Positions 1 through 54,780 of a stretch of 54,780 nucleotides of DNA are shown here, in pieces. The DNA is taken from positions 1-54,780 of the forward strand of contig CACDOD010000006.1 in NCBI GenBank assembly GCA_902554335.1. The letters are read 5' to 3'. The position numbers were made by a program, and so were the translations under genes. Origin of the DNA: an uncultured Pelagibacteraceae bacterium. Its GTDB lineage: Bacteria; Pseudomonadota; Alphaproteobacteria; Pelagibacterales; Pelagibacteraceae. The notes beneath the pieces were generated by a model, which was not told the origin of the DNA, searched no databases, and saw only the letters and a program-made list of their open reading frames with translations. Every line of letters starts with the position of its first letter. The stretch's first letter is position 1.

Positions 1-192
1 ACATCTTTAGAACTCATAAGAAAAATTTCAATTTTGTTATACCCAGTAATTCCAAATAGCGCATTGAAAGCTCTTAATATATTTCATATTAAAGAAACAG
101 AAATCAATATAGAAAGTATAAAAAATAACGAATTTTTAAATACAGGAATGAAATTAAATAAAATAAATATATTATTTGATAAGATAGGATAA
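1..192 (+). CDS. metG: Methionyl-tRNA synthetase, C-terminal end (partial at window start)
   Basis: Open frame from base 1 (TSLELIRKISILLYPVIPNSALKALNIFHI...FDKIG*) resembles the MetG C-terminal helical region; tatD follows immediately, a common metG neighbour. Confidence 0.75.
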   Translation, partial: TSLELIRKISILLYPVIPNSALKALNIFHIKETEINIESIKNNEFLNTGMKLNKINILFDKIG

Positions 193-193
193 T

Positions 194-958
194 ATGATTG
201 ACTCACATTGTCATTTAGACCATGAACCTTTGTACGAAAATATTAATGAAATTATTCAAAGATCTAAAAATGTTGGTATAACTAAATTACTTACTATTTG
301 TACAAACATTGATAGTTTTCAAAATATAAAAAAAATCATTAATATAGATCCGATCATTTATGGTACTTTTGGTATACATCCACATGAAGCTGATAAAAAT
401 CTAATATCAAAATCTGAAATTATAGAAAATTCAAAATTTTCAGATAAAATAATTGGAATAGGGGAAACTGGGTTAGATTTTTTTTATAATAATAGCATTA
501 AAAAAAATCAAATTGAAAGTTTTGAAAACCATATAAATGCTTGCTTAGAGTTGAATCTTCCATTGATTGTTCATTCTCGAAGTGCTGAGAATGAAACTTT
601 TAATGTATTAAATAATTACAAAAATTCAGAAATTAAAATTTTAATGCATTGTTTTACAGGAACTCTTGAATTTGCTAAAAAGTTAATGGATTTTAATTGT
701 TTTTTTTCCGCTAGTGGAATTATAACATTCAAAAATTCATCAAATTTAAGAGATACTTTTGAATTTATACCTAATGATAAAATTATAATTGAAACCGACA
801 GCCCATTTTTAGCACCTGTACCTATGCGTGGGAAAAAGAATGAACCAAGTTTTATCAAATACACTTTAGATCAATTAGCAAAAATTAAAAAAAGTACCCT
901 AGAAAATATGGATAAAATCACAACTGATAATTTTGATAAACTTTTTTTTTCAAAATGA
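194..958 (+). CDS. TatD family hydrolase (DNase)
   Basis: MIDSHCHLDH, GIGETGLDFF, HSR, ETDSPFLAP motifs. Confidence 0.93.
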   Translation: MIDSHCHLDHEPLYENINEIIQRSKNVGITKLLTICTNIDSFQNIKKIINIDPIIYGTFGIHPHEADKNLISKSEIIENSKFSDKIIGIGETGLDFFYNNSIKKNQIESFENHINACLELNLPLIVHSRSAENETFNVLNNYKNSEIKILMHCFTGTLEFAKKLMDFNCFFSASGIITFKNSSNLRDTFEFIPNDKIIIETDSPFLAPVPMRGKKNEPSFIKYTLDQLAKIKKSTLENMDKITTDNFDKLFFSK

Positions 959-1728
959 AGCTTACTTTTATAATACTCGGAAGTGGAAGTTCTTTAGGTG
1001 TACCAAGAATAGACGGCAATTTTGGAAACTGCAACCCAAAGAATAAAAAAAATTATAGAACTAGATGCTCAGCTGTGTTAAGTGCAAAAAATTTTAAATT
1101 ATTGATAGATACTTCCCCAGATGTGCGTCAACAATTTTTACAAAACAAAATAAAAGATTTAGATTGTATTTTTTATACACATCAACATGCAGATCAAACT
1201 CACGGTATAAATGATTTAAGACTTTTCTACTTAAAAAAAAGAAATCAAATACCAGTTTTTGCTAATAAAAGTACATCAAAATATCTTCTAAATACTTTCA
1301 AGTATTGTTTTAAAAGCAAAAATAAATTTTATCCACCAATAATGAAATTGAAAAATCTCAAAAAAAAACATATTTTTTTAAATAATAGAATTATTATAAG
1401 ATCGTTTGAAGTGGCCCATGGGTCAATTAACAGTCTATGCTATACAATTAATAATAAACTAGCTTACGCTAGTGATGTAAGTTTTATTGATAAAAAGAAT
1501 TATTCAAATATCGATAATTTAAAATATCTTGTAATTGATTGTTTAAGAGAGGAACCACATCCCTCACATTACAACTTGGAAAAAATATTAAATCTTGTAG
1601 AACAAATTAGACCTAAATACACAATTTTAACTAACTTAAATAGTTCATTAGATTATTATAAACTAAAAAAAAAATTACCTAAATTTGTTTTTCCTGCTTA
1701 TGATGGAATGAAATTAACTATTAATTAA
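955..1728 (+). CDS. MBL-fold metallo-hydrolase (PhnP-like)
   Basis: GSGSSLGVPR, THQHADQTHGINDLR, DCLREEPHPSHY motifs; ATGA overlap with the preceding gene. Confidence 0.88.
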   Translation: MKLTFIILGSGSSLGVPRIDGNFGNCNPKNKKNYRTRCSAVLSAKNFKLLIDTSPDVRQQFLQNKIKDLDCIFYTHQHADQTHGINDLRLFYLKKRNQIPVFANKSTSKYLLNTFKYCFKSKNKFYPPIMKLKNLKKKHIFLNNRIIIRSFEVAHGSINSLCYTINNKLAYASDVSFIDKKNYSNIDNLKYLVIDCLREEPHPSHYNLEKILNLVEQIRPKYTILTNLNSSLDYYKLKKKLPKFVFPAYDGMKLTIN

Positions 1729-2265
1729 TTTCTCTATTTTAGATACAATTTTACTTGATGTTGGTTTTGTCAATGATGAAAAGGCATCTTCAATTCTACC
1801 ATGCTTATTAATCAATATTTTGTGAAAATTCCATTTTGGTTTTGCTGTTTTACCAAAATTTTTAACAGCCCATTTATAAACTGGATGAGCATTTTCGCCT
1901 TTTACTTCTGTTATTTCGGTTATAGGAAACGTTATATTAAAATTATACTCACAAAATTTTTTTACCTCTTTATTTGAGTTTTTTTCCTGATTAAATGAAT
2001 TAGATGGCACTGCTATAACCACAAAGTTATTATCTTTATATTTATCCCAAATATTTTGCAAATCATCATACTGCTTTGTAAAACCGCAGTAACTTGCGGT
2101 GTTAACTAACAATATAATTTTATTTTTAAAACTATTAAAATCTAATTCATTTCCTGATACATCATTTATTTTAAAATCATAAAACAATTTTTCATACTTA
2201 GCCAATGCTTTGTCATTAAAAAAAATCATTGTTAATATAATTAAAAGAAATGTTTTTACTCTCAT
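1714..2265 (-). CDS. Glutathione peroxidase family protein (Cys type)
   Basis: NTASYCGFTKQYDDLQ, WNFHKILI motifs; N-terminal signal-like segment. Confidence 0.9.
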   Translation of the reverse strand: MRVKTFLLIILTMIFFNDKALAKYEKLFYDFKINDVSGNELDFNSFKNKIILLVNTASYCGFTKQYDDLQNIWDKYKDNNFVVIAVPSNSFNQEKNSNKEVKKFCEYNFNITFPITEITEVKGENAHPVYKWAVKNFGKTAKPKWNFHKILINKHGRIEDAFSSLTKPTSSKIVSKIEKLINS

Positions 2266-2269
2266 TATT

Positions 2270-3442
2270 TTATTTATTAGGAGTAAGTAGTATCAAGAAG
2301 TAGCCAAATAAAGTGGATAATAATGACCCAGTTAATACTCCAATTTTAACACCATCCATATACTCAATATTTTCTACAAAAGCTAAATTTCCAACAAATA
2401 AACTCATGGTAAAACCAATACCTGTTAATACACCAACTCCATAAAAATTGTACCAGTTAGAGTTTGAGGGCATTTGTGCAAGTTTTAATTTAATAGATAT
2501 GTAAGAAAATAAAAACACACCAAGTTGCTTACCTAAAAATAATCCAAGAACTATGCCAAGGGGTACTTTATCGAGCAACGATGAAAATGATAAGCCCTCT
2601 AGGGAAACACCTGCATTAGCAAAGGCAAATAATGGCATAATACCATATGCTACATAGGGACTTATTGAATGCTCAATCTTAATAAGTAGTGAAAAATCTT
2701 TTTCTTTATTTCTATGTGGTATTGTAATTGCCAAAAGAACTCCAGCTATTGTTGCGTGAATTCCAGAATTATGAGTAAAATCCCAAAGGAAAATTCCAAC
2801 AACTAAATACGGAAGGAATTTTTTTATATTAAATTTGTTTAAAAGAAGTAAAAGTAAAAAAGTTACCAACATAAGTGATAAATATTTTATGTTCAAATCT
2901 CCAGAATAAAACAAAGCAATAATTAAAATTGCTCCAAGATCATCAATAATTGCTAAAGCAGTTAAAAAAACTTTAAGAGATATTGGTACTCTAGATCCTA
3001 AAAGGGATAATACACCTAAAGAAAAAGCTATATCCGTCGCAGATGGAATTGCCCATCCATTTAATGTATTAGGATCGTTAAAATTTATTGAAACATATAC
3101 TAAAGCTGGCACTAACATTCCACCAACAGCGCCGATTATGGGTAACATTGCTTGTTTAATATTTGAGAGCTCTCCTTGTATAAATTCTCTTTTAATTTCT
3201 AGTGTTACAAAAAAGAAAAAAATTGCCATTAAAGCATCATTTATCCAATGTAAAACACTTAGCTTTAAACCCACTGTATTAAAGCCTATAAAAAGGTATT
3301 GATTTAGAGTATCAAAATATAGATTTGCATAATTAGAGTTGCTTATTATTAAAGCTATTATCGCAGAAAATAATAAAACAAGTCCGCTAGCAGCCTCAAG
3401 TTTGAAAAACCATTTAAAAGAATTAGTTATATTTTTAATCAT
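2270..3442 (-). CDS. nhaA: Na+/H+ antiporter NhaA
   Basis: GWAIPSATDIAFSLGVLSLLG, LTALAIIDDLGAI motifs; multiple TM segments. Confidence 0.96.
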   Translation of the reverse strand: MIKNITNSFKWFFKLEAASGLVLLFSAIIALIISNSNYANLYFDTLNQYLFIGFNTVGLKLSVLHWINDALMAIFFFFVTLEIKREFIQGELSNIKQAMLPIIGAVGGMLVPALVYVSINFNDPNTLNGWAIPSATDIAFSLGVLSLLGSRVPISLKVFLTALAIIDDLGAILIIALFYSGDLNIKYLSLMLVTFLLLLLLNKFNIKKFLPYLVVGIFLWDFTHNSGIHATIAGVLLAITIPHRNKEKDFSLLIKIEHSISPYVAYGIMPLFAFANAGVSLEGLSFSSLLDKVPLGIVLGLFLGKQLGVFLFSYISIKLKLAQMPSNSNWYNFYGVGVLTGIGFTMSLFVGNLAFVENIEYMDGVKIGVLTGSLLSTLFGYFLILLTPNK

Positions 3443-3901
3443 TTAATTAACAAGATCTTTAAAAAATAATGAAATGTCTTTTAATGATTCATATAAATTA
3501 TTCAATATTAAATCTAATTTTGGGATATAACTATTTAGTTGAAATTTAAAAGTATCTAGTAAAACTATTAAGGCCACTATTGATATAATAAGAACTAGAC
3601 TATTTTTTATTATTTTAGGATTTTTTTTATTTTTCTTAAAATCTTGAACTTCATCTTTTCGATCTTCAATCTTTTTTTCTATTATAGTATCTGTTTTTTC
3701 AATATTGCTATAATCTTCATTAATATCATTGTCGGTAGATATATTTTTTGATAATTCATTTTCGAGTTTAATTGAGCCTTCATTTTTTTTGAAAAACCAT
3801 TTACGTTCACAAAAACCACATTGTAATTCTCTTCCTTCTTTGGGAATTAACGATGCGTTTACATTAAATTTTTTATCACCACAGGGACATGTAATTATCA
3901 T
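3443..3901 (-). CDS. Zinc-ribbon (MJ0042-type) domain protein with one TM helix
   Basis: N-terminal CPCGDKKF...LQCGFCERKW; hydrophobic segment near residue 105. Confidence 0.7.
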   Translation of the reverse strand: MIITCPCGDKKFNVNASLIPKEGRELQCGFCERKWFFKKNEGSIKLENELSKNISTDNDINEDYSNIEKTDTIIEKKIEDRKDEVQDFKKNKKNPKIIKNSLVLIISIVALIVLLDTFKFQLNSYIPKLDLILNNLYESLKDISLFFKDLVN

Positions 3902-3995
3902 GTGATCTTTTATACCAGATTCTTGTTAAAATCCTTTCATTTTTGCACTAATTATACTTTGAAAATAACATTATGTACTGTATTAGTATCCCATT

Positions 3996-4072
<77 letters not shown>

Positions 4073-4076
4073 TTAT

Positions 4077-4358
4077 ATGAAAAAAGCAAAAATTTACAAA
4101 CCATCTAAAACTGCAACGCAGTCCGGATTAAAAAAATTTGATAAATGGATTATTGAATATATTACTAACGATCCAACTATCAATCCACTAATGGGTTGGG
4201 AAAGTTCAAATGATACATTTTCTGAATTAAAAATGGAATTTTCTAGTAAAGAATTAGCAATTGAATATGCAAAAAAAAATAAGATTGAATATGAATTAAT
4301 TGAGCCACAAAAAAGGAAAATTGTTAAAAAATCATATTCTGATAATTTTATAAAGTAA
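4077..4358 (+). CDS. ETC complex I subunit conserved region protein (NDUFS4-like)
   Basis: KIYKPSKTATQSG...W..E.....NPLMGWESSND pattern; start set to ATG 4077 because the longer ORF begins inside the tRNA. Confidence 0.85.
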   Translation: MKKAKIYKPSKTATQSGLKKFDKWIIEYITNDPTINPLMGWESSNDTFSELKMEFSSKELAIEYAKKNKIEYELIEPQKRKIVKKSYSDNFIK

Positions 4359-5354
4359 ATGTTCAGATTTTTCACATTAAAACACTGGTTTCTATGGTCA
4401 TGGATAGGATCATTCATTATTCTTTCCTCTCTTTGGATACAGGTTAAAATTGATGTCAAAATAAATGAGTGGTTTGGTGAGTTTTACGATATGATACAAA
4501 AAGCTCTTACAGCACCTAATGCTATTACCATAGAGGAATATTGGGCTAGCTTGCTTTCTTTTATTACTTTAGCAGCATTGTATGTGAGTGTAGCTGTGCT
4601 CATTAGTTTTTTTACATCTCACTATTTATTCAGATGGCGTACAGCAATGGTAGAATGGTATCATAGTGTTTATGACAAAGCACGAAAAATTGAAGGTGCA
4701 TCACAACGTGTTCAAGAAGATACAATAAAATTTTCGAGAATAATGGAGTCTTTAGGAACTAGTTTTATTGAGGCCTTAATGATTTTGATTGAATTTATGC
4801 CAATTCTTTTCGGATTAAGTGTTTCTATACCAATATTTTTTTTTGGTGATTGGGATTATGGGTTAATCGTAGGAGCTTTAATATGGTCAGTTGGAGGTAC
4901 AATTTTTTTAATTATTCTTGGATTAATTTTAAGATTAGTTGGTGTGGAGTATGATCTTCAAAAAAAAGAGGCTGCATATCGAAAAATATTAGTAATTGCT
5001 GAAGATGATCAAACCGTTAGACCTAAAACTCTCGAAGAATTATTTGATGGAGTAAGAAGTATTCATTTTTTGAGTTATATTAGATATTTATATTTTAATA
5101 TTGGAAGAATTGCATATTTACAGGCAAATGTATTATCTGCATATGTTTTTTTAGCACCAGCAATTGTTGCTGGAGCCGTTACACTTGGTGTAATGCAACA
5201 AATAATCAGAGCCTTTGGAAGGGTAGAGGGGTCAATGCAATATTTATTAAAGGCATGGCCTACAATAATTGAATTAGCTAGCGTTTATAAAAGATTAAGA
5301 GAATTTGAAAATAAACTTAAATTTGTAGATGATAAAGAACATGCTATAGATTGA
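4359..5354 (+). CDS. SbmA/BacA-like peptide transporter family protein
   Basis: Membrane protein with RWRTAMVEWYHSVYDKARKIEGASQRVQEDTIKFSRIMESLG typical of SbmA_BacA. Confidence 0.85.
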   Translation: MFRFFTLKHWFLWSWIGSFIILSSLWIQVKIDVKINEWFGEFYDMIQKALTAPNAITIEEYWASLLSFITLAALYVSVAVLISFFTSHYLFRWRTAMVEWYHSVYDKARKIEGASQRVQEDTIKFSRIMESLGTSFIEALMILIEFMPILFGLSVSIPIFFFGDWDYGLIVGALIWSVGGTIFLIILGLILRLVGVEYDLQKKEAAYRKILVIAEDDQTVRPKTLEELFDGVRSIHFLSYIRYLYFNIGRIAYLQANVLSAYVFLAPAIVAGAVTLGVMQQIIRAFGRVEGSMQYLLKAWPTIIELASVYKRLREFENKLKFVDDKEHAID

Positions 5355-5357
5355 TGG

Positions 5358-6305
5358 ATGTCACTAAATAAAAATCTTATTGAAAAATTAATTGATATTA
5401 CTTCACAAGCAGCGATCTCTTGCTATCCTCATTTAGGAAAAGGGAATAAAATTGTTGCTGATAAAGCGGCAACAGATGTAATGAGATATAATCTAAATAA
5501 ATTAAATATAGATGGTGAGGTAGTGATTGGAGAAGGTGAGTTAGATGAAGCTCCGATGTTATATATTGGTGAAAAATTAGGAAACACTAAAGGTCAAAAA
5601 ATTGATATAGCTGTAGATCCAGTAGAAGGTACAAATTTTGTAGCTAAAAATTTACCAGGAGCAATTTCAGTTTTAGCCATTTCAGAAAAAGGAAATTTAT
5701 TTAAAGCTCCTGAAACATATATGAATAAAATCGCATTTGGACAAAATGTTCCAAAAAATGTAATCGACCTAGATAATACAATTGAAAAAAATATAAAAAA
5801 TCTTTCTGATTATAAAAATAAAAAAATAAAGGATATTACTGTTTGCTTACTTGATAGAGATAGACATTTTGAATTAATAAATTCTATAAAAAAAATTGGA
5901 GCAAAAGTTAAATTAATTACAGATGGTGATGTTGCAGGTGCCTTATTGGTTTCTGATAAAAAATATAATGTAGATATTTTTGCAGGAATCGGTGGAGGTC
6001 CTGAGGGCGTTATAGTTGCATCTGCTTTAGATGCAATGAATTGCAATTTTCAAGGTAGATTTATATTTGAGACAGACAAAGACAAAGCAAGAGCAAAACA
6101 AATGGGAATCAAAGATTTAAATAAAAAATATGAAATAAATGAAATTGTTAAAGGAGATTCTATATTTTGTGCAACAGGTATAACATCGGGAGATTTAATT
6201 AACGGTTTAAAGAAAGATGGTAGTAACTTTCATACAGAAACACTTATAACCCATAAAAGCGAAAATTTAGTTAGTATAATTCATAAAAAATATCTATCTA
6301 AATGA
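5358..6305 (+). CDS. glpX: Class II fructose-1,6-bisphosphatase
   Basis: IGEGELDEAPMLYIGE, DPVEGTN, GIGGGPEGV, GITSGDL motifs. Confidence 0.96.
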   Translation: MSLNKNLIEKLIDITSQAAISCYPHLGKGNKIVADKAATDVMRYNLNKLNIDGEVVIGEGELDEAPMLYIGEKLGNTKGQKIDIAVDPVEGTNFVAKNLPGAISVLAISEKGNLFKAPETYMNKIAFGQNVPKNVIDLDNTIEKNIKNLSDYKNKKIKDITVCLLDRDRHFELINSIKKIGAKVKLITDGDVAGALLVSDKKYNVDIFAGIGGGPEGVIVASALDAMNCNFQGRFIFETDKDKARAKQMGIKDLNKKYEINEIVKGDSIFCATGITSGDLINGLKKDGSNFHTETLITHKSENLVSIIHKKYLSK

Positions 6306-7996
6306 AATCTGTTAATGGAATTAATTGGAAAGAAAATAATATTCCAGAGCGCTTAATTTTAAAAAATAAACAAAAGTACAATATTTCATATCTATTGTCT
6401 AAAATCTTCATAGACAAGAAATATTCAGAAGAAGAAATCCATAATTCAATTTATAAAATACAACAAAAAGAAATAATTTATAAAAATCCAGATTTTGCAG
6501 ATGCTGCTGAATTTATATTTGATTGTTACAAAAATAAAAAAAAAATATTAATTTTTGGCGATTATGATGTTGATGGATATTCCTCAGTATACTTACTTTA
6601 TGATTTTTTAACTAATCTAGATATAAATTGTAATTATTTTATACCAAATCGATTATTAGATGGTTATGGACCAAATAAAATATTATTAGAAAAATTAATT
6701 AATAATAATAATTATGATTTAATTATATTTGTAGATTGTGGCTCTAATTCAGTAGAAGAAATCAAATATTTAGAAATTAATGGTTTAAAGACAATTATTA
6801 TTGATCACCATCAAATACATGAACAAAAAACATTTAAAAAAACTATCCTTATAAACCCACTTAAAAATGTAAAAGATAAACAATTTTTCTCTTTTTGTGC
6901 CACATCATTAGTTTACTTTTTTATTAAATATTTAATAACAACCTTAAAAAAAAAACATAATATAGATTTGAACAAATATTTGTTTTTTTCAGCTATTGCT
7001 ACAATTTGTGATCAAATGCCTTTGAGAGGTAATAATAAATCGATTGTAATTAATGGTCTTAATAACTTTAAATTTAATAATTTCAAAAATTTTAATAAGT
7101 TATTAAATCTTAAAAACCGATTGATGGCTAACGATATTAGTTTTTCTTTAGGCCCAATATTAAATTCAGCTGGTAGATTAGGTTACTCAGATTTACCAAT
7201 AAACTTATTAATTGATAAAAATAAATTAAATATTGATAAAATTTCTGAAAAGCTGATTTTTTTAAATGATAAAAGAAAAAAAATTCAAAGTAAGACGTTT
7301 CAATTATTAAATAAAAATTTAGTTAATTCTAAAATGGAAGTCATATTCAATTATAAGGACAATATCAACGAAGGTTTATTAGGTATTATTGCTGCTAATC
7401 TAGTCGAGCTATATAATAAACCAAGTTTTGTATTAACTAATTCAGGAAAGTTAATAAAATGTTCATCAAGATCTGTTGATGGCTTCGATATTGGTAATAT
7501 TTTTTATTTAGCAATTAAAAAAAAAATTATTCTTAATGGTGGTGGTCATTCAATGGCTGGGGGATGTGTATTAAAAAAAAATAAATTAAAAGATTTTAAA
7601 AAATTTATTAATTCTTGTTATTATAAAAAAATCAAACCATTTGAAAATTCTAAATTATATGTAAGTGAACAAAAAATTGAATCACTTTTATCTTTTGCCA
7701 AACATGACTTAAAAAAATTAGAACCTTTTGGTAATAACAATTCAAATCCACTTTTTTTGGTAAAAAGTAATAAAATTATTAAATTTAAAATTATAAAAGA
7801 GTCGCATCTACAAGTTATAATAAAAAATAAAAGTTATAAATCTTATTCAGGTTTTGCATTTAATGTAATTGGTACAAAATTAGGTCAAGTATTAATGAAT
7901 TCAAAAAAAGAAATTGATTTAATTTTACAAATCAACAATAGATTTATCCAAAAAAACAGTGATTTTAATTTAATAATTAAAGACGCAATAGCCTGA
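6302..7996 (+). CDS. recJ: Single-stranded-DNA-specific exonuclease RecJ
   Basis: FGDYDVDGYSS (DHH), IIDHHQ, GPILNSAGRLG, GGGHSMAGG motifs. Confidence 0.96.
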   Translation: MKSVNGINWKENNIPERLILKNKQKYNISYLLSKIFIDKKYSEEEIHNSIYKIQQKEIIYKNPDFADAAEFIFDCYKNKKKILIFGDYDVDGYSSVYLLYDFLTNLDINCNYFIPNRLLDGYGPNKILLEKLINNNNYDLIIFVDCGSNSVEEIKYLEINGLKTIIIDHHQIHEQKTFKKTILINPLKNVKDKQFFSFCATSLVYFFIKYLITTLKKKHNIDLNKYLFFSAIATICDQMPLRGNNKSIVINGLNNFKFNNFKNFNKLLNLKNRLMANDISFSLGPILNSAGRLGYSDLPINLLIDKNKLNIDKISEKLIFLNDKRKKIQSKTFQLLNKNLVNSKMEVIFNYKDNINEGLLGIIAANLVELYNKPSFVLTNSGKLIKCSSRSVDGFDIGNIFYLAIKKKIILNGGGHSMAGGCVLKKNKLKDFKKFINSCYYKKIKPFENSKLYVSEQKIESLLSFAKHDLKKLEPFGNNNSNPLFLVKSNKIIKFKIIKESHLQVIIKNKSYKSYSGFAFNVIGTKLGQVLMNSKKEIDLILQINNRFIQKNSDFNLIIKDAIA

Positions 7997-8041
7997 TTAA
8001 CCTTGATTAAATTATTATTTTACAATAGAAAAGCGTCTTCT

Positions 8042-8116
8042 GGTCCCTTCGTCTATCGGTTAGGACACATGGTTTTCATCCATGAAAGAGGGGTTCGATT
8101 CCCCTAGGGACCGCCA
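8042..8116 (+). tRNA. tRNA-Glu (TTC)
   Basis: Acceptor ggtccct/agggacc, anticodon loop ttTTCat, T-loop GGTTCGATTCC, encoded CCA. Confidence 0.97.
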
Positions 8117-8118
8117 AA

Positions 8119-8370
8119 ATGACATATTTTGTATATTTACTAGTTGCTCATCTTAAAAATAACAAAAAAGTTTCGTACGTAGGTTATACAAATGATATTA
8201 AAAAAAGACTTAATTTACACAATTCTGGAAAAGGTGCAAAGTTTACAAGAGGAAAACAATGGAAGTTAGTTTATTATGAAAAATATGATTCAAAATCTAC
8301 AGCAATGAAAAATGAAATTAAATTAAAGAAAGATTATAAATTACGAAAAAAAATTATTTTAAACAAATGA
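8119..8370 (+). CDS. GIY-YIG nuclease superfamily protein (UPF0213-like)
   Basis: YFVYLLVA...SYVGYTNDIKKRLNLHNSGKGAKFTRGKQWKLVYYE. Confidence 0.92.
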   Translation: MTYFVYLLVAHLKNNKKVSYVGYTNDIKKRLNLHNSGKGAKFTRGKQWKLVYYEKYDSKSTAMKNEIKLKKDYKLRKKIILNK

Positions 8371-10496
8371 AAATTTCAATTTTATTACCATTTAAAGAAA
8401 ATTTTTCTCCTTCATATGCTGGAGCTGTATCCTTAAATATAAATGATATTTTGAAATATTCTAAATTTAAAAAAAATATAACTGTTTATGGTTATACAGA
8501 ATTTAAAAAAAGATTTAAAAATAAATATATAAATATCGAAACCAAAAAAAGATTATTCCAAAGCCAAAATAAAGATTATGTAAATAAGTTTATTGAATTA
8601 GAAAAAAAAGTTAAATCAAATATTATTGAACTTCATAATAGGCCAATTTATTTAAAATACCTTGTTAATGAATTACAGAATAAAAATTATATTTTATATT
8701 TTCATAATGATCCATTGTCAATGTCAGGATCTAAAACAATTAATGAAAGAATCTATTTGTTAAATAATTGTTATAGAATAATTTTTAACAGCAACTGGTC
8801 AAAAAAAAGGTTTCTTCAAAAAATGAAATCTGAAGCCATAAATAGTGAAAAATTACTTGTCATTAATCAATCAGCAACCAAAAATAAAATTAATTTTAGT
8901 AATAAAAAAAAAATAATTACATTTGTTGGAAAATTAAATAGATCAAAAGGTTATGATCTTTTTGGAAAAGCTGTAATAAAGGTCCTTAAAAAATATAAAG
9001 ATTGGGAAGCATTTGTTGTTGGAGATGAACCAAGAGATAAATTAGAATTTAATCATTCAAGACTAATTAAACTCGGATTTAAAGAACATAAGGATGTAAT
9101 AAATCTTTATAAAAAAACTAGTATAGCCGTAGTTTGTTCTAGATGGGAAGAGCCTTTTGGTAGAACAAGTTTAGAAGCTGCCGCTAATGGGTGCGCTGTA
9201 ATAATTAGTAATAGGGGAGGTTTACCAGAAACTATAACAAATGGTATAATATTAAAAAAACTAACCGTTAATGAAATATTTAATAAAATTATATTTCTAA
9301 TTAACAATTTAAAAAAAAGAAAAATATATCAAAGTTTATCTTATAAAAATTTTTATTTATCTCATCAATACGTTTCAAAACAAATCGATGAAGTAAGAAA
9401 TAATCTATTAAAAATTAATTCACCATACGTATATCTTAAACCTTCAAATCTACGTATTCTGCACATAACTAATTTTAATGAAAGACATAATGGAAGACTT
9501 TTTTTTAACACAGGTAGAAGATTAAATAATGGATTTATAAGATTAGGTCATAGTGTGCTAGAATTTAGTGATAGAGATATTGTAAGTAGAGGAAAATCTA
9601 TAAGAGATTTATATGGTTCAAATACTTTAAATGATAAATTGATAAAAACTTGTTATCATTTTAAACCAGATTTAATTGTATTGGGTCATGCTGATATGGT
9701 ATCTCAAGATGTTTTACATAGTTTAAAAAAAGATTATTCTAACCTTAAAATAACTCAATGGTTTTTAGACCCTCTAAATAAACAGGGTCCTGATTACCAT
9801 AAGAATAAGAAAAGAATTTTAGATAAATCTGATGTTTTGGACTCAAGCTTTTTAACAACTTCACCTGATGCAATTAGTTTTTTACCAAACAAATATAAAA
9901 ATTATTTTATTCCTAATCCAAGTGATAAATCAATGGAAACTTTAAATAACTTTAAGAAAGACTGTTCCAATGATGTTTTCTTTGCCTTAAGTCATGGTGT
10001 TCATAGAGGAACACTTAAAGGTAGATCATCTGATGATAGAGAAAAATTTATTAAAAACCTAATACAAAAATGCACAAATATTAAATTTGATATTTTTGGA
10101 ATAAACAATATTCAACCAATATGGGCGGATCAATATTTTAAAAATATCTCAAATTCTAAAATGGGGTTAAATCTTAGCAGAGGTACACCTATTAAGTATT
10201 ATAGTAGTGATAGAATAACACAAATTATAGGTAATGGTCTTGTAACTTTAATTGACGAAAAAACAGGATACAATGATTTTTTTGATAAGTCAGAAATGGT
10301 TTTTTATAAAAATATTTCAGATTTGTCTGAAAAAATTGAAAGAATTTCTTCTGATGAAAAACTTCGTAAGTCTATCGGAAAAAAAGGTAAATTTAAATAT
10401 ATGAAATACTTTAACTCGACATTGGTAGCTAATTTTATTATTAATAAAACATTTAACATCAATAAAGAGTTTAAGTATTTATGGCACAAACCATAA
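8367..10496 (+). CDS. Two-domain glycosyltransferase: N-terminal GT4-like plus C-terminal CgeB-like/GT-B region
   Basis: N-half has FVGKLNRSKGYDLF and EEPFGRTSLEAAANGCAVIISNRGG; C-half restarts at LRILHITNFNERHNGRLFFNTGRRLNNGFIRLGH, with a second GT-B-like end (GTPIKYYSSDRITQIIGNGLVTL). Confidence 0.8.
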   Translation: MKISILLPFKENFSPSYAGAVSLNINDILKYSKFKKNITVYGYTEFKKRFKNKYINIETKKRLFQSQNKDYVNKFIELEKKVKSNIIELHNRPIYLKYLVNELQNKNYILYFHNDPLSMSGSKTINERIYLLNNCYRIIFNSNWSKKRFLQKMKSEAINSEKLLVINQSATKNKINFSNKKKIITFVGKLNRSKGYDLFGKAVIKVLKKYKDWEAFVVGDEPRDKLEFNHSRLIKLGFKEHKDVINLYKKTSIAVVCSRWEEPFGRTSLEAAANGCAVIISNRGGLPETITNGIILKKLTVNEIFNKIIFLINNLKKRKIYQSLSYKNFYLSHQYVSKQIDEVRNNLLKINSPYVYLKPSNLRILHITNFNERHNGRLFFNTGRRLNNGFIRLGHSVLEFSDRDIVSRGKSIRDLYGSNTLNDKLIKTCYHFKPDLIVLGHADMVSQDVLHSLKKDYSNLKITQWFLDPLNKQGPDYHKNKKRILDKSDVLDSSFLTTSPDAISFLPNKYKNYFIPNPSDKSMETLNNFKKDCSNDVFFALSHGVHRGTLKGRSSDDREKFIKNLIQKCTNIKFDIFGINNIQPIWADQYFKNISNSKMGLNLSRGTPIKYYSSDRITQIIGNGLVTLIDEKTGYNDFFDKSEMVFYKNISDLSEKIERISSDEKLRKSIGKKGKFKYMKYFNSTLVANFIINKTFNINKEFKYLWHKP

Positions 10497-10497
10497 A

Positions 10498-11334
10498 ATG
10501 ATTTCTATAGTAATACCTACTTATAATAATTTAGATTATTTAAAACTTTGTTTAAAAAGCCTTAAACAAAATTCAATTTTTGATCATGAAATAATTTTAC
10601 ATATTAATGATGGCTCAGATGGAACATTAAATTTTGCAATCAATAATAATTATAAACATACAAGCTCACAAAAAAATATAGGTCTTTGTTCATCGATTAA
10701 CAAAGCTGCAAAATTAGTTTCAAATGAATATATTTTATATAGCCATGATGATATGTATTTTTGCCCTGAATGGGATAAAGTATTGTTTAGCGAGGTTTAT
10801 TCACTTAAAGATGATAAGTTTTATCTATCTGGCACTATGATCGAATCTAATTCAGGTCATATTGTTCATGATTTTGGAATTGATTTAAAAAGTTTTAAAG
10901 AAAATGAATTGTTAAAAAAATACAAGGATATAAATTTTTATGATCATCAAGGTTCTCATTTTGCTCCTCATTTAGTATCTAAAAGAATGTGGAATCTAGT
11001 AGGAGGCTTTAGTGAAGAATTTAACCCTGGTATAGCATCAGATCCGGATTTTAATATGAAACTTTGGAAACAAGGTGTAAGAATATTTAAGGGTTTAAAT
11101 GATTTTAAAGTTTATCACTTTGGTTCTTTAACCACTAGAAAAAAGAAAAATTTTATTCAGAATAGAGGAGATAAAACTTTTTTAAAAAAATGGGGTATTA
11201 CAACTAAGTTTTTTAAAAAATATTATTTAAGGTCAAAAACTAAATACAATGGACCTTTAAATGATCCTAAATTAACTATTGGTTATATTGTTGGTCTTAT
11301 ATCTTGTAAAATACAATCTATTTTTACTTTTTGA
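10498..11334 (+). CDS. Glycosyltransferase family 2 protein
   Basis: MISIVIPTYNNLDYLKLCLKSL, YSHDDMYF, NPGIASDPDFNMKLW. Confidence 0.9.
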   Translation: MISIVIPTYNNLDYLKLCLKSLKQNSIFDHEIILHINDGSDGTLNFAINNNYKHTSSQKNIGLCSSINKAAKLVSNEYILYSHDDMYFCPEWDKVLFSEVYSLKDDKFYLSGTMIESNSGHIVHDFGIDLKSFKENELLKKYKDINFYDHQGSHFAPHLVSKRMWNLVGGFSEEFNPGIASDPDFNMKLWKQGVRIFKGLNDFKVYHFGSLTTRKKKNFIQNRGDKTFLKKWGITTKFFKKYYLRSKTKYNGPLNDPKLTIGYIVGLISCKIQSIFTF

Positions 11335-11337
11335 TTT

Positions 11338-12291
11338 TCATATCTTTATCTTGTTTAAGGCGTTGTTTTTAAAGATATTTGCCTCTCGTATATATCTTCT
11401 CACCATTTGTGTTGATTTATGACCTGTCATAGCCATAATACTTCTTTCATCAGCACCAGAATCTGCAGCAACCGTTGCAAAACCAGATCTTAAACTATGT
11501 CCGGCAAAGTTTTTATTTTCTATACCTGCTAAATTTAAATATTCTTTTATTAACAAAACTACAGATTGGTCTGTTAATCTTTTATTTGTTAATGATAAAC
11601 CCTTAGAAAATCTTCTAAAAATAGGCCCAGATTTTATTTTAGAAATTTGTAACCATTTTGCAAGGTTTGCTACTGGACAATAACTTTCATTGGTTAAGTA
11701 GGGTAGTCCTTTTATCATTCCTTCACCGAATTGGTCAGTTTTTGATTTTCTTATAGAGATTTTGAGACCTTCAGGTACAAATTCCAAATCTTCATGATCA
11801 ATTGAAATAAGCTCTGTTCGTCTAAAACCACCTGCAAAACCTATTAGTATGATTGTTTTGTCTCTCAACTTCTTAATTTCCTCAATCTTTTGCTCATCAA
11901 TTACATTAATTATTGATTTTAAATGATTGATTAATAAAGGTTTTTTACCCTTTTGAATGCTTCCTTTAACCCTTCTTATTCCCATTAAATTTTCAACAAT
12001 AATTGGATGTTTTGTATCTAGGTAATGCCCCTTGAGTTTATGAACCATACTTATTGAAACTAATCTTCTTCTTAAGGTGCTTATTTTTGAATTTTTAGAA
12101 AGGTGTGTCAGGTATAAAGAAACTATTTTAGGTTCTGTTGGTAAAGAATTTACGCCATGTTTTGCACAAAAAGTTCCAAAATCTTTGAAATCTGATTTAT
12201 ATGCTCTTAAAGTGTTATTTGCTTTAGAGTTTTTGAGATTATTTAAAGTTGCCTCATGCAACGATTTTAGGTCTGTAGTTAACTCACTCAT
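11338..12291 (-). CDS. Tyrosine-type site-specific recombinase/integrase
   Basis: Catalytic pattern GFAGGFRRTELI (Arg), GHSLRSGFATVAADSGADERSIMAMTGHKSTQMVRRYIRE (H-x-x-R, H, Tyr). Confidence 0.94.
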   Translation of the reverse strand: MSELTTDLKSLHEATLNNLKNSKANNTLRAYKSDFKDFGTFCAKHGVNSLPTEPKIVSLYLTHLSKNSKISTLRRRLVSISMVHKLKGHYLDTKHPIIVENLMGIRRVKGSIQKGKKPLLINHLKSIINVIDEQKIEEIKKLRDKTIILIGFAGGFRRTELISIDHEDLEFVPEGLKISIRKSKTDQFGEGMIKGLPYLTNESYCPVANLAKWLQISKIKSGPIFRRFSKGLSLTNKRLTDQSVVLLIKEYLNLAGIENKNFAGHSLRSGFATVAADSGADERSIMAMTGHKSTQMVRRYIREANIFKNNALNKIKI

Positions 12292-12293
12292 AT

Positions 12294-12330
12294 TATTACT
12301 ATTGATAACAATTAATTATCAATAGTAATA
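12294..12330. repeat. Perfect 14-bp inverted repeat with 9-nt spacer, directly upstream of the integrase start codon
   Basis: TATTACTATTGATA-acaattaat-TATCAATAGTAATA; an extra TCAATAGT copy at 12350-12357. Confidence 0.9.
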
Positions 12331-12371
12331 TATTATATAATTTTATATGTCAATAGTTTAAATTAAAAAGC

Positions 12372-12548
12372 ATGGGTTCAATTGATGGAGAAATTCCAAA
12401 TATAATATTCTTATTAAGTGCTATTGGGTTTTGGACATTAGCTTATATTCAAAATAAAAAGCATGGAAAAACAATAGAAACTTATTTTTTAACTATCTTA
12501 GCAGTTTTGTTCTCATTAAGCTATTTTGGTCTTATATTTATGACTTAA
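12372..12548 (+). CDS. Small predicted membrane protein, 58 aa (absent from supplied ORF track)
   Basis: ATG...TAA: MGSIDGEIPNIIFLLSAIGFWTLAYIQNKKHGKTIETYFLTILAVLFSLSYFGLIFMT; two hydrophobic helices. Confidence 0.55.
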   Translation: MGSIDGEIPNIIFLLSAIGFWTLAYIQNKKHGKTIETYFLTILAVLFSLSYFGLIFMT

Positions 12549-12648
12549 GGTCCAAATTAAGTTATCCCCACTATTCAACCATGTTAAAAAGTCAATAAAT
12601 ACAACAATAAAGTGATTACATTTGTATTTTGGCTTTGATAATGTCTTT

Positions 12649-12837
12649 ATAACTTAAGAGGCAACTCTTAACTGGCCAATTGAGGAAAAACCGAGAGGTT
12701 CAAGCTCAGGGGGCAGAAAACTTCGCGGAGTAGCGCTAAAATCGTGGAGTGGTGGGCATGGCGGTAGCGCATAAAACGACGTGCCAAAAACAACTGTTCT
12801 TTGCACTGTAAAAAGTGTAAAGAAACAGGTGTTTTTT
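12649..12837 (+). ncRNA. Candidate structured RNA (standalone sRNA or cis-regulatory leader), unassigned family
   Basis: 12661-12785 is about 54% GC by hand count (68/125), against visibly AT-rich flanks; no convincing ORF; 7-bp hairpin with GCAA (GNRA) tetraloop at 12654-12671; -10-like GATAAT at 12637; strong terminator at the 3' end; 5' end is inferred. Confidence 0.55.
12789..12837 (+). terminator. Rho-independent terminator-like hairpin
   Basis: Hand pairing: 12789-12807 with 12814-12833, 18 pairs with one bulge and one mismatch, 6-nt loop GTAAAA, T6 tract 12832-12837. Confidence 0.8.
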
Positions 12838-12845
12838 CAATATTT

Positions 12846-13121
12846 ATGACTTTCAAAGCAACTAAATTTCAATTAAAAGTCTGGAAATATCTTAAAACTA
12901 TACCAAAAGGTCAACTTCGAACCTATCAAGATGTTGCAAATGCCATAAAAAGACCAAAAGCAGTCAGAGCAGTAGCAAATGCTGTTGGAAAAAACCCATT
13001 TGCTCCCAAAGTACCTTGTCATAGAGTAATAAGATCTGATGGAGGTTTAGGTGGCTATTCAGGTCCAGGGGGCATTAAAACTAAAAAAAAACTTCTTAAA
13101 ATGGAAGGTATATCCTTCTAG
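12846..13121 (+). CDS. MGMT-family protein (methylated-DNA--[protein]-cysteine S-methyltransferase, DNA-binding domain only)
   Basis: FQLKVWKYLKTIPKGQLRTYQDVANAI...AVANAVGKNPFAPKVPCHRVIRSDGGLGGYSGG-like; PCHRV active site; start ATG 12846. Confidence 0.9.
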   Translation: MTFKATKFQLKVWKYLKTIPKGQLRTYQDVANAIKRPKAVRAVANAVGKNPFAPKVPCHRVIRSDGGLGGYSGPGGIKTKKKLLKMEGISF

Positions 13122-13576
13122 AATTGTTTAATAACAACGTTTTTTTTAAAATTCTATGTGAATTAAGTTATTTTTTTAATTTCTCCCATCAGTTGAACTT
13201 ATAATTGAATTTTGCTTAAATAAGCCCCCTCTATGGCCGTTTAATCGCTATATTCTAAATGTGCAAAGCTAACTAATATTTACATATTTAATTGATATTT
13301 CTTTGTAAAATTAACATTAAATTCTAAATATCTTCAAAATATTATATTTTTTTTAAATTATAAAAATTAAATAACTTTTATAAATTTATTAAATTGAGGG
13401 AAAAGGCTTATTTTTGCCTATATATTTATCTTAAACCCATTTAAAATTAAATAATGCGTAATAATTACTTTAATTCCCATATATTTCGTTAATTTTTATA
13501 AATAAATATATTCAATAATTACAATAGTTTATAGTTAATAATTAAAGTGATATATTAATATATAGTAAATATATTT

Positions 13577-14425
13577 TTACTTTTTCTTATAGATATATTC
13601 TCTCCTTATTACATATAAACCCGATGATATGATAATAAACAAACCTAAAAAAGACCATAAATCAAGAAAATCATTAAAAAAGAAGTATCCCAAAATAATG
13701 TTGGGTATTATCTCAATGTAACCAAAAGGCGCTAATTTAGAAGCATCAGCATATTTTAATGAATAAATCAGTAATATATGGCCTAAACATGCAAATAATC
13801 CCATAAGAATCAGCCAAAACCACTGAATTAAAGAAGGATTAACCCAAACTACAGGAACTATAAATGATCCAATCATGGCCCCTACTACACCAGTCAATAG
13901 CAAAGTAAGCAAAGGGCTATCAGTTGAATGAAGTTTTCGGGTAATAATTAAATATATACCATAAAAACACCCTGTACCTATAGCTGCAATACTAGCTAAA
14001 TTAAATTCTATAAAACCAGGTCTAATAACTATAAGTATACCTAGGAATCCAACAACAACTGCTGACCATCTTCTAATACCAACTTTTTCTCCTAAAAAAA
14101 AGAAAGACAAAGTTGTTGTTATTAAGGGGGCTACAAACGCTAAAGTTAAAGCTTTAGCCATAGATATTATCGATATTGAATAAAAAAAACAAATATTAGC
14201 AAAAAATAAAGTTAACCCTCTATAAAATTGTAATTTTGGATTTTCTGTCCATTTAAGCTGATTTTTAAAAAAAAAAAACATAAATGGAAGAACAAGGAAT
14301 ACAGTGAAGAAATATCTTGCCCAAGTTATTTGAAAAAAAGGAAGTTCAGAGGATAAATATTTAGCGATAGCATCCATAAATGGAAGCATTATCCAAGCAG
14401 ATATATTTAAAAATATTGCTTTCAT
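13577..14425 (-). CDS. EamA/DMT family transporter
   Basis: Ten-TM drug/metabolite transporter pattern; duplicated EamA-like halves (FLGEKVGIRRWSAVVVGFLGILIVIRPG). Confidence 0.9.
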   Translation of the reverse strand: MKAIFLNISAWIMLPFMDAIAKYLSSELPFFQITWARYFFTVFLVLPFMFFFFKNQLKWTENPKLQFYRGLTLFFANICFFYSISIISMAKALTLAFVAPLITTTLSFFFLGEKVGIRRWSAVVVGFLGILIVIRPGFIEFNLASIAAIGTGCFYGIYLIITRKLHSTDSPLLTLLLTGVVGAMIGSFIVPVVWVNPSLIQWFWLILMGLFACLGHILLIYSLKYADASKLAPFGYIEIIPNIILGYFFFNDFLDLWSFLGLFIIISSGLYVIRREYIYKKK

Positions 14426-15327
14426 TAAGAAAAATATTTTAATGCAATAAATACAATTATAGGAACGGTAATAAATGACATTAAAGTAGAAACTACTATT
14501 GTACTCGCAACTGAGTCTACAATTTTTTTAGGAGAGTAAATAGATGCAACTAAATAATTTAAAACAGCACTGGGCATTGAACATTGGATTAGAAGTACAC
14601 CTGCAGCAAAGCCACTTAAATTAAAAAAATAAATTAGGAAAAAACCTATAATAGGACCAACAATCATTCTAGAAATAGAAGAAATAATTGCTTTTTTTAA
14701 AGAAAACACTTTTAATCTAGTTAAAGCGATACCTAATGACATTAAAATTAAAAATATTGTTGCATACATTAACCATTCAGTAGTATTAATTACAAATGTT
14801 GGTAGTTCAATTTCATAAAATAAAATAATTGCAGAAAAAATAATTGCATAAAATGGAGGATTTTTAGTAATTACTTTAAAATTAAACTTTCTATCTGCGA
14901 GAAAAACACCCAAAGTAAAATGAAATAAAATTATCAAAGATGAAATTGCTGCTGAAACACCAAGACCTTGTGAACCATATGCAAACAAACAAATAGGCAA
15001 ACCCATATTTCCAGTGTTAGGTAAAATTAATGGAGGTAATTCTCTAATAATGTCTTTAGTTTTCAGAATAAATAAAGTGATTATCCCTACTACAGAAAAT
15101 AATATTATTGCTAATAAATAATACCAAAAATATTCAGCAAAAATTTTAAATGTAATACCTGTCGAAGTTACAGCATAAATAATCATCGAAGGAGTACCAA
15201 TGTTAGCGGCAAAATTAGTTATAAATGCAGTGTCTATTTTTGGACTTTTTCTACCTAAGTAATATCCGATACCGACTACAAAAAAAACTGGAAATAATAC
15301 TTCAAAAAGTTTTATATATATTTCCAT
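14425..15327 (-). CDS. AEC family transporter (auxin efflux carrier-like)
   Basis: FFVVGIGYYLGRK, NTGNMGLPICLFAYGSQGL, IQCSMPSAVLNYLVA. Confidence 0.9.
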   Translation of the reverse strand: MEIYIKLFEVLFPVFFVVGIGYYLGRKSPKIDTAFITNFAANIGTPSMIIYAVTSTGITFKIFAEYFWYYLLAIILFSVVGIITLFILKTKDIIRELPPLILPNTGNMGLPICLFAYGSQGLGVSAAISSLIILFHFTLGVFLADRKFNFKVITKNPPFYAIIFSAIILFYEIELPTFVINTTEWLMYATIFLILMSLGIALTRLKVFSLKKAIISSISRMIVGPIIGFFLIYFFNLSGFAAGVLLIQCSMPSAVLNYLVASIYSPKKIVDSVASTIVVSTLMSFITVPIIVFIALKYFS

Positions 15328-16619
15328 TAAAAAAGTCTTATTTGGACAGGTTTTTTAATTATATTATTGTTTCTTTTTAATGAATTTATAAGATTTTGGG
15401 ATCTATTTTCTAAAGCTCTATGCGTAATTATTACAATTGACGCGGATTTTCGTTTATGATCTGGAATTTGAATTACTCTTTCAATGGATATTTTATTATT
15501 AGCAAGAAGTTTAGTAATTTCAGATAAAACACCAGGTTTGTCCTTTACTTCAAGTCTTAAATATAAAGAGTGTGATGATATTTTTTCATTGTAAGGTAAA
15601 GGTTTTTTTCTTTTAATATCAGGAATACCAAAAGGATATTTAATGTTTCCTCTTAAAATGGACAATAGATCTGACATAAGGGCTGAGGATGTCGCTCCTG
15701 GTCCAGCCCCTTCACCCTGAAGAACAATCTCGCCTACTGGCTTGCCCTCTACAATAACAGCATTCATTACTCCATTTACATTTCCAATATAGCTGTCTTT
15801 TTTAACTAGTGATGGGTAGACTCTTTCAAATAATTTTCCATTAATTATTTCTGTAATACCTAGAAGCTTAATTCTGAAGTTCAATTGAGACGCAATTTCT
15901 ATATCTTTATATTCTAAGTTTTCAATTCCTTCCATTAAGCATTTTTTTTTTGATATTTTTTTATTAAAAGCTAGAGAGGATAATATTCTAATTTTAGCAA
16001 ATGCATCATAACCATTTAAATCAAGTTTTGGATTTCCTGGTTCTGCATAACCTAAAGATTGGGCTTTTTTCAAAACATTTTTAAAGCTGTCTTTTGTTTT
16101 TTCCATTTCTGATAAAATATAATTACAGGTTCCGTTTAATATTCCATAAACTTTAAACAATTTATTAGTAGCAAGTCCCTCCTTGATAGTTCTTAGTATA
16201 GGAATGCCACCCGCAACAGATGCTTCGAATTCTAAATTTACTTTATTTTTTTCAGCTAATTTAGACAAATAGTCACCATGTTTAGCGATCAGAGCTTTAT
16301 TCGGGGTAACAACGTGAATTTTATTTTTTAAAGATGTTTCAACAATTTTTTTTGAAACACCATCGCTTTGACCAATTACTTCAAAAAGAATATTGATTTT
16401 TTTATTTTTAATAATGTCTATTGGATTTTTAAAAAAAATAGATTTATTTATTTTAAATTTTCTTTTTTTATTTTTATTTTTTGCTGAAATTGCAACAATT
16501 TCGATTTTTTTTCCTGTTTTAAGTTCTATATCTTTTTTTTTGGTATTTAATTCATTAAGCAAATAGCTTCCTACTTGACCTAGTCCAACAACAGCAATAT
16601 TTATTTTTTTATTAATCAT
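15327..16619 (-). CDS. hom: Homoserine dehydrogenase with C-terminal ACT domain
   Basis: VVGLGQVGSYL, VVTPNKALIAKHG, EASVAGGIPILRTIKEGL, GILNGTCNYIL; ACT domain LRLEVKDKPGVLSEITKLLA. Confidence 0.96.
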   Translation of the reverse strand: MINKKINIAVVGLGQVGSYLLNELNTKKKDIELKTGKKIEIVAISAKNKNKKRKFKINKSIFFKNPIDIIKNKKINILFEVIGQSDGVSKKIVETSLKNKIHVVTPNKALIAKHGDYLSKLAEKNKVNLEFEASVAGGIPILRTIKEGLATNKLFKVYGILNGTCNYILSEMEKTKDSFKNVLKKAQSLGYAEPGNPKLDLNGYDAFAKIRILSSLAFNKKISKKKCLMEGIENLEYKDIEIASQLNFRIKLLGITEIINGKLFERVYPSLVKKDSYIGNVNGVMNAVIVEGKPVGEIVLQGEGAGPGATSSALMSDLLSILRGNIKYPFGIPDIKRKKPLPYNEKISSHSLYLRLEVKDKPGVLSEITKLLANNKISIERVIQIPDHKRKSASIVIITHRALENRSQNLINSLKRNNNIIKKPVQIRLF

Positions 16620-16801
16620 TAATTCGTTAAACTTGGATATGAGGCCTCATCAGAATATTCAATTACTTTTTTTTTAAATTTTTCATATGTCATTTCATTA
16701 TTATATATATCAATGTCTAATTCTTTAGCATTAAAATTTGAAACTTGATTAATGCAGCCTGAAAAGGTGATAAAAATAAAAATTAACAGCAAATACTTCA
16801 T
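16619..16801 (-). CDS. Small predicted lipoprotein (60 aa)
   Basis: MKYLLLIFIFITFSGC lipobox-like signal; abuts hom and argC. Confidence 0.6.
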   Translation of the reverse strand: MKYLLLIFIFITFSGCINQVSNFNAKELDIDIYNNEMTYEKFKKKVIEYSDEASYPSLTN

Positions 16802-17820
16802 TATAAACCCATATTTTTTTTAAAGTTAAATAATAAATTCATATTTTGAATTGCCTGTCCCCCACCACCTTTAATTAGATTGTCAATTGCTGACAATATA
16901 ATTAATTGTCTTTTAGACTTTGATTCACAAACTGATATTAAACATTTATTTGTATTGATTACATCATTAGTACTTATGTGTGAATTTTTTTTACTTATTC
17001 TTACAAATATTTGTTTTTTATAAAATTTTTTTAAATATTTTAAAACTGAATTTATGTTATTTTTTTTTGTCATATTGCAATAAATAGTTGTTAAAATTCC
17101 TCTAAACATTGGAGACAAATGAGGTGTAAAAGTGAATACTACTTTTTTACCTGTTTCAATATCAAGCTCTTGTTGTATTTCAGAATTATGTCTGTGAGCT
17201 TTAATACCATATACGCTTAAACTTTCATAAAGGTTTTTATTTTTGTATTTTTTATGTACACCTCTGCCAGCACCAGAGTAGCCTGATTTTGAATCTATAA
17301 TAATATTTTTATTTGAAATAATATTATTTTTTAAAAGAGGTATTAATGGTAGTAATATTGATGTAGGATAACATCCAGGACATCCAATAATTTTAAAATT
17401 TTTAATTTTTTTATTTTTTATCTCAGGTAAAGCATAGATACTACTTTTAATATTTTTTTTAGCTAAATGTTTAATTTTATAATATTTCAAATATGTTTTT
17501 GCGTTTTTTAATCTAAAATCAGCGGATAAATCAATTAACGTGTTATGTTTTTTAAGTTTATTTGAAATTTTTTGCGCTTCTCCATTAGGTAAAGCAGTAA
17601 AAATTACATTTACATCATTAAGTAATTTTTCATTAAATTTAATTATTTTTGGCAATTTTTTTTTTTTTAAAGAATGATCATAAGAAGAAATGCTTTTTCC
17701 AACTGATGAGTTACCACATAAGTATTTAATTTTTACTCCCTTATGTTTTACCAGGAGTTTAACCAATTCTATACCTATATAACCTGTCGAACCTGCAACT
17801 AATATATTTAGCTTTTGCAT
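16801..17820 (-). CDS. argC: N-acetyl-gamma-glutamyl-phosphate reductase
   Basis: VAGSTGYIGIELVKLL, GCPGCYPTSILLPL, HRHNSEIQQEL. Confidence 0.96.
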   Translation of the reverse strand: MQKLNILVAGSTGYIGIELVKLLVKHKGVKIKYLCGNSSVGKSISSYDHSLKKKKLPKIIKFNEKLLNDVNVIFTALPNGEAQKISNKLKKHNTLIDLSADFRLKNAKTYLKYYKIKHLAKKNIKSSIYALPEIKNKKIKNFKIIGCPGCYPTSILLPLIPLLKNNIISNKNIIIDSKSGYSGAGRGVHKKYKNKNLYESLSVYGIKAHRHNSEIQQELDIETGKKVVFTFTPHLSPMFRGILTTIYCNMTKKNNINSVLKYLKKFYKKQIFVRISKKNSHISTNDVINTNKCLISVCESKSKRQLIILSAIDNLIKGGGGQAIQNMNLLFNFKKNMGL

Positions 17821-17855
17821 AATTTATTATAACTGTTGTAATTGAAAAAGAAAAA

Positions 17856-18269
17856 TTATCTTTTAGAAAATTGGAAACTACGTCTAGCTTTTCTATGACC
17901 GTATTTCTTTCTTTCAACAGCTCTAGAGTCTCTCGTGGTAAGCTTTTCTTTTTTCAAAGTAGGTTTTAGATTTTCATCAAACTGTAACAATGCTTTTGAG
18001 ATACCATGAACCAATGCCCCTACTTGACCAGTCAATCCTCCGCCTGTAACATTTCCTCTTACATCGTAATCAGCTGTTTGATTAATAATTTCAAAAGGTC
18101 TTAGAAGTTTCATTTTATGAATCTCTCTTGTGAAATAATCATCATATTTTTTTCCATTAATAACAATTTGACCTGACCCTTTTTTTAACCAAACTTTAGC
18201 AATTGAGGTTTTTCTTCTTCCTGTTGCGTATTTACTGTCCTTAAAGTCTAGTTTTTGTACTAAAGTCAT
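17856..18269 (-). CDS. rpsI: 30S ribosomal protein S9
   Basis: YATGRRKTSIAKVWLKKGSG; C-term ARRSFQFSKR. Confidence 0.98.
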   Translation of the reverse strand: MTLVQKLDFKDSKYATGRRKTSIAKVWLKKGSGQIVINGKKYDDYFTREIHKMKLLRPFEIINQTADYDVRGNVTGGGLTGQVGALVHGISKALLQFDENLKPTLKKEKLTTRDSRAVERKKYGHRKARRSFQFSKR

Positions 18270-18270
18270 T

Positions 18271-18729
18271 TTAATTTCTTACTATATTTTTATTATTTAA
18301 TTTAGATAATTCTATTACTATAGGATTTTGAACACCATGTGGATGATCTGATCCTTTATAAATTTTTAATTTTGTAAGTTGTTTTTTTGCTAAAGGGCCT
18401 CCGGGCAACATTCTTTTAACAGCTAATTTTAATGCTTCACCTGGTTTTTTATCAAAAAGTTTTTCTGGGGTTGTCTCTTTAATGCCACCTGGATATCCCG
18501 TATGGCGATAATATTTTTTATCTTGGAATTTTTTTCCAGTAAATTTAATTTTTTCAATGTTTTTAACTACAACAAAATCTCCATTATCCATATGAGGAGT
18601 AAAAGTTGCTTTATTTTTACCTCTTAGAATTTTAGCAATTATAGATGCCAATCTTCCAACTACAGCATTTGAGGCGTCTATTTCGTACCAGTTGTTATTT
18701 AGCTCGTTTTTCTTAACAAATTTAGTCAT
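18271..18729 (-). CDS. rplM: 50S ribosomal protein L13
   Basis: WYEIDASNAVVGRLASIIAKILRGK, MLPGGPLAKKQLTKLKIYKGSDHPH. Confidence 0.98.
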   Translation of the reverse strand: MTKFVKKNELNNNWYEIDASNAVVGRLASIIAKILRGKNKATFTPHMDNGDFVVVKNIEKIKFTGKKFQDKKYYRHTGYPGGIKETTPEKLFDKKPGEALKLAVKRMLPGGPLAKKQLTKLKIYKGSDHPHGVQNPIVIELSKLNNKNIVRN

Positions 18730-18820
18730 GATTGGCCGGATTAATACTGATAAATGTCATATTGTCAATTTATATTAATATTGATAGTTAATAATTAATA
18801 TTTAAAAATAAGGGAAATTT

Positions 18821-20155
18821 ATGACTGATAAAAAAAATAAAGGTACTGATCCAAAAACATACAAATTTGATACATTAAGCTTACACGCGGGGTATCAACC
18901 TCATAAAAATGCTGGTTCAAGACAAGTGCCAATATATCAAACAACATCTTATTTATTTGATGATGTGGATCATGCAGCTGCATTATTTAACCTTGAGAGA
19001 GGTGGTCATATTTATAGTAGAATTTCAAATCCAACTGTAGCTGTTCTTGAGGAGAGAGTTGCTTCTTTAGAGGGAGGTACAGCAGCATTAGCTACTTCCT
19101 CTGGAATGAGTGCAATTTTTTTAACTATCATGACTTTATGTGAAGCTGGAGATCATCTAGTTGTATCTTCTCAATTGTATGGAGGTACAGTGAACTTATT
19201 TAGACTTACTCTACCAAAATTTGGAATTAAATGTACTTTCGTAAAACCAAGAGATACTCAAGGATTTAAAAAAGCAATTCAGAAAAACACTAAAGGTATA
19301 TTTGGTGAGCTTGTAGGTAATCCTGGAAATGAATTAATGAATATGCCAGAAATTTCAAAAATTGCACATGACGCTGGTATACCATTGATTGTTGATGCTA
19401 CTTATCAAACACCTTATCTTTGTAAACCATTCGAACATGGTGCAGATATTGTTGTGCATTCATTAACGAAATGGATGGCTGGTCATGGATCATCGATGGC
19501 AGGAATATTAGTAGAAGGTGGAAAATTTGATTGGATGCAAAATGATAAATTTCCAACTATGACTACACCTTATGAAGGTTATCATGGTCTTTCATTTGCA
19601 GAGGAATTTGGACCAACAGCTTTTACAATGAAAGCCAGAGCTGAAGGTATGAGAGATTTTGGTCCTTGTTTGAGCCCTCAAAATGCCTGGAATGTTTTAC
19701 AAGGTATTGAAACTTTATCAGTAAGAATGAAAAAACATTGTTCGAATGCAGAGGAAATGGTAAAATACTTACTTAATCATGAAAGTGTTGCATGGGTATC
19801 ACATCCAAGTGTTCCTGATCATCCAGATCATGAACTTGCCAAAAAACTTTTACCTAATGGTCGTGGATCGATGATAGCATTCGGAATTAAAGGCGGTAAA
19901 GATGCTGGTGTCGCTTTTATTAATAATGTTAAACTTGCATCGCATCTAGCAAATGTTGGTGATACTAGAACACTTGTTATTCATCCTGCCTCTGGAACTC
20001 ATTCTCAGATGGATGAGGCGACTTTAAAATTTGCTGGACTATCTCATGATATGATTAGATTATCTGTTGGTATTGAGGATATAGACGATATTAAAAATGA
20101 TTTTGAAGTAGGTTTTAGAGCAGCTAGAAAGCCTAGACTTGTTTCAAATCAATGA
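18821..20155 (+). CDS. metY: O-acetylhomoserine aminocarboxypropyltransferase/sulfhydrylase
   Basis: DTLSLHAGYQP, YSRISNPTVAVLEERVASLEGG, VVHSLTKWMAGHG PLP-Lys motif, RLSVGIEDIDD. Confidence 0.96.
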   Translation: MTDKKNKGTDPKTYKFDTLSLHAGYQPHKNAGSRQVPIYQTTSYLFDDVDHAAALFNLERGGHIYSRISNPTVAVLEERVASLEGGTAALATSSGMSAIFLTIMTLCEAGDHLVVSSQLYGGTVNLFRLTLPKFGIKCTFVKPRDTQGFKKAIQKNTKGIFGELVGNPGNELMNMPEISKIAHDAGIPLIVDATYQTPYLCKPFEHGADIVVHSLTKWMAGHGSSMAGILVEGGKFDWMQNDKFPTMTTPYEGYHGLSFAEEFGPTAFTMKARAEGMRDFGPCLSPQNAWNVLQGIETLSVRMKKHCSNAEEMVKYLLNHESVAWVSHPSVPDHPDHELAKKLLPNGRGSMIAFGIKGGKDAGVAFINNVKLASHLANVGDTRTLVIHPASGTHSQMDEATLKFAGLSHDMIRLSVGIEDIDDIKNDFEVGFRAARKPRLVSNQ

Positions 20156-20970
20156 AATTTGAGGTGAATGGTGCAGAAGTGTTTGCCTCAACCGGTGGTA
20201 GACCTTTTGATAAAACTAAACCACTAATTATTTTTGTACATGGAAGTGGTTTAACTCACATGACGTGGGTTCTACAAACAAGATACTTTGCCTTTCACGG
20301 TTATACAGTTCTAGCATTAGACATGCCAGGTCATGGGTTATCTAGTGGAGAAAGTTTAAAATCTATCGAAGAAATGGCTGATTGGGTTAGTGATGTAATA
20401 GACTCTGTTGGTTATAAAGAGGCTTCATTAGTAGGACATTCTCAGGGATGCCTTGTGACAATGGAATGTGCTGCAAAAAACCCAAATAAAATAAAAACAT
20501 TGAGTTTAATGGGAGGTGCAGGTGCAATTCCTATGAATCCTGAGCTGCTATCTTTAGCGGAAAATAATAATCCAAAAGCTGTTGATTTAATGATGGATTG
20601 GGCTCATGGGCCAGCGGGACACTTCGGAGGACATCCTGTTCCAGGATTATATCACATTAATACTGGAGGAATGTTAGCAAAATCAAGAACAATTAAAAAT
20701 ACTCTTGGTGTTGATTTTAGAGCATGTGATAATTACAAAAATGGTTTCGAAGCTGCAAAAAAAATTAAAATTCCCACATTATCTATTTTAGCCACAGGGG
20801 ATAAAATGTGTCCTGTTAAAGAAGGAAAAAAATTAGCAGATTTAATTGATGGAAGTAAAGTTGAAATTATTGATAACTGTGGACACATGATGCTTCTAGA
20901 GGAAGCGGATAGAGTATTAAAAGTACTTAAAAATTTTATATTAATTAACTATCCAGCTAAAAAAAATTAG
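20152..20970 (+). CDS. Alpha/beta hydrolase
   Basis: FVHGSGLTHMTW, GHSQGCLV nucleophile elbow, GHMMLLEE. Confidence 0.93.
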   Translation: MKFEVNGAEVFASTGGRPFDKTKPLIIFVHGSGLTHMTWVLQTRYFAFHGYTVLALDMPGHGLSSGESLKSIEEMADWVSDVIDSVGYKEASLVGHSQGCLVTMECAAKNPNKIKTLSLMGGAGAIPMNPELLSLAENNNPKAVDLMMDWAHGPAGHFGGHPVPGLYHINTGGMLAKSRTIKNTLGVDFRACDNYKNGFEAAKKIKIPTLSILATGDKMCPVKEGKKLADLIDGSKVEIIDNCGHMMLLEEADRVLKVLKNFILINYPAKKN

Positions 20971-21979
20971 ATTTTCTGTTTATATATAATAAATAAATAG
21001 AAGAACTAACAAGAAATATTGAACTAATTTGGTGTAAAGAAGCTAATGTTATTTGCACTCCATTTATTAAAGTTAGTATTCCCAAAGAAATTTGAACTAA
21101 TAAGACCAAGCCAACAAGATTGATAGCAAAAAAAGAATCTCGAATTTGATTTTTATAAATTTTCAATAAAATGATCAAATATAAAAAAAGAATTATATAA
21201 GCTAAATTACGATGTAAAAATTGTACTAATGAAGCATCATTAAATACTGAGAAATTAAATAAATTATATAATTCATTATCATCTGGAAAATATGAGTTAC
21301 CCATGAGAGGCCAAGAATTATAAATAAGGCCAGCATTCATACCTGAAACAAAAGCTCCCAGCACTATTTGAATAAAAATTAATATCAGAAAAAAATAAGG
21401 TAAAATTGAATTTAATTTAACTTGATTATTAGTGGAGATATTTAGTTTTAGATAATTCCAAAAAAGCAAAGATAAAATTAAAAAAGCTATTAATAAATGT
21501 AAAGATAATCTGTAATGACTTACGTCTACTCTATTTACTAATCCACTAGATACCATATACCAGCCTATAAATCCTTGAAAACAAATTAAGAGAAATATAA
21601 AATATAAAGAGGTCAATTTTTTAAATCCTAGTTTAAAGGTAAAATAAATTAGTGGAAAAAGAAAAAAAAAGCCAATTAATCTTCCCATTAATCTGTGTGC
21701 CCATTCCCACCAAAAAATTACTTTAAATTCTTTAATTGTCATGGTGTAATTTTGAAGTTTAAATTCAGGTATTAACTTATATTCATCAAAATAATTATTC
21801 CATTGTTGATCATTAAGTGGAGGTAAAACACCTGAAAACAATTCCCATTTTGTTATAGATAAACCGGAGTCTGTTAATCTGGTTAAACCACCAACTACTA
21901 TCATAAATGCAATTAAGACAAACATAAAAAGAATCCATGTAGAAATTTGCTTTCTAGTAATATTATTTTCTATATACAT
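20957..21979 (-). CDS. ctaA: Heme A synthase (COX15/CtaA)
   Basis: GGLTRLTDSGLSITKWELFSGVLPPL, EWAHRLMGRLIG, LGAFVSGMNAGLIYNSWPLM. Confidence 0.96.
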   Translation of the reverse strand: MYIENNITRKQISTWILFMFVLIAFMIVVGGLTRLTDSGLSITKWELFSGVLPPLNDQQWNNYFDEYKLIPEFKLQNYTMTIKEFKVIFWWEWAHRLMGRLIGFFFLFPLIYFTFKLGFKKLTSLYFIFLLICFQGFIGWYMVSSGLVNRVDVSHYRLSLHLLIAFLILSLLFWNYLKLNISTNNQVKLNSILPYFFLILIFIQIVLGAFVSGMNAGLIYNSWPLMGNSYFPDDNELYNLFNFSVFNDASLVQFLHRNLAYIILFLYLIILLKIYKNQIRDSFFAINLVGLVLLVQISLGILTLINGVQITLASLHQISSIFLVSSSIYLLYINRKSNFF

Positions 21980-22022
21980 ATTTGCATAAATATATTAATT
22001 ATTAACAAATCCAAATTATTAA

Positions 22023-22313
22023 ATGTCGCCTGATAAACTTAAAAAACTTGAAATAATTAGAAATAAATTAGATACATTGGATAATTCTTTAATTAAGTTA
22101 ATTAAAAAAAGAACTCTCTTAGTTAATGAAGTTCTTAAATTGAAGAAATTTAAAAATCAAATAGTTGATAATAAAAGAATTAATAAAATACTTAGTCAGA
22201 TCAGAAAAAAATCAATTAAAAATAAGATAGATCCAAAAATTACAAAAAAAATTTGGATTAATATGATCAGAGCTTATATTGATTATGAGAGAAGAAATTT
22301 TAAAAAAAAATAA
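22023..22313 (+). CDS. Chorismate mutase
   Basis: IRNKLDTLDNSLIKLIKKRTLLVNEVLKLKK AroQ-type pattern. Confidence 0.85.
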   Translation: MSPDKLKKLEIIRNKLDTLDNSLIKLIKKRTLLVNEVLKLKKFKNQIVDNKRINKILSQIRKKSIKNKIDPKITKKIWINMIRAYIDYERRNFKKK

Positions 22314-22505
22314 TTATTTACTATGAGGTGGTAGTTTTTTTTCAACAAACTTCTCATGTTTTCTAGTAGCTGGATTGTATTTTTTAGCTGAAAGTTTAAC
22401 CTTAGCCTTTTCACCGCCTGCAGGCTTTTTTAAATAATAAAAAAAAGGACTATCAGGTTTGGCCTCTGGAACCATTCTTACTTTAACAAAGGATTTTTTT
22501 GCCAT
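22314..22505 (-). CDS. rpmG: 50S ribosomal protein L33
   Basis: MAKKSFVKVRMV...FFYYLKK...KLSAKKYNPATRKHEKFVEKKL. Confidence 0.9.
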   Translation of the reverse strand: MAKKSFVKVRMVPEAKPDSPFFYYLKKPAGGEKAKVKLSAKKYNPATRKHEKFVEKKLPPHSK

Positions 22506-22506
22506 A

Positions 22507-22869
22507 TTAATTTTTTAAATTTATAATAATATTTTTAATGTTTTTTAATTTATTTTTTAAATATTTTGCTCTTATAGAGTTAAAAACAGAATCGTCAAGA
22601 TTTGATTTATTTTGATTTAAATGCTTTTTTACACCATCAATTGTTAAACCTTCAGATTTAAGAAGAAATTTAATAAATTTTAAAATTTCAATAGTTTTAA
22701 AATCATAATATCTTCTGTTGTTGAAAAATTTTGGTTTTAATTGGGTAAATTGTGTTTCCCAAAATCTCAATGTATGTGTATTAATATTTGTATCTTTTGG
22801 TTCAACATTATTTAAAATTATGGACACTTCACCTATCGTTTTATAAGCAGAGTGAATTTTAGTTGGCAT
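22507..22869 (-). CDS. MerR family transcriptional regulator
   Basis: HTLRFWETQFTQLKPKFFNNRRYYDFKTIEILKFIKFLLKSEGLTIDGVKKHL. Confidence 0.88.
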   Translation of the reverse strand: MPTKIHSAYKTIGEVSIILNNVEPKDTNINTHTLRFWETQFTQLKPKFFNNRRYYDFKTIEILKFIKFLLKSEGLTIDGVKKHLNQNKSNLDDSVFNSIRAKYLKNKLKNIKNIIINLKN

Positions 22870-23152
22870 TATTTATCTTATTTTTTAAATATTTTGAGGG
22901 TTTAAATAAAATAACATTTCTTTGAGATATAATTGTTTCTTTTTTGGTTTTTGGATTTCTTCCTACTCTAGACTTTTTATGACGAAGTATAAAAGTACCA
23001 AAATTAGAAATTTTTACTTTCCCTTCTTCTTTAATACTATCCAATAAAATTTCAAAAATATCTTCCAAAACTGTTTCAATTAATTTTTTAGAAAATCCTA
23101 ACTGCATATAAATTGAGTTAATTATCTCTTTTTTTGTTAAGTTTTGACGCAT
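22859..23152 (-). CDS. ihfA: Integration host factor alpha-type HU/IHF protein
   Basis: LTKKEIINSIY...GKVKISNFGTFILRHKKSRVGRNPKTKKETIISQRNVILFKPS. Confidence 0.92.
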   Translation of the reverse strand: MRQNLTKKEIINSIYMQLGFSKKLIETVLEDIFEILLDSIKEEGKVKISNFGTFILRHKKSRVGRNPKTKKETIISQRNVILFKPSKYLKNKINNAN

Positions 23153-24159
23153 TAATTGTTTATATTTTTCTTAATTTTTTCTATTAACTTGCCATCTACA
23201 GTTTTAACACATACATCTAAAGAATTTGCAAAACCTATATAATCAGTTGATCCGTGACTTTTGATGACCGGGGTTTCCAATCCCAATAAAATTGCACCGT
23301 TATATAATCTAGGATCTAATCTATTTTTAAATTTCCTAAGATTTAAAATATTTAAAAAACTTGATAATTTGGCTATTAAACCATTTGTTAATGCCTTTTT
23401 AAGCTCAGAAGAAATGAAGTTTGCTGTACCCTCAGCAGTTTTAAGTGCCACATTACCAGTAAAACCATCAGTAATAATTACATTAACTTTACCATCCATA
23501 ATATGATTGCCTTCAATGTATCCACAAAATTCATATAAATTATTCTTTTTATTTTCCATACTATGATAAGCTTTTTTGATTTTTTCATGTCCTTTAATTT
23601 CCTCAGAACCAATATTCAATAAAGCTACTTTAGATATATCATTTGGGTACAAAGCATTATGTAATGCTGCCCCCATTAAAGCAAAATCTTCAAAGTTTTT
23701 TTCATCACATTCAACATTTGCACCTAAATCTAAGACTATATTCATACTCACTTTGTTTGGCCATAAAGCGGCTAATGCAGGTTTGCTAATATTTTCAATC
23801 ATATTCATGTTTAGTTTAGAAATCACAAATAATGCACCAGTATTACCTGCTGAAATTACGACATTTGAATTTTTTTCTTTAACGTCATTAATAGATTTCC
23901 ACATACTAGTATTTTTCTTTTTTGCAGCAGATAATGGAGTGTCATTATTTTGTACAACATCTTCACATTCAATAATTTCATAAAATTGTCTTTTGATTGA
24001 ATTTTTTGAAATTTCATTTTCAATAATTGATTTTTTTCCAAAAATTCTAAAAAATACATTATTATTATTTTTTAAAAATTCAGAAATTCCGGCTATTATT
24101 TTGCTAGGTGAATTATCACCTCCCATTGCATCAACTGCAATAACTACTGAATTTGACAT
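23152..24159 (-). CDS. plsX: Phosphate acyltransferase PlsX
   Basis: VIAVDAMGGDNSPSKIIAG, SAGNTGALFVISKL, TDGFTGNVALKTAEG, GSTDYIGFANSL. Confidence 0.96.
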   Translation of the reverse strand: MSNSVVIAVDAMGGDNSPSKIIAGISEFLKNNNNVFFRIFGKKSIIENEISKNSIKRQFYEIIECEDVVQNNDTPLSAAKKKNTSMWKSINDVKEKNSNVVISAGNTGALFVISKLNMNMIENISKPALAALWPNKVSMNIVLDLGANVECDEKNFEDFALMGAALHNALYPNDISKVALLNIGSEEIKGHEKIKKAYHSMENKKNNLYEFCGYIEGNHIMDGKVNVIITDGFTGNVALKTAEGTANFISSELKKALTNGLIAKLSSFLNILNLRKFKNRLDPRLYNGAILLGLETPVIKSHGSTDYIGFANSLDVCVKTVDGKLIEKIKKNINN

Positions 24160-24165
24160 AATAAA

Positions 24166-24345
24166 TTATTCTTTAGGATCTAAAACTTGTCTTCCCTTAT
24201 AAAATCCTGTTTTTAAATCTAAATGATGCGAGAGCCTATATTCTCCAGATTTTTTGTCTTCAATTATATTTTTTGGAGAGACCTTAATATGAGATCTTCT
24301 CTTTCCACTTCTTGATGGTGTTGTTTTACGTTTAGGTACAGCCAT
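24166..24345 (-). CDS. rpmF: 50S ribosomal protein L32 (59 aa; absent from supplied ORF track)
   Basis: Reverse-strand translation [59 protein letters not shown]. Confidence 0.97.
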
Positions 24346-24347
24346 AT

Positions 24348-24821
24348 TTAAAATTTAAATTCTTCTATATCTTTTGTAAAATAATTTAAAGGATTATTTT
24401 CGAAAAATATACTCAATTTATCAAAATAATTAACATAAAAGTTAATATTTTTAGGGTCATTAATTAAATTTAATAAAATTTCACTTTTTTTTACCTTATC
24501 ATAAGTTTGCCATTGATCAATTTTAGACAATATATCGTAAAAAAAATTCACATATTTTTTCATATTTTTATTAATTGAAGTATCACCATAACCAATCTCA
24601 CGAAGGTTAATTTCAATTTGTTTAAACGTAAAATCATGTATTTTTTGAAAGAAAACTTTAGATTCACGATTTTTAAAATTTTTTAAAAAAAAGGAAAAAT
24701 TTATTAATAAAAATGTAATTCTATCTGAAAAAGTTTCGTCATTATTTAAATTTAAATATAACGATTTATTTCTAGTTAATTTGATTAAATTATTGTAGAT
24801 TGTTAAATATTCTTTATTCAT
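24348..24821 (-). CDS. Ubiquinol-cytochrome c chaperone family (CBP3-like) protein
   Basis: [26 protein letters not shown] pattern; synteny with rpmF and bamE. Confidence 0.75.
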
Positions 24822-25268
24822 ATGAAAAAAATTATAATTTTTATTTTTTTAATTACAATAAGTTGTGGTAACAATAAAGTTGTAAAAAACCATGGTATTA
24901 TAGCTTTAGAAAAAAAATCAGATGAAATTTTACCATCAAAATCAAATAAAAACGATGTTTTAGACATTTTAGGAAAACCATCAACTATAAGTTTATTCGA
25001 TAAAAATTCTTGGTTTTACATGGAAAGTGAAAAAGTTAATCAATCCTTATTCAAATTAGGAAAATCAAAAATTCAAAAAAATAATGTATTATTAATTTCC
25101 TTTAACGATTATGGAATTGTAGATACTAAAAAAATTTATACAATTAAAGATATGAAAAAATTAAATATTGTTAAAAACACTACAGTAAAAAAATATGACG
25201 AAACATCTTTTGCAGGTAAACTACTTAAAAGTTTAGACCAAAAAATAAATGCTCCTAAAAATAAATAA
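24822..25268 (+). CDS. bamE: Outer membrane protein assembly factor BamE (SmpA/OmlA)
   Basis: Lipoprotein signal ending ISCG; KNDVLDILGKPSTISLFDKNSWFYMES. Confidence 0.9.
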   Translation: MKKIIIFIFLITISCGNNKVVKNHGIIALEKKSDEILPSKSNKNDVLDILGKPSTISLFDKNSWFYMESEKVNQSLFKLGKSKIQKNNVLLISFNDYGIVDTKKIYTIKDMKKLNIVKNTTVKKYDETSFAGKLLKSLDQKINAPKNK

Positions 25269-25278
25269 GATAATTAAT

Positions 25279-27378
25279 TTATCCAGCAATCACAGCCAAT
25301 AGTAATAATGCGACAATGTTTGTAATTTTTATCATTGGATTAACAGCGGGTCCAGCAGTATCTTTATATGGATCACCAACAGTATCACCTGTTACTGCTG
25401 CTTTATGAGCGTCAGAACCCTTTCCCCCAAAATTACCGTCTTCAATATATTTTTTTGCATTGTCCCAAGCACCACCTCCAGCTGTCATAGATATCGCAAC
25501 AAATAAACCTGTAATAATTACTCCTAGCAACATCGCACCAACAGATGCAAGTGCTGCTACTTGACCACCAATTCCATAAATAATAAAGTATAAGACGATT
25601 GGTGACAAAACAGGCAATAATGATGGGATAATCATTTCTTTGATCGCGGCGATAGTTAATAAATCAACTAATTTAGCATAATCTGGTTTTTGTTTTCTTT
25701 TCATTATACCTGGAAATTTTTTAAATTGTCTTCTTACTTCAAGCACAACAGCTCCACCTGCTCTACCTACTGCTTGCATTCCCATTGATCCAAATAAATA
25801 TGGCAACATACCACCAACTAATAAACCTACAACAACAAATGGATTAGAAAGATCAAATGTAACAATTATACCTTCTAAATTTGAGCCTGCAATTTTTGAA
25901 AAATGTTTAATATCTTCAGTATAGGCTGCAAATAATACTAATGCACCTAATCCTGCAGATCCAATTGCGTAACCTTTTGTTACAGCTTTTGTTGTGTTGC
26001 CTACAGCATCAAGTGCATCTGTAGTTTTTCTCACTTTATTAGGTAATTTTGACATTTCTGCGATACCACCAGCGTTATCTGTTACTGGTCCATAAGCGTC
26101 TAATGCTACAACCATTCCAGCTAAAGCCAACATTGATGTAACTGCTATAGCAATACCAAATAAACCCGCAATTGAGTTAGTAATCAATATACCTGATACA
26201 ATAATAATTGCAGGTATAGCAGTAGCTTCAAGTGATATTGCCAATCCTTGAATTACATTTGTACCATGTCCAGTCGTTGAAGACATGGCAACACTTTTTA
26301 CAGGTCTATAACCTGTGCCCGTGTAGTATTCTGTTACCCATATGATTAATCCAGTAATTATTAAGCCAATTACTCCACAGTAATACAGACTTAATCCAGT
26401 AAATTCTTTACTACCTATGTTATAAACTTTATTTAATCCCAATACATAATCTGTTATTGGATACAGGATGATTAATGATGTTATTGCTGTTACAACAAAA
26501 CCTTTATAAAGGGCTGCCATTATATTTTTTGATTTACCTAACTTTACAAAATATGTACCTAAAATTGATGTTAAAATACAAGCACCACCGATTGTTAGTG
26601 GATATACCATCATATTTAAGTCACCAACAAAAAATATTGATGAAAGAACCATGGTCGCTACAATAGTTACAGCATAAGTTTCGAATAAGTCTGCAGCCAT
26701 ACCAGCACAATCACCGACGTTATCACCAACGTTGTCTGCAATTACAGCAGGATTCCTCGGATCGTCTTCTGGTATACCAGCCTCAACTTTTCCTACAAGA
26801 TCAGCACCTACATCAGCGCCTTTAGTAAATATTCCGCCTCCCAATCTAGCAAAAATAGATATAAGAGATGCTCCAAAACCAAGTGCTACTAGTGCATTCA
26901 CTATTTCTCTCTCATCTACTCCGAATGACAACAATAAATAATAATAAACTGCAATAGATAATAACGCTAAACCTGCAACCAACATTCCTGTAACTGCGCC
27001 AGATTTAAATGCTACATTGAGACCTTCATTCAAACCTTTTCTAGATGCTTCAGCTGTTCTTACATTTGCTTGAACAGATACCAACATACCAACATAACCT
27101 GCAATTCCTGACAATGCTGCACCAATCAAATAACCCAATCCAACTAAAAGATTAAATGCAAAAGTTATAATAACAAGCACAACAGCACCGACGATAGCGA
27201 TGGTTTTGTATTGTCTGTTTAAATATGCTTTTGCTCCTATTTGAATAGCAGAAGCTATTTCTTGCATTTTTGCATTACCCGGACTTGAGTTTGAAATATT
27301 TTTACCAGTTATAAAACCATAAACTATTGATAATAAACCTGCTAATATTGTGTAACCTAGTATTGTTTCTGCATTCAT
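25279..27378 (-). CDS. hppA: Membrane-bound proton-translocating pyrophosphatase
   Basis: [85 protein letters not shown]. Confidence 0.98.
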
Positions 27379-27461
27379 AATTATTAACCTTATTTGCTAG
27401 TATGTTGTTATTTATAAAAATCGGACATTACAAAAAAAACTCTAAAAGGCAATAAATAATC

Positions 27462-28415
27462 TTAATTAAAACTATGTATATATCCTTGATAATTATCAAT
27501 TTTTTTTAAATAGTTACTAAATTTCAAATAATTTGCACTTCTTGAAGTAATATAACCAATTCTAGTAATCTTTTGATTCCATTTTTTTGCATATTTATTT
27601 ATTATTTTTCGGTGTTTTTTTTTTGAAGTAAATAAAATTTGATAATCATCACCATTGAATAAGAATTTTTTTGCTGAAATTTTATTTTTTTTCTCTAGTT
27701 GATTAAAATAATTTGACCTAGGTAAAACGTTAAAATCTAAAATATAACCTAGTTTTTTATTTCCAATAAGTTTTTTTAAATCTAGTAAAAGACCATCTGA
27801 AACATCCATTGAGGATGATGCAAATTTGTTTAGTTCATTATGAAAACCGAATGATAAATTTGGTTTAAAATAACTATTAATAAAATATTTTTTTATTTTA
27901 GATGATGATTTTATTTTTTTTTTTAAAAAACATAAACCAACAAAAGAATCTCCAATATTACCAGTCAAATAGATATCATCATTTAAATTACATTCGCTAC
28001 GTCTTATTATTTTTTTAGAGTAACCAATAGCACATATTGTAAATGATGTTTTTTTTGAAGATACAGTATCACCTCCAACTAATGAGAATTTATATTTTTT
28101 TTGTTCTTCATCAATAGATTTAATTATTGTTTTTATTTTTTTTTTACTAAAGTCATCTTTTGTACCAGAAAAAGATATTAACAAAAATTTAGGATTTGCA
28201 CCCTTTGAAATAATATCTGATATTGAAGATCTGATAGCTTTTTTTATAACTAGTTTAGGATTTTTAAAGTCGATGTAATGAATATTTTCATTATAAGTAT
28301 CAATGGAAATTACAAGTAATTTTTTTTTATCGAAAAAAACATCATCATTGAGGTTATGAGAATATGAATTATTAACAATTTTTTTTAAATGATTAATAAT
28401 TTCTAATTCATTCAT
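27462..28415 (-). CDS. thiL: Thiamine-monophosphate kinase
   Basis: SISDIISKGANPKFLLIS, GGDTVSS, MDVSDGLLLDLKKL. Confidence 0.92.
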   Translation of the reverse strand: MNELEIINHLKKIVNNSYSHNLNDDVFFDKKKLLVISIDTYNENIHYIDFKNPKLVIKKAIRSSISDIISKGANPKFLLISFSGTKDDFSKKKIKTIIKSIDEEQKKYKFSLVGGDTVSSKKTSFTICAIGYSKKIIRRSECNLNDDIYLTGNIGDSFVGLCFLKKKIKSSSKIKKYFINSYFKPNLSFGFHNELNKFASSSMDVSDGLLLDLKKLIGNKKLGYILDFNVLPRSNYFNQLEKKNKISAKKFLFNGDDYQILFTSKKKHRKIINKYAKKWNQKITRIGYITSRSANYLKFSNYLKKIDNYQGYIHSFN

Positions 28416-28416
28416 T

Positions 28417-28803
28417 TTATAATTTTTTTGCTAAACTGTCTAATATTGCATTTAAATATTTAGTTTGAGAGTTATTTAAAAAAAAATTGGATACATTCAA
28501 ATATTCTTTAATTATTATTTTTCTAGATAAATTTGGTTTATACATGAGTTCAAAAATTGCACACTGAATAATAATTTTGAAAATATTATCTAAATTATTG
28601 AGATTAAAATCTTTTTCAATATGTTTAATTTCGTCGTTTATTAATTCTAATCTTTCAATAGTGCCAAGAGAAACATCTTTAATAAATTTCTTAAACCTAT
28701 GTTTTTCAAAAATTACATTTTGATCTTTATTAACTATTTGACCATATACTTTTTGTATAATTAAAACTCTTGGATTTTTTGCAGGTTTAAATTTATATTT
28801 CAT
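28417..28803 (-). CDS. nusB: Transcription antitermination factor NusB
   Basis: NusB-like C-terminus (IIIKEYLNVSNFF...KYLNAILDSLAKKL); position between thiL and ribH. Confidence 0.82.
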   Translation of the reverse strand: MKYKFKPAKNPRVLIIQKVYGQIVNKDQNVIFEKHRFKKFIKDVSLGTIERLELINDEIKHIEKDFNLNNLDNIFKIIIQCAIFELMYKPNLSRKIIIKEYLNVSNFFLNNSQTKYLNAILDSLAKKL

Positions 28804-29204
28804 TTATTATTTAAAATTGAAATTACACCTTTGGCTACTTCCTTGCCCTTATTTTTTTTTGTGATTGAGGCTCTAAAATTTGCTTGTTTTAAGTTTTTAC
28901 AAGTTAATAAACCAAATCCTATTGGTTTTTTTGATTTAATTGAAAGATTCATTAATGCAGATGTTACTGTTTGTGATAAGAAGTAGTAATGATCAGTCTC
29001 ACCTTTAATAATACAGCCTAATGCAATAAAAGCATTATATTTTTTCAAATTAATTGAAATAATAGTGGGAATTTCAAAAGCACCAGAGACAAATTTAATT
29101 TTTATATTGTTGTAACCATTTTTTTTTAGCTCTTTTATACAACCATTTAGTAGATTTTTTGAAATCTTTTTATAATAATCAGAAACTACAATACATATTT
29201 TCAT
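28800..29204 (-). CDS. ribH: 6,7-dimethyl-8-ribityllumazine synthase
   Basis: FVSGAFEIPTII, ALGCIIKGETDHYYFLSQTVTSALMNLSIKSKKPIGFGLLT. Confidence 0.96.
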   Translation of the reverse strand: MKICIVVSDYYKKISKNLLNGCIKELKKNGYNNIKIKFVSGAFEIPTIISINLKKYNAFIALGCIIKGETDHYYFLSQTVTSALMNLSIKSKKPIGFGLLTCKNLKQANFRASITKKNKGKEVAKGVISILNNK

Positions 29205-30301
29205 ATTATCTCTTGTTTGGTAATTGATAAATTATAACCTTCTAGTCCTATAACCTTCTTTTTGGATTTTGTAACTAAAATCATGTCTTTAACATTCAAA
29301 TTTTTTAAAATTTGAGCACCAAGTCCATAATTTCTGATTAATTTATCTTTTCCTTTCCTGTAATATTTTTTATTTTGATAGTCTTTTAATGTAGCAGATA
29401 CCGATTTTAAATTTGGATCTTTTATAAAAACAAGTATGCAATTTTTAAAACTTTTAAAATAAGTAACTGTTTTATTGAATGAATTTGGAATTTTATCTCC
29501 TAATAGGTAATTCTGAACAACATTTGAAGAGATAACTCTAACACGGGGAACCATTTTTTTACTTACTTTTCCTTTAATTAAAGCAAAATGTTCCGAACCG
29601 TCTATTATATTTTCATAAATTTTAATTTTAAATTTCTGCTTTGCTAAAATAATACTAGAAGTTTTTTTTAGTTTTATAAATTTTTCTTTTTTAAGTCTAT
29701 ATGCGATTAAATCTTCAATTTTTCCAATTGCTAACTTATGTTTTTTTGCAAAAGTAATTAACTCGTCACCTTTAGCCATCGATCCATCTTCATTCATAAT
29801 TTCACAAATAACTGCTGAAGAATTTTTTCTTGCAAGTTTAGATATATCAACTGATGCTTCTGTATGACCTGCTCTAATTAGAACTCCACCATCTCTAGCA
29901 ACTATTGGAAAAACATGACCAGGTGATACTATATCTTTTTTGGATACTTTTGATTGAGTTGCCACTTTTATTGTTGTTGCCCTGTCTTTGGCAGATATAC
30001 CAGTTGATATTCCTTTTTTTGCCTCTATCGATACAGTAAACGCTGTTTGATTTCTAGATTCATTTTTTGGTGACATATAATTTAAATTTAGTTTTTTTGC
30101 TTGTGAGGAGTCTATGGCTAAACAAATAAGACCCCTTCCATATTTAGCCATAAAGTTTATTTTATTAGCATTAACATCTTTTGCTGAAAAAACTAAATCA
30201 CCTTCATTTTCACGATTTTCATCATCAACTAAAATATACATTTTGCCCTTTTTTGCCTCAGAAATAATTTTTTCTATGGAGTTAAATTTTAATTTTTTCA
30301 T
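29201..30301 (-). CDS. ribB: 3,4-dihydroxy-2-butanone 4-phosphate synthase fused to a degenerate GTP cyclohydrolase II-like domain
   Basis: DDENRENEGDLVFSA, GRGLICLA, GHTEASVDI for RibB; C-terminal half keeps the RibA-like end (NYGLGAQILKNLNVKDM) but not the Cys metal motif. Confidence 0.92.
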   Translation of the reverse strand: MKKLKFNSIEKIISEAKKGKMYILVDDENRENEGDLVFSAKDVNANKINFMAKYGRGLICLAIDSSQAKKLNLNYMSPKNESRNQTAFTVSIEAKKGISTGISAKDRATTIKVATQSKVSKKDIVSPGHVFPIVARDGGVLIRAGHTEASVDISKLARKNSSAVICEIMNEDGSMAKGDELITFAKKHKLAIGKIEDLIAYRLKKEKFIKLKKTSSIILAKQKFKIKIYENIIDGSEHFALIKGKVSKKMVPRVRVISSNVVQNYLLGDKIPNSFNKTVTYFKSFKNCILVFIKDPNLKSVSATLKDYQNKKYYRKGKDKLIRNYGLGAQILKNLNVKDMILVTKSKKKVIGLEGYNLSITKQEII

Positions 30302-30882
30302 ACAATGTAATTTTTGACGTATTTTGATAAAATATCAAATTCAATATTCACTAAACTGTTTTTTTTAATATCTGATAAATTAGTTAATTTTAGTGTATGT
30401 GGAATTAACCAAATCTGAAAACCCTTTTTTGTAATTTTTGATATAGTTAATGAAACACCATTAATCAAAATAGAAGCTTTAATTACAAGATTTTTTTTTT
30501 CTTTATAATTCAAGCCAAATTCTAAAATTCTAGAAGCTCCTTTTCTTTTTATATTAAGCAATTTGGAAGTGGTATCAACATGACCTTGGCAAATATGACC
30601 AGATATGTCTTGACCAAATTTTAATGGGAGCTCTAGGTTAATATTATCACCTATTTTTAAATATTTAAACCTAGATCGATTAATAGTTTCATGTAAAAGA
30701 TAGAACTCAAGAATTTTTTTCTTATATGAAACTAAAGTTAAACATACTCCATCACAAGCGATGGACATTCCTACTTTTTTTTTATTCAACGCAATTTTTG
30801 AATAAATAAATATAGATTTACCTTTTTTAGTAACTGATATTTTTTTTACAGTACCGCGATTATAAATAATTCCGTTAAACAT
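30298..30882 (-). CDS. ribE: Riboflavin synthase (alpha subunit)
   Basis: MFNGIIYNRGTVKKI, VGMSIACDGVCLTLV, GQDISGHICQGHVDTTSKL, GVSLTI. Confidence 0.95.
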   Translation of the reverse strand: MFNGIIYNRGTVKKISVTKKGKSIFIYSKIALNKKKVGMSIACDGVCLTLVSYKKKILEFYLLHETINRSRFKYLKIGDNINLELPLKFGQDISGHICQGHVDTTSKLLNIKRKGASRILEFGLNYKEKKNLVIKASILINGVSLTISKITKKGFQIWLIPHTLKLTNLSDIKKNSLVNIEFDILSKYVKNYIV

Positions 30883-30886
30883 ATAT

Positions 30887-31972
30887 TTAGTAATAATGTA
30901 TTAAATTATCTTTATCTAAAAAAATTTCATTATATTTTATTTTTTTAAATTTTTTTGATAATTTTGATTTTATTCCATTTATTTTTATAGAACCTGTTTT
31001 ATTAAGCGATTGTGGTGAAATAAACAAATAAAATTCCTTGAATAGATTATCCTTTAAAAGTGACAAGGTTAATGTTTTTCCTCCCTCTACTAGAAGTGAA
31101 GATATTTCATATTTAAATAATTTTTTTAATATAAAACTAAAATTTAGTTTATTATTATGAAGTGGAGTATAAATTAATATTATTTTTTTTGATTTAAGTA
31201 GCTTAATTTTATTTTTATCAATTTTGTTATAAAATAGATAAGTTCTATTAAACTTAGCATTTTTAACTATATAGGAATTAATATTAATTTTTAGATTTTT
31301 ATCCAGAATAGCAACTTGTGGTGAAGAGTTTTTTAGACCATCAATTCTACAATCAAGTTTTGGGTTGTCATCATTAATAGTTTTAGAAGTAGACAGAATA
31401 CAATTAACTTTACTACGTAAAATATGCGTGGTTCTTAAAGAAAGTTCATTAGTTATATATTTTTTATTTAGATTTTTTGTATAAAAATCTTTAGATATTG
31501 CAAGTTTACCATAAACTACGGGTATCTGATTTATTTTTGAATAAAAATAATTTTTGTAGATATCTTTTGAAATATTATTAAGTATATTTTTTTTAACTTC
31601 AATTTTACTAGATTTTAAAATTTTATAAGCTTTACCAGAAGTACGTTCATCAACATCTTCGGCAGAATAAACCACTTTTTTAACCTTAGAATTAATGAGT
31701 TCATTTACACATGGAGGGGTTTTTCCAAAATGTGAACATGGTTCAAGTGAAATATATATTGTAGAATTTTTTTTATCTTTAAAAGTTAGTTTATTTAAAG
31801 CATTTACTTCAGCATGTGGTCTACCTGAAAAATTTGTCGATCCAAAAGACAAAACTTTATTATTTTTTACTATAATTGCACCCACAGAAGGATTTGGGCC
31901 ACTATAACCTAAGTAATTTTTTGCTAAATTATTAGCAAGATTAATAAAATATTTATCTTTTTTTATAGACAT
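30887..31972 (-). CDS. ribD: Bifunctional pyrimidine deaminase/reductase RibD
   Basis: [42 protein letters not shown]. Confidence 0.95.
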
Positions 31973-32411
31973 CTATTCTGTCTACGAATGTTACAAAGTC
32001 TTTTTCTTCTCTAAAGTTTCTATAAACAGAAGCAAAACGAACATAAGCAACTGGATCTAAATTTTTTAAAGCATCCATTACCATTGTCCCTATTGTATTG
32101 GAGGAAATTTCATTTTGTCCCAATTCTTCTAAGGATCTTGATATTTTGGTTATAAATTTTTCAATAGTGTCAGTATCTATTGGCCTTTTCTTTAAAGCAA
32201 TATAAATGGATTTGGATAATTTATCTCTATCAAATGGAGATTTTCTTCCATTCTTTTTTATAACCATTATTTCTCTATATTGAATTCTTTCAAACGTAGT
32301 AAATCTTTCACCACAGCTACATAATCTTCTTCTTCTTATTGCAGTACCATCTTCTGTTGGTCGAGAGTCTACAACCGATGTCTCGCCTTTTTTTTCACAT
32401 GGACAAATCAT
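31953..32411 (-). CDS. nrdR: Transcriptional repressor NrdR
   Basis: [34 protein letters not shown]-cone; FASVYRNF. Confidence 0.97.
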
Positions 32412-33725
32412 TTATTTCCTTAAGTTTTTATAAATCGGAAACTTTGAACAGAGTTCTATTACTTCTTCTTGTACTTCTTTTTCAATTTTAGAGTTATCAT
32501 CGGGATTTTCTGAAAGTCCTTTAATCGTTTTTGTAATTAAATTACCAACCTTTCTAAATTCTTCTAGGCCAAAACCTCTTGTTGTTGCGGCTTGAGTTCC
32601 CAGTCTGATACCTGAAGTTACCATAGGGCTTTCTGTATCAAATGGTATACCATTTTTGTTACATGTTATATTTGCTCTGTCTAAACTTTCTGCTGCTAAA
32701 TTCCCTTTAACATTAAATGGTCTTAGATCAACTAACATTAAATGTGTATCTGTACCGCCTGAATAAATTTTAAAACCATTGTTAATTAAAGTTTCACTTA
32801 AAATTTTTGCATTTGATAGAACAGTTTTTATGTAAGTTTGAAATTCTGGTTTTAAAGCTTCTAGGAATCCTACAGCTTTAGCAGCAATAATGTGCATCAA
32901 TGGTCCACCTTGATATCCTGGAAATACAGCCGTATTTATTTTTTTTGCAAGATCTTCATGATTTGTTAAAATAATTCCACCTCTTGCACTTCTAAATACT
33001 TTATGAGTTGTTGAAGTAACAACATGTGCATAATCAACTGGATTTGGATAACCTTTTCCAGCAACTAAACCAGAGAAATGCGCCATGTCTACCATTAGAT
33101 ACGCGCCTACTTTGTCAGCTATTTCTCTAAATCTTTTAAAATCAATTACTCTTGAATACGCACTTCCACCAGCGATTATTAATTTTGGTTTATGTTCTAA
33201 TGCAAGTTTCTCAACGTTGTCATAATCAATTAATTCAGATTCTTTATCTACGTCATAACCAATTGCATTAAACCATTTACCTGACATAGCTATTTTTAAA
33301 CCATGAGTAATATGGCCGCCTGAGTTTAAACTCATACCCATAAACGTATCTCCAGGATTTAAGATTGCTAAAAATACTGCGCCATTTGCTTGTGCACCTG
33401 AGTGTGGTTGTGAGTTTGCAAATTTGCAATTAAATAATTTTTTTAATCTTTCATTTGCTAAATTTTCTGCGACGTCTACGTGAGCACATCCATTATAATA
33501 TCTTTTTCCAGAATAACCTTCGGCGTATTTATTTGTAAGAACAGAACCTTGTGCTTCAAGCACAGCTTGGGAAACTATATTTTCAGATGCAATTAATTCT
33601 ATGTGACTTTGTTGTCTGTTTAATTCATCATTTATTGCTCTGTAGATATCTGGATCTATCTCAATTAAACTCTTTTCAAAGAAATCTTGATACTGATTGT
33701 TTATATAATTGCTTTCATTTGACAT
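32412..33725 (-). CDS. glyA: Serine hydroxymethyltransferase
   Basis: [60 protein letters not shown]. Confidence 0.98.
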
Positions 33726-34151
33726 TTAAATTTTTCCAATTCTTCTTTTATGTCTACCACCTTCAAATTCAGTTTTCAAAAAAATGTTCAGACATTTTAT
33801 CGCATTTTTTTTTGAAATCACTCTTGACCCTAATGTAATAACATTTGCATCATTATGCAATCTTGATAATTTTGTTGATTTTGCATCATAGCATAATGCG
33901 GCTCTTATATTTTTATGTTTATTTGCAGTCATAATCATTCCTTGTCCAGATCCACAAATAAGTACCCCCATAGTATTGTTATTCTTTCCTAAAATTTTTG
34001 ATAGTTTATGGGCATAATCTGGATAATCAACACTCTCTTTAGAATTGGTACCAACATCTCTAATTTTGATTTTTTTTTTTGCAAAGACTCTTTTAATATA
34101 TTCTTTAAGTGAGTAACCTGCGTGATCAGATGCTATAAAAATTTTTTTCAA
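33726..34151 (-). CDS. rpiB: Ribose-5-phosphate isomerase B
   Basis: IASDHAGYSLKEYI, CGSGQGMIMTANKHKNIRAALCYD, HNDANVITLGSR. Confidence 0.96.
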   Translation of the reverse strand: MKKIFIASDHAGYSLKEYIKRVFAKKKIKIRDVGTNSKESVDYPDYAHKLSKILGKNNNTMGVLICGSGQGMIMTANKHKNIRAALCYDAKSTKLSRLHNDANVITLGSRVISKKNAIKCLNIFLKTEFEGGRHKRRIGKI

Positions 34152-34742
34152 TTAATTAAACTTATAATCTAGTACACAAGCAACGAGATGAACTCTATTT
34201 TCTTCACCACCATTAAAGGCATTGTGATACTTGGTGTTATTTGTTATCCAAACAGAACCATCTGCTGGCATATGTTTTGCTATATGATCTATAACCATTA
34301 TTGCTCCCGGATTTGTATAGATTGGTATATGTAATCTTGGTTCTGGATCTCTGTGCCAACTTAAAGTTGACCTTGGTTCTTTCAGCAAAAGTCTAACTCT
34401 ACCCAGCTTAAACTTATTTGATAAACAATCATAAACTTCTTTAAAGTAAGTTTTCTTAAAGTCATCTAAAAATTCTGTATATTTGCTCTCATCAATTTTG
34501 GAATCTCTGACTACTTCCACTCCAGTTGAATCTGGTTTAGTCCAAAAAACACCTCTTATATTGTTACCTTTAATTGACTCTGGATCACCTGGAATTTGAT
34601 TTAAAGATATTCCAGCAAAGTGAGGTATACCTAAACTCGTATCGAAACCTCTAATTCTTAAAACTTGATCACAGGCTTTTCTAAGCCTAGAAATATCAAA
34701 ACTAATGTCTTGTTTTTGAAAATCGTTAAAGTTTAAAGGCAT
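34152..34742 (-). CDS. Aspartyl/asparaginyl beta-hydroxylase-type 2OG/Fe(II) oxygenase
   Basis: SWHRDPEPRLHIPIYTNPGA ... YHNAFNGGEENRVHLV (HxD...H and Arg). Confidence 0.8.
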   Translation of the reverse strand: MPLNFNDFQKQDISFDISRLRKACDQVLRIRGFDTSLGIPHFAGISLNQIPGDPESIKGNNIRGVFWTKPDSTGVEVVRDSKIDESKYTEFLDDFKKTYFKEVYDCLSNKFKLGRVRLLLKEPRSTLSWHRDPEPRLHIPIYTNPGAIMVIDHIAKHMPADGSVWITNNTKYHNAFNGGEENRVHLVACVLDYKFN

Positions 34743-34814
34743 AAATTTTTAATAGCTCAAAATTAAATATAGTATATATAACTTTTGTCGCATAAATAAA
34801 TATATAATATTGAT

Positions 34815-35804
34815 ATGATTACAGGGAAATATCCAGCTTTAAGATTAAGAAGAAATAGAAAATTTGATTGGACCAGAAGATTATTAAGAGAAAATGATTT
34901 GTCATCAAATGATTTAATTTTACCAATTTTCTTAACTGATGGAAAAAATAAAACTACTAAAATATCAAATATGCCTGGTGTTTGTAGGTATTCAGTGGAT
35001 AAATTACCAAAGATTATTGACAATGCTTTAAAAAACAAAATTCCAATGATAGCTTTATTTCCGGAAACAAATAAAAATAAAAAAAATAGCCTAGGTACGG
35101 AAGCATTGAATGAGAACAACTTAGTATGTCAAGCTATTAGAAGAATAAAAAATAAATTTAAAAACGAAATTGGAATAATGACTGATGTTGCATTAGATCC
35201 ATATACATCACATGGACATGATGGAATATTAAAAGAAAATAATATTCTTAATGATGAAACAATTGATATTTTAGTAAAACAATCATTATTACAAGCACAA
35301 ATGGGCTGCGATGTTATCGCGCCATCTGATATGATGGATGGTAGGATTGGCTCAATTAGAAAAGAGCTTGATAAAAAAAAATTTACTAACGTTCAATTGT
35401 TATCTTATGCAGTTAAGTATGCTTCAAATTTTTATGGTCCATTTAGAGAGGCTGTTGGGTCCAAAACTTATTTAAAAGGTGATAAAAAAACATACCAGAT
35501 GGATTTTTCAAATTCTGATGAGGCAATTAGAGAGGTTGCATTAGATATAAAAGAAGGTGCAGACATAGTCATGGTAAAACCAGGTATGCCATACTTAGAT
35601 ATAATTAACGCAATTAAAAATAAATTTAAAATTCCTGTATTTGCTTATCAAGTATCAGGAGAATATTCTTTGATAAAAAACGGTATTCAAAAAAAAATTA
35701 TTAATGAGAATGCTATAATTGAAAGTCTTTTATCTTTTAAACGTGCTGGTGCAAATGCTATTGTTACGTACTTTGCTAATGAAGTAGCTAATAAATTAAA
35801 TTAG
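34815..35804 (+). CDS. hemB: Porphobilinogen synthase
   Basis: RLRRNRKFDWTRRLLREN, DVALDPYTSHGHDG, DVIAPSDMMDGRIG, MVKPGMPYLDII, YQVSGEY. Confidence 0.98.
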   Translation: MITGKYPALRLRRNRKFDWTRRLLRENDLSSNDLILPIFLTDGKNKTTKISNMPGVCRYSVDKLPKIIDNALKNKIPMIALFPETNKNKKNSLGTEALNENNLVCQAIRRIKNKFKNEIGIMTDVALDPYTSHGHDGILKENNILNDETIDILVKQSLLQAQMGCDVIAPSDMMDGRIGSIRKELDKKKFTNVQLLSYAVKYASNFYGPFREAVGSKTYLKGDKKTYQMDFSNSDEAIREVALDIKEGADIVMVKPGMPYLDIINAIKNKFKIPVFAYQVSGEYSLIKNGIQKKIINENAIIESLLSFKRAGANAIVTYFANEVANKLN

Positions 35805-36487
35805 ATTAATTTAAAAAATTCAGTTCTTGAAATTGGATAGTTTATATTATTAGGTATTAAAATTGATTTATTCAAAAAATCGCCAACAATTTTAAAACCA
35901 TTTTTAAGCTCATCTCTTTTTACAATCTCTTTATTATTTTCAATTAAAAATATTGGTATTTCCTTAGATCCGTCTAATGTAGATATATAAGATGATTTAG
36001 TTTCAATTTTTTTTTCATCAATATAATCCTTAAAATTGATATCGTATCCAACATATTTTATAAACTCAAGCTCCCAAAATATGAATTTCTTGATCCAATC
36101 GTCTTTATTTAGAAGTTCATATAGTTTAAAAATATGATTATATATTTTTAAATTTAGTTGATTTTCAACAGTTAGTATTTTTATCAAATTAAATGAATAT
36201 AAAATACAATTTAGTTTAATTTTGTCATCTAAAAAGAAAGGTGTAAAAATTTTATCTATTTCAACTTTAAAATAACCTACACTATTTTGAGTTTTAGAAT
36301 TAAATTGAATTGTAAAATGATTACCAATAAAAAGGAAATTTTTAATTTTTGATGAAGTAGCACCATAAATAATTCCTGAAACTTTACCTTTGTTTTCAGT
36401 AAAAAATTCAACTATTGATGAATTTTCGTTAAATTTGTTTTTATTTAATAAAAATCCTTTATCTTCAAATTTCATTTTATTTTTCAA
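35801..36487 (-). CDS. recO: DNA repair protein RecO
   Basis: KGFLLNKNKFNENSSIVEFFTENKGKVSGIIYGA; position next to rnc. Confidence 0.85.
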   Translation of the reverse strand: MKNKMKFEDKGFLLNKNKFNENSSIVEFFTENKGKVSGIIYGATSSKIKNFLFIGNHFTIQFNSKTQNSVGYFKVEIDKIFTPFFLDDKIKLNCILYSFNLIKILTVENQLNLKIYNHIFKLYELLNKDDWIKKFIFWELEFIKYVGYDINFKDYIDEKKIETKSSYISTLDGSKEIPIFLIENNKEIVKRDELKNGFKIVGDFLNKSILIPNNINYPISRTEFFKLI

Positions 36488-37142
36488 ATAATTGTAATAA
36501 TTTTGTTGCAGCGGCTTGCTGAGCTAATTTTTTGGATGAACCTTCAGCCTCAACAAATGAAGTATCTTTTAATCTCACCGCTACTTTAAAATTTGGTTTG
36601 TGTTTTGGACCTGTGTCAGAAATAAATTTATAGTAGGGTAAAATTTTAAATTTTTTAAGTGAATATTCTTGAAGTTTTGTTTTAGCATCTACTATGATAA
36701 TATTTTTATCATTAATATGTTTATTCCAACATTTTAAAATAAATTTTTCTACAAAATCAAAACCTTTGTCCAGGTATATCGCACCTATTAAAGCTTCACA
36801 TGAGTCCGATACAATTTTTTTTTCTACTATCTGTTTTTTTAAATTTAAATTTCCAATTATTAAAAACTTGTCTAATTTTAATTGTTTTCCAACTTCGTAA
36901 CATTTATTTCTATTAACTAAAGATGCCAATTTTTTATCCAATATTCCTTCTTTTTCGTTGGGGAAAATTTCAATTAATTTTTTTGATATGCAAAGTCCTA
37001 GAACACGATCTCCTAAGAATTCTAATTTTTCAAAATTATTAATTTTATCTGCACTTTTATGCGTAATAGATTTGATATAAAGTTTAGTATTAATAATTTT
37101 AAAACCTAAGCTTTGTTCTAATTTACTAATATTTTTTTTCAT
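36477..37142 (-). CDS. rnc: Ribonuclease III
   Basis: FEKLEFLGDRVLGL, DSCEALIGAIYLDKGFD, dsRBD GSSKKLAQQAAATKLL. Confidence 0.97.
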   Translation of the reverse strand: MKKNISKLEQSLGFKIINTKLYIKSITHKSADKINNFEKLEFLGDRVLGLCISKKLIEIFPNEKEGILDKKLASLVNRNKCYEVGKQLKLDKFLIIGNLNLKKQIVEKKIVSDSCEALIGAIYLDKGFDFVEKFILKCWNKHINDKNIIIVDAKTKLQEYSLKKFKILPYYKFISDTGPKHKPNFKVAVRLKDTSFVEAEGSSKKLAQQAAATKLLQLFEK

Positions 37143-37876
37143 TATTTTAATTTTTTAAAAAATCTTTCAAATCTTATTACTTTTGACCATTTCCAAAATT
37201 CAAAAATACTACCTTCTTTTATATTTGATGAAAAAAATAACATTTGAGCTTTACCAACTAAATTATCTTTATGAACATAACCAACCTCAGTTAAAAATCT
37301 ACTATCTTTAGAACAGTCACGATTATCTCCAAGAAAGAAATAATGATTTGCGGGTACTAAATATTTATCTGAGTTTTGAAATGAAACATCATTTCTATAT
37401 GAAATAAAATATGATTTGTTATTTGGCAATTTTTCTTCATAGGTTGAAACATCAATTTGTTGATTTCCACAGTAGAGTTTGTCTTTTTTGTTTATTAGAG
37501 TCTTTAAAACTTGATTATTATTAATATACAAATCTCCATTAACAAATTGTATTGTATCACCAGGTAGTCCAACTAACCTTTTTATATAGTCAGTTCTATT
37601 ATCTGATGGTGTTTTAAAGACAATAATGTCTCCTCTAGAAGGTTTATTTTCAAAAAGTCTATTTTTAAAAATTGGTGGGCTAAATGGAAAGGAGTGTTTA
37701 CTATAACCGTATGAATATTTTGTTACAAACAGTCTATCCCCTACTAAAAGATTTAATTCCATAGATGATGATGGAATATAAAAAGGCTGAACAAAAAGTG
37801 ATCTTATTATAATTGCAATAACCAAAGCATAAAATAATGTTTTAATGTTATCAATAATTGTACTTTTTTTAATCAT
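37142..37876 (-). CDS. lepB: Signal peptidase I
   Basis: QPFYIPSSSMELNLLVGDRLFVTKYSYG, DYIKRLVGLPGDTI, FLGDNRDCSKDSRF. Confidence 0.97.
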   Translation of the reverse strand: MIKKSTIIDNIKTLFYALVIAIIIRSLFVQPFYIPSSSMELNLLVGDRLFVTKYSYGYSKHSFPFSPPIFKNRLFENKPSRGDIIVFKTPSDNRTDYIKRLVGLPGDTIQFVNGDLYINNNQVLKTLINKKDKLYCGNQQIDVSTYEEKLPNNKSYFISYRNDVSFQNSDKYLVPANHYFFLGDNRDCSKDSRFLTEVGYVHKDNLVGKAQMLFFSSNIKEGSIFEFWKWSKVIRFERFFKKLK

Positions 37877-38259
37877 ATCCTCTCAATAATAACATATGCT
37901 ATTGAATAATTTTTTTCATCAGACAATGATAAATTTGTTTTAAAGGATTTAACTTTAAATTTTTTTCTTAAATAAGATGATGTATTTTTACTTAATATTA
38001 TTGAAGGTTTTCCTTTTTTGTTATTTTTAATTTCTATATCTTTGAAATGTAAATTTTTTGAAATCCCTGAACCAGTGGCTTTTGAAAAAGCCTCTTTAGC
38101 TGCAAATCTTTTAGAAAAATAATTTATTTTATCCTTTAATTTATGGGATCTTAATTGTTCATTTTTAGTAAATACTCTTTTTATGAAGTTTTGTTTTTTA
38201 ACCAATTTTTTTAATCTATTGTTATTTACTATATCTACTCCAATACCTAAAATTGACAT
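37873..38259 (-). CDS. acpS: Holo-[acyl-carrier-protein] synthase
   Basis: ILGIGVDIVNNNRLKKL, YFSKRFAAKEAFSKATGSGI. Confidence 0.95.
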   Translation of the reverse strand: MSILGIGVDIVNNNRLKKLVKKQNFIKRVFTKNEQLRSHKLKDKINYFSKRFAAKEAFSKATGSGISKNLHFKDIEIKNNKKGKPSIILSKNTSSYLRKKFKVKSFKTNLSLSDEKNYSIAYVIIERI

Positions 38260-38981
38260 TATTTATTTTTTAGAATTTTTATAAATTTTTTTATTACATT
38301 TCTTAAACCATAATTAATGGACTCACCAATTATAAAATGTCCAATATTATATTCTGTAATCTGAGTAATTTTTTTTAACATACTTGTAGTTTTATAATCT
38401 AAACCATGACCAGCATGTACTTCTAAATTTAACGTTTTTGCATAAATTGCACATTTTTTAATTTTGATAAACTCACTAATGTATTTTTTATTTTTCTTAA
38501 CAAGATTAGAAATTTTACCAGTATGGATTTCTATACAACTGGCTCCTAATTCACTTGCTAATTTAATATCTTTTATTGAAGGATTTATAAATAAACTAGT
38601 TCTAATATTTGAATGATTTAATTTTTTTATAATATTTTTAATTTTATTTTTATTTCTATTCAAATTTAATCCACCTTCTGTAGTAATTTCATTTCTTTTT
38701 TCTGGAACAAGACAAACATATTTAGGTTTATATTTTAATGCAATTCTAAGCATTTCGCTATTGGCTGCTATTTCTAAGTTTAATGGAATTTCTTTGATTG
38801 AAGAAATAATTTTTAAGTCATAATCATTAATATGTCTTCTGTCTTCTCTTAGATGAACTGTAATTGAGTTTGCACCAAACTTAATTACCTTTTTTGCAAT
38901 AATATAAAGGTTAGGATGATTTTCACCTCTTGCATTTCGTATAGTTGCTACATGATCTATGTTAACTCCAAGATTTATCAT
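38259..38981 (-). CDS. pdxJ: Pyridoxine 5'-phosphate synthase
   Basis: LGVNIDHVATIRNARGE, HLREDRRHI, VCLVPEKRNEITTEGG, EVHAGHGLDY. Confidence 0.97.
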   Translation of the reverse strand: MINLGVNIDHVATIRNARGENHPNLYIIAKKVIKFGANSITVHLREDRRHINDYDLKIISSIKEIPLNLEIAANSEMLRIALKYKPKYVCLVPEKRNEITTEGGLNLNRNKNKIKNIIKKLNHSNIRTSLFINPSIKDIKLASELGASCIEIHTGKISNLVKKNKKYISEFIKIKKCAIYAKTLNLEVHAGHGLDYKTTSMLKKITQITEYNIGHFIIGESINYGLRNVIKKFIKILKNK

Positions 38982-39565
38982 CTAATTCGTCTACTACCTG
39001 GTGATGAAATTGGAATTTTTTTAAGAAAATCAGGTAAATTTTTTTTTTTATATGTTGGAATATCAAGTTTAATTTGTGATATAATTTTTTTTTTTATTTT
39101 TAATTTTTTTTTATTTGATCTATCAATTAAACAGGCAAATCCAAGCAATTTTGATTTTGAAGATTTAATAATTTTGGTACATTCTAAGCTTGATTTACCT
39201 GTAGTGATTACATCTTCAATAATAAGTACATTAGATTTAGGTTTTATGTAAAAACCTCTTCTTAATTTAAATTTTCCATTAATTCTTTCACAGAAAATAG
39301 TTTCTTTTTTAAGTATTCTTCCAATTTCATATCCAATAATAATTCCACCAATGGCTGGAGATAAAATAATATCAATCTTTTTAAAATTTTTTTTAATTTT
39401 ATTTGCAAGTGATTTGCAAATTTTATTTGCTTTATATGGGTAGCTTAATAATTTAGCACATTGTACATATTTTGATGAATGTAAACCTGAGGATAGTTTA
39501 AAATGTCCCTCTTTCAATGCATCAGTTTTTTTTAAAACCGCTAAAGAGTTTTTTAAAGAAAGCAT
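38978..39565 (-). CDS. pyrE: Orotate phosphoribosyltransferase
   Basis: GHFKLSSGLHSSKYVQCA, SPAIGGIIIGYE, VLIIEDVITTGKSSLE. Confidence 0.96.
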   Translation of the reverse strand: MLSLKNSLAVLKKTDALKEGHFKLSSGLHSSKYVQCAKLLSYPYKANKICKSLANKIKKNFKKIDIILSPAIGGIIIGYEIGRILKKETIFCERINGKFKLRRGFYIKPKSNVLIIEDVITTGKSSLECTKIIKSSKSKLLGFACLIDRSNKKKLKIKKKIISQIKLDIPTYKKKNLPDFLKKIPISSPGSRRIR

Positions 39566-41267
39566 ATTTTTTATTTTTATGTCTAATAATTTTGAATTTT
39601 AATTCTTTTTGTTTTAGCTCACTAATCAAATTTGTAAAGTTTTTCAGGTCATTTATAATTAAATTAAATCTGAAGTTTATAGTATTTTTAGTTTTTTCAA
39701 CCATTTCTACACTTGAAATATTCATTTTGTTTTGACCAATTAGGCTTGTAACGTCTCCTAATTGTCCAGGCAAATCAGGTAAAGATATCCATAAAGTAGT
39801 ATTGTATTGCTTTGACTTGAGCATTTTATTATTTTCACGATACTGCCAATATCTCCTTATTGCAGCTCTAGCTTTTCCAGTTTTGGTGGTACTAATCCAA
39901 TGTAGTGATGGTGAAACTTTTTTTGATGTTATAATTTTTACAACATCTCCATTTCTTAAAATAGATTGTATTGGACTATCTTTACCATTTATTTCACATC
40001 CAATAGCTGTGTCACCTACTTGAGTATGTACTGCATATGCAAAATCAATCGGAGTAGCATCCTTTGGTAATTTTATTACAGAACCTTTGGGTGTAAAACA
40101 GAAAACGTTATCTTGAAACATCTGAAGTTTAGTATACTCGTAAAAATCTTCAGGATTTTCATTTTTATCTAAAATTTCTACTAAGTCAGCCAACCAATCA
40201 TATTCTTTCCATGTTAAAGAATTAATTTTTTCTGAAGATTTATACTGCCAATGTGAAGCGATACCTCTTTGTGCAAATTCATGCATTGCCATGGTTCTCA
40301 ATTGAATTTCAATTGGTCTTTTGTTAGGACCAATTATAGCTGTGTGAATAGATTGATAATTGTTAATTTTTGGTGAGGAGATGTAGTCTTTGAACCTGCC
40401 AGGTATACAGTTATACTTACTATGGAATATTCCCAATGCTTTATAACATTCTTCAACACTATTCATTATTATTCTAAATCCCATAATGTCTGTTATTTGT
40501 TCAAGTGAGGTTCTTTTTCTTTGAATTTTTCGCCAAATTGAAAAAGGTGTTTTTTCTCTTCCAAAAATCCTACATTGTAATTTACTTTCTTTTAATAGAT
40601 TTTGAAGGTCTTCGGATAAATTTTTAAAATTCAAAAGATTTTTTTCTTTAATATCATCAAGTCTATCTTTAATCATTTTTTTTGCTTTGAAATTAAGAAC
40701 TCCAAAAGAAAGGTCTTCAAGTTCATCTCGTATTCTATTCATACCCATACGATCGGCTAAGGGTGCATAAATTTCCATTGTTTCTTTGGCTATTCGTTCT
40801 TTTTTTTCAGCATTATTTATTGCATCAATGGTTCTCATGTTGTGAAGTCTGTCAGCAAGTTTAACTAGTAAAACTCTGATATCTTTTGAGGTGGCTAAAA
40901 TAAGTTTTCTAAAGTTTTCTGCTTTAGTTGAGGTATTTGCTTGATTTTCTAAAACACTTATTTTTGTAACTCCATCTACTAGATCAGCCACTTCAGTTCC
41001 AAATTCTTTAGCAATAGTATTATATGTGGCATGAGTATCTTCTATCGTATCATGTAGTAATCCTGTTGCAATTGTTGCGCTATCAAGTTTTAGTTCAGTT
41101 AAAATATCTGCTACTGCAACTGGGTGAATAACATAAGGATCGCCTGAGTATCTTTTTTGATCAGCGTGAGCCTTTATAGCGAAGTTATATGCTTTTGATA
41201 AAGTTTCAGGATTAAGAAACTTATTATAAACTTTTACTTTATTTATTAAATCATCTGATTTTAACAT
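39522..41267 (-). CDS. spoT: RelA/SpoT homolog, (p)ppGpp synthetase/hydrolase (short form)
   Basis: HD hydrolase GLLHDTIEDTHAT, synthetase NYQSIHTAIIGP, TGS FCFTPKGSVIKLPKDATPIDFAYAVHT, ACT at C-term. Confidence 0.96.
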   Translation of the reverse strand: MLKSDDLINKVKVYNKFLNPETLSKAYNFAIKAHADQKRYSGDPYVIHPVAVADILTELKLDSATIATGLLHDTIEDTHATYNTIAKEFGTEVADLVDGVTKISVLENQANTSTKAENFRKLILATSKDIRVLLVKLADRLHNMRTIDAINNAEKKERIAKETMEIYAPLADRMGMNRIRDELEDLSFGVLNFKAKKMIKDRLDDIKEKNLLNFKNLSEDLQNLLKESKLQCRIFGREKTPFSIWRKIQRKRTSLEQITDIMGFRIIMNSVEECYKALGIFHSKYNCIPGRFKDYISSPKINNYQSIHTAIIGPNKRPIEIQLRTMAMHEFAQRGIASHWQYKSSEKINSLTWKEYDWLADLVEILDKNENPEDFYEYTKLQMFQDNVFCFTPKGSVIKLPKDATPIDFAYAVHTQVGDTAIGCEINGKDSPIQSILRNGDVVKIITSKKVSPSLHWISTTKTGKARAAIRRYWQYRENNKMLKSKQYNTTLWISLPDLPGQLGDVTSLIGQNKMNISSVEMVEKTKNTINFRFNLIINDLKNFTNLISELKQKELKFKIIRHKNKKYAFFKKLFSGFKKN

Positions 41268-41282
41268 AGATTCATTATAGCA

Positions 41283-41816
41283 TTAAATCTTAACAATTCT
41301 AATGTCAGAAAGGTCCTTATTATTAAATTGGTTAATAATACTATTTATTTTAACCTTGGTTCTAGGGTGAATCCACGTTTTATCTAGCTCAAAAAGTGGA
41401 AAAATAACAAAATTTCTATTTTGCATTCTTGGATGTGGTGTTTCTATATATTTGCCGTCTGAATCTATTTTTAGATTTAAACCTTTAAAATCTATTATAT
41501 CAATATCACAAACTCTTGGATAATTCTTTGGGGTATTCTTTCTGCCAATATCTTTTTCTATTTTTTTAATAATTTTAAAAAGATTATTTAGAGAAATTTC
41601 AGTTTTTACTTTTACAACTATGTTTAAAAATTCTGGAAAGTTAGTGTTGGGCCACGATGGAGATTTATAATAATTTGAAATATCAGTAATAGTAATATTA
41701 TTTATAAAAAGCTGATTTTTAGCTTCCTCAATATTTGATAATTTATTTCCTAAATTAGAGCCAATAGCTAAGTAAATTGGTTTAACTTGTTTTTCTAAAA
41801 TATCTAGCTTTGTCAC
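41283..41816 (-). CDS. folK: 2-amino-4-hydroxy-6-hydroxymethyldihydropteridine diphosphokinase
   Basis: [57 protein letters not shown] 41816 preferred over ATG 41855 to reduce smpB overlap (start uncertain). Confidence 0.92.
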
Positions 41817-42252
41817 GATTCCAATCTCTTGTTTTTTTTGTTTGACGTTTATCAAAGTTTTTTTTACCTTTTGCTACAGCAATCTCAATCTTAGCTTTCC
41901 CTTTTTTAAAATACATTTTTGTTGGAACTATTGTTAAACCTTCTTTGTTCATTTTACCTATTAATTTATTTATCTCTTTTTTGTTAAGTAACAGTTTTCT
42001 TTCAGCATAAGGGTTATGATTTGAGAAACTTGCTTGTTTGTAAATGGGAATGTGAGAATTTATTAAATAAATTTCACCGTCTTTTTCAATACCATATGAG
42101 TCACCAATACTTACTTTTCCATTTCTTACAGATTTTATTTCTGATCCCTTAAGGACTAAACCAGCCTCTATTAGATCAATAAGAAAATAGTTAAAGCTTG
42201 CTTTTCTATTTAAACAAATGATCTTTAAACCATTGTTTTTCTTAATATTCAT
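41782..42252 (-). CDS. smpB: SsrA-binding protein SmpB
   Basis: [62 protein letters not shown]. Confidence 0.97.
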
Positions 42253-42255
42253 TGA

Positions 42256-43137
42256 TTAAATAATTTTTGCTTTTTTGGAAGTTTCCTCTAAGATTTTTTT
42301 TGTTTTATCAGTACATTTAACTAGTGGTAACCTAACAGCATCATCACAAAGACCTATTAATTTTGCAACATATTTTACAGGTGATGGGTTGCTTTCAATA
42401 AATAAATTTTTATGTAAAGGTTGAAGTATTGAGTCTAATCTTTCTGCCTCTTTGTATTCGTTAGGATTCTTTGATTTAGAAAATTTTTGGAAATCTGAAC
42501 ACATCTTTGGTGCTATATTTGCAGTAACACTTATAGTTCCAACACCTCCTCTTTTGTTAAATTCAAATGCATTGTCGTCATTTCCGGTTAATTGAATAAA
42601 TTCTGTACCCATTTTTGATTTTTGTTGTTCAACTCTATCAAGGTCACCTGTTGCATCTTTTACACCAACTATATTTTTTAATTCAAATAATTTAGACATT
42701 GTATCAACAGACATGTCTATTACTGATCTTGATGGAATATTATAAATTATAATCGGAATCCCGCAGTTATCATTGATTGCTTTGTAATGTTGGTATAATC
42801 CTTCTTGAGTTGGTTTGTTATAATATGGGGTTACTACTAATGCACCATTAGCTCCAGCATTCTCTGCATGCCTTGTAAGTGAAATAGCTTCTTCAGTAGA
42901 ATTTGATCCAGTTCCAGCAATTACAGGAATTTTACCATTTGACTCTTTAATACAAAGTTCAATTAACTTTTGGTGTTCATCATGGGACAAAGTTGGTGAC
43001 TCGCCAGTAGTCCCTACAGGCACAAGTCCATTTGTACCATTTTCGAGATGAAAATTGATTATTTTAATGTATTTTTCCTCATCCACTTTATTATTAGTGA
43101 AAGGTGTTATTAATGCTACATTTGATCCTTTAAACAT
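42256..43137 (-). CDS. dapA: 4-hydroxy-tetrahydrodipicolinate synthase
   Basis: ALITPFTNNKVDEEKY, VPVGTTGESPTLSHDEH, YYNKPTQEGLYQHY, YNIPSRSVIDM. Confidence 0.97.
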   Translation of the reverse strand: MFKGSNVALITPFTNNKVDEEKYIKIINFHLENGTNGLVPVGTTGESPTLSHDEHQKLIELCIKESNGKIPVIAGTGSNSTEEAISLTRHAENAGANGALVVTPYYNKPTQEGLYQHYKAINDNCGIPIIIYNIPSRSVIDMSVDTMSKLFELKNIVGVKDATGDLDRVEQQKSKMGTEFIQLTGNDDNAFEFNKRGGVGTISVTANIAPKMCSDFQKFSKSKNPNEYKEAERLDSILQPLHKNLFIESNPSPVKYVAKLIGLCDDAVRLPLVKCTDKTKKILEETSKKAKII

Positions 43138-43175
43138 ATATCCTTATAACATAATTTATTGATTCAATAAAATTT

Positions 43176-45392
43176 ATGAACCTCAGAATAATAAAATTAA
43201 TAGTAATTAATTTCATAATTGTAAACTATTTTAATTTTGCATTGAGTTATGATTTAATACTGCCCAAGAATAAACCAGTGATAGAAAAATATGATATTGA
43301 GCTTAATGATATCAATTATTTGCTACCTAAAAAGAAGCCAATTTTAACAAAAGAAGGATATGAAGAGAAAGATATAGAAAAAAAAACATCAGAAATTTCA
43401 AAAAAAAAAGATGGAATAATTCTTCCATTACCTAAGCCAATAATAGTTAAAAAAATAAAACCTCAAAAAAAATCAAAATTTTACTCTAAAAAAGACGTCA
43501 TAAGAGCAAAAAAGTCGATAAAATTGATGGAACAATCAAAATGGTATGATGCTCTACAGGAAGCTTGGAAGGCTAAAGATAAATCAATATATAATTTTAT
43601 TCAATGGAAGCATTTATTAACCACAGGTAATAAAGCTACATTTAATGAATATAATAATTTTATAAAAAAAAATTCTAATTACCCAAGAATAAATCGAATT
43701 AAATATTTGGCTGAACATAAACTATTATCAAATAAAATTTCACACAAACAGATAATTAGTTGGTTTGATGGAAATGAACCTTTAAGTGGTTACGGAAAAA
43801 TGATGTTGGGAGAAAGTTTAATCAAAATAGGACAAAAAGAAAAAGGAGTTTTATTAATTAAATCTGGATGGGTGACTGCAGATTTAACAAAAGGGGATTT
43901 AAGATATTTCAGAAAACTTTTTAAAAAGTATTTAAGCACTGATGATTATATAAAAAGAGCAGATTACCTTGCATGGGAAGGTAAAAATTGGGATTTAAAA
44001 AGAATGTTAAGATATCTTCCTAAAGAAGAACAGCTACTATATACCGCTAGACAATTATTAATGAGCAAATCTTATGGGGTAGATCAAGCTATAAGTAACG
44101 TACCAAATAAATATAAAAATAATCCTGGGTTAAATTATGATCGTTTGAAATGGAGAAGAAAAAGAGGGAGAGTTGATAGCTCAGTTGAAATTTTAAATAA
44201 AATTGAAAATACAAAAAAATATTTAGTCCGACCAGATAAATGGTGGAAAGAAAGAGAAATTATATCAAGATCTCTCATTTATAAAAAAAAATATGAATTA
44301 GCTTATAAAATTTCTAGTCAACATGCCTTAAGCGAAGGTTCAGAATATGCTGAAGCTGAATGGATGAGTGGTTGGATTGCACTTAGTTTTCTTAAAGACC
44401 CACTCTTAGCAGAGGAGCATTTTTTAAATTTTTATAAAAATGTTTCTTATCCTATTAGCTTATCAAGAGGTGCTTATTGGTTGGGTAAAACGTATAAGAT
44501 ATTGGGAGCTAAAGAAAAATCAAACAAATGGTTTGCGGAAGGTTCAAAATATTTAACTACTTATTACGGACAATTGTCACATATGGAAATATATCCTAAT
44601 AAAGATTTTGAATTAGATAAATTGATTGAAGTAGACAAAAATACTATTGAAAAATTTAATACTAAAGAATTAGTAAAAATTATTTATCTTTTAGATGAAA
44701 TAGATAAAGATAAATACACAAAACATATACTAAGACATATAGCTCTAGATAACGTACAGTTTGGAACAGAGGTACTTGCAGCAAAACTAGCAACTGAAAT
44801 TGGTAGATATGATTTTGCGATACAGATTTCTAAGATAGCATCCTACGAACACAGATTTCATAATAAATATAATTATCCAATAATAAGCACACCAAAGTAT
44901 GTAAATGGAAGAAAAATTCCTGATCCCTCTTTTATTCTATCTATAATAAGACAAGAAAGCGAATTTGATTTAAGTGCCAATAGTTGGGCAGGAGCAAAGG
45001 GACTAATGCAATTAATGCCATATACTGCAAAGGTTGTTGCTAAGCAAGCTAAACTTCCTTATTCCAAATCTAGATTAACAACTGACCCTGAATACAATAT
45101 TAATCTTGGATCTCATTATATTGCAGGATTAATTTTAGAATATGATGGTGCCTACCCTTTTGCAATTGCTGCTTACAACGCTGGACCCAAGAGAGTAAGA
45201 TATTGGAAAAAAATAAACAAAAATCCACAAAAAAATCAAATCGATTACGTAAATTGGATAGAATTAATTAGATTCGAAGAAACAAGAAATTATGTACAAA
45301 GAGTCTTAGAAAATTATAATGTTTACAGATATATATTAGAGCAAAAGCCAATTAAACTTAAAAATTTTTTCAAGAACGATCCTCTTTATTAA
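43176..45392 (+). CDS. Soluble lytic murein transglycosylase
   Basis: C-terminal SLT domain: SIIRQESEFDLSANSWAGAKGLMQLMPYTAKVVA, AIAAYNAGPKRVRYW. Confidence 0.93.
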   Translation: MNLRIIKLIVINFIIVNYFNFALSYDLILPKNKPVIEKYDIELNDINYLLPKKKPILTKEGYEEKDIEKKTSEISKKKDGIILPLPKPIIVKKIKPQKKSKFYSKKDVIRAKKSIKLMEQSKWYDALQEAWKAKDKSIYNFIQWKHLLTTGNKATFNEYNNFIKKNSNYPRINRIKYLAEHKLLSNKISHKQIISWFDGNEPLSGYGKMMLGESLIKIGQKEKGVLLIKSGWVTADLTKGDLRYFRKLFKKYLSTDDYIKRADYLAWEGKNWDLKRMLRYLPKEEQLLYTARQLLMSKSYGVDQAISNVPNKYKNNPGLNYDRLKWRRKRGRVDSSVEILNKIENTKKYLVRPDKWWKEREIISRSLIYKKKYELAYKISSQHALSEGSEYAEAEWMSGWIALSFLKDPLLAEEHFLNFYKNVSYPISLSRGAYWLGKTYKILGAKEKSNKWFAEGSKYLTTYYGQLSHMEIYPNKDFELDKLIEVDKNTIEKFNTKELVKIIYLLDEIDKDKYTKHILRHIALDNVQFGTEVLAAKLATEIGRYDFAIQISKIASYEHRFHNKYNYPIISTPKYVNGRKIPDPSFILSIIRQESEFDLSANSWAGAKGLMQLMPYTAKVVAKQAKLPYSKSRLTTDPEYNINLGSHYIAGLILEYDGAYPFAIAAYNAGPKRVRYWKKINKNPQKNQIDYVNWIELIRFEETRNYVQRVLENYNVYRYILEQKPIKLKNFFKNDPLY

Positions 45393-45949
45393 TCTTTAAT
45401 AACGATCCAGCTAATTTTCATTTCTTTAACAACATTATTATATTTGTTGATATATGTTTGTAGCGTAGCTTGATTTATTTCTTTTTTATTTAACATATCT
45501 AAATATTCTTTCTCTAAGCCATAATTTACATCTTTGATTTTAAAATTAACATTATGTATTAAAGCTAAAGGAGTATTTGCAGCATTATTTTTTTGCCAAA
45601 ATGTATTCAACTGTTTATCGTATAATTGTAAACCCAAAATTGTAATTGGTCTTACATGTGTTGGATCTGATATAAAATCATCATGTCTTGGATGTGGTAC
45701 CCTTATATCTATTAGAGAGTTATTTTTACAAATTCTATAAAGTTCTTTAATAATTGAATTAAACGTTTCTGGGTCTTGTCCAATATGTTCTAATACATGT
45801 GATAGTAAAATTTCATCTACAGAATTATCTTCAAATGGGTAAGGGAATTTCTCTAAATCATGAACAATATCAGGTTTATAATATTCAAATTTATCCAAAT
45901 TAACAAAACCTTTTAGTATCTTCGAACCGCAACCTAGATTTAGTTTCAT
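45389..45949 (-). CDS. SAM-dependent methyltransferase
   Basis: KLNLGCGSKILKGFVNLD, DEILLSHVLEHI; start set to ATG 45949 because the longer ORF starts inside the tRNA. Confidence 0.85.
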   Translation of the reverse strand: MKLNLGCGSKILKGFVNLDKFEYYKPDIVHDLEKFPYPFEDNSVDEILLSHVLEHIGQDPETFNSIIKELYRICKNNSLIDIRVPHPRHDDFISDPTHVRPITILGLQLYDKQLNTFWQKNNAANTPLALIHNVNFKIKDVNYGLEKEYLDMLNKKEINQATLQTYINKYNNVVKEMKISWIVIKD

Positions 45950-45956
45950 AATATAA

Positions 45957-46051
45957 TGGCGGAAGGAGAGGGATTCGAACCCTCGGTACGCCTTTTCAAA
46001 CGTACGGCGGTTTAGCAAACCGCTGGTTTAAACCAGCTCACCCATCCTTCC
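45957..46051 (-). tRNA. tRNA-Ser (GCT)
   Basis: Reverse complement GGAAGGATGGGTGAG...GCGGTTTGCTAAACCGC...long variable arm...GGGTTCGAATCCCTCTCCTTCCGCCA. Confidence 0.97.
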
Positions 46052-46115
46052 GTATATAGTGTGTAACTTGAAATCATTGAATATTCAATATTTATCAAGT
46101 ATTTATGAGCAAAAA

Positions 46116-47369
46116 ATGAAAAATAAATATTCAATAATTTCTTTATTAAAGAATTCTTTATCTTACCATGAAAATTGGCAACAAGCATGGAGAGATCCAG
46201 AGCCTAAAAAAGAATATGATGCTGTTATTATTGGTGGTGGAGGTCATGGATTAGCTACAGCTTTTTACCTAGCCAAAAAGCATAATATGAAAAATATTGC
46301 TGTTGTTGAAAAAGGTTGGATAGGTGGTGGGAACACTGGTCGTAATACAACAATTATTAGATCAAATTATCTTTGGGATGCTAGCGCAGGTTTATATGAT
46401 CATGCTCTTAAATTGTGGGAAAGTTTATCTCAGGAAATTAACTATAATGTAATGTTTAGTCAAAGAGGAGTAATGAATCTTGCTCACAATCTTCAAGATG
46501 TTAGAGATTTAAAAAGAAGAACTCACGCTAATAGATTGAATGGAATTGATGCAGAGTGGTTATCTACTGAAGAAGTTAAGAAATTTTGCCCTATTATAAA
46601 TACTTCACCAAACATAAGGTATCCTGTCTTGGGCGGTACACTTCAACGAAGAGCAGGTACAGCAAGACATGATGCTGTGGCATGGGGATATGCTAGAGGT
46701 GCAGATGCAATGGGTGTCGATGTAATCCAAAATTGTGAAGTAAAAGGAATTAAAAGAAAAGGTGATGCTGTAGAGGGTATAGAAACAACAAAAGGTTTTA
46801 TTAAAACAAAAAAAATAGGTGTTGTTGCTGCAGGACACTCAAGTGTTATAGCAAATATGGCTGGTATTAGATTGCCTCTTGAAAGCAAACCACTTCAAGC
46901 TTTAGTTTCCGAACCTGTAAAACCGATTATAAATACAGTTGTAATGTCTAATGCCGTTCATGCTTATGTAAGTCAATCAGATAAAGGTGAATTAGTTATT
47001 GGTGCAGGCACAGATGCATATGTTTCTTACACTCAAAGGGGAAGTCATGATGTAGTGGAAGGAACTTTAAAAGCAATTTTAGAACTTTATCCAATATTCA
47101 GTAGAATGAAAATGTTGAGACAATGGGGAGGAATTGTTGATATTTGTCCTGACGCGAGTCCAATTATTAGCAAAACAAGTATTAAAGGTTTATACTTTAA
47201 TTGTGGTTGGGGCACTGGAGGATTTAAGGCTACACCTGGATCAGGTGATTTATTTGCACACACAATTGCAAATGATGAACCACACTCGTTAAATGCTGCT
47301 TTCAACATAAATAGATTTGTGAGCGGTGATCTAGTAGATGAACACGGCGCAGCTGCAGTGGCACACTAA
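46116..47369 (+). CDS. soxB: Sarcosine oxidase subunit beta
   Basis: [53 protein letters not shown]; start set to internal ATG 46116. Confidence 0.95.
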
Positions 47370-47644
47370 TGTTTATTATAACTTGTCCTTTTTGTGGTGA
47401 AAGAGACCAAAGCGAATTTTCTGCGGGTGGTGAAGCACATATAATAAGACCTAAACAACCTACTGAATTAAGCGATGATGAATGGGCGGATTTTTTGTTT
47501 ATGAGAAAAAATATTAAAGGTGTTCAATTTGAAAGATGGAACCACGCCCATGGTTGTAGAAAATGGTTTAACGTAATAAGAGATACATCAAATGATAAAA
47601 TTCATGCGGTATATAAGATGGGAGAAAAACCTCCTTCAGATTGA
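47369..47644 (+). CDS. soxD: Sarcosine oxidase subunit delta
   Basis: ITCPFCGERDQSEFSAGGEAHIIRP, WNHAHGCRKWFNVIRDT. Confidence 0.95.
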   Translation: MFIITCPFCGERDQSEFSAGGEAHIIRPKQPTELSDDEWADFLFMRKNIKGVQFERWNHAHGCRKWFNVIRDTSNDKIHAVYKMGEKPPSD

Positions 47645-47647
47645 TTT

Positions 47648-50600
47648 ATGTCAGAAAATTTTAGATCAATAGAAACAAAGTTCTTAGATAAAACTAATAG
47701 AATATCTTTTAAGTATAACGGTAAAAAGTATTATGGCTATAAAGGTGATACATTAGCATCTGCACTATTATCTAATGGAGTCCACTTAATTGGAAGAAGT
47801 TTTAAATATCATCGTCCACGAGGTATAATGACCTGTGGTTCAGAAGAACCTAATGCAATAGTACAAATAGGTGGAAATGGATCTTTTACCGAACCTAACG
47901 TAAGAGCGACAGAACAAGAGATATACGAGGGTTTAGAGGCGTCAAGTCAAAATTGTTGGCCAAGTGTAGAATTTGATATTGGAGGTATCAATAATTTTAT
48001 TTCACCAGTTATACCATCAGGATTTTATTATAAAACATTTATGTGGCCCAAAAAATTTTGGTATAGTTTGTATGAACCAGCAATAAGAATGTCCGCAGGT
48101 TTAGGCAAATCCCCTACTCAACCTGATCCAGAATTATACGATCATAATCATTTACATTGTGATGTTTTAGTTGTTGGTGGCGGTATATCTGGAATAATTG
48201 CAGCAAGTATATCTGCCGATAATGGAAATAATACAGTTTTGATTGATGATAAAAATTCTCTCGGTGGATCATCAATATACCAAAATAATGAAAACTTTAA
48301 AATTGATGATGAAATATCATCAATATGGCTTGATAAAAAAATTAAGGAATTGAAAAATAAGAAAAATTTAACAATAAAACGTAGAACAAGTCTGGCTGCT
48401 TTTCATAGTTATAATTACCTATTAGCAAGAGAAAATTTAGCTGATCATAAATCTTTAGATAAAAGATTAAATAAATTAAGGCAAAGGTTATGGAAAATAC
48501 GAGCTAAAAAAGTAATTCTTGCAACAGGTGCTATAGAGAGACCTTTGATATTTAATAATAATGATAGACCCGGAGTTATGTTAGCTAACTCAGTTAAAAA
48601 ATATATCGATTATTATGGAGTTAGATGTGGAGATAAAAATATAATTTTTACAAATAATGATTCCGCATACGAAACTGCAATATCTTTAAATAAAAAAGGG
48701 ATAAATGTTAGTATTGTAGACATAAGAAATAACTCTTCATCTATATTAGTAAAAAATGCAAAAGATGCTGGTATAAAAATTTATTGGAACAACACAGTTG
48801 TAAATACAAAAGGCTATCGAAAAATTAAATCTATTCAAATAATGGAAATGTCCAAGGATGGTACTAATGTTGTTGGAAAAAAAACAAATTTACCATGTGA
48901 TAATTTATCAATAAGTGGTGGCTGGACACCTATGGTACATTTATTTACTCAATCAGGAGGAAAACTTAAATTTAGGGACTCGGACCAAATTTTTTTACCA
49001 AATACAGAAATGTCTGATCAAATTAGCGTAGGTTCATGTAATGGTGATTTTGAACTTGACGATGTTATTAAAAATACAGTTTCAGAATGTAAAAATTTTA
49101 TATCTACGTCAGTAACAGATTATGATTCGTTAAAAGTTAGTTGTCCGAAACAAAAAGAAAACAAAAATATATGGTTGTTACCTAACGATAAACCTTTAGG
49201 CAAAACAAAACCTTTTTTAGATTTTCAAAATGACTCCACAGCAAAGGACATAAAACTTGCAATGAGAGAAGGATTTAAATCTATAGAACATGTAAAAAGA
49301 TATACAACTACTGGCATGGGTACTGATCAAGGTAAGCTTGCAAATATGCATGCTCTTGGAATTATTTCTGAAACCGCAGGTGTAAAAATGGGAAGCCTTG
49401 GAACAACTACTTTTAGACCACCGTATACACCACTGACTTTTGGAACAATTGTAGGAAGAAATGTAGGAACTTTTTTTGATATAACTAGAAAAACACCTAT
49501 TCATGAGTGGCATAAAAATCATAAAGCGGAATTTGAAAATGTAGGACAGTGGAAAAGAGCATGGTACTATCCAAAAGATGGTGAAAGTATGCATCAAGCA
49601 GTGCAACGAGAAAGTAAGGCTGCTAGAGAAAGTGCAGGAATATTAGATGCATCTACACTTGGTAAAATTGATATTAAAGGAACAGACGCATCTGAATTTT
49701 TAAATAGGGTATATACAAATGCTTGGTCAAAACTCGGTATTGGTAAATGTAGATATGGCCTAATGCTTAATGAAGATGGAATGGTTTATGACGATGGTGT
49801 GACTACAAGATTAGATGAAAATCACTATGTCATGACAACTACAACTGGTGGTGCAGCAAATGTTCTTTCAAAATTAGAAGATTATTTGCAAACAGAGTGG
49901 CCAGAATTAGATGTTTGGCTAACATCTGTGACTGATCATTATGCTACCGCAAGTGTATGTGGGCCTAATTCAAAAAATATTTTAAAGAAATTGTTTCCAA
50001 TTCTAGAATTTAATGATGGAAATTTTCCACATATGTCGTTTAAAAATACTGAATTGGATGGAATAAATTGCAGAATAATGAGAATAAGTTTTACTGGGGA
50101 GCACAGCTATGAAATAAATATTGAGTCTAAATATGGAAAATCATTATGGGAAAAATGTATGGATGCAGGAAAAGAGTTTAACATTACACCATACGGAACA
50201 GAAACAATGCACTTATTAAGAGCTGAAAAAGGTTTTATAATTGTAGGTCAAGATACAGATGGAACTATGACTCCTATTGATCTTCAAATGGACTGGATAG
50301 TGAGTAAAAAAAAATATGATTTCATTGGAAAACGATCTTTATATAGAAGTGATACTATGCGAGAGGACAGAAAACAATTGGTAGGATTGTTAACTGATAA
50401 TCCAAACGAGATATTAGAGGAAGGAGCTCAAATAGTCCAAGACGAAAAAAAACAACCAATAGAAATGCTTGGACATGTAACATCAAGTTACTTTAGTCCA
50501 AATTTAAATAGATCAATAGCTCTAGCAGTTGTTAAAAACGGTAAGAACCTTAAAGGACAAAAACTTCTTGTACCAATGAAAGATAAAACCATAAATGTTA

Positions 50601-50653
50601 CTGTTTCTGATTTCATATTTTTTGATAGTAAAAATGAAAGATTAAATGCTTAA
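47648..50653 (+). CDS. soxA: Sarcosine oxidase subunit alpha
   Basis: GDTLASALLSNGVHLIGRSFKYHRPRGIMTCGSEEPNA; FAD motif VVGGGISGI; GcvT-like C-terminal half. Confidence 0.96.
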   Translation: MSENFRSIETKFLDKTNRISFKYNGKKYYGYKGDTLASALLSNGVHLIGRSFKYHRPRGIMTCGSEEPNAIVQIGGNGSFTEPNVRATEQEIYEGLEASSQNCWPSVEFDIGGINNFISPVIPSGFYYKTFMWPKKFWYSLYEPAIRMSAGLGKSPTQPDPELYDHNHLHCDVLVVGGGISGIIAASISADNGNNTVLIDDKNSLGGSSIYQNNENFKIDDEISSIWLDKKIKELKNKKNLTIKRRTSLAAFHSYNYLLARENLADHKSLDKRLNKLRQRLWKIRAKKVILATGAIERPLIFNNNDRPGVMLANSVKKYIDYYGVRCGDKNIIFTNNDSAYETAISLNKKGINVSIVDIRNNSSSILVKNAKDAGIKIYWNNTVVNTKGYRKIKSIQIMEMSKDGTNVVGKKTNLPCDNLSISGGWTPMVHLFTQSGGKLKFRDSDQIFLPNTEMSDQISVGSCNGDFELDDVIKNTVSECKNFISTSVTDYDSLKVSCPKQKENKNIWLLPNDKPLGKTKPFLDFQNDSTAKDIKLAMREGFKSIEHVKRYTTTGMGTDQGKLANMHALGIISETAGVKMGSLGTTTFRPPYTPLTFGTIVGRNVGTFFDITRKTPIHEWHKNHKAEFENVGQWKRAWYYPKDGESMHQAVQRESKAARESAGILDASTLGKIDIKGTDASEFLNRVYTNAWSKLGIGKCRYGLMLNEDGMVYDDGVTTRLDENHYVMTTTTGGAANVLSKLEDYLQTEWPELDVWLTSVTDHYATASVCGPNSKNILKKLFPILEFNDGNFPHMSFKNTELDGINCRIMRISFTGEHSYEINIESKYGKSLWEKCMDAGKEFNITPYGTETMHLLRAEKGFIIVGQDTDGTMTPIDLQMDWIVSKKKYDFIGKRSLYRSDTMREDRKQLVGLLTDNPNEILEEGAQIVQDEKKQPIEMLGHVTSSYFSPNLNRSIALAVVKNGKNLKGQKLLVPMKDKTINVTVSDFIFFDSKNERLNA

Positions 50654-51191
50654 TATTAATTTTCCAAAAATTGAAAAAAAAGATTATCCAAATTTAGAAT
50701 TAAATTTAGTAGAACCAATACATAAGTTAAACCTAAGAGGGAAAAATAGAGATTTTTTTACAAAAGCTGGAAGAATTCTATCTATTATGCTGCCTACAGA
50801 ACCAAATACAAGTGCAACTATTAAAAGTATTAGTGCGTTGTGGTTAAGTCCTGATGAATGGATGATATATGGCAAAGATATTGATAAAAATTTAATGTTG
50901 TCTTTGGACTCTGAAATATCAAAATTAAACTTAGGTTCTGTAACTGATGTTAGTGATCAATGGGTATTAATAAATATGAGAGGAAAAAATGTATTTGAAG
51001 TTCTTTCAAAAGGTTCCCCTTTTGACTTTAATAAATTCAAAGATACTAAAAATGTTACAGTTCAGACACTATTAAATCATGTCGATGTTATTCTTCATCA
51101 AAATGATACAAATAATTTAGATTTATTTGTGAGAAAATCCTTTTCAGAACACCTTTGGCTATGGATTAACGATAGCTCGAGATCCTTGTAA
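50646..51191 (+). CDS. soxG: Sarcosine oxidase subunit gamma
   Basis: LNLRGKNRDF...LWLSPDEWMIYG, VTDVSDQWVLINMRG; operon position. Confidence 0.88.
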   Translation: MLNINFPKIEKKDYPNLELNLVEPIHKLNLRGKNRDFFTKAGRILSIMLPTEPNTSATIKSISALWLSPDEWMIYGKDIDKNLMLSLDSEISKLNLGSVTDVSDQWVLINMRGKNVFEVLSKGSPFDFNKFKDTKNVTVQTLLNHVDVILHQNDTNNLDLFVRKSFSEHLWLWINDSSRSL

Positions 51192-52514
51192 TCTTGATCT
51201 CAAATAATTGAAAGTGAATAAGAAATAAGTAATAGAAAATATCCAATTAATTATTACCCAAATCCAAAAAAACTGTTCAAATGTTGCATTATACAAAGAT
51301 GCAAAGTAAAAAACTAAAACAGGATTTAAAACATTTCTGAAAAAATTAGATATCATTGCATATTCTGATTTTTTTAATGCCATAAAACATCCATTAGATA
51401 AAAAAAAGATTGGATATGCAGTTAGAACAAAAGCTGAAATTTGAAGGTATTTTCCACCATATTCTATTACAGTTTGATTATTAGAAAATAAACTTGTTAT
51501 GTTATTAGAGAAAATAAAAATTAATAATGAACATACAGTCATTATCATTAAGGAATATTGTATAGCACCAATATATGTTTCTTTAACTCTATCTAGATTT
51601 TTTGCACCAAAATTTTGAGCTATAATAGTTATAATTGCAGTATTTATCCCTAATATTGGTAGTAAAACTACCTGTTCGATTCTTGTTCCAGCACCATAAC
51701 CAGCTGTAGCAAATTCTCCTGAATTACCAACATACGTAAAAATAATTGCTGCAGCGATAGAATATCCACATATAGATACAATTATTGGCATAGACTGAAA
51801 GAATATATTTCTAAAATAGTACAACTTTGGAAATAAATATTCTTTTGTAATTTTTTTTATACGTTTGTTTTTTAAAACTTTAACTAAAATTATGACAAAC
51901 GATACAAACTGTGCAACTAGAGTTGATATACCAATTCCTTTGATACCAAAAGCTGGAACAAACATAAAACCAAAGATTAATATTGGATTTAAAATTATGT
52001 TTATCAAAAAAGATAAAATTAACACATTTCTATAGGTTTTTGTATCTCCTTCAGCGTGAAGTAAAGAATTAATTGCAACAACTAATATAAATAGTATTGA
52101 GCCATAAAAAATAATATCGGTATATTGTAAACCTAAGTTTGTAACATATTGAGTTGATCCCATTAAAATAAATATTTTTTCAGAATAATTGAGACCTAAA
52201 AAAGTAATAATTATAGAAATTACTAATGCAAAATATACAATATGTGAAAAATAAAATAATGAATTCTTTTCATTTTTTTCTCCAATACTGTTACCTATTA
52301 ATGAAGTTCCTGCAACTGTTATACCGATTGATGTCGCAATAATTATAAAATATACAGGAAAGGATTTACTTAAAGCAGAAAGAGCTTCAGGTGAAATTTT
52401 CCCTGCAAAAAAGGTATCGACAACATTATAAAGAGTTTGAAACAAAGTTCCTACTACCGCGGGAATTGCAAGTTTTCTAATTAATTTTTTTATATCATCA
52501 GCAAGTATATTCAT
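51159..52514 (-). CDS. MATE family efflux transporter
   Basis: LAIPAVVGTLFQTLYNVVDTFFAGKISPEALSALS; repeated MatE halves. Confidence 0.93.
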   Translation of the reverse strand: MNILADDIKKLIRKLAIPAVVGTLFQTLYNVVDTFFAGKISPEALSALSKSFPVYFIIIATSIGITVAGTSLIGNSIGEKNEKNSLFYFSHIVYFALVISIIITFLGLNYSEKIFILMGSTQYVTNLGLQYTDIIFYGSILFILVVAINSLLHAEGDTKTYRNVLILSFLINIILNPILIFGFMFVPAFGIKGIGISTLVAQFVSFVIILVKVLKNKRIKKITKEYLFPKLYYFRNIFFQSMPIIVSICGYSIAAAIIFTYVGNSGEFATAGYGAGTRIEQVVLLPILGINTAIITIIAQNFGAKNLDRVKETYIGAIQYSLMIMTVCSLLIFIFSNNITSLFSNNQTVIEYGGKYLQISAFVLTAYPIFFLSNGCFMALKKSEYAMISNFFRNVLNPVLVFYFASLYNATFEQFFWIWVIINWIFSITYFLFTFNYLRSRLQGSRAIVNP

Positions 52515-52515
52515 T

Positions 52516-53412
52516 CTAACTTTTTTCTCTAAATTTAAATTTTATTTTAGAATTTACAATTTGGTTATGGCGCATAGTAAATCTTTTTATTTGGTCATTT
52601 GATAATTTGTCATAACATTTAGGGCAAGAAAGACCTATTTTATATTTATAAGATTTCATTTCTTTAGCTGATATAGGCAATCTGCATCCGCTACATATCC
52701 CAAAAGTGCCAGGTGTAGCATCTTTTTTTATAGTCACTCTATTATCAAAAACGAAGCACTCTCCTTTCCATTTGCTCTTTTTAGGTTTAATTTTGTTAAA
52801 ATAATTAATTATTCCACCCTTCAACATATAAATATTTTTAAATCCATTTTTATAAAGATAATTTGATGCTTTTTCACATCTTATTCCACCAGTGCAAAAC
52901 ATACCTAATTTTTCATCTTTATTTACTGTAGAAAGATAATTTTTAAATTCTCTAAAATTTTTTGTATTGGGATTAATTGCTTTTTTGAAAGTGCCTATCT
53001 CATATTCGAAAGGTTTTCTAGCGTCAATTATTTTTGAATTTTTAAATTCAAGAAACCTATTCCATTGTAATGGCGTAAGATATTTTTTTTTGAAATTTTT
53101 ATTGAAATTGTATTTTTCATTTATAGGTACCACCTCATTCTTAATTTTAATTTTTAGCTTTAAAAAAGGTATAAATTTAGATTTTGTTATATTTTGAATA
53201 TCAAATTTAGAAATATTTAAATTTTTAAAAATTATTTTTTTTATAATATTGATATCGATTGTACTACCTGCAAGAGTCGCATTAATTCCTTCAGGAGATA
53301 GTATTATTAAACCTTTAATAGTTAAATAGTTAATTTTTTTAAATAATATATTTTTGAGATTTTTTAATTTTTTAATTTTTTTCAATTTATAAAAAGATAA
53401 AACCGTAATCAT
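52516..53412 (-). CDS. trhO: Rhodanese-related tRNA uridine 5-hydroxylase family (TrhO/YceA-like)
   Basis: GLIILSPEGINATLAGS, IIDARKPFEYEIGTFKKAINP, GMFCTGGIRCEKASNYLYKNGF, CSGCRLPIS...CPKC. Confidence 0.93.
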   Translation of the reverse strand: MITVLSFYKLKKIKKLKNLKNILFKKINYLTIKGLIILSPEGINATLAGSTIDINIIKKIIFKNLNISKFDIQNITKSKFIPFLKLKIKIKNEVVPINEKYNFNKNFKKKYLTPLQWNRFLEFKNSKIIDARKPFEYEIGTFKKAINPNTKNFREFKNYLSTVNKDEKLGMFCTGGIRCEKASNYLYKNGFKNIYMLKGGIINYFNKIKPKKSKWKGECFVFDNRVTIKKDATPGTFGICSGCRLPISAKEMKSYKYKIGLSCPKCYDKLSNDQIKRFTMRHNQIVNSKIKFKFREKS

Positions 53413-54063
53413 TTATTTCCAGCAAATACAGAAACCATCCCCAATTGGTAGAATATATTTGTTAATTTTAGATTTTTTTACATGTAGATTAAATCTTTTA
53501 ATTTTTTGAGATAATTTATCTTTGGAATTTTTATTTATTACTTCGCCTTTCCAAAGAATATTGTCTACAACTAATAAGCCATTTTTGTTCAATAATTTTA
53601 AAGATTTGTCAAAATAACTAATATAATTTTCTTTATCCGCATCAATCAAAATTAAATCATATTTTTTTTTATTTTTAATAAGTTTGATTAAAGCATCGTT
53701 GCCATTTGACAATTCTGTTTTGATTTTATTTGAAACTTTTGCTTTTTTAAAAAAACTTTTCGCAATGATATTTTTTTCTTTATCTTTATCTATAGTAAGG
53801 ATTTTACCATTTTTATTTAAAGATAGTGCCATTGATAAAGTGCTGTAACCTGTAAAAGTTCCAACTTCTAAACAATTATTAATATTTTTTGATTTAATTA
53901 GAAATTGTAAGAAATTCGCTTGCAATATAGATATTTGAAGTCTTTTAATATGACCTAAACTTTCGTTGTATTTAATTAATTCTTTCTGAATAGGATGTAA
54001 ATTACTTGTGTGAGTGAATATATATTCGATCAATTTATGATCAATATTAATGTTTTTATCCAT
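53413..54063 (-). CDS. Class I SAM-dependent O-methyltransferase
   Basis: CLEVGTFTGYSTLSMAL, YDLILIDADKENYISYFDKSLKLLNKNGLLVVDNILWKG. Confidence 0.93.
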   Translation of the reverse strand: MDKNINIDHKLIEYIFTHTSNLHPIQKELIKYNESLGHIKRLQISILQANFLQFLIKSKNINNCLEVGTFTGYSTLSMALSLNKNGKILTIDKDKEKNIIAKSFFKKAKVSNKIKTELSNGNDALIKLIKNKKKYDLILIDADKENYISYFDKSLKLLNKNGLLVVDNILWKGEVINKNSKDKLSQKIKRFNLHVKKSKINKYILPIGDGFCICWK

Positions 54064-54780
54064 TAAGTTTTTCTTTTAAAATTTTATTGATCATTTGAGG
54101 GTTACCCTTTCCTTTGCTTTCTTTCATCACCTGACCAACAAAAAAACCAAATAATTTATCTTTACCACTCTTATACTCTTTTACTTTATCTTCATTAATG
54201 CTTAATACTTTTTGTATTAAATCTTCTAATGCCTCAGGATCACTTTCTTGCTTTAATCCTTTTTCCTCTACAATAATATTTGGGTCCATATCTTTTTTAG
54301 ACATTATTTCAAATATAGTTTTTGCAATTTTTCCTGAAATAGTTCCGTCAGAAATTAAATTTATTAATTTAGATAGATTTTCAGGGCTTATTGGACTTTC
54401 ACTAATTTCCAAATTATTTTCGTTTAAAAGAGCGAATAACTCACCAGTTATCCAATTTGCTGATAATTTTACGTCTGATTTTTCGATTACCTTTTCAAAA
54501 TATTTTGATGTATCTAGATCTGAAACTAAAATTGTTGCCTCATAAGCACTAAGCTTAAATTTTTCAATAAATCTGGTCTTTTTTTGATCTGGGAGTTCAG
54601 GTATTTCTTTTTTTATATTTTCGATAAATTGATCATCAAATTCTAAAGGTAAAAGATCAGGGTCTGGAAAATATCTATAGTCATGAGCATCCTCTTTTGA
54701 TCTCATAGATCTAGTTTGATTTTTTTTTGTGTCAAACAATCTTGTTTCCTGGTCAACGGTATTGCCTTCTTCTAGAAGTT
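54056..54780 (-). CDS. gatB: Asp-tRNA(Asn)/Glu-tRNA(Gln) amidotransferase subunit B, C-terminal part (runs off window end)
   Basis: QTRSMRSKEDAHDYRYFPDPDLLPL; frame stays open through the window edge. Confidence 0.96.
   Translation of the reverse strand, partial: LLEEGNTVDQETRLFDTKKNQTRSMRSKEDAHDYRYFPDPDLLPLEFDDQFIENIKKEIPELPDQKKTRFIEKFKLSAYEATILVSDLDTSKYFEKVIEKSDVKLSANWITGELFALLNENNLEISESPISPENLSKLINLISDGTISGKIAKTIFEIMSKKDMDPNIIVEEKGLKQESDPEALEDLIQKVLSINEDKVKEYKSGKDKLFGFFVGQVMKESKGKGNPQMINKILKEKLNG

Follow-up and report, generated by a model that had tools for sequence, protein, structure and literature searches.

An IMES-2 RNA gene with covarying hairpin loops in an uncultured Pelagibacteraceae bacterium

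The GC-rich island at positions 12647-12787 of the forward strand is a member of IMES-2, a catalogued ocean-bacterial RNA family. A cmscan search of the window (the whole 54,780-nucleotide stretch of DNA that was analysed) against Rfam 15 matched RF02035 (IMES-2) at 156.1 bits (E 5.1e-41), far above the curated gathering threshold of 54.7 bits and over the full length of the model, positions 1-141. The four consensus hairpins P1-P4 are all retained, with compensatory changes in relatives. This was the single non-tRNA Rfam match in the whole window, and a permissive Rfam scan of 12300-13200 returned nothing of note besides it. The initial annotation had described the island as a structured non-coding RNA of an unrecognised family, transcribed from the forward strand and ending in a terminator. 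The cmscan check that it had proposed gave a full-length match, so the novelty claim falls by the annotation's own standard while the observation itself stands; the RNA, its strand and its terminator are all upheld by Rfam, the fold, covariation and the terminator fold. What is added here to the known family is covariation between the P3 and P4 loops, new as far as we checked, and a clearer distribution.

IMES-2 was reportedly described from marine metagenomes by Weinberg and colleagues in Nature in 2009, and its transcript level in marine bacteria is said to have been high in that work. Our sequence shares with RF02035 the nested fold and a SAR11 host; it differs in that the printed Rfam model is nested and lacks the P3-P4 loop pairing proposed here. 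IMES-1 (RF02034) takes its name from the same marine RNA series and is a separate Rfam family. The sole full-text mention of IMES-2 that we found was in a squid genome paper (PMC6962438), where the match was called possible environmental contamination.

The compositional signal is genuine. G and C account for 67 of the 125 bases at 12661-12785 (68 had been counted by hand) against a window mean of 27.3%, a richness that none of the other 125-base stretches attains. Similar composition had been considered obvious only in the tRNA genes, which holds for two tRNA genes (64 and 61 per 125-base stretch) but three further islands of 61-62 lie inside open reading frames (15648-15797, 26687-26826 and 46598-46747). 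The region 12640-12837 folds at -66.9 kcal/mol, compared with -46.7 +/- 3.7 in shuffles (z -5.4). A coding sequence was rejected, in agreement with the earlier remark that there is no convincing ORF, since no frame is conserved among relatives: single-base indels are present in the alignment, and other genera have CTTGG or TTCGG where hairpin P4 carries an in-frame ATG here.

The RNA is composed of four hairpins, all on the forward strand and all confirmed by covariation. P1 (12654-12671) is the perfect 7-bp stem with a GCAA tetraloop noticed at the outset, TTAAGAG-GCAA-CTCTTAA; all of its cells are paired in the alignment, and 5 of its 7 pairs have changed on both sides. P2 (12672-12716) carries a GAAA/CAAG internal loop and a GAGA tetraloop, and is followed by P3 (12720-12750), in which 8 of 8 stem pairs covary, and P4 (12755-12785). 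Across 88 sequences, 94% of the cells of the nested fold are paired and 29 of 39 pairs have changed on both sides, a level of covariation reached in none of 500 shuffles and well above that of slid versions of the structure. RNAalifold recovers the same helices, including P2, P3 and P4, from the alignment alone.

The flanks would suit an independent transcription unit. Immediately 3' of P4, the hairpin and U run at 12786-12836 (+) form an intrinsic terminator that folds at -22.6 kcal/mol (z -5.8), as strong as had been claimed; a simple terminator scan missed it, and the hairpin is retained in relatives whose sequence there differs. Upstream, a promoter-like region at 12609-12642 (+), conserved in 25 relatives, contains AAAGTGAT at 12609-12616 and a -10-like GATAAT at 12637-12642. 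A promoter scan gave a single sigma-70-like match at 12615-12642, which at 9 of 12 bases is weak evidence alone. The predicted transcript would start near 12650 and measure about 185 nt. Some 85 bases 5' of this putative start lies a conserved box (12562-12577, +), which reads TTATCCCCACTATTCA here and TTATCCACA...TTCACAG in other genera in an alignment of 25 upstream regions.

The loops of P3 and P4 each consist of a GUAG-type start followed by a hexamer, AGCGCU at 12732-12737 and AGCGCA at 12766-12771 (both +), and the two hexamers change in concert. AGCGCU occurs with AGCGCA or AGCGCC, AGUACU with AGUACU, AGCACU with AGUGCU, and AUCGCU with AGCGAG, so that the core types GCGC/GCGC, GUAC/GUAC, GCAC/GUGC and UCGC/GCGA are complementary in every major case; the combination of AUCGCU with AGCGCA retains four pairs, and about one sixth of members retain only four. 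The pairing shows 13 cells changed on both sides where shuffles predict 1.4. Three of its six pairs have changed on both sides, a count that 30 of 500 shuffles also reach, and the alignment rows are related sequences; support for the pairing is thus good but not conclusive. The GCAC/GUGC type is present in two genera (L045; L035 and L036). Its halves are complementary to each other and neither is self-complementary, which indicates that the partner of the P3 loop is the P4 loop, in the same molecule or in another one. The concerted changes suggest either that the two loops touch or that they pair in an alternative fold, as they do in the free-energy fold of the divergent L035; probably they bind each other as a kissing loop in the cell.

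Based on these findings, we consider it reasonably probable that the island is a free-standing IMES-2 gene of about 185 nt, whose RNA joins its P3 and P4 loops and acts in trans while bound by a protein or complex. According to this proposal, IMES-2 would be transcribed from its own putative promoter, end at the intrinsic terminator and fold into four hairpins, with the kissing loop giving it a compact and rigid shape. As a presumably abundant structured RNA, it would then be bound by a protein or a large complex, RNA polymerase and the ribosome being the obvious candidates, and would serve as a scaffold or decoy. The proposal involves neither Hfq-type antisense action nor a role as leader of the adjacent gene. 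Only short runs of unpaired sequence are conserved (GAAA linkers and tetraloops), and outside the P3 and P4 loops the alignments contain no clear antisense seed. Short runs of this kind, together with the lack of a known chaperone, make a protein or large complex our best guess for what IMES-2 binds.

The same loops could be read as the seeds of a trans-acting antisense RNA that pairs with mRNAs. Their conserved GUAGCGC segments look single-stranded in both P3 and P4, and a promoter-like region and terminator of its own are features that IMES-2 shares with many small RNAs. Against this, neither Hfq (five controls positive) nor a ProQ family protein (controls positive) was found in any of 22 genomes; the window's own genome is 70% complete, and closed relatives agree on the absence of Hfq. 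The absence of both proteins and of a recognised 6S RNA makes an Hfq-type antisense role unlikely, and a shared mRNA target leaves unexplained why the P3 and P4 loops covary together. We therefore regard antisense action as improbable.

Slightly less credible is a conformational switch, in which the P3 and P4 loops alternate between a paired and an open state and the RNA senses something, perhaps with the terminator stem involved. The loops are indeed complementary in every major type, and the free-energy fold of the divergent L035 pairs them in a nested manner in place of P3 and P4, which makes a switch conceivable. However, the stems of P3 and P4 themselves covary strongly, and genera g2, g5 and g6 have no same-strand gene directly 3', hence no expression platform to control.

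6S RNA is a free-standing RNA gene of similar total length, and IMES-2 might be its functional replacement, binding RNA polymerase; we judge this quite unlikely. In its favour, no Rfam 6S RNA was found in 247 Pelagibacterales genomes by searches that recovered the Caulobacter and E. coli controls, although their filters were strict and a divergent 6S could escape them. At the IMES-2 locus, 6S (RF00013) gave no match even at E 5. 6S is also absent from the listing of structured RNAs of P. ubique by Meyer et al. 2009 (PMC2704228). Meanwhile, 6S is defined by a single long rod with a central, open-promoter-like bubble and paired 5' and 3' ends, whereas the consensus fold of IMES-2 consists of four short, separate hairpins. 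Lineages without IMES-2 also have no recognised 6S, so replacement cannot be general. A broader possibility, to which we likewise attach little probability, is that IMES-2 serves SAR11 bacteria that have no Hfq, ProQ or 6S as a global regulator specific to their lineage, with a rigid surface formed by the P3-P4 kissing loops to which RNA polymerase or the ribosome would bind.

It is very unlikely that IMES-2 is a cis-regulatory leader of the gene that follows it here at 12849-13121: that gene lies directly 3' of the terminator in genus g1, usually starting about 10 bases past it on the same strand, but among 51 loci no same-strand downstream gene is constant, since in g5, g6 and g2 the RNA is followed by another gene that is read from the other strand, and 12 same-genus genomes examined keep the gene without IMES-2. 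In six same-genus genomes that lack the RNA (G003, G030, G044, G064, G066 and G072), a membrane ORF directly adjoins the gene. The neighbours of IMES-2 differ by genus, which indicates a free-standing RNA. In g1 they are this gene together with a small membrane ORF or another ORF; g5 and g6 have mnmA and a convergent membrane gene there, and g2 has other genes. Since the g1 gene starts just after the terminator, some read-through regulation may occur there. The gene (+) encodes about 90 residues of an O6-alkylguanine alkyltransferase DNA-binding domain with a PCHR motif and no N-terminal domain.

IMES-2 was present in 108 of 247 Pelagibacterales genomes, always as a single copy, and in 4 of 10 genera, all within family f1 (Pelagibacteraceae) among the genomes searched. 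Roughly half of the genomes sampled from the order thus carry this conserved RNA. SAR11 is among the most abundant groups of ocean bacteria and has very few regulators. Loop-loop covariation and clean presence or absence in close relatives offer concrete handles on its role. A covariance model refined with divergent members (R2) found no IMES-2 in the closed genomes G003, G005, G011, G013, G020 and G026, in family f2 or in genera g3 and g4; three R2 matches of E 0.2 over 26 positions were taken as chance. A search of 289 genomes across the class gave only two matches, in the window's own genome and in one of the same family (G001), and the named genomes among the matches listed are all Pelagibacteraceae, Pelagibacterales or Candidatus Pelagibacter. 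The g2 version (L035, L036) is divergent, having lost the GAGA-capped tip of P2 while retaining P1, the GCAGAAA linker and the P3 and P4 loops. The idea that IMES-1 takes the place of IMES-2 in genomes without it was rejected, with no match in 28 genomes of the order in a search run without a positive control.

On a tree of the adjacent alkyltransferase-like gene, which is short and has many weak branches, the presence and absence of IMES-2 require 4 changes, compared with 12.6 for shuffled labels. A mobile element was rejected on this clustering, and the pattern fits mostly vertical inheritance with losses. No copy was found in annotated phages, and matches in four viral contigs (L032-L034 and L224) were short patterns arising by chance. 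In another short viral contig (L252:2042-2149), a methylase-like phage gene gives way to IMES-2 sequence at the end. The IMES-2 piece begins inside the methylase-like reading frame, and the contig was rejected as a phage copy, being probably an assembly chimera.

The surroundings of the locus show further features. A tyrosine recombinase (PF00589; 11338-12291, -) is the only one found in the window's own genome, as is also the case in the closed genomes G003, G009 and G015, and the f2 genome G002 has two. Adjoining it here and in many relatives is an almost unchanged 35-bp inverted repeat, ATTACTATTGATAA-CAATTAA-TTATCAATAGTAAT (12295-12329). Sequence and position suggest that the pair is a Xer/dif system with a single recombinase, located at the terminus. 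A 58-residue, small membrane-like ORF (12372-12548, +), which has no Pfam match, is conserved next to the recombinase in many relatives. The first nine bases of the upstream box (12562-12570) resemble a DnaA box, and several relatives (L041, L044, L045 and L046) have the perfect TTATCCACA there. A location of IMES-2 at the replication origin, an idea raised by this resemblance, was rejected, since in G015 the locus, like the recombinase and inverted repeat, lies at the local GC-skew maximum, as expected of a terminus; the G015 locus has no cluster of perfect DnaA boxes. The DnaA-box-like 9-mer may place IMES-2 under the control of DnaA.
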